Assembly (NCBI GenBank): GCA_021807595.1
Contig: JAKBCS010000036.1
Location: 1-39,693, forward strand
Direction of reading: 5' to 3'
DNA: 39,693 nt
Source of the DNA: Planctomycetota bacterium
GTDB lineage: Bacteria; Planctomycetota; Planctomycetia; Gemmatales; Gemmataceae
The notes beneath the pieces are model-generated. The model worked only from the letters and a program-made list of their open reading frames with translations. It searched no databases and was not told where the DNA came from. Of the stretch, positions 1 to 39,693 are shown piece after piece. How positions within the stretch are numbered: position 1 is the stretch's first letter; the number at the start of each line of letters is the position of its first letter. A program made the translations under genes and the position numbers.

Positions 1-911
1 AGAATCATAATGTAGACCGCCGGATGGGAATAGAACCAGAAGAGATGCTGCCACAAGAGCGTTTGTCCGCCGCCGGGTCCGGTATGCTGATTGCCGAACG
101 ACACCCCGCCGGGCGGCAGGAAAAACGTGGTGTTGATTGTCTTATCGAGCAACTGCAGGACCAAGGCCACGGTCAGAACGGGCAGCGCCATCGACTGTAA
201 GATGGCGGTAATGAACATGGACCACACGGTCAATGGCATGCGGAACAGGGTCATGCCGGGAGCGCGGAGATTGATGATGGTCGTCATATAATTGACCGAT
301 CCCATCATGGACGAAATGCCCACGAACGCCAGAGCGACGAGCCAGCATATTTGCCCGAGTCCGGAATGCGGTGAAGCGGGCGAGTGGAAGCCTTGACCTG
401 CCGGCATGGTAGCGCTAGCCAGCAGAGGATACGAGGTCCAACCGGAGCCGGCCGCTCCACCCTCAACGAAGAAGCTGGACAGAATAATGGCAAAGGCCGG
501 CCACATAAACCAGTACGACATCATGTTCAACTTCGGAAACGCCATGTCGCGCGCACCGATCATCAGCGGAATGCAGAAGTTGCCGAAGGCACCCGTCAAT
601 AGCGGGATGATCACGAAGAAAATCATGATCGTGGCGTGCATGCTAAAAATCATGGCGTAGAAGTCTGGCGACATCCGATCGCCCCAACTGAGGGGGAACC
701 ATCGTCCGATAAAGGGGATGCTTCCCTGTGGAAATCCGATTTGCAGCCGCACCAATAGAGCCAACGTCCCGCCGATCAAGAAGAAGATCAACCCAGAGAA
801 CAGGAATTGAATGCCGATGATCTTATGATCTTCGGAGAAAATATATTTCCGGAGAAAACCCAGCTCTGGGTGAGCGTGGGCTTCTGTCGAATGCGAATGG
901 CTAACGCTCAT
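1..911 (-). CDS. ctaD: Cytochrome c oxidase subunit I, A2 type (N-terminal part, runs off left edge)
   Basis: This is the N-terminal 303 residues of the heme-copper oxidase catalytic subunit, which reduces oxygen in the membrane and pumps protons. The ATG at 911 follows a GAGGAT ribosome site. Several membrane segments are visible. The first heme-a histidine lies in SMHATIMIFF, and the CuB-side motif at the window edge reads FWFYSHPAVYIMIL. The YSHPxVY form replaces the HPEVY glutamate of A1 enzymes, which marks the A2 subfamily (as in caa3-type oxidases). It is the third gene of the run cytochrome c - coxB - ctaD, 78 bases after coxB. The rest of the protein, including the remaining CuB and heme histidines, is outside the window. 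Assignment to the family is secure. Confidence 0.95.
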   Translation of the reverse strand, partial: MSVSHSHSTEAHAHPELGFLRKYIFSEDHKIIGIQFLFSGLIFFLIGGTLALLVRLQIGFPQGSIPFIGRWFPLSWGDRMSPDFYAMIFSMHATIMIFFVIIPLLTGAFGNFCIPLMIGARDMAFPKLNMMSYWFMWPAFAIILSSFFVEGGAAGSGWTSYPLLASATMPAGQGFHSPASPHSGLGQICWLVALAFVGISSMMGSVNYMTTIINLRAPGMTLFRMPLTVWSMFITAILQSMALPVLTVALVLQLLDKTINTTFFLPPGGVSFGNQHTGPGGGQTLLWQHLFWFYSHPAVYIMI

Positions 912-989
912 ATCAATCCTCAAATAGTCTCTGAATGGCAACCCTTGCCGACATAGCGGGCCGGCAGTTCGGATTCAATCGAATGGCGC

Positions 990-1853
990 TCAATTCTTGG
1001 CGACGGCGGGCGGTTTTTTTTCGGGATGACGACTGCGTGCCGCTTCCTTGGCTCCATCGAGCCACTTCAAGTAATCATCTTTCGTCTCGTGGACGTAGAT
1101 CATCCCTTGCATGCGATAATGACCGCCGCCGCACAGTTCGGCGCAGGCGATCTCCCATCGCTTGTTCTTGTCGATCTCCCATTTCCCCGTCTTGGGGTTG
1201 TGGTTCGTATTGGCCTCGGTCGCATTAAACCAGACGGGAATGGTCTTGCCCGGCAAGGCGTCTTGTTTGAGGCGAAGCTGCGGTGAAAAGAAACTGTGAA
1301 GGACGTCTTGCGTCTTCAGGAAAATGCGGACGTTGGCCCCCTTCCAGCAGTGCAACTCGGAAGGCAAATAAATATCGTCGATGGCGGGAACTTCTGCCCA
1401 GGTGCGAGCGTTGTCTGGTTGCGGCCTGTCGGCATAGCGCATGCTCCAATCCCATTGCCGGGCCGTAACCTGCATTACCAAGTCCGGATTGGGCATACTC
1501 GCGTAATACTTGATGGTATCCCACGTCGAAATCTGCGAGACGGCGATGAACAAGAGGATGATAGCCGGCACGACAGTCCACGCGATTTCGAGGCGATGAT
1601 TGCCTTCGATGTAGTGTGACTTCGTGTTGGGACGCCAAGCGAAGCGGTACATGGCATAGACCAAGATCGCTCCGGTCAGCACGAAAAAGAACCCGGTAAA
1701 GCCTAGGATGATGTAAAACAGTCGATCCACATCGGGTCCGAAGGTGGACACATTGGCAGGCAGCCACCAGCCGACGAACGGAGCGACGGCGAACAGAAGA
1801 AACGCGCCCAGCAGGATCGCGCCGAAAAAGATACTCCAGCCTTTTTGCTGCAC
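990..1853 (-). CDS. coxB: Cytochrome c oxidase subunit II
   Basis: Electron-entry subunit of the oxidase, carrying the CuA centre on its periplasmic domain. Two N-terminal membrane helices (about residues 7-30 and 47-70) are followed by the cupredoxin domain. The CuA ligands are visible in CAELCGGGHYRM (Cys237, Cys241, His245, Met248) with the upstream histidine in VLHSFF. The usual CSExC is CAExC here. I chose the GTG at 1853 because AGGAG stands seven bases upstream; a longer reading from a TTG at 1874 has no ribosome site. That gives 287 residues, normal for the family. No heme-binding CXXCH is fused to the C-terminus, so the partner cytochrome is probably the separate gene just upstream in the operon. 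Confidence 0.95.
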   Translation of the reverse strand: MQQKGWSIFFGAILLGAFLLFAVAPFVGWWLPANVSTFGPDVDRLFYIILGFTGFFFVLTGAILVYAMYRFAWRPNTKSHYIEGNHRLEIAWTVVPAIILLFIAVSQISTWDTIKYYASMPNPDLVMQVTARQWDWSMRYADRPQPDNARTWAEVPAIDDIYLPSELHCWKGANVRIFLKTQDVLHSFFSPQLRLKQDALPGKTIPVWFNATEANTNHNPKTGKWEIDKNKRWEIACAELCGGGHYRMQGMIYVHETKDDYLKWLDGAKEAARSRHPEKKPPAVAKN

Positions 1854-1934
1854 GGAATCACTCCTGAAAGGCAATTCTAGTTCTTCCCATTCAACCCAAT
1901 GCCCTTGCTCGCGCTTCGGGCGACTACGAGGTTA

Positions 1935-3182
1935 CTATTTCGCGTCTTTGCTTTCCACAGACCGCTTGCCGTAGATTGCGTCGGTGATGTCCTTGGGCAG
2001 CATCTGCGGATAGGGCAGCGCCTGCACGAAGTTAACCACATCCCAGTATTGATCGATCTTGTTGACTTTATCCACTTTCAGATCTGCGCCGGGCATGTTC
2101 GAGGGACGAATGCCGCCACGGATGCGATTGTACAAGTCGAGGGGTCGTCTCCCGCCGCGATAAACTCCAGCCGTAAGATTGGCCGGTCGCACCAGCGTGC
2201 CCCAGAAGTCGTAGCGGAACGGAACTTGACGACCGAAATCCGTATGGCAACCGATGCAACTTGCCGCGCCCTGCGCGTTGGTGAACTCTTGGTAGCCGCG
2301 CCGAATGGACGCTTGCAATGCTTCCTTCGTATCGGGATAAGGATACGCTTCCGGTTCAATGGACTCCTTATTCGATTCGGCCCAGGCTTCCAAATACAAT
2401 TTCCCCAACTGCTCGGCTTTCTCAGTGACGGTATAATCGCCAATGCCCGCCTTATTGACCAACGGCGACATCGTTTGATACTCCGTCTCACCGCGCAAAC
2501 TGAGATGAATGATGTAGCTGACCAAATCGTCCTTTTGAGCCTCATCCAACAGAACGAATGAAGGCATGGAGGTGCCTTCGATACCGCGATCCAAAATGCG
2601 ATGGAGATCGTCGCGGCGCGGCTTGCGATCGTTCACACTCGTTTTTGTGGAAATGAACTTGAAGTACCCCTGCCGATAATCGCGCGGCGTGGGATTGACC
2701 CAAGGGCCGGTAGGTCCGCGCCCGTCGCCGCTGACACCGTGACAGTGCATGCAATGGCGGCGATACAGAATGCTTCCTCTCGCCAACGATTTGTCATCGA
2801 GATGGAGGGCGGCAACGGCCTTATCGGCATTCGTATCTTCTGGAAACTTGACCTTCGGTTGGGACGGCGTGCCGAAGAACTTGAGGAGAACCTTTTCAAG
2901 TTCGTTTCGGTCCTTGGAGGACAGTTCGTTCGGGTCGAGCGTTTGTCCGCCTTCCAGTTTCTTCAGTCCGGCAATATGCCCTTCCAACTGCCCTGGCGCA
3001 AACGTATCCCAAGGGAATTCCTTCGGCGTCTGCACGACGATGGGATCGCTCCGCATGGGATAGGTTAAGCTTGCCGGATACTCTTCCAGTCCGAAATCGC
3101 AACCGGAGAAAAAGACGCTCATGCAGGGAATCGCCAAGCCGAGAACACGCACCATCCTGGCGAAAGTGAAGGCGGAACTCAC
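1935..3182 (-). CDS. Diheme c-type cytochrome lipoprotein of the oxidase operon
   Basis: An exported electron carrier of 415 residues. A lipobox ends at Cys28 (FFSGC), so the protein should be anchored in a membrane outside the cytoplasm. Two heme-c sites are visible: CMHCH at about 144-148 and CIGCH at about 309-313, each followed by a plausible methionine ligand (GTSMPSF and SNMPGAD). The start is GTG at 3182, with GGGAGG eight bases upstream; upstream in-frame codons lack a ribosome site. It is the first of three co-directional genes with coxB and ctaD (gap 81 bases). Related cytochromes (ActE-like) occur beside Alternative Complex III genes in similar operons, but no other act gene is visible here, so that link is only an inference. 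It may feed electrons to CuA. Confidence 0.85.
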   Translation of the reverse strand: MSSAFTFARMVRVLGLAIPCMSVFFSGCDFGLEEYPASLTYPMRSDPIVVQTPKEFPWDTFAPGQLEGHIAGLKKLEGGQTLDPNELSSKDRNELEKVLLKFFGTPSQPKVKFPEDTNADKAVAALHLDDKSLARGSILYRRHCMHCHGVSGDGRGPTGPWVNPTPRDYRQGYFKFISTKTSVNDRKPRRDDLHRILDRGIEGTSMPSFVLLDEAQKDDLVSYIIHLSLRGETEYQTMSPLVNKAGIGDYTVTEKAEQLGKLYLEAWAESNKESIEPEAYPYPDTKEALQASIRRGYQEFTNAQGAASCIGCHTDFGRQVPFRYDFWGTLVRPANLTAGVYRGGRRPLDLYNRIRGGIRPSNMPGADLKVDKVNKIDQYWDVVNFVQALPYPQMLPKDITDAIYGKRSVESKDAK

Positions 3183-3497
3183 TCGTGGAGCCTCCCGTGG
3201 GTAATACAGGCGCATAAGGTATAACCGTTTTGTAGTCGTTGTAAAAGCGATGTCAAGCACTTTCACCAATTAAGCAGGCAAATAACAAAGGATTGTTGGG
3301 AGAGAGCAATCGGCGTGCCATTACTTTTCTCCGATTGGCCGCTTCCGGCGGAAGGGATAGGATCTGTTTTGCGAACGCTGCCGAGCAGATCGTTTGTCCG
3401 TAGAATCATAGCAAGCGATTTCGCCCTTCTTGTCGCGGTTTTGAGAAAGCGCGAGGCGTTTGTTCTCGAATCCGAGAATCGCGAATGAGGAGCGATC
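3183..3497. other. Divergent intergenic region upstream of the cytochrome operon
   Basis: About 315 bases separate two divergent genes. Open frames exist on both strands but none has a ribosome site plus a plausible protein, and I recognise no RNA or repeat. It presumably holds the promoters of the cytochrome operon (minus) and the small membrane protein (plus). Confidence 0.4.
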
Positions 3498-3674
3498 GTG
3501 TATCGATTCGGTCGTTTGTTGCAAATCGTGGCCATGATCCTTTTGCCGCTGGCGATCGTCGGCAATCTCTCCCCCGAGCGCCCGCTAACATTGGGCCAAT
3601 CGCTGACGCTCTCGACCATCGGCGTCATCGTATTCCTACTCGGTTATTTCCTTCAGCAGACGGGCAAGAAGTAA
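3498..3674 (+). CDS. Small two-helix membrane protein (58 aa)
   Basis: A 58-residue ORF starting at GTG with GAGGAG five bases upstream. The protein has two hydrophobic segments (about residues 8-22 and 38-53) joined by a short polar turn, and a basic end (QQTGKK). The first helix is preceded by YRFGRLLQIV. Short two-helix proteins of this shape are familiar in planctomycetes, but I know of no function. Its last 50 bases overlap the last codons of cutC on the other strand, tail to tail. The ribosome site and the clean hydrophobic pattern make it likely to be real. It could be a membrane-protein accessory or a regulator; nothing in the sequence decides. Confidence 0.7.
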   Translation: MYRFGRLLQIVAMILLPLAIVGNLSPERPLTLGQSLTLSTIGVIVFLLGYFLQQTGKK

Positions 3675-4413
3675 GGATCGCGCGCAGCGCGCGGACGGCT
3701 TCGACATCGGTGGCGTCGTACCACTCTTCACTGCCCCCCGCTAGCGCTCCAAACGAGACATGCTTCCGTGCTGCTGTGGATGAATCGAGTCGTCGACCGC
3801 GCAAGGAAGCGTGAACCTGCGTGCATCCGGTGCGCGCCACGACATCGGCAACGGTGAAACGGTTGATGCCGGCGGCCGGCAAGATTTCGATGCGTCCGGC
3901 CGCGCGGCAGATCAACTCGGCGAGGATTCTTGTGCCGTTGTAGGCGCTCGTCTCTTGTCCGCTGGTCAAAATGCGGCACACGCCGAGATCGATCAGTTGC
4001 TCTAATGCGGCGAACGGATCGGGCGTCACGTCGAAGGCCCGATGAAAGACGACTGGTTTCCCTTGGGCGCGACGGATGAGTTCGCGGCAACGACGGAGAT
4101 CGACGTGCCCCCGTTCGTTTAGAATACCGAAGACAAAGCCATCGACGCCGTGTGAGATCATCAGGTCGAGGTCGCGCCACATGACGCGGAAGTCGGCCTC
4201 GCCATAGCAAAAGCCGCCGGGACGCGGGCGGATCATCGAATAGACAGGCAGAGGCACGGCTTGTTTCACTTCGAGCAGTACGCCCAACGAAGGCGTCAAG
4301 CCGCCGAGCGCGAGGGCGGAGTTCAGTTCCAGACGATCTGCGCCGCCTTCTCGAGCAGCGAGAGCATCTTCAACCGTGGCGATGGGTATTTCCAACAAGA
4401 TCGAACTGCCCAT
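3625..4413 (-). CDS. cutC: CutC family protein (copper homeostasis / TIM barrel)
   Basis: A TIM-barrel protein of 262 residues, cytoplasmic. CutC was named for copper tolerance, but its biochemical role is unsettled. Family signatures are clear: EIPIATVEDALAAREGGADR near the N-terminus, SMIRPRPGGFCY, GVDGFVFGIL, VVFHRAFDVT, RILTSGQ and ILPAAGIN. The ATG at 4413 lies one base after the stop of the upstream phosphatase, so translation is probably coupled; an ATG 18 bases further upstream (4431) is possible but would overlap that gene and adds only non-conserved residues. It is the last gene of the psuG - phosphatase - cutC run. The C-terminal tail overlaps the small plus-strand gene by 50 bases. 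Confidence 0.93.
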   Translation of the reverse strand: MGSSILLEIPIATVEDALAAREGGADRLELNSALALGGLTPSLGVLLEVKQAVPLPVYSMIRPRPGGFCYGEADFRVMWRDLDLMISHGVDGFVFGILNERGHVDLRRCRELIRRAQGKPVVFHRAFDVTPDPFAALEQLIDLGVCRILTSGQETSAYNGTRILAELICRAAGRIEILPAAGINRFTVADVVARTGCTQVHASLRGRRLDSSTAARKHVSFGALAGGSEEWYDATDVEAVRALRAILTSCPSAEGNNRVGIR

Positions 4414-4414
4414 T

Positions 4415-5146
4415 TTAGTCCGTCCACTCATCGCATTGATCCAACCAACCCATGCGTGCCTCGCCCAATTCGTTCGCTTGCCAGAGACGGCCCGATAGCA
4501 CATCGAGACACGTCAGCCAGCCTTCGTTGTGCGCGCCGGTGTCGATACAAATGTTCGTTTCCAGGTCGAGCGGCAGTCCACGTTTTTGCATGGTATGACC
4601 GCAGACCACAATCTTTCCGGAGACATGCGGGCACGCTTCGGTCAATTTCTCCCAATACAGCATGGAATCCGGCTGTTCGTGGAGCGGTAGGTCGGGATAG
4701 ATGTTGGCGTGGACGAAGATGTGTTTGTCCGTTTCGTGCCACGACTTGCATTCGTCTTCGAGAAACTTCCAGTGGCGGACGGGGATTTTCGCAAACAGCT
4801 CCTCGTGATCGTTGAACCAATCGTCGGCTTGGGCATACACCTCGATCCTCTCGATGGGAATGCCGTAAGAGGCGAGAGTCTGCTTCCCGCCGCATGCCAA
4901 CCAACCGCGCATCCTTCGGTGCCGAGCTTCGAGCATCATGATTTCGTGGTTTCCTCGTAACGGAACGAGTTGGCCAGCCTCGTACAGGTCGACGACCAGA
5001 TCGAGTACACCGCGCGAATCCGGGCCGCGATCGACGTAATCTCCGAGGGTAACAATTTGGTCGTCGGATTGAGGCGATACGGCGTCGAGCAGCGTCGTCA
5101 GGGATCGCAAACAGCCGTGAATGTCGCCGATGGCCAAGAGCCGCAT
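4415..5146 (-). CDS. Calcineurin-like metallophosphoesterase (PP1/ApaH-like serine/threonine phosphatase)
   Basis: A 243-residue cytoplasmic dinuclear-metal phosphatase. All metal and catalytic motifs are present in order: GDIHG (residues 7-11), GDYVDRG (35-41), GNHE (65-68), a histidine in FVHAN (146) and VCGHT (181-185). This layout is that of bacterial PP1-like protein phosphatases and diadenosine tetraphosphatases; the substrate cannot be told from sequence. The ATG at 5146 has GGGAGG five bases upstream and sits one base after the psuG stop codon, so the two are probably translationally coupled. Its own stop is one base before cutC. No kinase is adjacent, so a role in protein dephosphorylation is unproven. 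Confidence 0.9.
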   Translation of the reverse strand: MRLLAIGDIHGCLRSLTTLLDAVSPQSDDQIVTLGDYVDRGPDSRGVLDLVVDLYEAGQLVPLRGNHEIMMLEARHRRMRGWLACGGKQTLASYGIPIERIEVYAQADDWFNDHEELFAKIPVRHWKFLEDECKSWHETDKHIFVHANIYPDLPLHEQPDSMLYWEKLTEACPHVSGKIVVCGHTMQKRGLPLDLETNICIDTGAHNEGWLTCLDVLSGRLWQANELGEARMGWLDQCDEWTD

Positions 5147-5147
5147 A

Positions 5148-6062
5148 TCATCCTCCCGAAGTAAGGAAGCAGGCAATCCGCGCCGCCAACCGAGCGTTGG
5201 CTTCGATCAAGGCTTGATTCGCTTTCAACGTGCGTCCTTCGGTCAACTCAGCCAGACGCGCCAACAGATACGGCGTCAACGCGGGACCGCACACGCCTTC
5301 GGCTGCCGCTCGACTTTCGGCCCGCACGAGGGCGGTGTGAAACTCGTTCGGTTCCAAGGCCATCTCGCGCGGCAACGGCTGCGCCAAGACGACCCCCGCG
5401 CCGTCCAATCTCCAGTGCGCATCGAGCAGTGCCGCCGCTTCTTGCGGTGAATCGACACGGCTGCCGACCGGCAATCCGCTGGATGTCAACAAAAATGCCG
5501 GGAACTCATCCGTGCCGTAGCCGACGACCGGCACGCTCAACGTCTCCAACATTTCGAGCGTGGCCGCCAAATCGAGAATTCCTTTGGCTCCCGCACAAAC
5601 GACGGCGACGGGAGTGCGTGCCAATTCCATCAGGTCGGCAGAGATGTCCAAGTGGTTGGTAAGGCCTGGATGAACGCCTCCGATCCCGCCGGTGGCAAAG
5701 ACGCGCAGGCCGGCGCGATGGGCCAATAACATCGTTGCCGCCACCGTCGTCGCCGCGAACGCCTTCTGCACGAATGCGGCGGCGAGGTCGCGGCTGCTGG
5801 CTTTACGCACGTTTGGCTGGTGCGCCAGCTGTTTCAATTGATCCGCATTCAATCCGATAACGGGGCGTCCTTCCCATACTGCCACCGTGGCCGGTATCGC
5901 GCCCTCGTCGCGTATGGCCGTCTCCGCCGCGCGTGCCGTCTCCCAGTTCTCCGGCCAAGGCAAACCGTGAGCGATCAACGTCGATTCCAGCGCGACGACC
6001 GGACGCCGTTCGGCCAGGGCGGCGGCCACGTCGGGTCGAATTTCCCATTGAATGGCGCTCAC
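5148..6062 (-). CDS. psuG: Pseudouridine-5'-phosphate glycosidase
   Basis: It reversibly cleaves pseudouridine 5'-phosphate to uracil and ribose 5-phosphate, in pseudouridine breakdown. Family motifs are clear: VALESTLIAHG with the catalytic-type glutamate near the N-terminus, ASSRDLA, FATGGIGGVH, LDISADL, CAGAKGILD with the active-site lysine, and GYGTDEFPAF. Length is 304 residues from the GTG at 6062, which has GAGG eight bases upstream; an ATG at 6080 is the alternative (310 residues) but lacks a ribosome site. No pseudouridine kinase (psuK) is adjacent in the window; the kinase may be elsewhere. It is the first gene of a three-gene run with a phosphatase and cutC, a grouping that does not form an obvious pathway. 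Confidence 0.93.
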   Translation of the reverse strand: MSAIQWEIRPDVAAALAERRPVVALESTLIAHGLPWPENWETARAAETAIRDEGAIPATVAVWEGRPVIGLNADQLKQLAHQPNVRKASSRDLAAAFVQKAFAATTVAATMLLAHRAGLRVFATGGIGGVHPGLTNHLDISADLMELARTPVAVVCAGAKGILDLAATLEMLETLSVPVVGYGTDEFPAFLLTSSGLPVGSRVDSPQEAAALLDAHWRLDGAGVVLAQPLPREMALEPNEFHTALVRAESRAAAEGVCGPALTPYLLARLAELTEGRTLKANQALIEANARLAARIACFLTSGG

Positions 6063-6286
6063 GCAGAGATCCTCGGGCATCGATTTGAACCGCTAATGCA
6101 TGATACCGCGCGAATCAAGTTCCGTCCCCGAAAACCCGGAGGACGTAGAATCGCACGCTGGCTAAACCCGTGCAACCCGAAAACGAGGGGAGATTGCTCG
6201 ATCCTTCGTCCAAGCCTTTGCCTTGACATTTCCCACGCGCCTGAGATATACGCCTCTGCCGTTTATTGTACGGCGGAGGGGTTTGC

Positions 6287-6754
6287 ATGGACCATGACAG
6301 CATCTCGGCGCGGCGAATGCTCCACTTCGTACTTCCGTTCATTGCCGTATGTGTCTGCGGTTGTTTGGCCGTTCGCATCGCCGAAGAAAAGCCCGAGGGC
6401 GGCGTCGTCGTCATGCCCAACAACAGCAATCAATGGCCAACCTACTATCGCAACCGCGCCGAATATCTGATGAAGCAGAAATGCCCCGATGGCTACGTCA
6501 TCGTCAATGAAGAGGATTTCGTCGAGAATCCCTTGGCCCAAGACGGCCGTAAACCCTACGAGCATTTCGAGTACAACGGTGCCTACGAACGGATCACCAA
6601 ATACGATCGAAAGTCGTATCGCATCGTCTTTCGTTGCGGAGCGGCGACCGACAGAGCCGCCCCGCCCAAAAAGAAGCAAGATGGGGCGACGAAGCAGGAC
6701 GACTCGCTCCTCAACGAGTTACCGCCACCGCGCCGTTTACCTCCATCGCCGTGA
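6287..6754 (+). CDS. Small hypothetical lipoprotein with proline-rich tail
   Basis: I do not recognise a named family. The 155-residue product has a basic start, a hydrophobic stretch (LHFVLPFIAVCVC) and a lipobox-type ending at a cysteine (VCGC), so it should be exported and lipid-anchored. The mature part is polar and contains NQWPTYYRNRAEYLMKQKC, CPDGYVIVNEED and SYRIVFRC, then a lysine- and proline-rich tail. The ATG at 6287 was chosen because GGAGGGG precedes it by about six bases; a frame-compatible ATG at 6266 lacks one. It converges on the desaturase-like gene, with 12 bases between the stop codons. Confidence 0.7.
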   Translation: MDHDSISARRMLHFVLPFIAVCVCGCLAVRIAEEKPEGGVVVMPNNSNQWPTYYRNRAEYLMKQKCPDGYVIVNEEDFVENPLAQDGRKPYEHFEYNGAYERITKYDRKSYRIVFRCGAATDRAAPPKKKQDGATKQDDSLLNELPPPRRLPPSP

Positions 6755-6766
6755 CCGAGCCAACGA

Positions 6767-7585
6767 TCACAGCGGGGCGGATTTCTTGCTGGGGAGGCGG
6801 TTGCGCATCTCCGTCCGCTGGATTCCCAATTCCTGAAGGAGAGGAACGTAGACGTCTTTGAAGTACGCTTCGTCGTCGAAGATGTTCAGTTCTCGAATGC
6901 GCGTCATGCGCTGCTTCCCGTCGGCGAGTGCGTGGATGGCGGGCATGGAGAAGTGGTTCATCACGCGGCGGAGTTGTTCCACGGTACTGTCGCGGTCGAG
7001 TTCCAGATACATCCGCACCGCGCCCATAAAGAAGCTGTGGTGCATCTGTTCGTCGACGGCAAGCAACATCAACAGTTTCTCAAGCGCCGGATCGCCGCCA
7101 GCCTCTTGGATGCGCCGTCGCAGATTACGATAGTTCAACGCGGTGGCGCGCTCTTGAACCATCGTGTAGCCTAGCATGGCTACCACGTTATCGTGCGGCA
7201 TATTCCACGGATGAGCATAGATGTCGTTATCGAGATCGGCCATGCGCTCTTCGCTGCGATGGCCCGAACGCAGCAGCCAATCGTTCAGGGCCATCGAATG
7301 CTTGGATTCTTCGTAGCCCCAGGTGGCGTAAAACCATGTGCGGGCCCGACTCGGACGCGACCACGGAATGGCGTGGAGGAGGTAGTCGGGCAGATACAAC
7401 TCGACGGCACAGAAAGATTCGACGACATCGGCGATGGCGGGGGAGAGATTCTTATTGCACTGCTCCCACGGAATGTCGTCCTCAATGGACCAACGGCGTC
7501 GTCTCTCGGCTAGGTTGAAGAAATTACGGAATAGCTTCCACATAGCCGGTTCGAGAATCGGATCGTCCGAACGCGCGTGTTCCAT
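6767..7585 (-). CDS. Acyl-ACP desaturase-like diiron protein
   Basis: A 272-residue ferritin-like protein of the soluble acyl-ACP desaturase family (FA_desaturase_2 type). The complete set of diiron ligands appears in the expected order: Glu62 (VELYLPDY), the EExxH motif EESKH at 92-96, Glu145 in VQERATALNY, and DEQMHH at 178-183. The Q-E-R-A-T string matches the third helix of plant stearoyl-ACP desaturases. The likely reaction is oxygen-dependent desaturation or another oxidation of a carrier-bound acyl chain in the cytoplasm; the true substrate is unknown. The start ATG is preceded by GGTGGGG. It stands alone on the minus strand, with a 173-base gap to the WD40 gene. Other family members act on unusual substrates, so the fatty-acid role is an inference. 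Confidence 0.85.
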   Translation of the reverse strand: MEHARSDDPILEPAMWKLFRNFFNLAERRRRWSIEDDIPWEQCNKNLSPAIADVVESFCAVELYLPDYLLHAIPWSRPSRARTWFYATWGYEESKHSMALNDWLLRSGHRSEERMADLDNDIYAHPWNMPHDNVVAMLGYTMVQERATALNYRNLRRRIQEAGGDPALEKLLMLLAVDEQMHHSFFMGAVRMYLELDRDSTVEQLRRVMNHFSMPAIHALADGKQRMTRIRELNIFDDEAYFKDVYVPLLQELGIQRTEMRNRLPSKKSAPL

Positions 7586-7758
7586 CTTCGGTACCCCACC
7601 TGAAACGGTTCAAAACTATCTCTTTCGCACCCTAATTCTATTAAAACGGGTGTCTCTGTGAGAGGTTAAGAGCATTCTCCTTCCGGCAATCGCTAAGCCA
7701 CAAGCGAATTCGAGGCGGCGAATGCCGAGGCAAAGCTCCTTTTTTCCGAAGCGCGAAT

Positions 7759-10260
7759 TCAAGGTTTCAGGTCAGGGCGTGCCGCGAGACGCGCCAGCGC
7801 CGCCTTGGCCTCTTGCGTCGAACGCGCCTCGGCGAGACCGCTCGCCAGCGTTTCCAAGCATTTCTTCGCCTCCGGGGTGCCGCTGTATTCCAATACCTGA
7901 ATCGCGCGCAACGCGCGTAAGCGCTCGGTGGACGAAGACGGCTCCAGCTTGGCGAGGATCTGTTGGATACGGCGGCGTACTTCCAGAGTGGGCTTTTCCG
8001 TCAGTCTCTTCCGTAACGCCGGTGCGGCGGCATCGACGATTTGCTCCAGTTCCTCCGTCGCCTTGCTCCGCGTCTCGAAGGAGTCGTCGTTCAGATCGCG
8101 GAGCAAGCGTTCGAGGCGAGCGGAGGGGACCGACTCAATTGGCTTGAGTCGCTGGCGCAGCAGAGCCACCGTTTGCTCGGGATCGGCGACGAGATCCCAA
8201 ATTGCGCGCGTGGCTTTCGGAGCGACAAAACTCGCCAACTCCTTCCACCGTTGTTCCAATTCCGAAGGCTTCCAGCGCGCTGGACACAAACGTCCTTCCT
8301 TCGAGCGCCCCGTCACATCCCAGAGGAGGATCGTGGAATCGGCTCCGCCGGAGGCGAGGATTCGGCCATCGGTCGCGAACGCGACGGCCATCGCTCCGGA
8401 GATGTGTCCCGACCAAACGTACACTTCCTGGCCCGTCATTACCTCCCAGACGTGTATTTTTTGGTCGTAGTCCGCTCCCGCACCGGCCAACCACTTGCCA
8501 TCGGCGGAGAACGCCAACCCGTTCACACTGGCGGCGACCGACAGCGGACGAAGTTCGCGGCCCGTGTCCACGTCCCACAGATGCGCCGGTCCATTCCAAT
8601 GGCCAGACGCCAGCACGCGGCCATCTGGCGAAAACAAGAGATGATGCACGGGTTGCACACTTGAATAGGTGACTCCTTTCTTCCCCGAAGTCACATCCCA
8701 CGCGGCAATGGTTTCAGTGCCGTTCGCGGACTCGCTCCCAACGGCGATCCGTGTGCCGTTCGGCGACAAGGCCACGCACGAGATCCTGTTTGGAAACCCC
8801 GTATAGCGCCGAAGTTCCTTCCCGCTGGCCGCGTCCCAGACGATGGCAACACGTTCCTTCGTGCCGGCGAACGCCAACAACTTGCCGTCCGCCGAAAAAC
8901 TTAACGAAGGGAAGACACGCCCTCGTTGTTGATCGTCCTTAAACGTGCCGAGTGCATGAAGCTCTTTGTTCGTCGCCATATCCCAAAGGCGAATCAGATC
9001 GTCCTTATACGCCCAAGTCGCTGCCGTGCCTCCGGTCGGCGAGATCGCGCATCCATGTCCATAGGTCGCCCAGATCGGACGTTCGGATCGCACGCACCGG
9101 CGCTCGCCCGATAAATCCCAGCGTAACGACAACCCGTCGCGTTCGATTGACAACACGTTTCGACCATCGGACGAAAAGGCGAGGTGATCGACGGGGGTGC
9201 AATGTCCCTCTATGGGGTTCTTCTCTTTGCCAGCGGCCACTTCCCACAACTGAGGTCCACTACCCCAAACCGTTCCCGAAACCAAAGTCGCGCCATCCGG
9301 CGCGAAATCGAGCGTCGTCAAACGTGCGTAGTGCGCGCGCCAGTGACGAATCGCCTCGCCGGTTCTCGCATTCCACAAGGCGATGGTTCCGTCGCCGTGT
9401 CCGGAGGCCAACGTCTTTCCGTCGCGCGTCGCGGCGACCGTCGTCACCGTATCGTGCTTGCCGTCCACCGCGCGCAGACTCTTCCGCCGCTTGACATCCC
9501 AGAAGCAGATCGAGGATTCATTGCTCGCCGAAACCAGCGTATTCGAATCGGGACAAAAAACGACAGAAGATATTTCTTTTTCGTGTCCCATCAGCTTGCC
9601 GCGCTCCTCGCCGCCGGTCGTATCCCACAGGTAGACGATCCTGTCCTCGCCACCGGTGGCAAGCCATTTCCCATCGGGCGAGAAGGCGAGGCAGCGCGTC
9701 GAGGGTTCTGCTTTGTCGAAGCGCTTGCGCGTCTTCGCCGATTCGTCCACATCCCATACCCCGAAGCCGCCGTTATAACGCGCCACGGCAACTCCCTTGC
9801 CGTCCGGCGCGAACGCCACGGCGGCCACGCCCCCCGCCGCGCCAGGGAGCGGACCTAACAGCCTTCCCGTCGCCGTCTCGAACAAGGCCGGTGTCCCCTT
9901 GTCCTGCGACATGAGTAACTTGCCATTGGGAGAGAAGGCGACGGCGTTGGCGTGCGTCGCTTGGCCGATGCGGCGCAACAGCTTGCCGGTGGCCGCGTCC
10001 CAAAGACAGAGCCCGCGACCGGCAGCGGCGCAGGCAATCGTCTTGCCGTCGGGAGAATAGACCGCGCGATAGAGGAAAAAGCCTTGGCGAAAGCGAACGG
10101 TACCCAGCCGCGCCCACGATCCTTCCGGCAGCGCGTCGCCGAAGCGATCTGTGAGGTTGGCCGAATCGTTCGACTGCGGAGATGCAAAGATGCCCGTGTT
10201 GAAGGCGAGGCCAATCGTCAGAGAGAGTGCCAAGCTCATTTTCGCCTTCATCATCTTCAT
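7759..10260 (-). CDS. Secreted WD40-repeat propeller protein with HEAT-like C-terminal tail
   Basis: An 833-residue protein with a signal peptide (MKMMKAK then a hydrophobic run ending near NTGIFA). About residues 60-660 hold roughly fourteen WD40 blades, recognisable by recurring 'FSPDGK...LASG...IRLWD' strings, enough for two seven-blade propellers. The last 170 residues form alpha-helical repeats with DLNDDSFETRSKATEEL and LRKRLTEKPTLEVRRRIQQI, a tail often seen after WD40 domains in planctomycetes. Start: ATG at 10260 with GGGAG eight bases upstream; the frame is open a little further but without signals. No enzymatic domain or kinase is fused. It probably acts as a binding or scaffold protein outside the cytoplasm; no partner is indicated by neighbours. 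Confidence 0.88.
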   Translation of the reverse strand: MKMMKAKMSLALSLTIGLAFNTGIFASPQSNDSANLTDRFGDALPEGSWARLGTVRFRQGFFLYRAVYSPDGKTIACAAAGRGLCLWDAATGKLLRRIGQATHANAVAFSPNGKLLMSQDKGTPALFETATGRLLGPLPGAAGGVAAVAFAPDGKGVAVARYNGGFGVWDVDESAKTRKRFDKAEPSTRCLAFSPDGKWLATGGEDRIVYLWDTTGGEERGKLMGHEKEISSVVFCPDSNTLVSASNESSICFWDVKRRKSLRAVDGKHDTVTTVAATRDGKTLASGHGDGTIALWNARTGEAIRHWRAHYARLTTLDFAPDGATLVSGTVWGSGPQLWEVAAGKEKNPIEGHCTPVDHLAFSSDGRNVLSIERDGLSLRWDLSGERRCVRSERPIWATYGHGCAISPTGGTAATWAYKDDLIRLWDMATNKELHALGTFKDDQQRGRVFPSLSFSADGKLLAFAGTKERVAIVWDAASGKELRRYTGFPNRISCVALSPNGTRIAVGSESANGTETIAAWDVTSGKKGVTYSSVQPVHHLLFSPDGRVLASGHWNGPAHLWDVDTGRELRPLSVAASVNGLAFSADGKWLAGAGADYDQKIHVWEVMTGQEVYVWSGHISGAMAVAFATDGRILASGGADSTILLWDVTGRSKEGRLCPARWKPSELEQRWKELASFVAPKATRAIWDLVADPEQTVALLRQRLKPIESVPSARLERLLRDLNDDSFETRSKATEELEQIVDAAAPALRKRLTEKPTLEVRRRIQQILAKLEPSSSTERLRALRAIQVLEYSGTPEAKKCLETLASGLAEARSTQEAKAALARLAARPDLKP

Positions 10261-10512
10261 GTTCGTGACTCCCGTGACCGCGAGACTCGATGGCCTACCC
10301 AATCAGATGATACCAGATCGACGGCCAACGCGATGATTCCCGCTCGAAGAAAAGGTGGTAGAGGAATGGAGATGGAAGCCCTCCACGATCTAGCGCCGCA
10401 ATCGGTCGTCGATTCCGCTTGCGTCGGTGCGGGGGTTAAGCATATGCTGAGTGCCAGCGACGCGACGGACTCGCGTGGAAAGGGTAGGCGTCGCGGATCG
10501 GGAGGGAGACCC

Positions 10513-10680
10513 ATGCCGAGTTTGAAGCCATCGCCGGATACGAAGCCGAGCGCCCCCAATGCCATTCTCGACCACATGCGGAGGCGCATAGGTCGCCTTG
10601 GTCTGCTCGTCGGCTTCTTTTCGTCTCTATTGGCCGCCGTCGTGATCTTTGTGATCTGCGCTTGCGCCAGCACGCGATAG
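10513..10680 (+). CDS. Small single-pass membrane peptide upstream of the radical SAM gene (55 aa)
   Basis: A 55-residue ORF whose ATG is preceded by GGGAGGGAG. The N-terminal half is polar and proline-rich (SLKPSPDTKPSAPN), followed by a basic patch (MRRRIGR) and one long hydrophobic helix (LGLLVGFFSSLLAAVVIFVI) ending in CACASTR. The gene ends 33 bases before the radical SAM start, so the two are probably co-transcribed. No family recognised. The ribosome site and the membrane-helix pattern argue that it is real; a longer reading from ATG at 10366 adds only low-complexity sequence. It could be a membrane anchor or partner for the following enzymes. Confidence 0.5.
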   Translation: MPSLKPSPDTKPSAPNAILDHMRRRIGRLGLLVGFFSSLLAAVVIFVICACASTR

Positions 10681-10713
10681 CTCTCGGTTCGTTTTTTGAA
10701 CCAACCCCACGAG

Positions 10714-12153
10714 ATGCCCGCCATGCCATTGCGCGATTACGTCTACCTTGGCACGACGCACAGCCTTTGTCCCCATTGTCGCCGGCTGGTAGCTGCCAAA
10801 ATCATCGTCCGCGACGGCCGCGTCTTTTTTCGCAAACGCTGTCCCGAACATGGACCGATCGAAGATCTTGTCTGCTCTGATGTCGCCTATTACGACCGTC
10901 ACGAATTCAGCCAGCCGGCTCGCGCGCCCTTGGCCTATGGAACCCATTCCGACAAAGGCTGCCCCTACGATTGCGGTCTGTGCCCCGAACACGAGCAGCA
11001 CACTTGCATCGCGCTGGTCGAGATAACAACCAATTGCAACCTGAAATGTCCGATGTGCTTCGCCGAGTCGGGTCCGGGCGGAAAGAACATCGACTTCGAG
11101 ACCTATCGCCACATGGTCGATCGCTACGTCGAGTTGGAAGGCGTGGCCGACGTGCTGCAACTGTCGGGCGGCGAGCCGACGCTGCATCCCGAACTCGTTC
11201 GCATGATCCGCTATGCCTACGAGCAGCCGATTCAAGCGGTGATGATTAACACCAACGGCATCCGTCTCGCCCACGATGCCGCCCTGGTCGAACAACTGGC
11301 CCCCATGCGCGACCGCCTGGAAATTTACCTGCAGTTCGACGGCTTGAGCGAACGCACCTATTCGACTTTGCGTGGAGAGGAGTTGCTGCAAACGAAATTG
11401 GCCGCATTGGAGATGCTGCAACGCTACGATTTACGCTGCACCCTCGTCTGCACCGTCGACCACAACACCAATTTGCACGAAGTCGGCGAGGTGCTGCATT
11501 TCGGCTTGAAACGACCGATCGTTCGCGGCGTCAGCTATCAATTGGCAACCTACTGTGGCCGACACCTCGACCCGCGTGATCTCGACCGCCGCGCCACCAT
11601 GCCGGACGTTGTGAAAGGACTCGTGGCGCAGACCCAGGGACTGGTGGCGGAAAGCGACTTCTACCCCCTGCCGTGCGCCCATCCGAACTGCCATTTGATG
11701 GCCTATCTCTATCGTGGCGGCGAGAAGCCAGTACCCATCAATCGACTCATCGACATTCGCAAACACATGGATTTGATCGCCAACAGTATCGTTTATACTC
11801 CCGCACGCGCCCGGCAGATCGTGGCCAGCTATCTCGACGGTGCTGGTGGGTGCGGTTGTGGACCCAATGGCTGCGGCCCTACCGATCCGTCTCTCGATGA
11901 GTTTGTCGTCAAGGCGCTCGCCGAGAAGATCAACGGCAGCGAGGTTTTCCGCATTACGCTGACCGCCTTTCTCGACGCGCACAATTTCGATACCCGCCGC
12001 GTTATGAAATGCTGTTTGGCCCATCTTTTGCCGAGCGGCCATGTCGTCCCCTTCTGCGCCTACAATACGCTCTATCGCGATGGCCATGTGCCGCTGCCTC
12101 CGTTGGTGGAGCCGACTCGCGAGAAAACGCATCGCCTGACGATGGTAACCTGA
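10714..12153 (+). CDS. Radical SAM protein of the tetraether lipid synthase (Tes/MJ0619) type
   Basis: 479 residues. The N-terminal metal-binding module has LCPHC (Cys19, Cys22) and RCPEHG (Cys43) around a short beta sheet, then KGCPYDCGLCPEHEQHTC with Cys83, 87, 90 and 98. The radical SAM cluster motif is CNLKCPMC (Cys108, 112, 115), followed by LQLSGGEPTLHPE. Further conserved cysteines are in PLPCAHPNCH (321, 326), a Gly/Cys insert GGCGCGPNGCG (380-387) and MKCCLAHLLPSGHVVPFCAYN-type sequence (433, 434, 448). This arrangement is that of the MJ0619/Tes family, whose archaeal members join the ends of isoprenoid lipid chains; several auxiliary clusters are expected. What the bacterial enzyme couples or modifies is not known from sequence. 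The ATG at 10714 or 10723 may start the protein. The Lgt-like gene begins one base after its stop. Confidence 0.85.
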   Translation: MPAMPLRDYVYLGTTHSLCPHCRRLVAAKIIVRDGRVFFRKRCPEHGPIEDLVCSDVAYYDRHEFSQPARAPLAYGTHSDKGCPYDCGLCPEHEQHTCIALVEITTNCNLKCPMCFAESGPGGKNIDFETYRHMVDRYVELEGVADVLQLSGGEPTLHPELVRMIRYAYEQPIQAVMINTNGIRLAHDAALVEQLAPMRDRLEIYLQFDGLSERTYSTLRGEELLQTKLAALEMLQRYDLRCTLVCTVDHNTNLHEVGEVLHFGLKRPIVRGVSYQLATYCGRHLDPRDLDRRATMPDVVKGLVAQTQGLVAESDFYPLPCAHPNCHLMAYLYRGGEKPVPINRLIDIRKHMDLIANSIVYTPARARQIVASYLDGAGGCGCGPNGCGPTDPSLDEFVVKALAEKINGSEVFRITLTAFLDAHNFDTRRVMKCCLAHLLPSGHVVPFCAYNTLYRDGHVPLPPLVEPTREKTHRLTMVT

Positions 12154-12154
12154 G

Positions 12155-12880
12155 ATGCCCTTCTACTACGCTTCGTTCATGCTTATGGCTATGGCCGTAT
12201 TTCTGACGGCGCGTTGGTATATCCCTAAGCCAGCGGGATTGCTCGTTCTGCCGCGTTGGAAGCGCGCGGTCTTGGCGGCGGCGGCGTTCGTAGGCGGCGC
12301 GCTTGGCGGAAAAGTACCGTTCTTGGGCACGCATCCTCTTGCTTGGTTCGATTTTCAGACGTGGGTGGCGGACGGCAAAACCATCGTCGCCGGACTGATC
12401 GGAGCCTACCTCGCCGTCGAACTGGCGAAATGGCTGTTGGAGGTTCGCGTCAAAACCGGCGACACCTTTGCTCTACCTCTAGCCTTGGCGCTGGCGATAG
12501 GCCGCTGGGGCTGTTATTTCAACGGCTGCTGCTACGGCGTCGAGACCGCTCTGCCTTGGGGCGCATGGTTCCGCGTGCGAACGGCGGACGGGTATCGACT
12601 CGTCCAATGCCATCCCACACAGATTTACGAGAGCCTGTTCCATTTCAGCATGGCGCTCGTGATCTGGCAACTCATGCAACGCCGATGGTTCCCCGGACAG
12701 CGATTGAAGATTTATTTGATCGCGTATGGAGTCTATCGTTTCCTGACCGAGTACATCCGCCCCGAACCGGAATGGTGGTTGGGCTTGACGTTCTATCAAT
12801 GGGCGGCACTCACCCTGGCAGCCGGCATGCTCGCCCAATGGATTTTGGAATATCGCCAGCGCGAACCGAGACTTGCCTGA
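12155..12880 (+). CDS. Lgt-family membrane protein with altered active site (prolipoprotein diacylglyceryl transferase paralogue)
   Basis: A 241-residue polytopic membrane protein of the Lgt fold. Conserved Lgt elements are AIGRWGC (Arg117), Asn123-Gly124, HPTQIYES (153-160) and YGVYRFLTEYIRPE. By comparison with E. coli Lgt from memory, the HGGLIG histidine is replaced (TIVAGLIGA, residues 77-85), Asn146 corresponds to Cys120 and Glu151 to Cys125 in CYFNGCC. These positions matter for catalysis in true Lgt, so this is unlikely to be the housekeeping lipoprotein enzyme. Paralogues with this CCYG motif are often annotated simply as Lgt. Its start is one base after the radical SAM stop, so the pair should be made together; I infer a joint role in membrane lipid or lipid-anchor modification. 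Confidence 0.85.
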   Translation: MPFYYASFMLMAMAVFLTARWYIPKPAGLLVLPRWKRAVLAAAAFVGGALGGKVPFLGTHPLAWFDFQTWVADGKTIVAGLIGAYLAVELAKWLLEVRVKTGDTFALPLALALAIGRWGCYFNGCCYGVETALPWGAWFRVRTADGYRLVQCHPTQIYESLFHFSMALVIWQLMQRRWFPGQRLKIYLIAYGVYRFLTEYIRPEPEWWLGLTFYQWAALTLAAGMLAQWILEYRQREPRLA

Positions 12881-12962
12881 CCGTTCGGCGACACAAACGC
12901 AAAAAATGAAGCAGTTTGACTTTTGGATGCCGCCAGTGTCTTTATCTGTCCTAGTGTACAAA

Positions 12963-13036
12963 TATCCCCGACAGGGCTCGAACCTGTAACCTCTACCTCC
13001 GGAGGGTAGCGCTCTATCCAGTTGAGCTACGGGGAC
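12963..13036 (-). tRNA. tRNA-Arg (anticodon CCG)
   Basis: The complement folds into a full cloverleaf of 74 bases. The acceptor stem pairs GTCCCCG with CGGGGAT (one G-T pair at the end), the D arm is GCTC...GAGC, the anticodon stem is CTACC/GGTAG around loop CTCCGGA, and the T arm is ACAGG-TTCGAAC-CCTGT. The anticodon CCG reads CGG arginine codons. The 3' CCA is not encoded. It faces away from the flanking lgt-like gene and a -10 box lies just upstream. Confidence 0.96.
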
Positions 13037-13052
13037 ATCTCGGACGAGAGAG

Positions 13053-13080
13053 ATTATACGCATCGCAAGCGGCGAAGCAA
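13053..13080 (-). promoter_or_regulatory. Probable promoter of tRNA-Arg(CCG)
   Basis: On the minus strand a perfect TATAAT (13058-13053) lies 16 bases upstream of the tRNA 5' end, and a weak TTGCTT (13080-13075) stands 16 bases before it. Spacing suits a vegetative sigma-70-type promoter with a short leader. The -35 matches only three of six consensus bases. Confidence 0.5.
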
Positions 13081-13118
13081 GCGGTGGGGACGCGGAGGGG
13101 GGTGGTTCGCTCGCCGCT

Positions 13119-13873
13119 TCAGGGTATTCTCCGACCTGCCTTCCCCACGAATTCGAGCAGGATCTTGCCGGGGGAATCGTCGGCTGCTCCCAGAAGGTGA
13201 TTGGCGGTAAAGTGGTCGCGGTTTTCCAAGAGGCGCGACTCGACCTTTCCTTTGGCCTTTTGAATTTGCTCGGCGGCTCGATGCGAAGCGCTGCCGCGTT
13301 CTACGGACGCAAAGAGAAATGCCGGTCCCTCCATCGCGTTCTTGGTATAGGTAAGCGGCGAAGCCTTTCGCCAGCCTTCCTCGGAACCGCCGAAGGTTTT
13401 CTCGATGTAATCGGCGTAGGCACCTCCCGCGCGAACTTTGGCAACCAGGTCGTATGCCCCTCCACTCCAGGCTACAACGCCTGCGATATCGGTGTGTTTC
13501 AGCTTCGCAACAGAAAGATACTTTGGATCGAGCGCGCACAGAGTCACAAGATGGCAACCGGGCGAGTGCCCCATCAGGAAGACCTTTTTGGATCGCCTCC
13601 AATCTCCTCGGCGCGATCGAAGGCCCAGCGTACCGCCGCGGCGACATCCTCGACATGAGCGGGGTGCTTGGCTGGCGGGGTAAGCCTATTGAGATTGTTT
13701 TGACATTTACTGCGCGCGGCGGCCTCGCGCACCTTTTGCACCGCAGGCAGGAGAAGGCCAATCAGGATAGTGATGATGGCGATGACCACCAACAACTCGA
13801 TCGGCGTGAAACCACAGCGAGGAAGAGTCGGAAACCTCAGCGTCTTTCGAGACATTCGCAACTCGCTTCTCAT
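13119..13873 (-). pseudogene. Chimeric pseudogene: DUF1559 N-terminus fused to a frameshifted alpha/beta hydrolase C-terminus
   Basis: The ATG at 13873, with GGAG six bases upstream, begins a typical DUF1559 protein: a prepilin-like [19 protein letters not shown] helix and [11 protein letters not shown]. After about residue 64 (near 13682) it changes in frame to [20 protein letters not shown], which is the middle of an alpha/beta hydrolase of the BD-FAE/esterase type, not DUF1559. That frame stops at 13574. The hydrolase continues in another frame from a T run (13585-13589 on the plus strand), giving a V-F-L-M-G-H-S-P-G nucleophile motif and about 150 further residues to 13119. One missing base in the run explains the shift. 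The DUF1559 C-terminal 250 residues and the hydrolase N-terminal part with the oxyanion HGG are absent. A deletion fusing two neighbours is the simplest account; the one-base shift could also be a sequencing error. Confidence 0.75.
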
Positions 13874-14059
13874 GCTTTTCTCCGGCGCAACTCTGTGATT
13901 CCTCTCTCGGAAACGGGAGAGCGAGCCTTGCAAGAGGCTCACGGCGTGTCGGTTCCAAATCCCCGGCGTTTTGCGTGAATTCCAAACGCGGGGGATTGGA
14001 AGCGAGGTCATTCGTTGGCCAGGACTGGTCGCGCGGGAGGCGCGCGCAAGTTGGATACG

Positions 14060-14440
14060 CTACCCGCTTCGCTTTCCTTCCTTGAGTCGTCGCACGGCCT
14101 TGGCGGCGCAGGTCCGCACGAGAGAATCGGGATCGCGTTGGCTCATGTCGGTGAGCGATGGCAGCGCATCGACGGCAACGGAACCGCATTTCATTAAAGC
14201 GAGAATCGCCTCGCGGCGTACGGCTGCGTCCGTATCTCGCAACGCCTCCTGCAACGCTGGAGCAACTGCCGAGTTGGTCGCATTGAGGTTTCCTAGAGTG
14301 AAGGCCGCCTTCTTGCGGACCTTGGCGTCGGACGCGCGAAGCGCCTCGACCCAATAATTCACCCGCGTGGGCGGCGGGGCTTTGCCGCAGCCGATTAGCG
14401 ATACGATCGAGAAACCAACCAGAATGTGTATGCGTCTCAT
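14060..14440 (-). CDS. HEAT-repeat lipoprotein
   Basis: A 126-residue exported protein. The signal peptide ends in a lipobox (SLIGC, Cys about 17), and the mature part consists of about three HEAT-type helical pairs with recurring phrases: SDAKVRKKAAFTLGNL, DTDAAVRREAILALMKCG and DPDSLVRTCAAKAVRRL. The ATG at 14440 is preceded by a strong AAAGGAGGT. It lies 22 bases after the intact DUF1559 gene, so they are probably one operon; a small lipoprotein next to DUF1559 is a common planctomycete arrangement. A binding or scaffold role in the periplasm is likely; no specific function can be given. Confidence 0.85.
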   Translation of the reverse strand: MRRIHILVGFSIVSLIGCGKAPPPTRVNYWVEALRASDAKVRKKAAFTLGNLNATNSAVAPALQEALRDTDAAVRREAILALMKCGSVAVDALPSLTDMSQRDPDSLVRTCAAKAVRRLKEGKRSG

Positions 14441-14462
14441 GTTGGGTACCTCCTTTCTTGCG

Positions 14463-15428
14463 TCAATTACCCACAATCGTCGGCCAATCGACCACTTCGC
14501 CATTGGCGCGAGTTCCCAGCGCTTGGAACACCAGGTCCAGTGGCGCATAACTGCCGTCCGGGTTGTCGCTGGGCATGGTGAAGATGAAATGAACCGACCC
14601 ATCGGCGAACAGGAAGTTCGATCCACCGGGATGTTTACTTGAGAAATCGTCCATGCCCGCACTGCCGTCGCCATCGACGAGCGGATTGTTCCCGTGGGCG
14701 TGCGCCAAGACGAGGGTTGCAGCCGGATACCAGGCACCGGGCACGTTCGGCTGACAGGGGTTGTCTCGACCTCGTTCGATAACGCCGTTCGGGATCGCAC
14801 CTACCCAGGTTCCGTTGGCGTTCGACCAAGCGCGTTCGCCGACCAAGATCGTTTGACTGGTCCCATCGGTGATGTCGGTGATCCGCGTGCGACTATTGCG
14901 GTACAAGACGCCCAGGCCCGTGGGAGCGGTTGTGTCCGAGGCATCGCTTCCGCAACAGGCGGCGTAACTGGTGGGAGCCGCTTGACAGATGGGATCGCCG
15001 AATCCATCTGGGATCGAAAAGGCTCGCATCGGGTACAGGTCGGAAGGACACAAGTATCCTTTTACCAAAGTCCCGATTCCCGACGAGTTCTGGACGGCCC
15101 GATCGAATCGGAATTGACGGTAGAGGTTGTCTTGTTCGAGATACGGCAAGACGAAGGTAGCCCAGCTCCAACCCGGTGCCGTGTCGGCGGCACCATCGGC
15201 ATAGGTCAAAGTCGCCCAATATCCGGGCGGAAATCCCTGCTGGACATCGTGATAATTGTGCAGCGCCAACCCCATTTGTTTGAGGTTATTCATGCACTGC
15301 CCGCGCGCGGCTGACTCGCGCACTTTCTGTACGGCAGGCAACAGTAGGCCGATCAGGATAGCCAAGATGGCGAGGACGATCAGCAACTCGATCGGGGTGA
15401 ACGCAATTCGTTCGATTCGCGCGCGCAC
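14463..15428 (-). CDS. DUF1559 domain protein with type II secretion/prepilin-like N-terminus
   Basis: 321 residues. The N-terminus has a prepilin-type cleavage and methylation motif (AFTPIELLIVLAILAILIG) and a single hydrophobic helix, followed by the DUF1559 signatures AARGQCMNNLKQMGLALHNYHD and GFPPGYW, and near the end FLFADGSVHFI. Such proteins are highly multiplied in planctomycetes and are thought to be exported and possibly pseudopilin-like; the job is unknown. Start is GTG at 15428 with AAAGGAG nine bases upstream. It heads an operon with the HEAT lipoprotein and diverges from hemP across a 268-base region that contains a Fur-like site, so iron could influence it too. Confidence 0.92.
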   Translation of the reverse strand: MRARIERIAFTPIELLIVLAILAILIGLLLPAVQKVRESAARGQCMNNLKQMGLALHNYHDVQQGFPPGYWATLTYADGAADTAPGWSWATFVLPYLEQDNLYRQFRFDRAVQNSSGIGTLVKGYLCPSDLYPMRAFSIPDGFGDPICQAAPTSYAACCGSDASDTTAPTGLGVLYRNSRTRITDITDGTSQTILVGERAWSNANGTWVGAIPNGVIERGRDNPCQPNVPGAWYPAATLVLAHAHGNNPLVDGDGSAGMDDFSSKHPGGSNFLFADGSVHFIFTMPSDNPDGSYAPLDLVFQALGTRANGEVVDWPTIVGN

Positions 15429-15529
15429 GGCGACGCACTCCTTTCGGGTGAAGGATGGCGAGGTGCGTTGCGAACGGATGCACGGCTCGATGGCCGACGC
15501 GACGGCGGCGGAGCAGCCTCGGTGAGATA

Positions 15530-15554
15530 ATCATCAACGGCACTTGTTGATGAT
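15530..15554. promoter_or_regulatory. Perfect 9-bp inverted repeat in the DUF1559/hemP divergent region
   Basis: ATCATCAAC (15530-15538) and GTTGATGAT (15546-15554) form perfect arms around a 7-base spacer. The left arm follows GAGATA, giving a GATAATCATC string like half of a Fur box. It overlaps the Fur-like site at 15552-15570 by three bases, so this could be a second operator for the same or another regulator. A hairpin role is less likely because no T run follows. Confidence 0.5.
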
Positions 15555-15570
15555 ACTGAGTCTCAATATC
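15552..15570 (+). promoter_or_regulatory. Fur-like operator upstream of hemP
   Basis: The 19 bases GATACTGAGTCTCAATATC match the classical Fur box (GATAATGATAATCATTATC) at 14 of 19 positions by eye. The site is itself a near-perfect palindrome about a central T (arms differ at one pair). It lies about 127 bases upstream of the hemP start codon. Together with the iron-linked function of HemP this supports repression under iron-rich conditions. Confidence 0.65.
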
Positions 15571-15696
15571 TATTTGAGAGGATAGGGTATCCTCGATCTG
15601 GTGTCAAGGGGCCTGCAAGAACCACGCGAAAATGAGAAGAGCCGACGGTTGTTGAAACGATGTCTCAGCAATCTGCCGCTCGCTAAGGAGAGTACG

Positions 15697-15876
15697 ATGT
15701 CGAATCTCAAGCCCAAGACACAACAAAAGTCCGAACGAGAGGATAAGTCGGCCTCACCGCGAATCCTGCGGGCCGAGGATTTGTTTCAAGGAAGCCAAGA
15801 GATCGGGATCGAACACGACGGCAAGCTCTATCGACTGCGGATCACACGGCGCAACAAACTGATTTTGCAGAAGTAA
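15697..15876 (+). CDS. hemP: Hemin uptake protein HemP family
   Basis: A 59-residue protein. The C-terminal half carries the HemP signature: RILRAEDLFQGSQEIGIEHD, then GKLYRLRITRRNKLILQK, which matches the family's G-x-x-Y-x-L-R-x-T-R-x-x-K-L-I-L-x-K pattern. The N-terminus is charged and variable. The ATG at 15697 follows AAGGAG by six bases. HemP is a small cytoplasmic protein tied to heme and iron acquisition, often under Fur, and often beside a hemin receptor; here no receptor or transporter is adjacent. A Fur-like site upstream fits. The following gene encodes a TolC-family outer-membrane protein 394 bases downstream, probably unrelated. Confidence 0.85.
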   Translation: MSNLKPKTQQKSEREDKSASPRILRAEDLFQGSQEIGIEHDGKLYRLRITRRNKLILQK

Positions 15877-16270
15877 TGCTGTCCTCCGGGACGCCTTCCG
15901 TTGGTTTGGGGGCTGGGCCACGAGAATAGTCCTCGAATCACCCGGTCGTATACGGTTCGTGAGGGATAAGGATCTGGTATTCGTCCAGGTAGGACCGAAT
16001 GCGTGGGGGCTATTCAAAATGCTTCACGGTTTGTCGTCCTCCACGTTCGGTACTCGGAACGATACGGGTTAGAGCCTCGACCCAATCTTCCTCGTCGATC
16101 CCCGTTCACAATTTGTTCACCAAAAAGCCCGGACTTTCACGCCTCTCCCGGCCGATACAACTCGTGACTTCTTCGTAATTCACACCAAAGATGCTGCCTC
16201 GATAATCTGCTCGAATAGCCCGCGTTGCGCAAACCCTGCCAAATGTCCTCATTTTGTAGATGGAGGTGCC
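15877..16270. other. Intergenic region between hemP and the TolC-family gene, with possible gene remnants
   Basis: About 394 bases with no complete gene. On the minus strand, 16010-16105 reads as the end of a protein-like sequence (DEEDWVEALTRIVPSTERGG then QTVKHFE and a stop) with no start codon and a stop just before it. A second minus-strand frame ending at 16137 also looks protein-like but has no ribosome site. These may be decayed remains of one gene; I do not recognise it. Confidence 0.3.
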
Positions 16271-17686
16271 ATGCAACAGCGTCCTCGCATTTGCTATCTG
16301 GTTTCGTTGGGCTTGGCCGCGCTCGCGGGGTTATCTTGCCTGGCATTCGGAGTTTGGGCTCAGCCCGAGGAAGAGTTGCCCAAACCCAGCGAGCAACAGC
16401 CGTTGACGCTCAGCGCGGCAGTGCAATGGGCGCTGGCACACAATCCGCAGCTGGCCACGTTTCGGCGCAATCGTGGTATCGCTCAGGCTGCCGTGCAGAT
16501 CGCCAAACAGTATCCGTTTAATCCCATCGTTCAAGACTTCGTGTGGTACGGCAACGGCCCGCCTGCTGCCGGTGTCACCAATCATGTGTTTGAAGAACAC
16601 ACGATGCGAACCGATCTCGAATTAATGCACCAAGGCAGGTATCGCCGCGGCATCGCTCGCAACGCCTTGTCGCGCACCGAGTGGGAGATCGCCGCCCAAG
16701 AACTGCTCGTTTCGGTCCAGGTGACGCGCGCATTTAATAATGTCCTCTACCGCCGGGCGAAATATCGCGTGTTGGAGGAAGGCGCGCAGTTTACGCAGCA
16801 GATCGCTGACAACGTCAAGCACCTTTACGAACAAGGCACGCTTAAGAGCGCCGATTTGTTGCTGGCTCAAGCCGACGTGGTCGAAGCGCGCAACCTCCTC
16901 GGTCCCGCTCGCAGTTTACTTGTCGTGGCCGAGAATGATCTCCGCCGTTCCGTGGGCATGATCGAGGAATCGTTCTCCGTGGATGGAACTTTGGAGAAGG
17001 GGTTCGTCGCGCCGCCAGCGAGCGCGTTGGTTCAAGTGAGCATGGAACGCCGTCCCGATCTCCATGCGCTGGAGTTTGCCGTGAGCGAGGCCAACGAGCG
17101 CGTCAGATTCGAAGTGGCGAATCGTTGGGGCAATCCTTCGCTGGGGCCTGCCTTTGAGTTCAACGAAACCAGCGTCTACTTCACTGGCGCGTGGTTGATC
17201 TGGTCGCCTCCCGTCTTCAACACGCGCAGAGGCGAAATCCGCCAGCGCCAAGCCGAGTTAGCCCGTGCAGTCCAAGCGCTCCGTCAAGGCGAGGTACAGG
17301 TTCAACAAGACCTGTTCGCCGGTCTATCTCGATTGGTCCAGGCCGAGCATGTCGTGAACGATTTCCGCAACATAGCCTTGCCGAAGCTGCGCCAGACGCG
17401 CGAGGAACTCGATAAGCTGTACGAGGCCGGACAGCCGGGAGTGGATCTGGCGCGGGTCATCGACGTTCGCCGTCGCCTGCTCCGCGCGCGCGACGGCTAT
17501 CTCGATGTGTTGCTGGAACTGAGCCAGGCGCAGACCGACCTTGCCGCCGCAGTTTCAGATCTCTCGTTCGCCGGATGTCGAACCAAGCCGCAAACACCGG
17601 ATTCTACCCCTGCCGAGGGGAAACAACCCGATGCGCCCGTCGGCGAGGAGCTGCCGCCGCCCTCTCCCGCTCCCGAGAAGAAGTGA
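16271..17686 (+). CDS. TolC-family outer-membrane efflux protein
   Basis: 471 residues with a signal peptide (MQQRPRICYLVSLGLAALAG). The mature part has the two-fold repeat of long helices of TolC/OEP proteins: LTLSAAVQWALAHNPQLATFRRN starts the first, with YEQGTLKSADLLLAQADVVEARN; the second has RRPDLHALEFAVSEANERVR and KLYEAGQPGVDLARVIDVRRRLL. The tail (after about residue 435) is proline-rich and probably disordered. These proteins form the outer-membrane channel of tripartite efflux or type I secretion, but no periplasmic adaptor or inner-membrane pump is adjacent, so its partner is unknown. Start ATG is preceded by GGAGGTG. It converges on pabB, with one base between stops. Confidence 0.9.
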   Translation: MQQRPRICYLVSLGLAALAGLSCLAFGVWAQPEEELPKPSEQQPLTLSAAVQWALAHNPQLATFRRNRGIAQAAVQIAKQYPFNPIVQDFVWYGNGPPAAGVTNHVFEEHTMRTDLELMHQGRYRRGIARNALSRTEWEIAAQELLVSVQVTRAFNNVLYRRAKYRVLEEGAQFTQQIADNVKHLYEQGTLKSADLLLAQADVVEARNLLGPARSLLVVAENDLRRSVGMIEESFSVDGTLEKGFVAPPASALVQVSMERRPDLHALEFAVSEANERVRFEVANRWGNPSLGPAFEFNETSVYFTGAWLIWSPPVFNTRRGEIRQRQAELARAVQALRQGEVQVQQDLFAGLSRLVQAEHVVNDFRNIALPKLRQTREELDKLYEAGQPGVDLARVIDVRRRLLRARDGYLDVLLELSQAQTDLAAAVSDLSFAGCRTKPQTPDSTPAEGKQPDAPVGEELPPPSPAPEKK

Positions 17687-17687
17687 G

Positions 17688-19166
17688 TCAACGCAGTGCC
17701 CGCAGAAGCCCTTCGGCTTTGTGCAGCGTCTCTTCGTACTCCGCTTCCGGAGTGGAGTCGGCCACGATTCCGCCGCCGACGGGAAATTGCATCCAACCTC
17801 GCCCCAAGGTGAAAGTCCGAATGAGGATGTTCGTATCCATGCCGCCGTTGAAGCCGAGATAGCCGAGGCTGCCGCAATAGGGGCCGCGCGCCGTCGGCTC
17901 CAGTTCGGCGATAATCTCCATCGCCCGCACCTTGGGCGCTCCCGTCACGGAGCCGCCGGGGAACGCCGCCCGCAAAAGATCGATCAATCCCAAGCCCGGA
18001 CGCAATCGTCCGCATACCTCGGAAACCAGATGATGCACCGTGCGATAGCTCTCTAAACGACACACCGAGGGGACTTGGACGCTGCCATAGGCGCAAACGC
18101 GGCCGAGATCATTTCTTAAGAGATCGATAATCATCACATTCTCGGCGCGATCCTTGGCCGAGTGCTTCAGTTCTTCACTCAGGCGGGCGTCTTCCTCACG
18201 AGTTGAGCCGCGAGGCCGGGTTCCCTTGATGGGCCGGGTCTCCACTCGTCCGTCTTCGACGCTCAGAAATCGCTCCGGCGACGCGCTGGCGACGACGCAA
18301 TCGCCGAGATCGAAATAGCCGGCGAACGGTGCGGGATTACACGCGCGCAGACGGGCATACAGTTCGAGAGGGGCGAGTGTGGCCCGATGCAAGAGCCGCT
18401 GGGACAGGTTGACCTGAAAGCAATCGCCGGCACGAACGTAGTCGATCGCCTTTTGAGCCGCCAAAAGATAGCCGTCTCGATTGAAATTACTGTAGACGCC
18501 GGCAAAGCTAGACAGCTCGTTGCGAGGATCGAGGGGAATCGGCCTCATTCCCACCGTTTCGACGCGCTTCGCCATCGCTTCGCCGGTAGAGTTCTGGAGG
18601 CAGCGCTGGACGGCTTTGAGACGTTGGAAGGCACGACGTCGCCGACGAGACGTATCGATTTCCGGCAATCCAGTCGAGACGATCCAGACGCGCCGCTCGA
18701 CGCGATCGAAGGCAACGACCCAATCGTAGAAGCCAACGGCGAGATCGGGAGTCTGAAACTCGTCGTATTGGGGGCGCGGCAGTCGTTCGACATGATGGCA
18801 CAAGTCGTAGCCGAACAGTCCCGCCGCGCCGCCTTGAAAGGGAGGCAACCCCTCGAGCGTCTCGACGCGCCACTGCCCCAGACGCTCTTGCAATACTGCA
18901 AACGGATCGGCGCTTTGAACGATCCGCTCGTCCTCCGCGATCAAACCGCGGCGGGACGTGAGCCACGAAAACGGGTCCGCTGCAACGAAGGAATAGCGGC
19001 TCAGGCGATTAGGCGGTGCAGAGCTATCGAGGAAGAGTAAGTGGGGGAGATGGGCCATGCGCCGGCACGCCTCCCACGGATCGAGCCACGGCGTCCACTC
19101 CTCCACGGAGGGAATGGAGGCCAGAGAGGGGGCGATCGCATCGAGACCAGAACGAATAGGAGACAT
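17688..19166 (-). CDS. pabB: Aminodeoxychorismate synthase component I
   Basis: It converts chorismate, with ammonia from a PabA-type subunit, into 4-amino-4-deoxychorismate, the precursor of p-aminobenzoate. The chorismate-binding domain is complete: AGDCFQVNLSQR, SASPERFL, RPIKGTRPRG (Lys about 314), [32 protein letters not shown] and GGGIVADSTPEAEYEET. The PIKGT lysine separates PabB from anthranilate synthase, which has PLAGT; the second homologue in this window has the latter. The product is about 492 residues. The start is either ATG 19166 (GGTGAAGAGAG upstream) or ATG 19181. No glutamine amidotransferase (PabA/TrpG) is adjacent and none is fused. It follows the dihydropteroate-synthase-like gene by 127 bases on the same strand, so pABA for a pterin cofactor is a likely use. 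Confidence 0.92.
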   Translation of the reverse strand: MSPIRSGLDAIAPSLASIPSVEEWTPWLDPWEACRRMAHLPHLLFLDSSAPPNRLSRYSFVAADPFSWLTSRRGLIAEDERIVQSADPFAVLQERLGQWRVETLEGLPPFQGGAAGLFGYDLCHHVERLPRPQYDEFQTPDLAVGFYDWVVAFDRVERRVWIVSTGLPEIDTSRRRRRAFQRLKAVQRCLQNSTGEAMAKRVETVGMRPIPLDPRNELSSFAGVYSNFNRDGYLLAAQKAIDYVRAGDCFQVNLSQRLLHRATLAPLELYARLRACNPAPFAGYFDLGDCVVASASPERFLSVEDGRVETRPIKGTRPRGSTREEDARLSEELKHSAKDRAENVMIIDLLRNDLGRVCAYGSVQVPSVCRLESYRTVHHLVSEVCGRLRPGLGLIDLLRAAFPGGSVTGAPKVRAMEIIAELEPTARGPYCGSLGYLGFNGGMDTNILIRTFTLGRGWMQFPVGGGIVADSTPEAEYEETLHKAEGLLRALR

Positions 19167-19293
19167 CACTCTCTTCACCATAGGGTCGTTTTATCGCGTC
19201 GGCCTTTCGTTGGATATGGTTCGAGACCCCCCCACTTTAGCGGTACAGCGCCGCTCGCTTCTCGTCCGTTTCCAGTGGGGCAGCGCGGCACCG

Positions 19294-20676
19294 TTAACCG
19301 GCGGATTCCTCGCGGCTGTCGCCGTGTCGAGATCGCTCGTCCACGGTGAGGAAACCCCAAGAAAGTGCCCGATCCTGCGTGTAATTCTTCCCCAGTGCCA
19401 ATGCGATCGTTGCCTTAGCCATCTCATATCCCAAATAAAACGCATGAGAGGCGTCGATCTCCGCGCCTTCGCGCATGCGCGCGAACAAATCGAACGGGTC
19501 GTCGCCCCTCAGATACATCTCCCCGCTCAGGACATGAAGCAAGCCGCGCTCGGCGAATAGGCGAAAATTACGATCCGTAATATGCGATGCGAGTTCGGCG
19601 AGCGTCGTTTCGCCGTGCGATCGTAGCCTCGGATCGCGCAGCGCCACCAGATTTGGTTCGAGGTGCTTGGGCAAGGCGCGGTGGAGGCACGCATGATAAA
19701 CTAAGCGGCGCGCCAAATCCAGCTCGCGGACGCAGCTGCGGCACCAGTTGATAACTTGCGTGGTCAGTACGCTGCGGATACCGACTTCTTGACAGAATCC
19801 GAGCAGGACGACGTTGATCCCGGCGGAGTCTGCGTCGGTCAATTCGGTGAGGTTGCCGACGCCCATCATCATTTCGGCCCGGGGATAGCGGCGGCGCACT
19901 TCGAGATAGCGGCCCAACGAGGCGGCGAAGCCGAAGCCTATCGGTTCAACCACGGGATCAATGCGATACCTCACACCCCAGCTTTCGAGTTTCTCAACCG
20001 TCTCGTCGAGTCCCGCCAACGAGGCCAGATCGTCGGGCAAGGCAACCACTTCGCATCCCCACGAGCGCGCCGCCGACACGTTGCCGCCGTTCACGCTCAA
20101 TACCAATTCCGCACCGGCGGCAACTGCACTTTCGACCTCGGCCGTATTGAAGCTGTCGATGGACACCCGCAACCCCAAGTCGCGCAGGGCGCGTACCGCG
20201 TCGCCGACGCCGGTCCACGTCGAACCGGGATCGCAGCCGAGGTCGAGCATATCCGCGCCGTCCGCCTTCAGAGCCAACGCTTGCGCCACCAGTTCGTCGT
20301 GACGCAGGCGCGGGGCACCGTTGATCTCGGCGATAATAGCGATGTCGTATTTGCCATATTCTCGCTCGGCCTGGTTGGCGAGTTGAAAGAATTCCGGCAA
20401 ATCGCGCAGATCGGCGGGGCCACGCTCGACGGCGGCCAAGGCCTGCAACGGTTGCAAATCGCCCCGACACAAGCCGGGAAGCACGATGCGATCGATCCCT
20501 TCGGGGACCGTCAGATGCCGGGCGATCCACGGGGTGGTGGCCAAGGCTGCGACGGTGATGGGCAGCACGGCGACGCGGTACTCGAAGCCGGCGCGCGGGG
20601 CCAATTCCTCCAACGTGCGGCGCAGCGAGGTTTCCGCCAGTTTACCCGTTACAAACAGTAGACGAGGACGTTGCAT
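19294..20676 (-). CDS. Dihydropteroate-synthase-like protein (DUF6513 type, linked to tetrahydromethanopterin)
   Basis: 460 residues with a TIM-barrel pterin-binding region. An N-terminal Rossmann-like domain (about residues 1-120: RLLFVTGKLAETSLRRTLEE, VLPGLCRGDL) is followed by a DHPS-like barrel: GADMLDLGCDPGSTW, LRVSIDSFNTAEVESAV and LVLSVNGGNVSAA. Similar proteins in methylotrophs and planctomycetes occur with genes for tetrahydromethanopterin-linked C1 transfer, and I assign it there by family memory. Whether it is a true pterin-pABA condensing enzyme is not shown. It precedes pabB on the same strand, which fits a pABA-using role. Start ATG 20676 has only a weak ribosome site; a 12-codon ORF with a stronger GAGGAG site overlaps it in another frame (20687-20649). 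Confidence 0.75.
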   Translation of the reverse strand: MQRPRLLFVTGKLAETSLRRTLEELAPRAGFEYRVAVLPITVAALATTPWIARHLTVPEGIDRIVLPGLCRGDLQPLQALAAVERGPADLRDLPEFFQLANQAEREYGKYDIAIIAEINGAPRLRHDELVAQALALKADGADMLDLGCDPGSTWTGVGDAVRALRDLGLRVSIDSFNTAEVESAVAAGAELVLSVNGGNVSAARSWGCEVVALPDDLASLAGLDETVEKLESWGVRYRIDPVVEPIGFGFAASLGRYLEVRRRYPRAEMMMGVGNLTELTDADSAGINVVLLGFCQEVGIRSVLTTQVINWCRSCVRELDLARRLVYHACLHRALPKHLEPNLVALRDPRLRSHGETTLAELASHITDRNFRLFAERGLLHVLSGEMYLRGDDPFDLFARMREGAEIDASHAFYLGYEMAKATIALALGKNYTQDRALSWGFLTVDERSRHGDSREESAG

Positions 20677-20779
20677 TCCGTCAGCATAACAACTCCTCGA
20701 CCGATCGGGGTAGGCCGGGCCGAGGCGTCCGGCTTCCGAGTGCCGTCGCTCCGTTCCTTGGGTCGTGTTCGCCAACGCT

Positions 20780-21781
20780 TTACTTTCTTCCCAGAATGCG
20801 ATCGAGGGCGTCCGACGTTTGATAAATCAGCGCCTCCGGGTAATGGGAGAACGGGTGGAAATACTCGAATGTGAGATAATCGCGGTAGCCGATTTTGTCG
20901 AACGCCTCCACCACTGCCGGCCAATTGGTGGTGCCATCGAGCAGAGGTCGGAACGATTCCAGCGAATGATCGGTCCCTTTCTTGGTGAACTCTTTGAGGT
21001 GGACGTTCTTGATGCGTTTGCCCAAGAGAGCGATCCAGTCTTCGGGATACTGAAACAGCATGATGTTGCCGGTGTCGAAGTGGACGCGAACGTGTTTGCT
21101 TTGGAACCCGTCCACGAAAGTTATCATATCGTGCGGACTTAGTAGATAGCCATTAAAGAAGATATTTTCGATGTTCAAATACACTCCAAGTTTCTCTGCC
21201 TTGGGGGCGAGTTTGCCGATGGCTTCGCGGGCGCGGCGATCGCACTGTTCGGCGGCGACCGGCTCGGAGTCTTTGATCCAGGGGATTCCGACGGCCCCCG
21301 GCACGACTAAGACGTTCTCGGTACCCAGATCGTGAGCCGCCTGGATCATCGAGCCAGCCAATTCCAGACCGCGCTGGCGTTCGGCGGCCTTATTGCTCGT
21401 CAGCGAGTACGGCCAATAAAGAAACGAACAGAGACCGCTGATGGCGATACCGATTTCCGCTGCCGTCTTCCGAAGCGCCGCGTACTCCTTCGCGCCGGAC
21501 TTGGGGGAGAGATCGTTTTCGAGATCGTAATTCAGTTCGATGCCGTCGAAGCCTGCGTCTTTGGCCAGTTGCAAACACTCTTTGAGCGTCATTCGATCTG
21601 GATATGGAAATGCCCACAGATTGATGGATTTTTTCATGTCGAAACGCCTCGGCGACGCGCGGCGCGGATCGGGTCGAGCGGCCTGAGCGGGTGATGCCAA
21701 GGCGGAAGCGCCGCCGGCGGCCAATGCGGTAAGCAACACGTCGCGGCGGTCGAGAATCGACGAATCGGATGGCGAGGACAT
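20780..21781 (-). CDS. Tat-exported sugar phosphate isomerase/epimerase-like protein (AP endonuclease 2 / xylose isomerase fold)
   Basis: 333 residues. A twin-arginine leader (LDRRDVLLTALAAGGASALA) is followed by a TIM barrel with family features: DAGFDGIELNYD, GLCSFLYWPY, NVLVVPGAVG, YLNIENIFFNGYL, RVHFDTGNIM and NVHLKEFTKKG. The E-x-I-F, D-T-G-N and H-L-K-E residues are the usual metal-binding set of this fold. Substrate is unknown; in planctomycetes such exported isomerase-like proteins are numerous and presumed to act on sugars. Start ATG with AGGAG seven bases upstream. It stands 103 bases upstream of the DHPS-like gene on the same strand and may share its transcript. Confidence 0.88.
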   Translation of the reverse strand: MSSPSDSSILDRRDVLLTALAAGGASALASPAQAARPDPRRASPRRFDMKKSINLWAFPYPDRMTLKECLQLAKDAGFDGIELNYDLENDLSPKSGAKEYAALRKTAAEIGIAISGLCSFLYWPYSLTSNKAAERQRGLELAGSMIQAAHDLGTENVLVVPGAVGIPWIKDSEPVAAEQCDRRAREAIGKLAPKAEKLGVYLNIENIFFNGYLLSPHDMITFVDGFQSKHVRVHFDTGNIMLFQYPEDWIALLGKRIKNVHLKEFTKKGTDHSLESFRPLLDGTTNWPAVVEAFDKIGYRDYLTFEYFHPFSHYPEALIYQTSDALDRILGRK

Positions 21782-22114
21782 CGGTTGCTCCTACGAAGTA
21801 GCGGTGGAAATCGCAGCTCAAATTATTATCCTGCGCGACGAAGCGCGCCAATGCAAGAGCGGCGCGGAAATCGGAGACACATCAGAGCCGATCCGAGGAA
21901 CTTCTCCAGCTGAGATCAAGGGGAGGGGGCTTTGGGGTCGGTCTCTCAATAGACGCGCGCTCGCATACCGAACCGTTCGCGCAGGGCCTTGACGCCGACT
22001 ACGGTGATGCGATTGTCCAACGGTTTTAACTCGACCAGGTTAACGAGCGAGGAACTCCAGGGTTCGTCGGCATGGGGCTACTTGCTGCGAGTAGTGGAAG
22101 TACGTCGGTTTCCA
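21782..22114. other. Intergenic region with a gene-remnant-like frame
   Basis: 333 bases. On the minus strand 22077-21946 is a 43-codon open stretch reading LVNLVELKPLDNRITVVGVK then ALRERFGMRARVY and stop. It resembles the C-terminus of a real protein but has no start codon and a stop immediately before it. I do not recognise the family. No other feature seen. Confidence 0.3.
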
Positions 22115-23701
22115 TCAGGCATATACGCGATAGTCGATATCCGGAAACAGATTGTGCCGGCTCTCGATGCCGTCGAGCCAACCTTCGTCGATCGCGCCGC
22201 CGAGGATCGATTCGTACAGATGATTGAAGTTGTTCACATGAACGCGCGTGCGATCCTTGGCGTATTCGACCATCGTGCCGGTCTTAAGAATGAAGGCCCA
22301 ATCGCTCGATTGCGCCAACAGCAGCTCGCGCGCCGCCTGATTGAGCGCGCGACGTAGCAAGGGCGCGGGGTCGCTGTGAGCGCGGGCCAACTCGGTCATG
22401 CGCTCGGCCCCTTCGTGCAGATGGCGATAAATCCAATCGTTGGAGCCCTCCAACCAGACTTCGCAATAGCCCTTATATCCCCAACTCGACAGCGTCGGTT
22501 GGGCGACTTGAAGGCGCGGATGGAGATCGAGATATTCCGGCACCGAGAGGGTCTTAATGCTCCGTTGATCGAAGTGCATTTTGCGCAGCAAGAAGTCGAT
22601 CCAATCCGGCCCCTCGAACCACCAATGACCGAAAAGCTCGGCATCGTAAGGCGCGACGATCAGAGCCGGGCGACCGTCCATCGAACCGGACAGCCATTCG
22701 ACCTGTTTCTCGCGATTGAACATGAAATTGGCCGCGTGTTCGGCCGCTTTGTCTCGCGCCGCTTGGGGATTATAAGGCAGTTTATGATCGGTGCGCCCGG
22801 TGATCTTATGGTATTTGATGCCCAGCAGACTGCGAATGCCCGTTTGATGCAAATGGGGTTTCAGATACTCGTAATCGAGATCGAAGCCCACATCGCGGTA
22901 GAAATCGCGGTAGTTGAAATCGCCCGGATACCCTTCGATGGCGCTCCATACTTGTTTGGACGATTCGCTATCGCGCGCTAGACACGCGACGTTGCTGCCC
23001 GTCACCATCAGGGGAGCGTAAACACCGAAGTGAGGCCTCGGCTCGGCGAAGAGGACGGCGTGGGTATCGGTGAAGAAATAGCGGAGGCCGGCGCTCTCCA
23101 AAAGGTTCTCAATCCCGGGAGCGTAGCCGCACTCCGGCAGCCAAATGCCGCGCGGGCGACGGCCGAAATGCCGTTCAAACTCGCGGCAACCAATCTCGAT
23201 TTGCGCGCGGCGCGCGTTCTCGTTATGGACCATCAGCGGCAGGAAGCCGTGCGTCGCGCCGCAGGTGATTAGCTCTAGTTTTCCGCCCTCGAAGAAGTGT
23301 TTGAACCCATGCAGAAGATTGTTGCCGTATTGGTTCACAAAAACGTCGCGGGCGCGGGTGAAGCGCCGATGATACATCTGGGCGAGTACTTGAAACTCCG
23401 GCTCGAAGCGGGTGCGTTCGATCTCCTTACCGGCCAGGGCGATCAGGTTGTCGAGATGGCGGACGTAACGGGATTGCAGGAGCGGATCGGTCAGCATCGC
23501 CGCCAACGTCGGCGTTACCGACATTGTCAGTCGCCAATCGACGCCGTCGCGCTCCAGCCCCTCGAAGACTTCGAGCAGGGGAATGTAAGTCTCGGTGATC
23601 GCCTCATAGAGCCAATCTTCTTCGAGAAAGTCGTCGTATTCGGGATGGCGCACAAAAGGCAGATGCGCGTGCAAGACGAGGCAGAGATAGCCGAGCGGCA
23701 T
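22115..23701 (-). CDS. Glycoside hydrolase family 57 protein (probable 1,4-alpha-glucan branching enzyme)
   Basis: 528 residues, no signal peptide, so cytoplasmic. The GH57 signatures are clear: LVLHAHLPFVRHPE at the N-terminus, LPLMVHNENARRAQI, GIWLPECGYAPG with the nucleophile glutamate (about 190) and IVAPYDAELFGHWWFEGPDW with the acid aspartate (about 353). These match the branching-enzyme group of GH57 (TK1436-like), which transfers alpha-1,4 chains to make alpha-1,6 branches in glycogen. Start ATG 23701 follows AAGGGG; a GTG at 23728 is a weaker alternative. No other glycogen gene is in the window. The C-terminal helical domain (about 400-528) is present, so the protein is full length. 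Confidence 0.9.
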   Translation of the reverse strand: MPLGYLCLVLHAHLPFVRHPEYDDFLEEDWLYEAITETYIPLLEVFEGLERDGVDWRLTMSVTPTLAAMLTDPLLQSRYVRHLDNLIALAGKEIERTRFEPEFQVLAQMYHRRFTRARDVFVNQYGNNLLHGFKHFFEGGKLELITCGATHGFLPLMVHNENARRAQIEIGCREFERHFGRRPRGIWLPECGYAPGIENLLESAGLRYFFTDTHAVLFAEPRPHFGVYAPLMVTGSNVACLARDSESSKQVWSAIEGYPGDFNYRDFYRDVGFDLDYEYLKPHLHQTGIRSLLGIKYHKITGRTDHKLPYNPQAARDKAAEHAANFMFNREKQVEWLSGSMDGRPALIVAPYDAELFGHWWFEGPDWIDFLLRKMHFDQRSIKTLSVPEYLDLHPRLQVAQPTLSSWGYKGYCEVWLEGSNDWIYRHLHEGAERMTELARAHSDPAPLLRRALNQAARELLLAQSSDWAFILKTGTMVEYAKDRTRVHVNNFNHLYESILGGAIDEGWLDGIESRHNLFPDIDYRVYA

Positions 23702-23791
23702 TGGGTGATTCCCCTTCTCGATGTTCACCTCAAATAGATCAGCACAGTCAGGGATATGAGCTTTCGATTTTCAATTCAAGGCGGGGGCTAG

Positions 23792-25021
23792 TTAGAGCCA
23801 ATGGCCGCGGCACAGCACACGTTGCACCGGCAAATCGGAACGGAGCAGCTGTTCGTGGGGATCGGAGCCACCGTCCTTCGACAGCGGCACGACGACCAGA
23901 TCGGCGGACTTGCCGGCTTCGAGACTGCCGGTTTCATCCGCCCAACCCAACGCCTCTGCACCCGACAGCGTGGCCATGCGCAGCAGTGTCTCGCCAGGGA
24001 TTTCGGGACGCTGTTGCCGCAGATACCGGACCTCGGCGAGAACGTCGAGGTCGGGATTGGAGGCTAGGCTATCGGTACCGATAGCCACGCGGACGCCTCG
24101 TTTCAGGAAGGTGCGAATCGGATGCGGCGCGTGTCCGAACGCGGCATGGGTACGCGGGCAATAGACGATGGTGCTATTGCGCGGGATCCGCGCCGATGGC
24201 GTAAGGTAATTGCCGTGGATGAATAACAATGAATTGCGTCGATTGCAAAGCTTCATTACCAGACTGGGACTATCCGCCAAGCCGTCCTCATCCCACACGC
24301 CCAGTTCCTTCAGAAACGAAACGAATGGCCCCTGCCGATTCCGCAGTAATTCCAGCTCCTCGCGGCTTTCGGCCAGGTGAACGGCGAGAGGAATCTTGGA
24401 AAGCAGTGCCAGACGACCGGTTCGAGAAAACAGAGTTTTTCGCACGCTGTAGGGAGCATGGGGACTCAATCCCGGTCTACAATGCGCGAGTGCCCTGTGC
24501 CCGTGCAGCCAATCGCGGGCAAGGCCAAGGGACGGATCCGCGCGTGCCTCCGTCAGCCCCAGTAATTCGTAAAAAACGACGCTGCGCAGCGGCGACTCGG
24601 CCAAGCTCGACCAGCTGATGCCCCCCGCCGATATATCGCCCAGCAGGGTCGTACCGCAGCGCAGGCTCTCGGCCAAACCGGTTAGTATATCCGAGGTGAT
24701 TTGCTCCATCGTCGCGTCGCGCCTGTGTCGGATGACACGACGCAGCCAATCCGTGAAGTCGTCGCCTGGCGGACATTTTCCCCGCAGGCCGGTGAGATCG
24801 AGGTGTGTATGCGCGTTGACCAATCCCGGCAAAACAGCACACTCGCCGACATCGACATCGACGGCGCGAGATCGATTGGCTTCGAGGGCGACAATCCGCT
24901 CGCCGTCAATGGTGAGGATTCCATCGGCAAACGGAGGGGTGTTGACGGGAAATATCCAGCGCGCTCGCAGTGTCCAAGGGGATGCCGAGGCTGCCATTTC
25001 CTCGTTCGTTCTCCTTCCCAT
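23792..25021 (-). CDS. Amidohydrolase-family deaminase-like protein
   Basis: About 409 residues; a metal-dependent hydrolase of the cytosine/guanine deaminase-like branch. The metal ligands are visible: NAHTHLDLTGL (His-x-His), AVHLAESREE, LFIHGNYL and GTDSLASNPD, with a C-terminal GSLEAGKSADLVVV typical of the family. The substrate is probably a purine or a related nucleoside or aminated ring; aminodeoxyfutalosine deaminase of the menaquinone futalosine pathway is one candidate by overall look, but no mqn gene is adjacent. The start is uncertain: ATG 25021 sits four bases after the stop of the upstream DUF1501 gene, and ATG 24997 is the other choice. It is downstream of DUF1501 and probably co-transcribed. 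Confidence 0.85.
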   Translation of the reverse strand: MGRRTNEEMAASASPWTLRARWIFPVNTPPFADGILTIDGERIVALEANRSRAVDVDVGECAVLPGLVNAHTHLDLTGLRGKCPPGDDFTDWLRRVIRHRRDATMEQITSDILTGLAESLRCGTTLLGDISAGGISWSSLAESPLRSVVFYELLGLTEARADPSLGLARDWLHGHRALAHCRPGLSPHAPYSVRKTLFSRTGRLALLSKIPLAVHLAESREELELLRNRQGPFVSFLKELGVWDEDGLADSPSLVMKLCNRRNSLLFIHGNYLTPSARIPRNSTIVYCPRTHAAFGHAPHPIRTFLKRGVRVAIGTDSLASNPDLDVLAEVRYLRQQRPEIPGETLLRMATLSGAEALGWADETGSLEAGKSADLVVVPLSKDGGSDPHEQLLRSDLPVQRVLCRGHWL

Positions 25022-25025
25022 CGCG

Positions 25026-26432
25026 TCATACAAACAAAGGCAACGGGTCGCCGTCGCAAATGGCCAGGGGACGGTTCTGTACGTCAGTCAGTGCGGAATC
25101 GAGGGGTATGCCCAGGGCATGAAGAACGGTGGCGTGCAAGTCGCCGGGACCGCATGGGAAATCGAGAGGCTTCGCGCCTTGACTATCGGAACGGCCATAC
25201 ACCTGCCCGCCGCGAATGCCTCCGCCGGCGAACGCCACCGAATAGCAGAAGGGGTAGTGATTGCGTCCCGATCCCTGAATTTGCGGCGTGCGTCCGAACT
25301 CAGTCAACCAGACGACCAGCGTGGTGTCCAGGAGACCACGATCGGCGAGATCGTCTAGTAAGACGGACGACGCGCGGTCGAGAGGCGGAAGCAGCGCGTT
25401 TTTCAGACGCGGAAAATTGTCGCCGTGCGTATCCCAATGGTCGCCAGCGCCGCCGTTGAGATCGCCCGACGAACAGACGACCGTGACCAGGGGAACCTCC
25501 GCCTCGACGAGACGCCGCGCCAGCAACACACTCTGCCCGCAGACGTGATCGCCGTAGCGGGCGCGCACTCGATCCGGTTCTTGGTCCAGATCGAGGGTGC
25601 GTTGGATTCGCGGACTGGATAGGAGATCGGCGGCTTGCACTTGGAAGCGCGTAAGATCGCCCAGCGCCGCCCCGTCGGGAGGCCGTTGTTCCAAGCGCCG
25701 GCTCAATGCGAGCCGAGCGTTCAACCGATCGGCGTCCAACCCCTCGGCGGGCCGAAAGGACAGTCCGCCCAGATCGCGGGAGACTCCGGCATATGGCTTG
25801 CCTCGCTTGGGATTCAACACCAACGGCGCATAGGCATTTCCCAACCATCCCGGCGTATCTCCGGCTTGTAAGGTGTTGTTATCCACTAAGGGATAGGGAA
25901 TTTGCACCGCCGCCGGCAATCCCCGCCGGGCTTGTCGCAGTCTGGAAATCTGCGCTCCCAGTGTCGGCCAATCGTTGATCGAGGGCGGCTGATTGACGGC
26001 GTTCTCCGGCTGGGGAGGCGCATGTCCGGTACGGTTCCAGTACATCGACTTGCCGTGGGCCGTGCAAGTGTGATGCGCCGAACGAACCACGGCCAAACGG
26101 TGCATCTGCCGAGCCAACAGCGGCATGTGTTCGCCGAAGTGGACGCCGGGAATCGAGGTGGCGATGGGTTTGAACGCGCCGCGAACCTCCGACGGCGCGT
26201 TCGGCTTGGGATCCCATGTGTCAAGGTGGCTGACGCCGCCCCAGCAGAAAAGAACGATGCACGAGCGTGCCTTGCCGAAGCCCGCACCCTCTGCCTTTCG
26301 CTCCATTCCGTCGGCTCGCTGAGCCAAATAGCTCGGCAGCGACAGGCCCATCAATCCGAGGCCGCAGTGGCGCAGTAGATGGCGGCGAGTAAGCAACCCG
26401 TCCATTCCGGAAAAGAAAGCGGTTGGCATCAT
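25026..26432 (-). CDS. DUF1501 domain protein with Tat-like leader
   Basis: About 468 residues, related to the alkaline phosphatase/sulfatase superfamily. The leader reads LLTRRHLLRHCGLGLMGLSL, a twin-arginine export signal. Family landmarks follow: CIVLFCWGGVSHLDTWDPKP, GEHMPLLARQMHRLAVVRS, GDHWDTHGDNFPRLK, VVWLTEFGRTP and GRNHYPFC. DUF1501 proteins are hugely expanded in planctomycetes, usually next to a DUF1549/DUF1553 cytochrome-like partner; no such partner is beside this one. The function is unknown. Start ATG 26432 is preceded by GAGG nine bases away; ATG 26447 is the alternative. It diverges from aceE across about 213 bases. Confidence 0.92.
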   Translation of the reverse strand: MMPTAFFSGMDGLLTRRHLLRHCGLGLMGLSLPSYLAQRADGMERKAEGAGFGKARSCIVLFCWGGVSHLDTWDPKPNAPSEVRGAFKPIATSIPGVHFGEHMPLLARQMHRLAVVRSAHHTCTAHGKSMYWNRTGHAPPQPENAVNQPPSINDWPTLGAQISRLRQARRGLPAAVQIPYPLVDNNTLQAGDTPGWLGNAYAPLVLNPKRGKPYAGVSRDLGGLSFRPAEGLDADRLNARLALSRRLEQRPPDGAALGDLTRFQVQAADLLSSPRIQRTLDLDQEPDRVRARYGDHVCGQSVLLARRLVEAEVPLVTVVCSSGDLNGGAGDHWDTHGDNFPRLKNALLPPLDRASSVLLDDLADRGLLDTTLVVWLTEFGRTPQIQGSGRNHYPFCYSVAFAGGGIRGGQVYGRSDSQGAKPLDFPCGPGDLHATVLHALGIPLDSALTDVQNRPLAICDGDPLPLFV

Positions 26433-26645
26433 GGTGAGGTGCCTCATGCCGGAGGGATGGTTCGGAAAGCGATCGTGGGACCAATGGCTGCATTAAACTC
26501 GTTTTCGATTTGCCTTGCAAGAAGTAATTCGCCCCAAGCCCCAGACTGCCGGAGGCGACTCCGAGAAAACTTCATCTATTCCGCAAACGGAATCCCACTA
26601 GAATAAAGCAAGAAGGGTAAAAGTGGGTCGTGTGGGAGCAGCATT

Positions 26646-29432
26646 ATGGCAGAAAGTATCCGGGGGAGCAGTCGCGGCGTCGAGGCACCGGTTCACGGCG
26701 GCAACGGCGAAAGCGGGGCGCATCCCAACGGCAGTAACGGACATCTTCCAAGCGATGGAGTCGATGGCGTTCGCGACATCGATCCCATTGAAACGAGAGA
26801 ATGGCTCGACGCGCTCGATGCCGTGTTACAAACCGGCGGCGAAGAACGCGGGCAGTTCCTGCTCAGTCAACTGAAAAACAAAGCCGTGCGCGGCGGCGTC
26901 GAGATCCCCTTCACCGCAAATACCCCTTACATCAACACCCTCCCCCTTTCGCGGCAGCCTCTCTTCCCCGGCAACCGCGAGATGGAACGGCGCATCAAAA
27001 GCCTGATCCGTTGGAATGCCATGGCGATGGTCGTTCACGCCAACAAAGAAGATTCGACTATCGGAGGCCACATCGCCACCTTCGCCTCGTCCGCCACACT
27101 TTACGAAGTCGGATTCAATCACTTCTTCAAAGGCCCCGACCACGGCGACGGCTCCGACATCGTGTATTTTCAGGGCCATGCCTCGCCGGGAATCTACGCC
27201 CGCGCCTTCCTCGAAGGACGCCTTAATGAGGCGCATTTATACAACTTCCGCCGTGAGTTGCGCGAAGGCGGCGGTCTGTCGTCTTATCCGCATCCGTGGC
27301 TGATGCCAAATTTCTGGCAATTCCCCACGGTGTCGATGGGACTCGGCCCGATTATGAGCATCTACCAGGCGCGCTTCAATCGCTACCTGGAGCATCGCGG
27401 ACTTAAGGAAACCTCGAATCAAAAAGTCTGGGCATTCTTGGGCGACGGAGAATGCGACGAGCCGGAGACTTTGGGAGCGATCACGCTCGCCTCGCGCGAG
27501 AAACTCGACAACCTCATCTGGGTCATCAACTGCAATTTGCAGCGCCTCGATGGCCCAGTGCGCGGCAATGGCAAGATCATTCAAGAGTTGGAGGCGGCCT
27601 TCCGCGGCGCGGGATGGAACTGCATCAAAGTCATCTGGGGCAGCGATTGGGATACTCTGCTCGAGCGCGACAAGTCGGGCCTGCTCGTGCAGCGCATGGG
27701 CGAAGTCGTCGATGGCGAGTTTCAGAAATACACAGTCGAGGGCGGCGCGTATATCCGCGAACACTTCTTCGGCAAATATCCAGAACTGCTCAGACTCGTC
27801 GAGAATCTGTCCGACGATCAGTTGTGCAAGCTCAAACGCGGCGGGCATGATCCGGTCAAGGTCTACGCGGCGTATAAGGCCGCCGTCGAACATCGCGGCC
27901 AGCCTACCGTCATCCTCGCTCACACCGTTAAAGGCTACGGCATGGGCGACGCCGCCGAGGGCAAAAATGTCGCCCATCAGACCAAGAAAGTCGAAGCGAA
28001 ATACCTCCTCGAATTCCGCAATCGCTTCGGTCTGAGCGTCTCCGACGAGACGGTGAACAAGGTCGGATTCTACAAGCCGCCGGATGATTCCAACGATCTA
28101 AAATATCTCCATAAACGTCGGAAAGACCTGGGCGGCTATCTGCCGGTTCGCAAGGTCGAGTGCCCCACACTCAAAGCGCCCGCCGTCGAGTTCGTACAGA
28201 ACTACGTCAAGGGCAGCGGTACCAAGGAACTATCCACGACGATCGCCTTCGTCGATATGCTCGGTCGGCTGCTCAAGGACAAGGAACTCGGCAAGTGGAT
28301 CGTGCCGATCATCCCCGACGAAGCTCGTACCTTCGGCATGGACCCGTTTTTCGCCAGCTACAAGATTTACTCGAATGTCGGCCAACTGTACGAGCCGGTC
28401 GATGCCCAGTTTCATGCAGCGGCCTATCGAGAGGCCAAGAACGGGCAAATCCTCGAAGAAGGCATCACCGAAGCCGGCTCCATCTCGTCGTTCATCGCCG
28501 CCGGTTCCGCCTATTCGACGCACGGCGTCCCGACGATTCCCTTCTTCATTTACTATTCGATGTTCGGCTTCCAGCGCATCGGTGATTTACTCTGGGCCGC
28601 CGCCGACATGCGGACGCGCGGGTTCCTTCTTGGCGCGACGGCGGGGCGGACGACGCTCAACGGCGAAGGTTTGCAGCACGAAGACGGACACAGCCTCGTT
28701 CATGCCTCGACGATCCCCAACCTCATTTGTTACGACCCGGCCTACGCCTACGAATTGGCCGTCATCGTCCGCGACGGCATTCGCCGCATGTACGAGCAAG
28801 TGACGGAAGACCACTTCTATTACATCACGCTCTACAACGAGAATTACGCGATGGGAGCGATGCCGGGCGATGCCACCGACGGCATCCTCAAGGGACTGTA
28901 CAAGCTGCGTCCCGGCTCGGCCAAAAGCAAACTGCCCAAGGTTCACTTGTTCGGCAGCGGCCCGATCCTGTTGCACGCGCTGCGGGCCCAAGAATTGCTC
29001 GCCGAGCATTTCGGCGTCAACGCCGAAGTATGGAGCGCCACCAGTTACCGCGAGTTGCGGCGCGACGCCTTGGAGGCGGAGCGTTGGAACATGCTGCACC
29101 CGCAGCAGCCACCGCGACAAAGCTATCTGGAACAGTTGCTGAAGCCGGAACAGGGCGGCGTCTTCCTAGCGGCCAGCGATTTCATCCGCCAAGTGCCGGA
29201 GATGATTTCCCGCTGGGTTCCGGGCGGCCTGTTCTCGCTGGGAACCGATGGCTTTGGCCGCAGCGAGACGCGCGCGGCCCTGCGGCGACATTTCGAAGTC
29301 GATGCCGAGTCCATCGTCGTGGCGGCGCTCTGGCAACTCGCCCTGCGCAACGCCGTCAAGCCGTCCGTCGTCCAACAGGCCATGCAAAAGTTCGACATCA
29401 ACCCGGAAAAGATCAGTCCCATGCGGGCTTAA
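26646..29432 (+). CDS. aceE: Pyruvate dehydrogenase E1 component (homodimeric type)
   Basis: 928 residues. It decarboxylates pyruvate and passes the acetyl group to the lipoyl arm of E2. The single-chain bacterial type is shown by GGHIATFASSATLYEVGFNH (141-160), the thiamine diphosphate motif GDGECDEPETLGAI (266-279) closed by NCN (295-297), and GATAGRTTLNGEGLQHEDGHS further on. The first 45 residues are rich in Gly, Ser and Asn and have no counterpart I recognise; E. coli AceE has 887 residues, so this is a modest N-terminal extension. The start ATG has GGGAG seven bases upstream. It is followed by a palindrome and then E2. No E3 gene is in the window. Confidence 0.97.
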   Translation: MAESIRGSSRGVEAPVHGGNGESGAHPNGSNGHLPSDGVDGVRDIDPIETREWLDALDAVLQTGGEERGQFLLSQLKNKAVRGGVEIPFTANTPYINTLPLSRQPLFPGNREMERRIKSLIRWNAMAMVVHANKEDSTIGGHIATFASSATLYEVGFNHFFKGPDHGDGSDIVYFQGHASPGIYARAFLEGRLNEAHLYNFRRELREGGGLSSYPHPWLMPNFWQFPTVSMGLGPIMSIYQARFNRYLEHRGLKETSNQKVWAFLGDGECDEPETLGAITLASREKLDNLIWVINCNLQRLDGPVRGNGKIIQELEAAFRGAGWNCIKVIWGSDWDTLLERDKSGLLVQRMGEVVDGEFQKYTVEGGAYIREHFFGKYPELLRLVENLSDDQLCKLKRGGHDPVKVYAAYKAAVEHRGQPTVILAHTVKGYGMGDAAEGKNVAHQTKKVEAKYLLEFRNRFGLSVSDETVNKVGFYKPPDDSNDLKYLHKRRKDLGGYLPVRKVECPTLKAPAVEFVQNYVKGSGTKELSTTIAFVDMLGRLLKDKELGKWIVPIIPDEARTFGMDPFFASYKIYSNVGQLYEPVDAQFHAAAYREAKNGQILEEGITEAGSISSFIAAGSAYSTHGVPTIPFFIYYSMFGFQRIGDLLWAAADMRTRGFLLGATAGRTTLNGEGLQHEDGHSLVHASTIPNLICYDPAYAYELAVIVRDGIRRMYEQVTEDHFYYITLYNENYAMGAMPGDATDGILKGLYKLRPGSAKSKLPKVHLFGSGPILLHALRAQELLAEHFGVNAEVWSATSYRELRRDALEAERWNMLHPQQPPRQSYLEQLLKPEQGGVFLAASDFIRQVPEMISRWVPGGLFSLGTDGFGRSETRAALRRHFEVDAESIVVAALWQLALRNAVKPSVVQQAMQKFDINPEKISPMRA

Positions 29433-29447
29433 CCATAATGTAAATAA

Positions 29448-29511
29448 CCGCGGATAAACGCAGATAAACATAAACGAATGCCTCTTCGATTTGATCTGCG
29501 TTCATCCGCGG
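29448..29511. repeat. Palindromic repeat between aceE and aceF
   Basis: CCGCGGATAAACGCAGAT (29448-29465) and ATCTGCGTTCATCCGCGG (29494-29511) pair at 17 of 18 positions around a 28-base loop. Short sequences of the form CCGCGGAT-AACGCAGAT are a common dispersed intergenic repeat type in many bacteria. It lies wholly within the 105-base aceE-aceF gap, where it could fold in the mRNA. No T run follows, so it is not a clear terminator. Confidence 0.7.
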
Positions 29512-29537
29512 CTAATTTCTTGTAGGGTGTATACACG

Positions 29538-30869
29538 ATGGCGAGTGAGATTAAGCTGCAAGCGCTCAAGGAGAACGTCGATACCGTCGAGGTGAACGCG
29601 ATCAAGGTGTCGGCGGGCGAAGTGGTGGCCAAGGATCAGGCGTTGTTGGAAGTGCAAGCCGACAAAGCCGCGTTGGAAGTACCGTCGCCGATGGCCGGGC
29701 GCGTCACCAAGATTCTCGTCAAGCCCGGCGATCAAATCAACATCGGCCAGGTGTACTGCGTGATCGACGGCGGCAACGGCGAGTCGGTCGCCGCCGCGCC
29801 GGCGAAAGCTGCGACGACTGCCGCACGCCCACTGGAAGCCGTTCCGGTCGCGATAAAAGAGCCGTCGGCCGCGGCGCGCCCCGTCGCCGTCCAGCCGTTA
29901 CACAAACCGCAACAGCCGATCATCGACCGCCCCTCACCCGCGCCGCCTCCCGCTCAAGAAAAGATTGTCCCCGCCGGTCCCGCCACCCGCCGACTGGCCC
30001 GCGAGTTCGGCGTCGATCTCAAGAACGTCACCGGCAGCGGACGGCATGGCCGCGTTGTCGAGGAAGACATCAAAGAGTACGTTCGCCAACTCGCTTCCGG
30101 AACGGGATTGGGAACGGGTCTCGCCGGACCCAACGGCGGCGCGCCGATGCAGGCACCGCCTTTGCCGAATTTCGAGCAGTGGGGCACCATCGACTCGCAA
30201 CCGCTGGGAGCGGTGCGCAAAGCGACGGCCCGACAGATGAGTTTGGCTTGGAGCCTCATCCCCCACGTCACACAGCACGATCTCGCCGACATCACCGACT
30301 TGGAAGCGTTCCGCAGGCAGCAATCCGACGGCAAAGGTCCGAAGTTGACCGTGACGGCATTCGTCCTCCGCGCCTGTGCCATCGCACTGCGCGAGTTTCC
30401 GACCTTCAACTCCAGCCTCGATCTGTCCGGCGGACGATTGATCCTCAAGCGCTACTATCACATCGGCGTGGCGGTAGATACCGAAGGCGGTCTGCTCGTG
30501 CCGGTACTGCGCGATGTGGACAAGAAACACGTCCGCGAATTGGGCGAGGAACTGAACGCCATCGCCCAGCGCGCCCGCGATCGCAAGCTCGACTCGGCGG
30601 AGTTGAAGGGTGGCACGTTCACAATCACAAACCTGGGCGGCATCGGCGGCACGGCCTTCACGCCGATCGTTAATTATCCCGAAGTGGCAATTTTGGGGAT
30701 CTCGCGTAGCCGACTCGAACCCGTGGTGCGCGGCGGACAGATTGTGCCCCGCTTGATAATGCCGTTGTCGCTATCCTACGATCACCGCGTCATCGACGGA
30801 GCAGCGGCGGCGCGCTTCACCCGCAGACTCGCCGACCTCCTGGAGAATCCGTTGATGATGTTGCTGTAA
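29538..30869 (+). CDS. aceF: Pyruvate dehydrogenase E2 component (dihydrolipoyl acetyltransferase)
   Basis: 443 residues: one lipoyl domain with the modified lysine in QADKAAL (Lys43), a long Pro/Ala-rich linker (about 80-145), an E1/E3-binding domain (PATRRLAREFGVDLKNVTGS to about 180), and the acetyltransferase core with the catalytic LSYDHRVIDG (His416, Asp420). A single lipoyl domain contrasts with the three of E. coli. It transfers the acetyl group from E1 to CoA. The ribosome site (TAGGGTG) is weak, and the gene lies 105 bases after aceE with a palindrome between. Lipoylation would need LipA, which is encoded 3 kb downstream. Confidence 0.95.
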   Translation: MASEIKLQALKENVDTVEVNAIKVSAGEVVAKDQALLEVQADKAALEVPSPMAGRVTKILVKPGDQINIGQVYCVIDGGNGESVAAAPAKAATTAARPLEAVPVAIKEPSAAARPVAVQPLHKPQQPIIDRPSPAPPPAQEKIVPAGPATRRLAREFGVDLKNVTGSGRHGRVVEEDIKEYVRQLASGTGLGTGLAGPNGGAPMQAPPLPNFEQWGTIDSQPLGAVRKATARQMSLAWSLIPHVTQHDLADITDLEAFRRQQSDGKGPKLTVTAFVLRACAIALREFPTFNSSLDLSGGRLILKRYYHIGVAVDTEGGLLVPVLRDVDKKHVRELGEELNAIAQRARDRKLDSAELKGGTFTITNLGGIGGTAFTPIVNYPEVAILGISRSRLEPVVRGGQIVPRLIMPLSLSYDHRVIDGAAAARFTRRLADLLENPLMMLL

Positions 30870-30884
30870 AAAAAGAATGGCGAA

Positions 30885-30904
30885 CCGGCGGCGTAAGCTG
30901 CCGG
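30885..30904. repeat. Short palindrome with GTAA loop (CCGGCGGC...GCTGCCGG)
   Basis: Eight-base arms CCGGCGGC and GCTGCCGG pair around GTAA, with one G-T pair. The core CCGGCGGCGTAAG-like sequence is shared in style with the repeat at 37812, which also carries CGTAAG. I take it as a copy of a dispersed planctomycete palindrome; it directly precedes the terminator-like hairpin. Confidence 0.5.
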
Positions 30905-30928
30905 GTAGTTCTCCAAGGGAGAGCTACC
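30904..30928. terminator. Hairpin between the convergent aceF and holB ends
   Basis: GGTAGTTCTC (30904-30913) and GAGAGCTACC (30919-30928) pair over ten bases, one being a G-T pair, with a five-base loop. It overlaps the holB stop codon. Lying between two convergent genes it may serve both as a terminator; the following ATTTCT is only weakly T-rich, so this is tentative. Confidence 0.4.
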
Positions 30929-31931
30929 ATTTCTGTCCTAGCGCGTCCATCAACGCTTCGAGGATCAGAACCAATTGTACGCGGCGGTCGATGTGACGAT
31001 CCGCTTCCAGGCATCGTTCCAGCGCCTCCAGCAAGCGGTCGGGACCAGCGCGGAGGGCGAGCGTTTCCAGCCCCGCATATTCGTTCGCCTCGGTTCGGCG
31101 CGGCGTGCCGTTCGTACTCACCGTCAGGGCATCGTCCAAAAAATCGACGAGAAGACGGACCACCAACTGCGCGCGGCGGCGCTGGGTTGCGGAATCCTTT
31201 CCCACTTCTTCGACAAAATCCATCCATTGTTGAGATAATTCAACGGTCGGGATCGGCGACTTCACTAATCCCGCCAACAGTTCGCGCCGAAACTCCCACA
31301 GCGCAGGATCGGCCAACGCGCGCGCCATACCGGGGCTGCCGCCGCTCAGACGCGCTAAGCGCGCGCGCAGCGTCGGGTCTTCCACATCCGATAGCAATTC
31401 CTCGACGAGGGAAACATTCAGGGGAGCGAAGCGAATGACCTGACAGCGCGAGACGATGGTTTGCAGCTGCCGATCCGGCGTGCTACCGATGAGAATGAGA
31501 ACCGAACGCGGCGGCGGCTCCTCCAGGGTTTTCAGAAAGCAATTCGCCGACTCCTGGTTGAGATCGTCGGCATCGTCGATCAAGACCACTTTGCCGTGCC
31601 CGCGTGCCGACTTCAACGCGAACGTCTGGCACAATTCCCGCATCAACTCGATGGGAAACTCCGCTACATCGGGCGGGCGGACGGCGGTGAAGTAATCGGG
31701 ATGCGTATTCGCCTCGACTTGCACACACGACGGGCAGCGGTCGCACGCTTCCAATTCGCCTTCGGCGGCATTCTCGCATAGAAGCGATTTCGCCAACTCC
31801 ACGGCGAAAAGCCGCTTGCCGATTCCCGCCGGCCCGGTAAAGAGATACGCATGCGCCAACCGCCCGCGCCGGACGGCACGGCGAAATCCCTCCACCAAGC
31901 CATCGTGCCCTCGAACGCGCTGCCAGGTCAA
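30924..31931 (-). CDS. holB: DNA polymerase III subunit delta'
   Basis: 335 residues, a clamp-loader AAA+ subunit. The Walker A is TGPAGIGKRLFA (the KR variant usual in delta'), the zinc-binding cysteines are in LLCEN...CDRCPSC, the Walker B is VVLIDDADDL, followed by CFLKTLEEPPP and the IVSRCQ sensor. These together identify delta'. The start is a TTG at 31931 with GGAG eight bases upstream. Its usual neighbour tmk lies just upstream on the same strand but is separated by a divergent-facing propeller gene at 32202-33131, which is unusual. It converges on aceF. Confidence 0.93.
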   Translation of the reverse strand: MTWQRVRGHDGLVEGFRRAVRRGRLAHAYLFTGPAGIGKRLFAVELAKSLLCENAAEGELEACDRCPSCVQVEANTHPDYFTAVRPPDVAEFPIELMRELCQTFALKSARGHGKVVLIDDADDLNQESANCFLKTLEEPPPRSVLILIGSTPDRQLQTIVSRCQVIRFAPLNVSLVEELLSDVEDPTLRARLARLSGGSPGMARALADPALWEFRRELLAGLVKSPIPTVELSQQWMDFVEEVGKDSATQRRRAQLVVRLLVDFLDDALTVSTNGTPRRTEANEYAGLETLALRAGPDRLLEALERCLEADRHIDRRVQLVLILEALMDALGQKW

Positions 31932-32201
31932 TGTTCACACTCCGATCGCGCTGGGAACCAAACGATTCAATCGTGCCAAACGTCCCATCGAATGCGATAG
32001 CCATCTCCTCTCGCGCTTTATCTTATTATCAAAGCGATTTCCAACCATCGAGACGAATGCGCATGGAAGCGCATCCTCGACGCGCTGGTGTCTGCCGCCC
32101 GACAAACCCCGCAATCGGCCAAGCATCGACATTCGCAAGGTCGTTCTTTACACTTGCTATAAGGTTCCCTCTGGCAATCCTGAAGAAAGTTTGTTACTCC
32201 C

Positions 32202-33131
32202 ATGATCCGATCGTTGCGCTCGCTACTCGCCTCTCTCTGTTTACTCATCTTTCTCGCGGAAATCGTCTCGTCGCCCTTCGCCGACACCGCACCCGCCAAG
32301 AAGGTTTCGCACTCCTTTCTCGCCAGCGGGGTGGAAACATTCCTCGTGGACGGCGCGGGGAAGACGACCTGGCGCTATCGATACGGTTCGCGCGATGGCT
32401 GGGTGTTGGCCAACGGCAACATTCTGCTGGCGCTCAACAAGGACAAGGAATATCCCGGCGGCGCGGCCGTCGAAGTAACGCGCGACGGCAAAACGGTCTT
32501 CGCCTTCAAGGGCACCCAATCCGAAGTGAATACAGTGCAGCCGCTCGACAACGGCAACGTCTTGTTGACCGAGGCCGGTACCAAGCCGCGCTTGCTCGAA
32601 GTCAATCGCGACGGCAAGATCGTCGTCGAGGTGCCTCTCAAGGCCCAGACGAAGGACCATCACCTGCAAACGCGCATGGCGCGCAAGCTGGCCAACGGCA
32701 ACTATCTGGTACCCCAACTGATCGACAAAGTGGTGCGCGAATACTCGCCCAAGGGAGACATCGTCTGGGAGGTGAAGACGCCGCATTGGCCGTTCACGGC
32801 CATCCGTCTCGACGACGGTCATACACTCATCAATTGCACCCTGGGGAATCTCGTAATCGAAGTCGATCGCAAGGGCGAAACCGTATGGAAACTCAGCAAC
32901 GACGATCTGCCCGGCAAGCCCATTAACGACGCATGCGGAGCGCAACGCCTGCCTAACGGCAACACCGTCATCACCAGCCATCACGCCACGGCGAAACAGA
33001 TCAAACTGTTGGAAGTGACGCGCGACAAGAAGATCGTCTGGACCTACACCGACGACCGGAAAGCGGGCATCCACCACTTCCAGATTCTCGATACAAACGG
33101 CAAAAAGCTGGAAGGCAAGCCACTCCGTTGA
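32202..33131 (+). CDS. Secreted PQQ-like/arylsulfotransferase-like beta-propeller protein
   Basis: 309 residues with a signal peptide (basic MIRSLRSLLASLCLLIFLAE). The rest is a repeated four-stranded blade pattern, seen in recurring 'NGNxLL...EVxRDGKxVxE' phrases (LANGNILLALNKD, LDNGNVLLTEAG, LANGNYLVPQ, LPNGNTVITSHH), giving about six blades. No catalytic histidine set of arylsulfotransferases is evident, so I take it as a binding propeller. The ATG at 32202 has a poor ribosome site. It sits on the opposite strand between tmk and holB, which are normally adjacent in many bacteria, so it may be an insertion. Function unknown. Confidence 0.8.
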   Translation: MIRSLRSLLASLCLLIFLAEIVSSPFADTAPAKKVSHSFLASGVETFLVDGAGKTTWRYRYGSRDGWVLANGNILLALNKDKEYPGGAAVEVTRDGKTVFAFKGTQSEVNTVQPLDNGNVLLTEAGTKPRLLEVNRDGKIVVEVPLKAQTKDHHLQTRMARKLANGNYLVPQLIDKVVREYSPKGDIVWEVKTPHWPFTAIRLDDGHTLINCTLGNLVIEVDRKGETVWKLSNDDLPGKPINDACGAQRLPNGNTVITSHHATAKQIKLLEVTRDKKIVWTYTDDRKAGIHHFQILDTNGKKLEGKPLR

Positions 33132-33144
33132 GAAGCGGTGCGTC

Positions 33145-33771
33145 CTAGCCTCGCTCGATGCCCAAGAGCGAAGCTACCTCGCGGCGAATGGCTTCTTGCA
33201 CGCGATCGACCGTCGTCGTCGCGTCGACAACCCGGATGCGTTCGGGACGCCGTCGGGCTTCGGCGAGGAACCCGTCTCGCAAGCGCACATGGTACGCGAC
33301 ATCGCGGCTCTCGATGCGGTCGGCGGGACGGTCGCGGCGGGCGGCGGCTCGTTCGGGAGGAAGGTCGAGAACAACGGTTAGATCCGGCTCCAGGTCACCG
33401 GCGGCGAAGCGTCCCATCTGCGACAGCCTCTCCACATCCAATCCACCGGCGTGGCCTTGATAGACGATGTTGGCCAAGAGAAAGCGATCCGAAATCACCG
33501 TTTTTCCGGCGGACAAAGCGGGTCGCACCACCTCGGCCAACAGCTGGGCGCGGCTGGCCATGAACAACAGCGCCTCACACATGCGGTCCATGTCGGAACG
33601 ATGGTGCAGCACGATGGAACGAATTTCTCCTCCCAGCGCCGTGCCGCCCGGATCGATACAAGTTATCACTTCTCGTCCAGCCGCGCGCAGCCAGTCGGCC
33701 AGCAATCGACACTGCGTCGATTTGCCCGCGCCGTCCAGACCGTCGAGGGAGATAAAGGCGGGACCAGACAT
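33145..33771 (-). CDS. tmk: Thymidylate kinase
   Basis: 208 residues. It phosphorylates dTMP to dTDP for DNA synthesis. The P-loop is SLDGLDGAGKST (residues 8-19), the conserved DR signature is VISDRFLLANIVYQG and the acceptor-binding region ends in DLEPDLTVVLDLPPERAAARR. The ARRDRPADRIESRD segment is the LID. These are diagnostic of TMP kinase. The start ATG lacks a strong ribosome site. It lies 96 bases downstream of lipA with a large palindrome between, and its 3' end is 13 bases from the propeller gene on the other strand. Confidence 0.94.
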   Translation of the reverse strand: MSGPAFISLDGLDGAGKSTQCRLLADWLRAAGREVITCIDPGGTALGGEIRSIVLHHRSDMDRMCEALLFMASRAQLLAEVVRPALSAGKTVISDRFLLANIVYQGHAGGLDVERLSQMGRFAAGDLEPDLTVVLDLPPERAAARRDRPADRIESRDVAYHVRLRDGFLAEARRRPERIRVVDATTTVDRVQEAIRREVASLLGIERG

Positions 33772-33787
33772 ACGCGCTCGATTCTTT

Positions 33788-33848
33788 GGTTAGCCGCGAC
33801 CCGAAGGAGGGCGCGTTCTGCGCGCTCCCCTTCGGGTCGCGGCTAACC
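33788..33848. repeat. Large perfect palindrome between lipA and tmk
   Basis: Perfect 20-base arms (33788-33807 and 33829-33848, beginning GGTTAGCCGCGACC and ending in the reverse complement) enclose a 21-base centre that itself can pair (GGGCGCG with CGCGCTC), so about 61 bases fold as one stem. Such AGCCGCGACCCGAAGG palindromes are familiar as dispersed elements in Gemmata-like genomes. It lies 19 bases past the lipA stop and just upstream of tmk, so it could end the lipA transcript. Confidence 0.75.
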
Positions 33849-33867
33849 GACGCGCTGGGGTTAATCT

Positions 33868-34755
33868 CTATAGAGCTTCGCCTACCATTTCATCGGCGTG
33901 ATAGCTGGAGCGCACGAAGGGACCGGCCACCACTTTCCGAAATCCCAGCGTCCGCGCTCGCGCGGCCAACTCGTCGAACTCTTCCGGCGGAACGTAGCGA
34001 GCTACGGGAATGTGTTTCAGCGTGGGCGCGAGATATTGGCCCAGTGTCAGCGTATCGCAACCAACGGCGCGGAGGTCGGCCAAAACGTCGAACAGTTCTT
34101 CGATCGTCTCCCCGATTCCGAGCATGAGGCCGCTTTTTGTTACCGTTTGGGGCGAACGCCGTTTGACGTGCGCCAGCAAGTCGAGACTGCGCTGATACGA
34201 AGCACGGCCTCGCACTTTCTTGTACAATCGCGGCACCGTCTCCATGTTGTGATTGAACACTTCGGGCCGCGCTTCCAGCACGCGATCGACGGCCGACAGA
34301 TCGCCGAGAAAGTCCGGCGTCAGCACTTCGACGACGGCTCCGGTGCGTTCGCGGACGGCGAGAATGCAGCGGCGGAAATGGTCCGCGCCACCGTCGGGGA
34401 GATCGTCGCGCGTCACCGACGTGATGACGACGTGCTTCAACCCCAGCCGATGCGCCGCCTCGGCGACGCGGGCCGGTTCGTCATCTTCGAGATCGTCGGG
34501 CCTTCCTTTGGGCACAGAACAGAATCCGCACGGGCGCGTGCAGACGTTGCCGAGAATCATAAAGGTAGCGGTGCGGCGCGAGTAACACTCCGGGCGATTG
34601 GGACAGCGGGCGTTCTCGCAAACCGTCTCTAAACGCAATTCGCGCAGAAGGTCGTGGGTGAAGAAATTCCCATTGCCGCGCGGCAGCCGGCGCTTGAGCC
34701 ACGCGGGCAAGCGCCGCGGCGGAGCGGACCCATCAATCGTCGGCAAAGACAGCAT
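33868..34755 (-). CDS. lipA: Lipoyl synthase
   Basis: 295 residues, a radical SAM enzyme that inserts two sulfurs into protein-bound octanoyl groups. The auxiliary-cluster cysteines are in CENARCPNRPEC (46, 51, 57), the radical SAM cluster is CTRPCGFC (72, 76, 79), and the C-terminal serine ligand is in the RSSYHA motif. Length and order match the family. The ATG has GAGAGG about seven bases upstream. Its product is needed by the E2 lipoyl domain (aceF) and other lipoyl enzymes. No octanoyl transferase (LipB) is in the window, so the supply of the octanoyl group comes from elsewhere. Confidence 0.97.
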   Translation of the reverse strand: MLSLPTIDGSAPPRRLPAWLKRRLPRGNGNFFTHDLLRELRLETVCENARCPNRPECYSRRTATFMILGNVCTRPCGFCSVPKGRPDDLEDDEPARVAEAAHRLGLKHVVITSVTRDDLPDGGADHFRRCILAVRERTGAVVEVLTPDFLGDLSAVDRVLEARPEVFNHNMETVPRLYKKVRGRASYQRSLDLLAHVKRRSPQTVTKSGLMLGIGETIEELFDVLADLRAVGCDTLTLGQYLAPTLKHIPVARYVPPEEFDELAARARTLGFRKVVAGPFVRSSYHADEMVGEAL

Positions 34756-34893
34756 TCCCCACGCCTCTCGTTCGCACCTTCCGAATCGCCCAAACCACTC
34801 TGTAATTAGTGTAGCAGCGCCCCGCCTTCACGGCGAATGGGTCGCCGATGCGCAGAACCATGATTGGGGAGGGGACACGGCGCAGGATCGCCT

Positions 34894-35547
34894 TTACGAG
34901 TCGGGATGAGGCGGGCCGACCCCGCGCACGCGCAGGCGATTGACGCGCCGAACCAAGTCCGGCTGATAGGGATTATAGTCGAGCGCAGTCTGATAGAGTT
35001 TCAAGGAACGGCTGGGGCGGTTCAACTCCTCTTCGTAGAGTTTCCCCATCTCCACGAGTGCCTGGATATTGTGCGGATCGAAATAGACGGCCTGTTGATA
35101 GCGTTCGACCGCCGCGACCGGGTTCCCCTCGCGCTCGTACAACCAGCCGTCCTCGAAGTAGGCTGCGGACAGTTTCGGCTCGCGCGCCAACCAATCTTGC
35201 GCCATTTGTTTGGCTTCCACGAAACGTCCATTTTCGACGAGAAGAACGCTCAGGGCGTGGCGGCAGTTCGCGTCGTTGGGCTGATGTTGCAAACAAGCGC
35301 GATAGAGACTCTCGGCCCGATCGCGTTGACCGAGGCGATCGTAACATTCGCCGAGATTGTAGAGGAGGGCGGGATTGTTAGGCGAGAGGGCGAGTGCAAC
35401 TTGGAAATCGTCGCCGGCGCGGGCGTATTCGCCTTTCTGATAGTGTTGCAGACCGAACTCGTTGTACATCGAGACGCGCTCTTGCAATGTCGGCGCACAA
35501 GCCGAGATCAAAAACGACAGCGCGGCAACCGAGGCGACCCGTCTCAT
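34894..35547 (-). CDS. TPR-repeat lipoprotein
   Basis: 217 residues. The signal peptide ends in a lipobox (LISAC), and the mature protein is made of tetratricopeptide repeats: LQHYQKGEYARAGDDFQVAL, LLYNLGECYDRLGQRDRAES, AAYFEDGWLYEREGNPVAAV and ALVEMGKLYEEELNRPSRSL. Such proteins bind partners at the envelope; they resemble PilF/NlpI-type TPR lipoproteins but this is too general to name. The ATG overlaps the stop of the upstream membrane-protein gene as ATGA and is preceded by GGAGGTGG, so they are coupled. C-terminal residues are unremarkable. Confidence 0.9.
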   Translation of the reverse strand: MRRVASVAALSFLISACAPTLQERVSMYNEFGLQHYQKGEYARAGDDFQVALALSPNNPALLYNLGECYDRLGQRDRAESLYRACLQHQPNDANCRHALSVLLVENGRFVEAKQMAQDWLAREPKLSAAYFEDGWLYEREGNPVAAVERYQQAVYFDPHNIQALVEMGKLYEEELNRPSRSLKLYQTALDYNPYQPDLVRRVNRLRVRGVGPPHPDS

Positions 35548-36023
35548 GCTCCACCTCCGCGACGGGTGTATAATCGCTCGCCGTCAAAAAGGGAAGACGA
35601 ATGCGCATCGCTCCAGCCATAATTCATCGGTGCGAGACCGAGCCATTGCAGCAGCGTGGCTGCCACGCTCAGAAGGACCGACGCTTTGGCGCGATTGCGC
35701 GCGGATCGGTCGTCACCCACCCCGCGCACGGCGCGCCAGCCATAAAACATTCCGAGAGGGCCTAACACTAGACCAAAGCCCGGCAGCAGCGACCACAGAG
35801 CCAAACGATACGCATCCCAAGCGACCGGATGGTTGCTTTCGACCGCAGTCTCGCTGGGGTCGTCGCTCCGCCGTCGTCCATTGGACCGCCGAGACGGCTT
35901 CTTTTCGGAAGAAAGTGGACTTCTCAAGCGGCGCAAGCGACGGCTTCGGCAGTGTTCGCAGCGTGACAGGCCGGACAATCCATAAAATCCGAAGTACAAA
36001 AGAGAGGAAGGTAGTTCCGACAC
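35544..36023 (-). CDS. Small membrane protein coupled to the TPR lipoprotein
   Basis: Up to 159 residues. The first 60 are charged and arginine-rich (with a lone CEHC); the last 90 contain two hydrophobic segments ([25 protein letters not shown]-type region and [16 protein letters not shown]). This resembles the DUF4190-like small two-helix proteins, but I cannot name it. Its TGA overlaps the ATG of the TPR lipoprotein (ATGA), which is the strongest sign that it is a real gene. The start is uncertain: a GTG at 36023 is used here without a good ribosome site, and the true N-terminus may lie further in. Confidence 0.65.
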
Positions 36024-36123
36024 CGTTGGGCGACGCGCTCGCCGCTCCTGGGTAGGGTGTTATACGTCCTTCTCTGGTTTGCATCTTTTTACGCTTCGTA
36101 CTTGGCCTGGGGTGTTCGATTTT

Positions 36124-37644
36124 ATGCGCTACCGTCCGAGCTTCGACGAATTTGTCGCTCTAATCCGTTCTTCCTCTGAACCCGTAGGCTTGGTGCCCGT
36201 CTATCGCCAACTCATCGGCGACACGCTGACGCCGGTGAGCGCCTTCTGCAAGTTCCAAGAGGGGGATTGGTCGTTCCTGTTCGAGAGCGTCATCGGCGGC
36301 GAACGTCTGGGCCGCTACAGTTTCGTCGGCTCCGGTCCCTTCTTACGCTTTCAGGCATTCGGCAACCGAGTGCGCATTGATGAGACACCGCTCGGAATGC
36401 CGACGCAACCCCGCCCTCCTCAAACGTTCGAGCATCCCGATCCGCTTCGCTTACTGGAGGAACTCCTGTCGGCCTATCGCGCGCCGGTGTTGCCGGGTTT
36501 GCCGCGCTTCTGCGGCGGAGCGGTCGGCTATGCCGCCTACGACACCGTCCGCTATGTCGAACGTCTGCCGCATTCGCCGCCGGACGATCGCGGCTTACCC
36601 GATCTCTGTTTCGCCTTCTACGATCGCATGGTGATTTTCGACCACATCAACAAAACCGTGGCAGTGGTGGCGCATGCGCACATCGATCCGGAGAACCTAC
36701 ACGGCTGTTACGAAGCCGCGTGCGAGCGCGTGGATCGTTTGGTCGAACGACTCCAACAAGGCGTCGCCGATCTGCAATTGACCGACATTCAGCCGCTCGG
36801 CGAGGCGACGGCTCCCTTCCGCTCGAACTTCGAGCGCTCCGGGTTCGAGTCCGCCGTCGAGCGCTGCAAGGAATACATCAATGCAGGAGACATCTTCCAG
36901 GTCGTACTCAGCCAACGTCTCCAGACCGAAACGCGCGCTCGCCCCTTCGACATTTACCGGACCTTGCGCGTCGTCAATCCGAGTCCGTTCCTGTTTTATC
37001 TGAAATCCGGATCGCTGTGCTTGATCGGTTCGTCGCCGGAGATCATGGCCCGCGTCGAGGGGGACAGGTTGACCATCCGCCCCTTGGCCGGGACGCGACG
37101 GCGTGGCAAAACCGAAGAGGAGGATGTTCGCCTCGCCGCCGAGTTGCTCGCCGATCCGAAGGAACGCGCCGAACACATCATGTTGGTCGATCTTGGCCGC
37201 AACGATGTGGGCCGCGTCGCCCGCTACGGAACCGTACACCTCAGCGATGAGTTGACGGTGGAGCGCTACAGCCACGTCATGCACCTGTGCAGTACCGTGA
37301 CAGGTCGGCTGCAACACGGTAAGACCGCTTTCGATGCTCTGCGTTCGTGTCTCCCCGCCGGGACGCTCAGCGGCGCGCCCAAGGTACGGGCAATGGAGAT
37401 CATCGACGAACTGGAGCCGCACCGTCGCGGACCCTACGGCGGTGCAGTCGGCTACATCGACTTCAGCGGCAACATGGATACCTGCATCGCCCTACGAACG
37501 CTGGTGTTGAAAGGGCAAACGGCGTACCTCCAAGCCGGTGCGGGCATCGTCGCCGACAGCATCCCCGCCAACGAGTACGAGGAGACGCTGAACAAGGCAC
37601 GGGGTCTGTTGCGAGCGCTGGAGATGGCGGAGAAACAGTTGTGA
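36124..37644 (+). CDS. trpE: Anthranilate synthase component I
   Basis: 506 residues. It makes anthranilate from chorismate, the first step of tryptophan synthesis, with ammonia from a TrpG subunit. The N-terminal FLFESV segment (Ser55) corresponds to the tryptophan feedback site (LLES). The chorismate-binding domain is complete: [32 protein letters not shown] (about 319-328), [31 protein letters not shown] and [24 protein letters not shown], in place of PIKGT, marks it as TrpE rather than PabB. No trpG, trpD or other trp gene is next to it. The ATG at 36124 fits the usual N-terminus; a TTG at 36079 opens the frame further. Confidence 0.95.
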
Positions 37645-37662
37645 TGACAAGGAGGAGTTAGC

Positions 37663-37755
37663 ATGATCGAGACGGATCCTGACGCATCCATGCAGAGGTG
37701 GCAAGTATTATCGCGGTTGAGTGGGGCATCGAATTGCCTCTGGGCAAAAGTGTGA
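37663..37755 (+). CDS. Mini-ORF after trpE (30 aa) with a strong ribosome site
   Basis: An ATG five bases after AAGGAGGAG opens a 30-codon frame (MIETDPDASMQRWQVLSRLS then GASNCLWAKV). The ribosome site is stronger than that of most genes here and it lies 18 bases after trpE, so it should be translated. It contains two tryptophans and no recognisable domain. It may be a truncated gene remnant or a genuine microprotein; there is no direct evidence either way. Confidence 0.4.
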   Translation: MIETDPDASMQRWQVLSRLSGASNCLWAKV

Positions 37756-37811
37756 ACGGTTTACCGGCTGCATTAGCCGGGCCTCGACGTAGTTCGCGCG
37801 GTCTGGTTAGC

Positions 37812-37863
37812 GCGGGGGCGTAAGTCCCATGAGACTTGGCTCGAGGGACTTACGCTTCCCCGC
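37812..37863. repeat. Palindrome with CGTAAGTCCC arms after trpE
   Basis: GCGGGGGCGTAAGTCCC (37812-37828) pairs with GGGACTTACGCTTCCCCGC (37845-37863) apart from a small bulge, around a 16-base loop. The CGTAAG core is shared with the palindrome at 30885. It is probably a dispersed element; located between the convergent trpE and LRR genes, it may also act as a transcription stop. Confidence 0.6.
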
Positions 37864-37901
37864 TCCACGAGTGAGAGGGTGGCGTGTAAACCGTGCGAGG
37901 G

Positions 37902-39422
37902 TTATTTCAGTGATATTTCCACTCCCGGAAGGGCCGACCTGAGTTTATCCGCGCCGTCTGCCGTTACCTTGGTACGGGCCAAAGCGAGTCGCTTCAATCC
38001 CTTCATCGTTTGCAAAGTCGGCAGGGCGGCGTCGGTGACTTCGGTTCCTTCGAGGTTCAGCGTCTTCAGCCCGCTGAGGCCGACGAGGTAGGAGATACCC
38101 TCATCGTTGAGACGTGTGTTGCCCAGCTGGAGCGTGTGCAACTTCGTTAATCCGTGAAGATGCTTGATGCCCTCGCCGCGCACCTGCGAGCCGCGCAAAT
38201 GCAACTCTTCCAGGCTACTCAGCCCTGCCAAGCAGGCCAACCCCGCGTCGTCGATCTTGGTTTCGTTCATGGACAGCAGCTCGAGATGTTTCAAACCTTT
38301 CAGATTGGCCAAACCCGGCCCCACGACGCGCGTCTGCTCCAGATATAACTCGCGCAGCCGGTGCAAGTCTTTCAGCGGAGCCAGGCCGGCGTCATCGACG
38401 AGATTTTTATCGAGAACGAGGACTTGTAGATTGTCGAGTTTGCCGAGGGAGGCCAGTCCCTGGCCCTTGATGCGCGGACAATCGCCGAACGCCGAGGCGA
38501 GATTGAGCTTCTCCAGATGGAGGAGTCCGGACAGCGAGGACAGTCCGGCGTCGGTGATGGGGCAGTCGGCCAGCGAGAGTTCCTTTAGTTTCGTCATCTT
38601 CGTCAAGTGGGTCAGGCCATCGTCGGTAACCGAGCAACGTTGGAGCATTAAGCGTTCCAGCGCCGACAGTTTTGTCAATGGCGCGAGAGTGGCATCGGTC
38701 GTTTGTCGGGGGTCCATGCCGGCGTTGACGATTTGACCCTGGGCATTCTTGACAAGAGCGGCGTTGCATTCTTGCAGCGCTTTCGTGGGGTCTTCGGGCG
38801 GAGGCATGCACGGCCTCAATGTTTCGGCACATTTCAGCATGAGCAGACAGTCGTTCTGACTGTGATTGATTTGCTGTTCCAAGATCGGATCGACGTTTTC
38901 GAGCGTGTAATCCTGAAGTCCGACGACGATATGTCGCGAGAACTCACAGCGTTCGTCGAGCAACACGGCGGAGGCGCTGAACAGCAGATCCTTGGTATCC
39001 ACCAACAGGGGCTGCCCGGCGAGTCGGCGGCGTTTCTGGTCGAGCGGATGTTTGCCCAGACGAATGCGCAAGAAAAAGCGCTCGCCGGCGATGACTTCGA
39101 CATCCACCCAGTTGCGCAGCGACAGTGCGCGAGGATCGAGTTGAGCCTTGGCCCCTTCCGGCGCTTCCATCGTCAGCGGCACACCCACCGAAGTGAGGTC
39201 GAGTCGAACGAGTTTGACTCCGGCAGCGGCTTTGTCGATTTCGGCGCGGATATTGTCGGGGTTCAGGGTAATCGTGGGCGGTCCCCCGATGTTCATTTGC
39301 ATGGAGGCGGGGTCGGGCTTGGGGGCCGTCGTAGTCGGGGTGTTGTCGCTCGTGCCGCAGCCGAGAGGGACGCTTGCCGCCGCCGTCAAAAGCAGCCAGC
39401 CTATCTTGGTTCGTTGCCACAT
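37902..39422 (-). CDS. Leucine-rich-repeat lipoprotein
   Basis: 506 residues. Signal peptide with lipobox (SVPLGC, Cys about 22), then a unique domain (about 40-235) with several cysteines (DERCEF, MLKCAETLRPCMPP), and from about 245 to the end roughly ten leucine-rich repeats of 24 residues (for example LSALERLMLQRCSVTDDGLT, LKELSLADCPITDAGLSSLS, LKTLNLEGTEVTDAALPTLQ). The repeats are of the ribonuclease-inhibitor/GALA type common in planctomycetes. It should face the outside of a membrane as a binding protein; no partner is evident. ATG 39422 has GGAGGAAAGG upstream. It precedes nothing on its strand but follows the propeller gene at 39481 by 58 bases, possibly one transcript. Confidence 0.88.
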   Translation of the reverse strand: MWQRTKIGWLLLTAAASVPLGCGTSDNTPTTTAPKPDPASMQMNIGGPPTITLNPDNIRAEIDKAAAGVKLVRLDLTSVGVPLTMEAPEGAKAQLDPRALSLRNWVDVEVIAGERFFLRIRLGKHPLDQKRRRLAGQPLLVDTKDLLFSASAVLLDERCEFSRHIVVGLQDYTLENVDPILEQQINHSQNDCLLMLKCAETLRPCMPPPEDPTKALQECNAALVKNAQGQIVNAGMDPRQTTDATLAPLTKLSALERLMLQRCSVTDDGLTHLTKMTKLKELSLADCPITDAGLSSLSGLLHLEKLNLASAFGDCPRIKGQGLASLGKLDNLQVLVLDKNLVDDAGLAPLKDLHRLRELYLEQTRVVGPGLANLKGLKHLELLSMNETKIDDAGLACLAGLSSLEELHLRGSQVRGEGIKHLHGLTKLHTLQLGNTRLNDEGISYLVGLSGLKTLNLEGTEVTDAALPTLQTMKGLKRLALARTKVTADGADKLRSALPGVEISLK

Positions 39423-39480
39423 GCCGCCTTTCCTCCATGAAAAGGGTCTTTTGAAATTTGCAGCTCAATGAGCCGGCAAG

Positions 39481-39693
39481 TTACTTCTTGGTGGGTGGAA
39501 TCAATTCCAGACAAACGAGACGATCCGCGCCGCGCAGATACAGTAGCCCGTGCGAAAGGATCGGCGCGGCCCAACACGGTTCGTTGAGTAACGGCTCGCG
39601 TCGGCCATCCGCTCCCGCCTGCGTCAACTCCACGCTCGATACCTCGTCGTACTTATCTGGATTCACCTTCAACAATCGCAGCATACCATCTTC
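39481..39693 (-). CDS. PQQ-binding-like beta-propeller protein, C-terminus (runs off right edge)
   Basis: Only the last 70 residues are in the window. They read as the final blade and end of a PQQ-like propeller (BamB/alcohol-dehydrogenase-like): EPCWAAPILSHGLLYLRGAD then RLVCLELIP, a tail form common in planctomycete PQQ-propeller proteins. The start and the rest of the domain lie beyond 39693, so neither signal peptide nor enzyme domain can be judged. It would be upstream of the LRR lipoprotein in the same transcript. Confidence 0.75.
   Translation of the reverse strand, partial: EDGMLRLLKVNPDKYDEVSSVELTQAGADGRREPLLNEPCWAAPILSHGLLYLRGADRLVCLELIPPTKK

Follow-up and report, generated by a model that had tools for sequence, protein, structure and literature searches.

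The window, a stretch of 39,693 nucleotides of planctomycete DNA, carries a radical SAM gene followed by a gene encoding an Lgt-like membrane protein, here called LGT2, and judged from sequence and gene neighbourhoods the two form a dedicated, co-inherited two-gene module. The radical SAM protein (P0001) is predicted to be a Tes-fold enzyme in its own clade beside TrsS and Tes. LGT2 (P0002) belongs to an Lgt paralog clade that family searches do not separate from the lipoprotein enzyme. In related radical SAM clades, a soluble ArsM-like (DVU_1556-type) methyltransferase is found in place of LGT2.

The features of the locus are listed in Table 1. As the first-pass annotation had described, the two genes lie on the same strand and are separated by one base (12154); the radical SAM frame is also open from an upstream TTG at 10696. 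A tRNA-Arg gene downstream and a WD40-type gene upstream are both on the opposite strand, so the unit in this genome consists of the radical SAM and LGT2 genes. A promoter and terminator scan gave no signal exceeding chance. The closest named relatives of the window are Planctomycetota. Elsewhere in the window, open reading frames at 13574-14011 and 14463-15428 encode a prepilin-like segment (one of them FTPIELLIVLAI) of a type common in planctomycetes, and the genes for pyruvate dehydrogenase E1 (aceE, 26646-29432), a 2-oxoacid dehydrogenase acyltransferase (29538-30869) and lipoyl synthase (33868-34755) span about 8 kb and are an ordinary lipoate/PDH neighbourhood.

Table 1. Features of the radical SAM/LGT2 locus and domains of the radical SAM protein.
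Feature	Position	Strand	Details
TrsS/Tes-superfamily radical SAM gene (P0001)	10714..12153	+	479 aa; ATG at 10714, stop TGA at 12151-12153
LGT2 gene (P0002)	12155..12880	+	Membrane protein, 241 aa; ATG at 12155, stop ends at 12880
Cysteine loop CGCGPNGC in P0001	11851..11874	+	C380, C382, C387
P0001, N-terminal domain			Zinc-ribbon/rubredoxin-like
P0001, N-terminal [4Fe-4S] motif			CPYDCGLCPEH
P0001, radical SAM core			C108x3C112x2C115
P0001, putative C-terminal cluster cysteines			C326, C433, C448
P0001, extra cysteine loop			Residues 380-387

The superfamilies named in the first-pass annotation, radical SAM and the Lgt fold, agreed with the Pfam and PDB matches. For P0001, the Pfam matches were Zn_ribbon_HMPTM (9.9e-19) and Radical_SAM (6.5e-18), and the best solved relatives in a PDB search were Tes structures 7TOL/7TOM (1.3e-74). 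The predicted model of P0001 matched 7TOM with Z 50 and an rmsd of 2.2 over 417 residues, that is, the Tes fold along the whole chain. The cysteine layout on which a Tes-type assignment had been based is present as written (C19xxC22...C43PEH46G, GC83PYDC87GLC90PEH93EQHTC98, C108NLKC112PMC115F and PFC448AYN), but this layout is a mark of a wider superfamily, in which several unnamed clades stand beside Tes and TrsS, and on its own is not enough to identify Tes. Against the NCBIfam models, P0001 scored 302.6 bits with Tes (NF045702; equivalog cut-off 450 bits) and 341.4 bits with TrsS (NF045646; equivalog cut-off 490 bits), the latter being the closest model. With the Tes model, Tes-type proteins from two planctomycete genomes and two archaeal ones reached 571-698 bits. 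The two planctomycete proteins (L100, G055:C58; L104, G033:C142) scored 577 bits each and are Tes-type sequences in bacteria, unlike P0001.

In the maximum-likelihood tree, P0001 was one of 13 planctomycete members of a group termed clade A (support 100), well removed from the Tes rows; the latter comprised MJ0619 (partial sequence), archaeal proteins over the Tes cut-off and the two planctomycete proteins over that cut-off; the trees were quick searches with SH-aLRT as the only branch support. A topology joining clade A and Tes as a single clade was 331 log units worse and was rejected (AU p 2.5e-38); a position outside the Tes clade is what the first-pass annotation had itself named as refuting its reading. 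After TrsS of Bacillota was added, TrsS lay nearer to Tes and the window group stayed apart. The nine TrsS-type rows, of which the five scored were all over the cut-off, formed a clade grouped with Tes and not with the window. Six true TrsS proteins of Bacillota scored 552-701 bits with the TrsS model, and the sixth of them, L282, is also among these rows; no TrsS over the cut-off was found in 121 Chloroflexota. TrsS, a radical SAM (seleno)protein, resembles the P0001 group in being its closest model, in having a probable selenocysteine-bearing relative there and in being paired with a second enzyme, but true TrsS lies in another clade and mostly near a DVU_1556-like methyltransferase, not LGT2. 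P0001 itself is below the TrsS cut-off and outside the clade of true TrsS.

Met439 and Tyr459 are strictly conserved in 1,000 archaeal Tes sequences, and both positions tolerate mutation (PMC9433317). In the alignment their counterparts in P0001 are Thr417 and His437, with the Tes numbering taken from first-cysteine C9 in PMC9433317 and the structure-search alignment of P0001 and Tes. The Met439 column holds Met in 6/6 Tes rows and Thr in 13/13 clade A members, and the Tyr459 column holds Tyr in 5/6 Tes rows and mostly His in clade A. Since both positions are mutation-tolerant, these replacements are a mark of membership and no proof of a different reaction. The earlier Tes-type claim was thus supported for the superfamily and not supported for Tes in the functional sense (303 vs 450 bits, both residues replaced, position outside the Tes clade); judged by family tree and key residues, P0001 is not a Tes.

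The metal-site ligands of Tes are kept in P0001, namely C19, C22, C43 and H46 of the rubredoxin site, C83, C87 and C90 plus a His of the N-terminal cluster, the radical SAM triad C108, C112 and C115, and the C-terminal C326, C433 and C448. Fold, rubredoxin-like site, N-terminal [4Fe-4S] motif, triad and C-terminal cysteines are therefore what P0001 has in common with Tes (GDGT-MAS, MJ0619), while its separate clade, its score below the cut-off, the lack of Met439/Tyr459 equivalents, the additional conserved C98, C321 and C434, the cysteine loop and the co-inherited partner gene set it apart. C326, C433 and C448 correspond to C-terminal cluster-region cysteines present in 6/6 Tes rows, and because they are lost together they are read as probable ligands of a C-terminal cluster in P0001: over 129 sequences, all three were present in 60, none in 47 and C326 alone in 21, and C433 and C448 disagreed once. 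C433 and C448, often with C326, are missing throughout clade B and, by separate loss, from L114 and L116 of clade A, and LGT2 is retained in clade B and L114 despite this loss. The C-terminal cluster of Tes holds a radical intermediate (PMC9433317). As the cluster cysteines can be lost while LGT2 is kept, Tes-like storage of a lipid radical on this cluster cannot be the chemistry of the whole family, although P0001 itself could still use it.

C98, C321, C434 and a loop with at least two cysteines, located between C326 and the C-terminal domain, are conserved in clade A, clade B and the methyltransferase-paired clade; these cysteines are largely absent from Tes, and the loop is absent from it. 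Conceivably the extra cysteines form a further cluster. In the closest relative from the first phylum sample (G115; L061:9396, G115:C293), an in-frame TGA in this loop is aligned with C387 of P0001 and probably encodes selenocysteine. A SelB gene over the cut-off is present in the G115 genome and in the window genome, and a candidate hairpin lies 3' of the TGA.

P0002 matched the Pfam LGT family (PF01790) at 1.2e-29 (103.8 bits), and its best solved relative was E. coli Lgt (5AZB, 2.3e-6), the phosphatidylglycerol-prolipoprotein diacylglyceryl transferase. Its score with the NCBIfam lgt model TIGR00544 was 59.6 bits, under the equivalog cut-off of 118.9 bits, and its predicted model matched 5AZB with Z 14.2 and an rmsd of 4.3 over 227 residues. 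A canonical Lgt is encoded separately, on a different contig of the window genome. In the tree, 69 LGT2 rows from eight phyla were split from 17 canonical Lgt rows (SH-aLRT 99), and the canonical Lgts of several LGT2-bearing genomes were on the canonical side of the branch, ruling out LGT2 as a second canonical Lgt. Fold and membrane topology are shared with the E. coli enzyme, and equivalents of R143, R239 and Y235 were found in all LGT2 rows (R143 and R239 in 66/66) and of D129 in nearly all; R143 and R239 bind phosphatidylglycerol in E. coli Lgt. In contrast, LGT2 has its own signature (VExxK...TGD), with E89, K92, D103, R117, Y191 and R195 invariant or near-invariant, and the position of E. 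coli H103 is Val in P0002 and mostly Val, Leu, Met or Ile across LGT2. This loss of H103 may weakly suggest that the acceptor is already a good nucleophile and not a lipoprotein cysteine; the sign is weak because true Lgts also vary here, the window's canonical Lgt having Tyr. N146C and E151C are shared with the window's canonical Lgt and hence not specific to LGT2, and the GRxGC and GCC motifs were ruled out as a mark of LGT2 for the same reason.

Genome-wide co-occurrence was determined in two evenly drawn samples, Planctomycetota (294 genomes) and Bacteroidota (148 genomes). The radical SAM protein was present in 28/28 LGT2 genomes of Planctomycetota (Fisher p 3.7e-28) and in 13/14 of Bacteroidota (Fisher p 1.3e-16; one genome with both genes unlinked), where the tests ignore shared ancestry and the score cut-offs (143 bits and above, 160 bits and above) were placed at score gaps after inspection. 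Adjacent pairs were also observed in Bacillota, Chloroflexota, Cyanobacteriota, Acidobacteriota, Pseudomonadota and Armatimonadota. Among planctomycete loci, both genes were found in 7/7 of clade A (one pair 3.5 kb apart) and 18/19 of clade B, the order being radical SAM gene then LGT2 in clade A and mostly the reverse in clade B. Synteny in both gene orders together with co-occurrence rules out chance adjacency. The check proposed with the first-pass annotation, whether planctomycetes and other phyla conserve the pair, came out in its favour. In eight further loci from the window's genus, family and class, LGT2 was within about 1.5 kb in five, and one of those lacking it is truncated. LGT2 was not seen near clade A members L110, L112, L115 and L116 in the available DNA, nor within 1.5 kb in G482 and G466. 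Neither clade A nor the comparison across phyla showed a third conserved gene in the neighbourhoods around the matches. A small membrane protein 3' of the radical SAM gene occurs in some clade B loci only, of Bacteroidota, Cyanobacteriota and Bacilli (L158:7386-7655, L178:7420-7770, L175:7386-7586).

In a GTDB-wide set of 80 loci, LGT2 was nearby in 45 and the DVU_1556-type methyltransferase in 26, and no locus had both beside the gene; the other nine had neither in the available flanking DNA, several being at contig ends. The partner changes between LGT2 and methyltransferase at least three times on the tree. In Bacillota, LGT2 adjoins the radical SAM gene in three genomes and TrsS-type loci are mostly with the methyltransferase, which also adjoins true TrsS in Clostridia-type genomes; Ktedonosporobacter has one copy of each kind, LGT2-paired and methyltransferase-paired. 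The methyltransferase scored 112 bits with the arsenite methyltransferase model NF008823 and has cysteines conserved at five columns. Two archaeal genomes (G294, L191/L208; G295, L192/L207) each carry, besides a Tes over the cut-off, another radical SAM gene that is TrsS-like and adjoins a DVU_1556-type methyltransferase. The exchange of LGT2 for the methyltransferase suggests that both work on what the radical SAM enzyme uses or produces.

For the function of the module, we tentatively favour, at less than even confidence, a two-enzyme system in which LGT2, predicted to bind phosphatidylglycerol, handles the product or the lipid substrate of the radical SAM enzyme. The radical SAM enzyme would modify a hydrophobic or lipid-like substrate by radical chemistry, LGT2 would supply or transfer a phosphatidylglycerol-derived (diacylglyceryl) group to the product, and LGT2 and the ArsM-like methyltransferase would be alternative capping or second-step enzymes in the same slot; the acceptor could be a lipid, a thiol/selenol or a metalloid. 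The soluble methyltransferase of the sister clades could have a non-lipid substrate, and so could the radical SAM enzyme, and some clade A members are without LGT2 in the DNA examined; both points count against this two-enzyme capping. A narrower form, in which the radical SAM enzyme makes a non-protein acceptor to which LGT2 transfers a diacylglyceryl group, this acceptor being methylated instead in methyltransferase-carrying phyla, is unlikely, and if true it would represent an undescribed class of diacylglyceryl conjugate. Slightly less improbable than this form is a modification of lipid tails or head groups other than coupling (e.g., dehydrogenation, thiolation or methylation) in which LGT2 would be a membrane subunit that presents the lipid and not a transferase. 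It is consistent with the presence in LGT2 of the phosphatidylglycerol-binding arginines without H103, with the dispensability of the C-terminal cluster cysteines in much of the family and with the lipid pocket of a solved Tes-fold relative (PMC9433317), but E89, K92, D103, R117, Y191 and R195 resemble an active site that a mere presenter would not need, and the replacement of LGT2 in sister clades, the methyltransferase, is catalytic. That the module changes membrane lipids or a lipid anchor, as first proposed, is possible and among the leading readings.

The arsenite methyltransferase-related partner with its conserved cysteines, the conserved cysteine loop with a probable selenocysteine in one relative and the DVU_1556-like methyltransferase beside true TrsS would also fit an ArsS/ArsM-like conjugation of metal(loids) or soft nucleophiles, in which the substrate of the radical SAM enzyme is a thiol, selenol or metalloid species that then receives a methyl (ArsM-like partner) or diacylglyceryl (LGT2) cap. 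This is a doubtful reading, as the ArsM likeness is at domain level and inspection of a few neighbourhoods by eye revealed no recognisable metal-resistance gene. Still less probable is Tes-type chemistry, in which lipid tails would be coupled through C-C bonds to membrane-spanning bacterial lipids with LGT2 feeding phosphatidylglycerol. P0001 shares the Tes fold over its whole chain and keeps C326, C433 and C448, and a role as brGDGT enzymes has been proposed for bacterial homologues of Tes (PMC8941075). However, P0001 lies outside the Tes clade, has Thr417 and His437 and an extra cysteine loop, C433/C448 are lost in clade B, L114 and L116 with LGT2 kept in clade B and L114, and two archaeal genomes hold a true Tes plus a protein of the other type. 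If the Tes reading held, Mss, a bacterial membrane-spanning lipid synthase (PMC13274423), would be the analogue in lipid-coupling chemistry. Maturation of a lipoprotein or peptide, with LGT2 lipidating a cysteine of a peptide modified by the radical SAM enzyme, is very improbable: LGT2 is homologous to Lgt, but no conserved third gene could serve as precursor peptide save the small membrane protein of some clade B loci, sister clades use a methyltransferase, and the C-terminal domain is Tes-type, the better family matches including no SPASM model.

Both TrsS and bacterial homologues of Tes have been described before. No report of a pairing with an Lgt-type protein was found in the open-access literature searched. 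Genomic arguments that membrane-spanning lipids may be made by planctomycetes and Chloroflexota draw on bacterial Tes homologues from BLAST searches at loose thresholds (PMC8941075, PMC11868695), and many of these matches may belong to non-Tes families paired with LGT2 or the methyltransferase. The module was found in the culturable genera Paenibacillus, Pedobacter, Chryseobacterium, Mucilaginibacter and Hymenobacter, so its function is accessible to gene deletion and lipidomics. In addition, five planctomycete contigs (L085, L088, L089, L095 and L096) each carry at least two divergent Tes/TrsS-superfamily radical SAM genes, a further unnamed branch.
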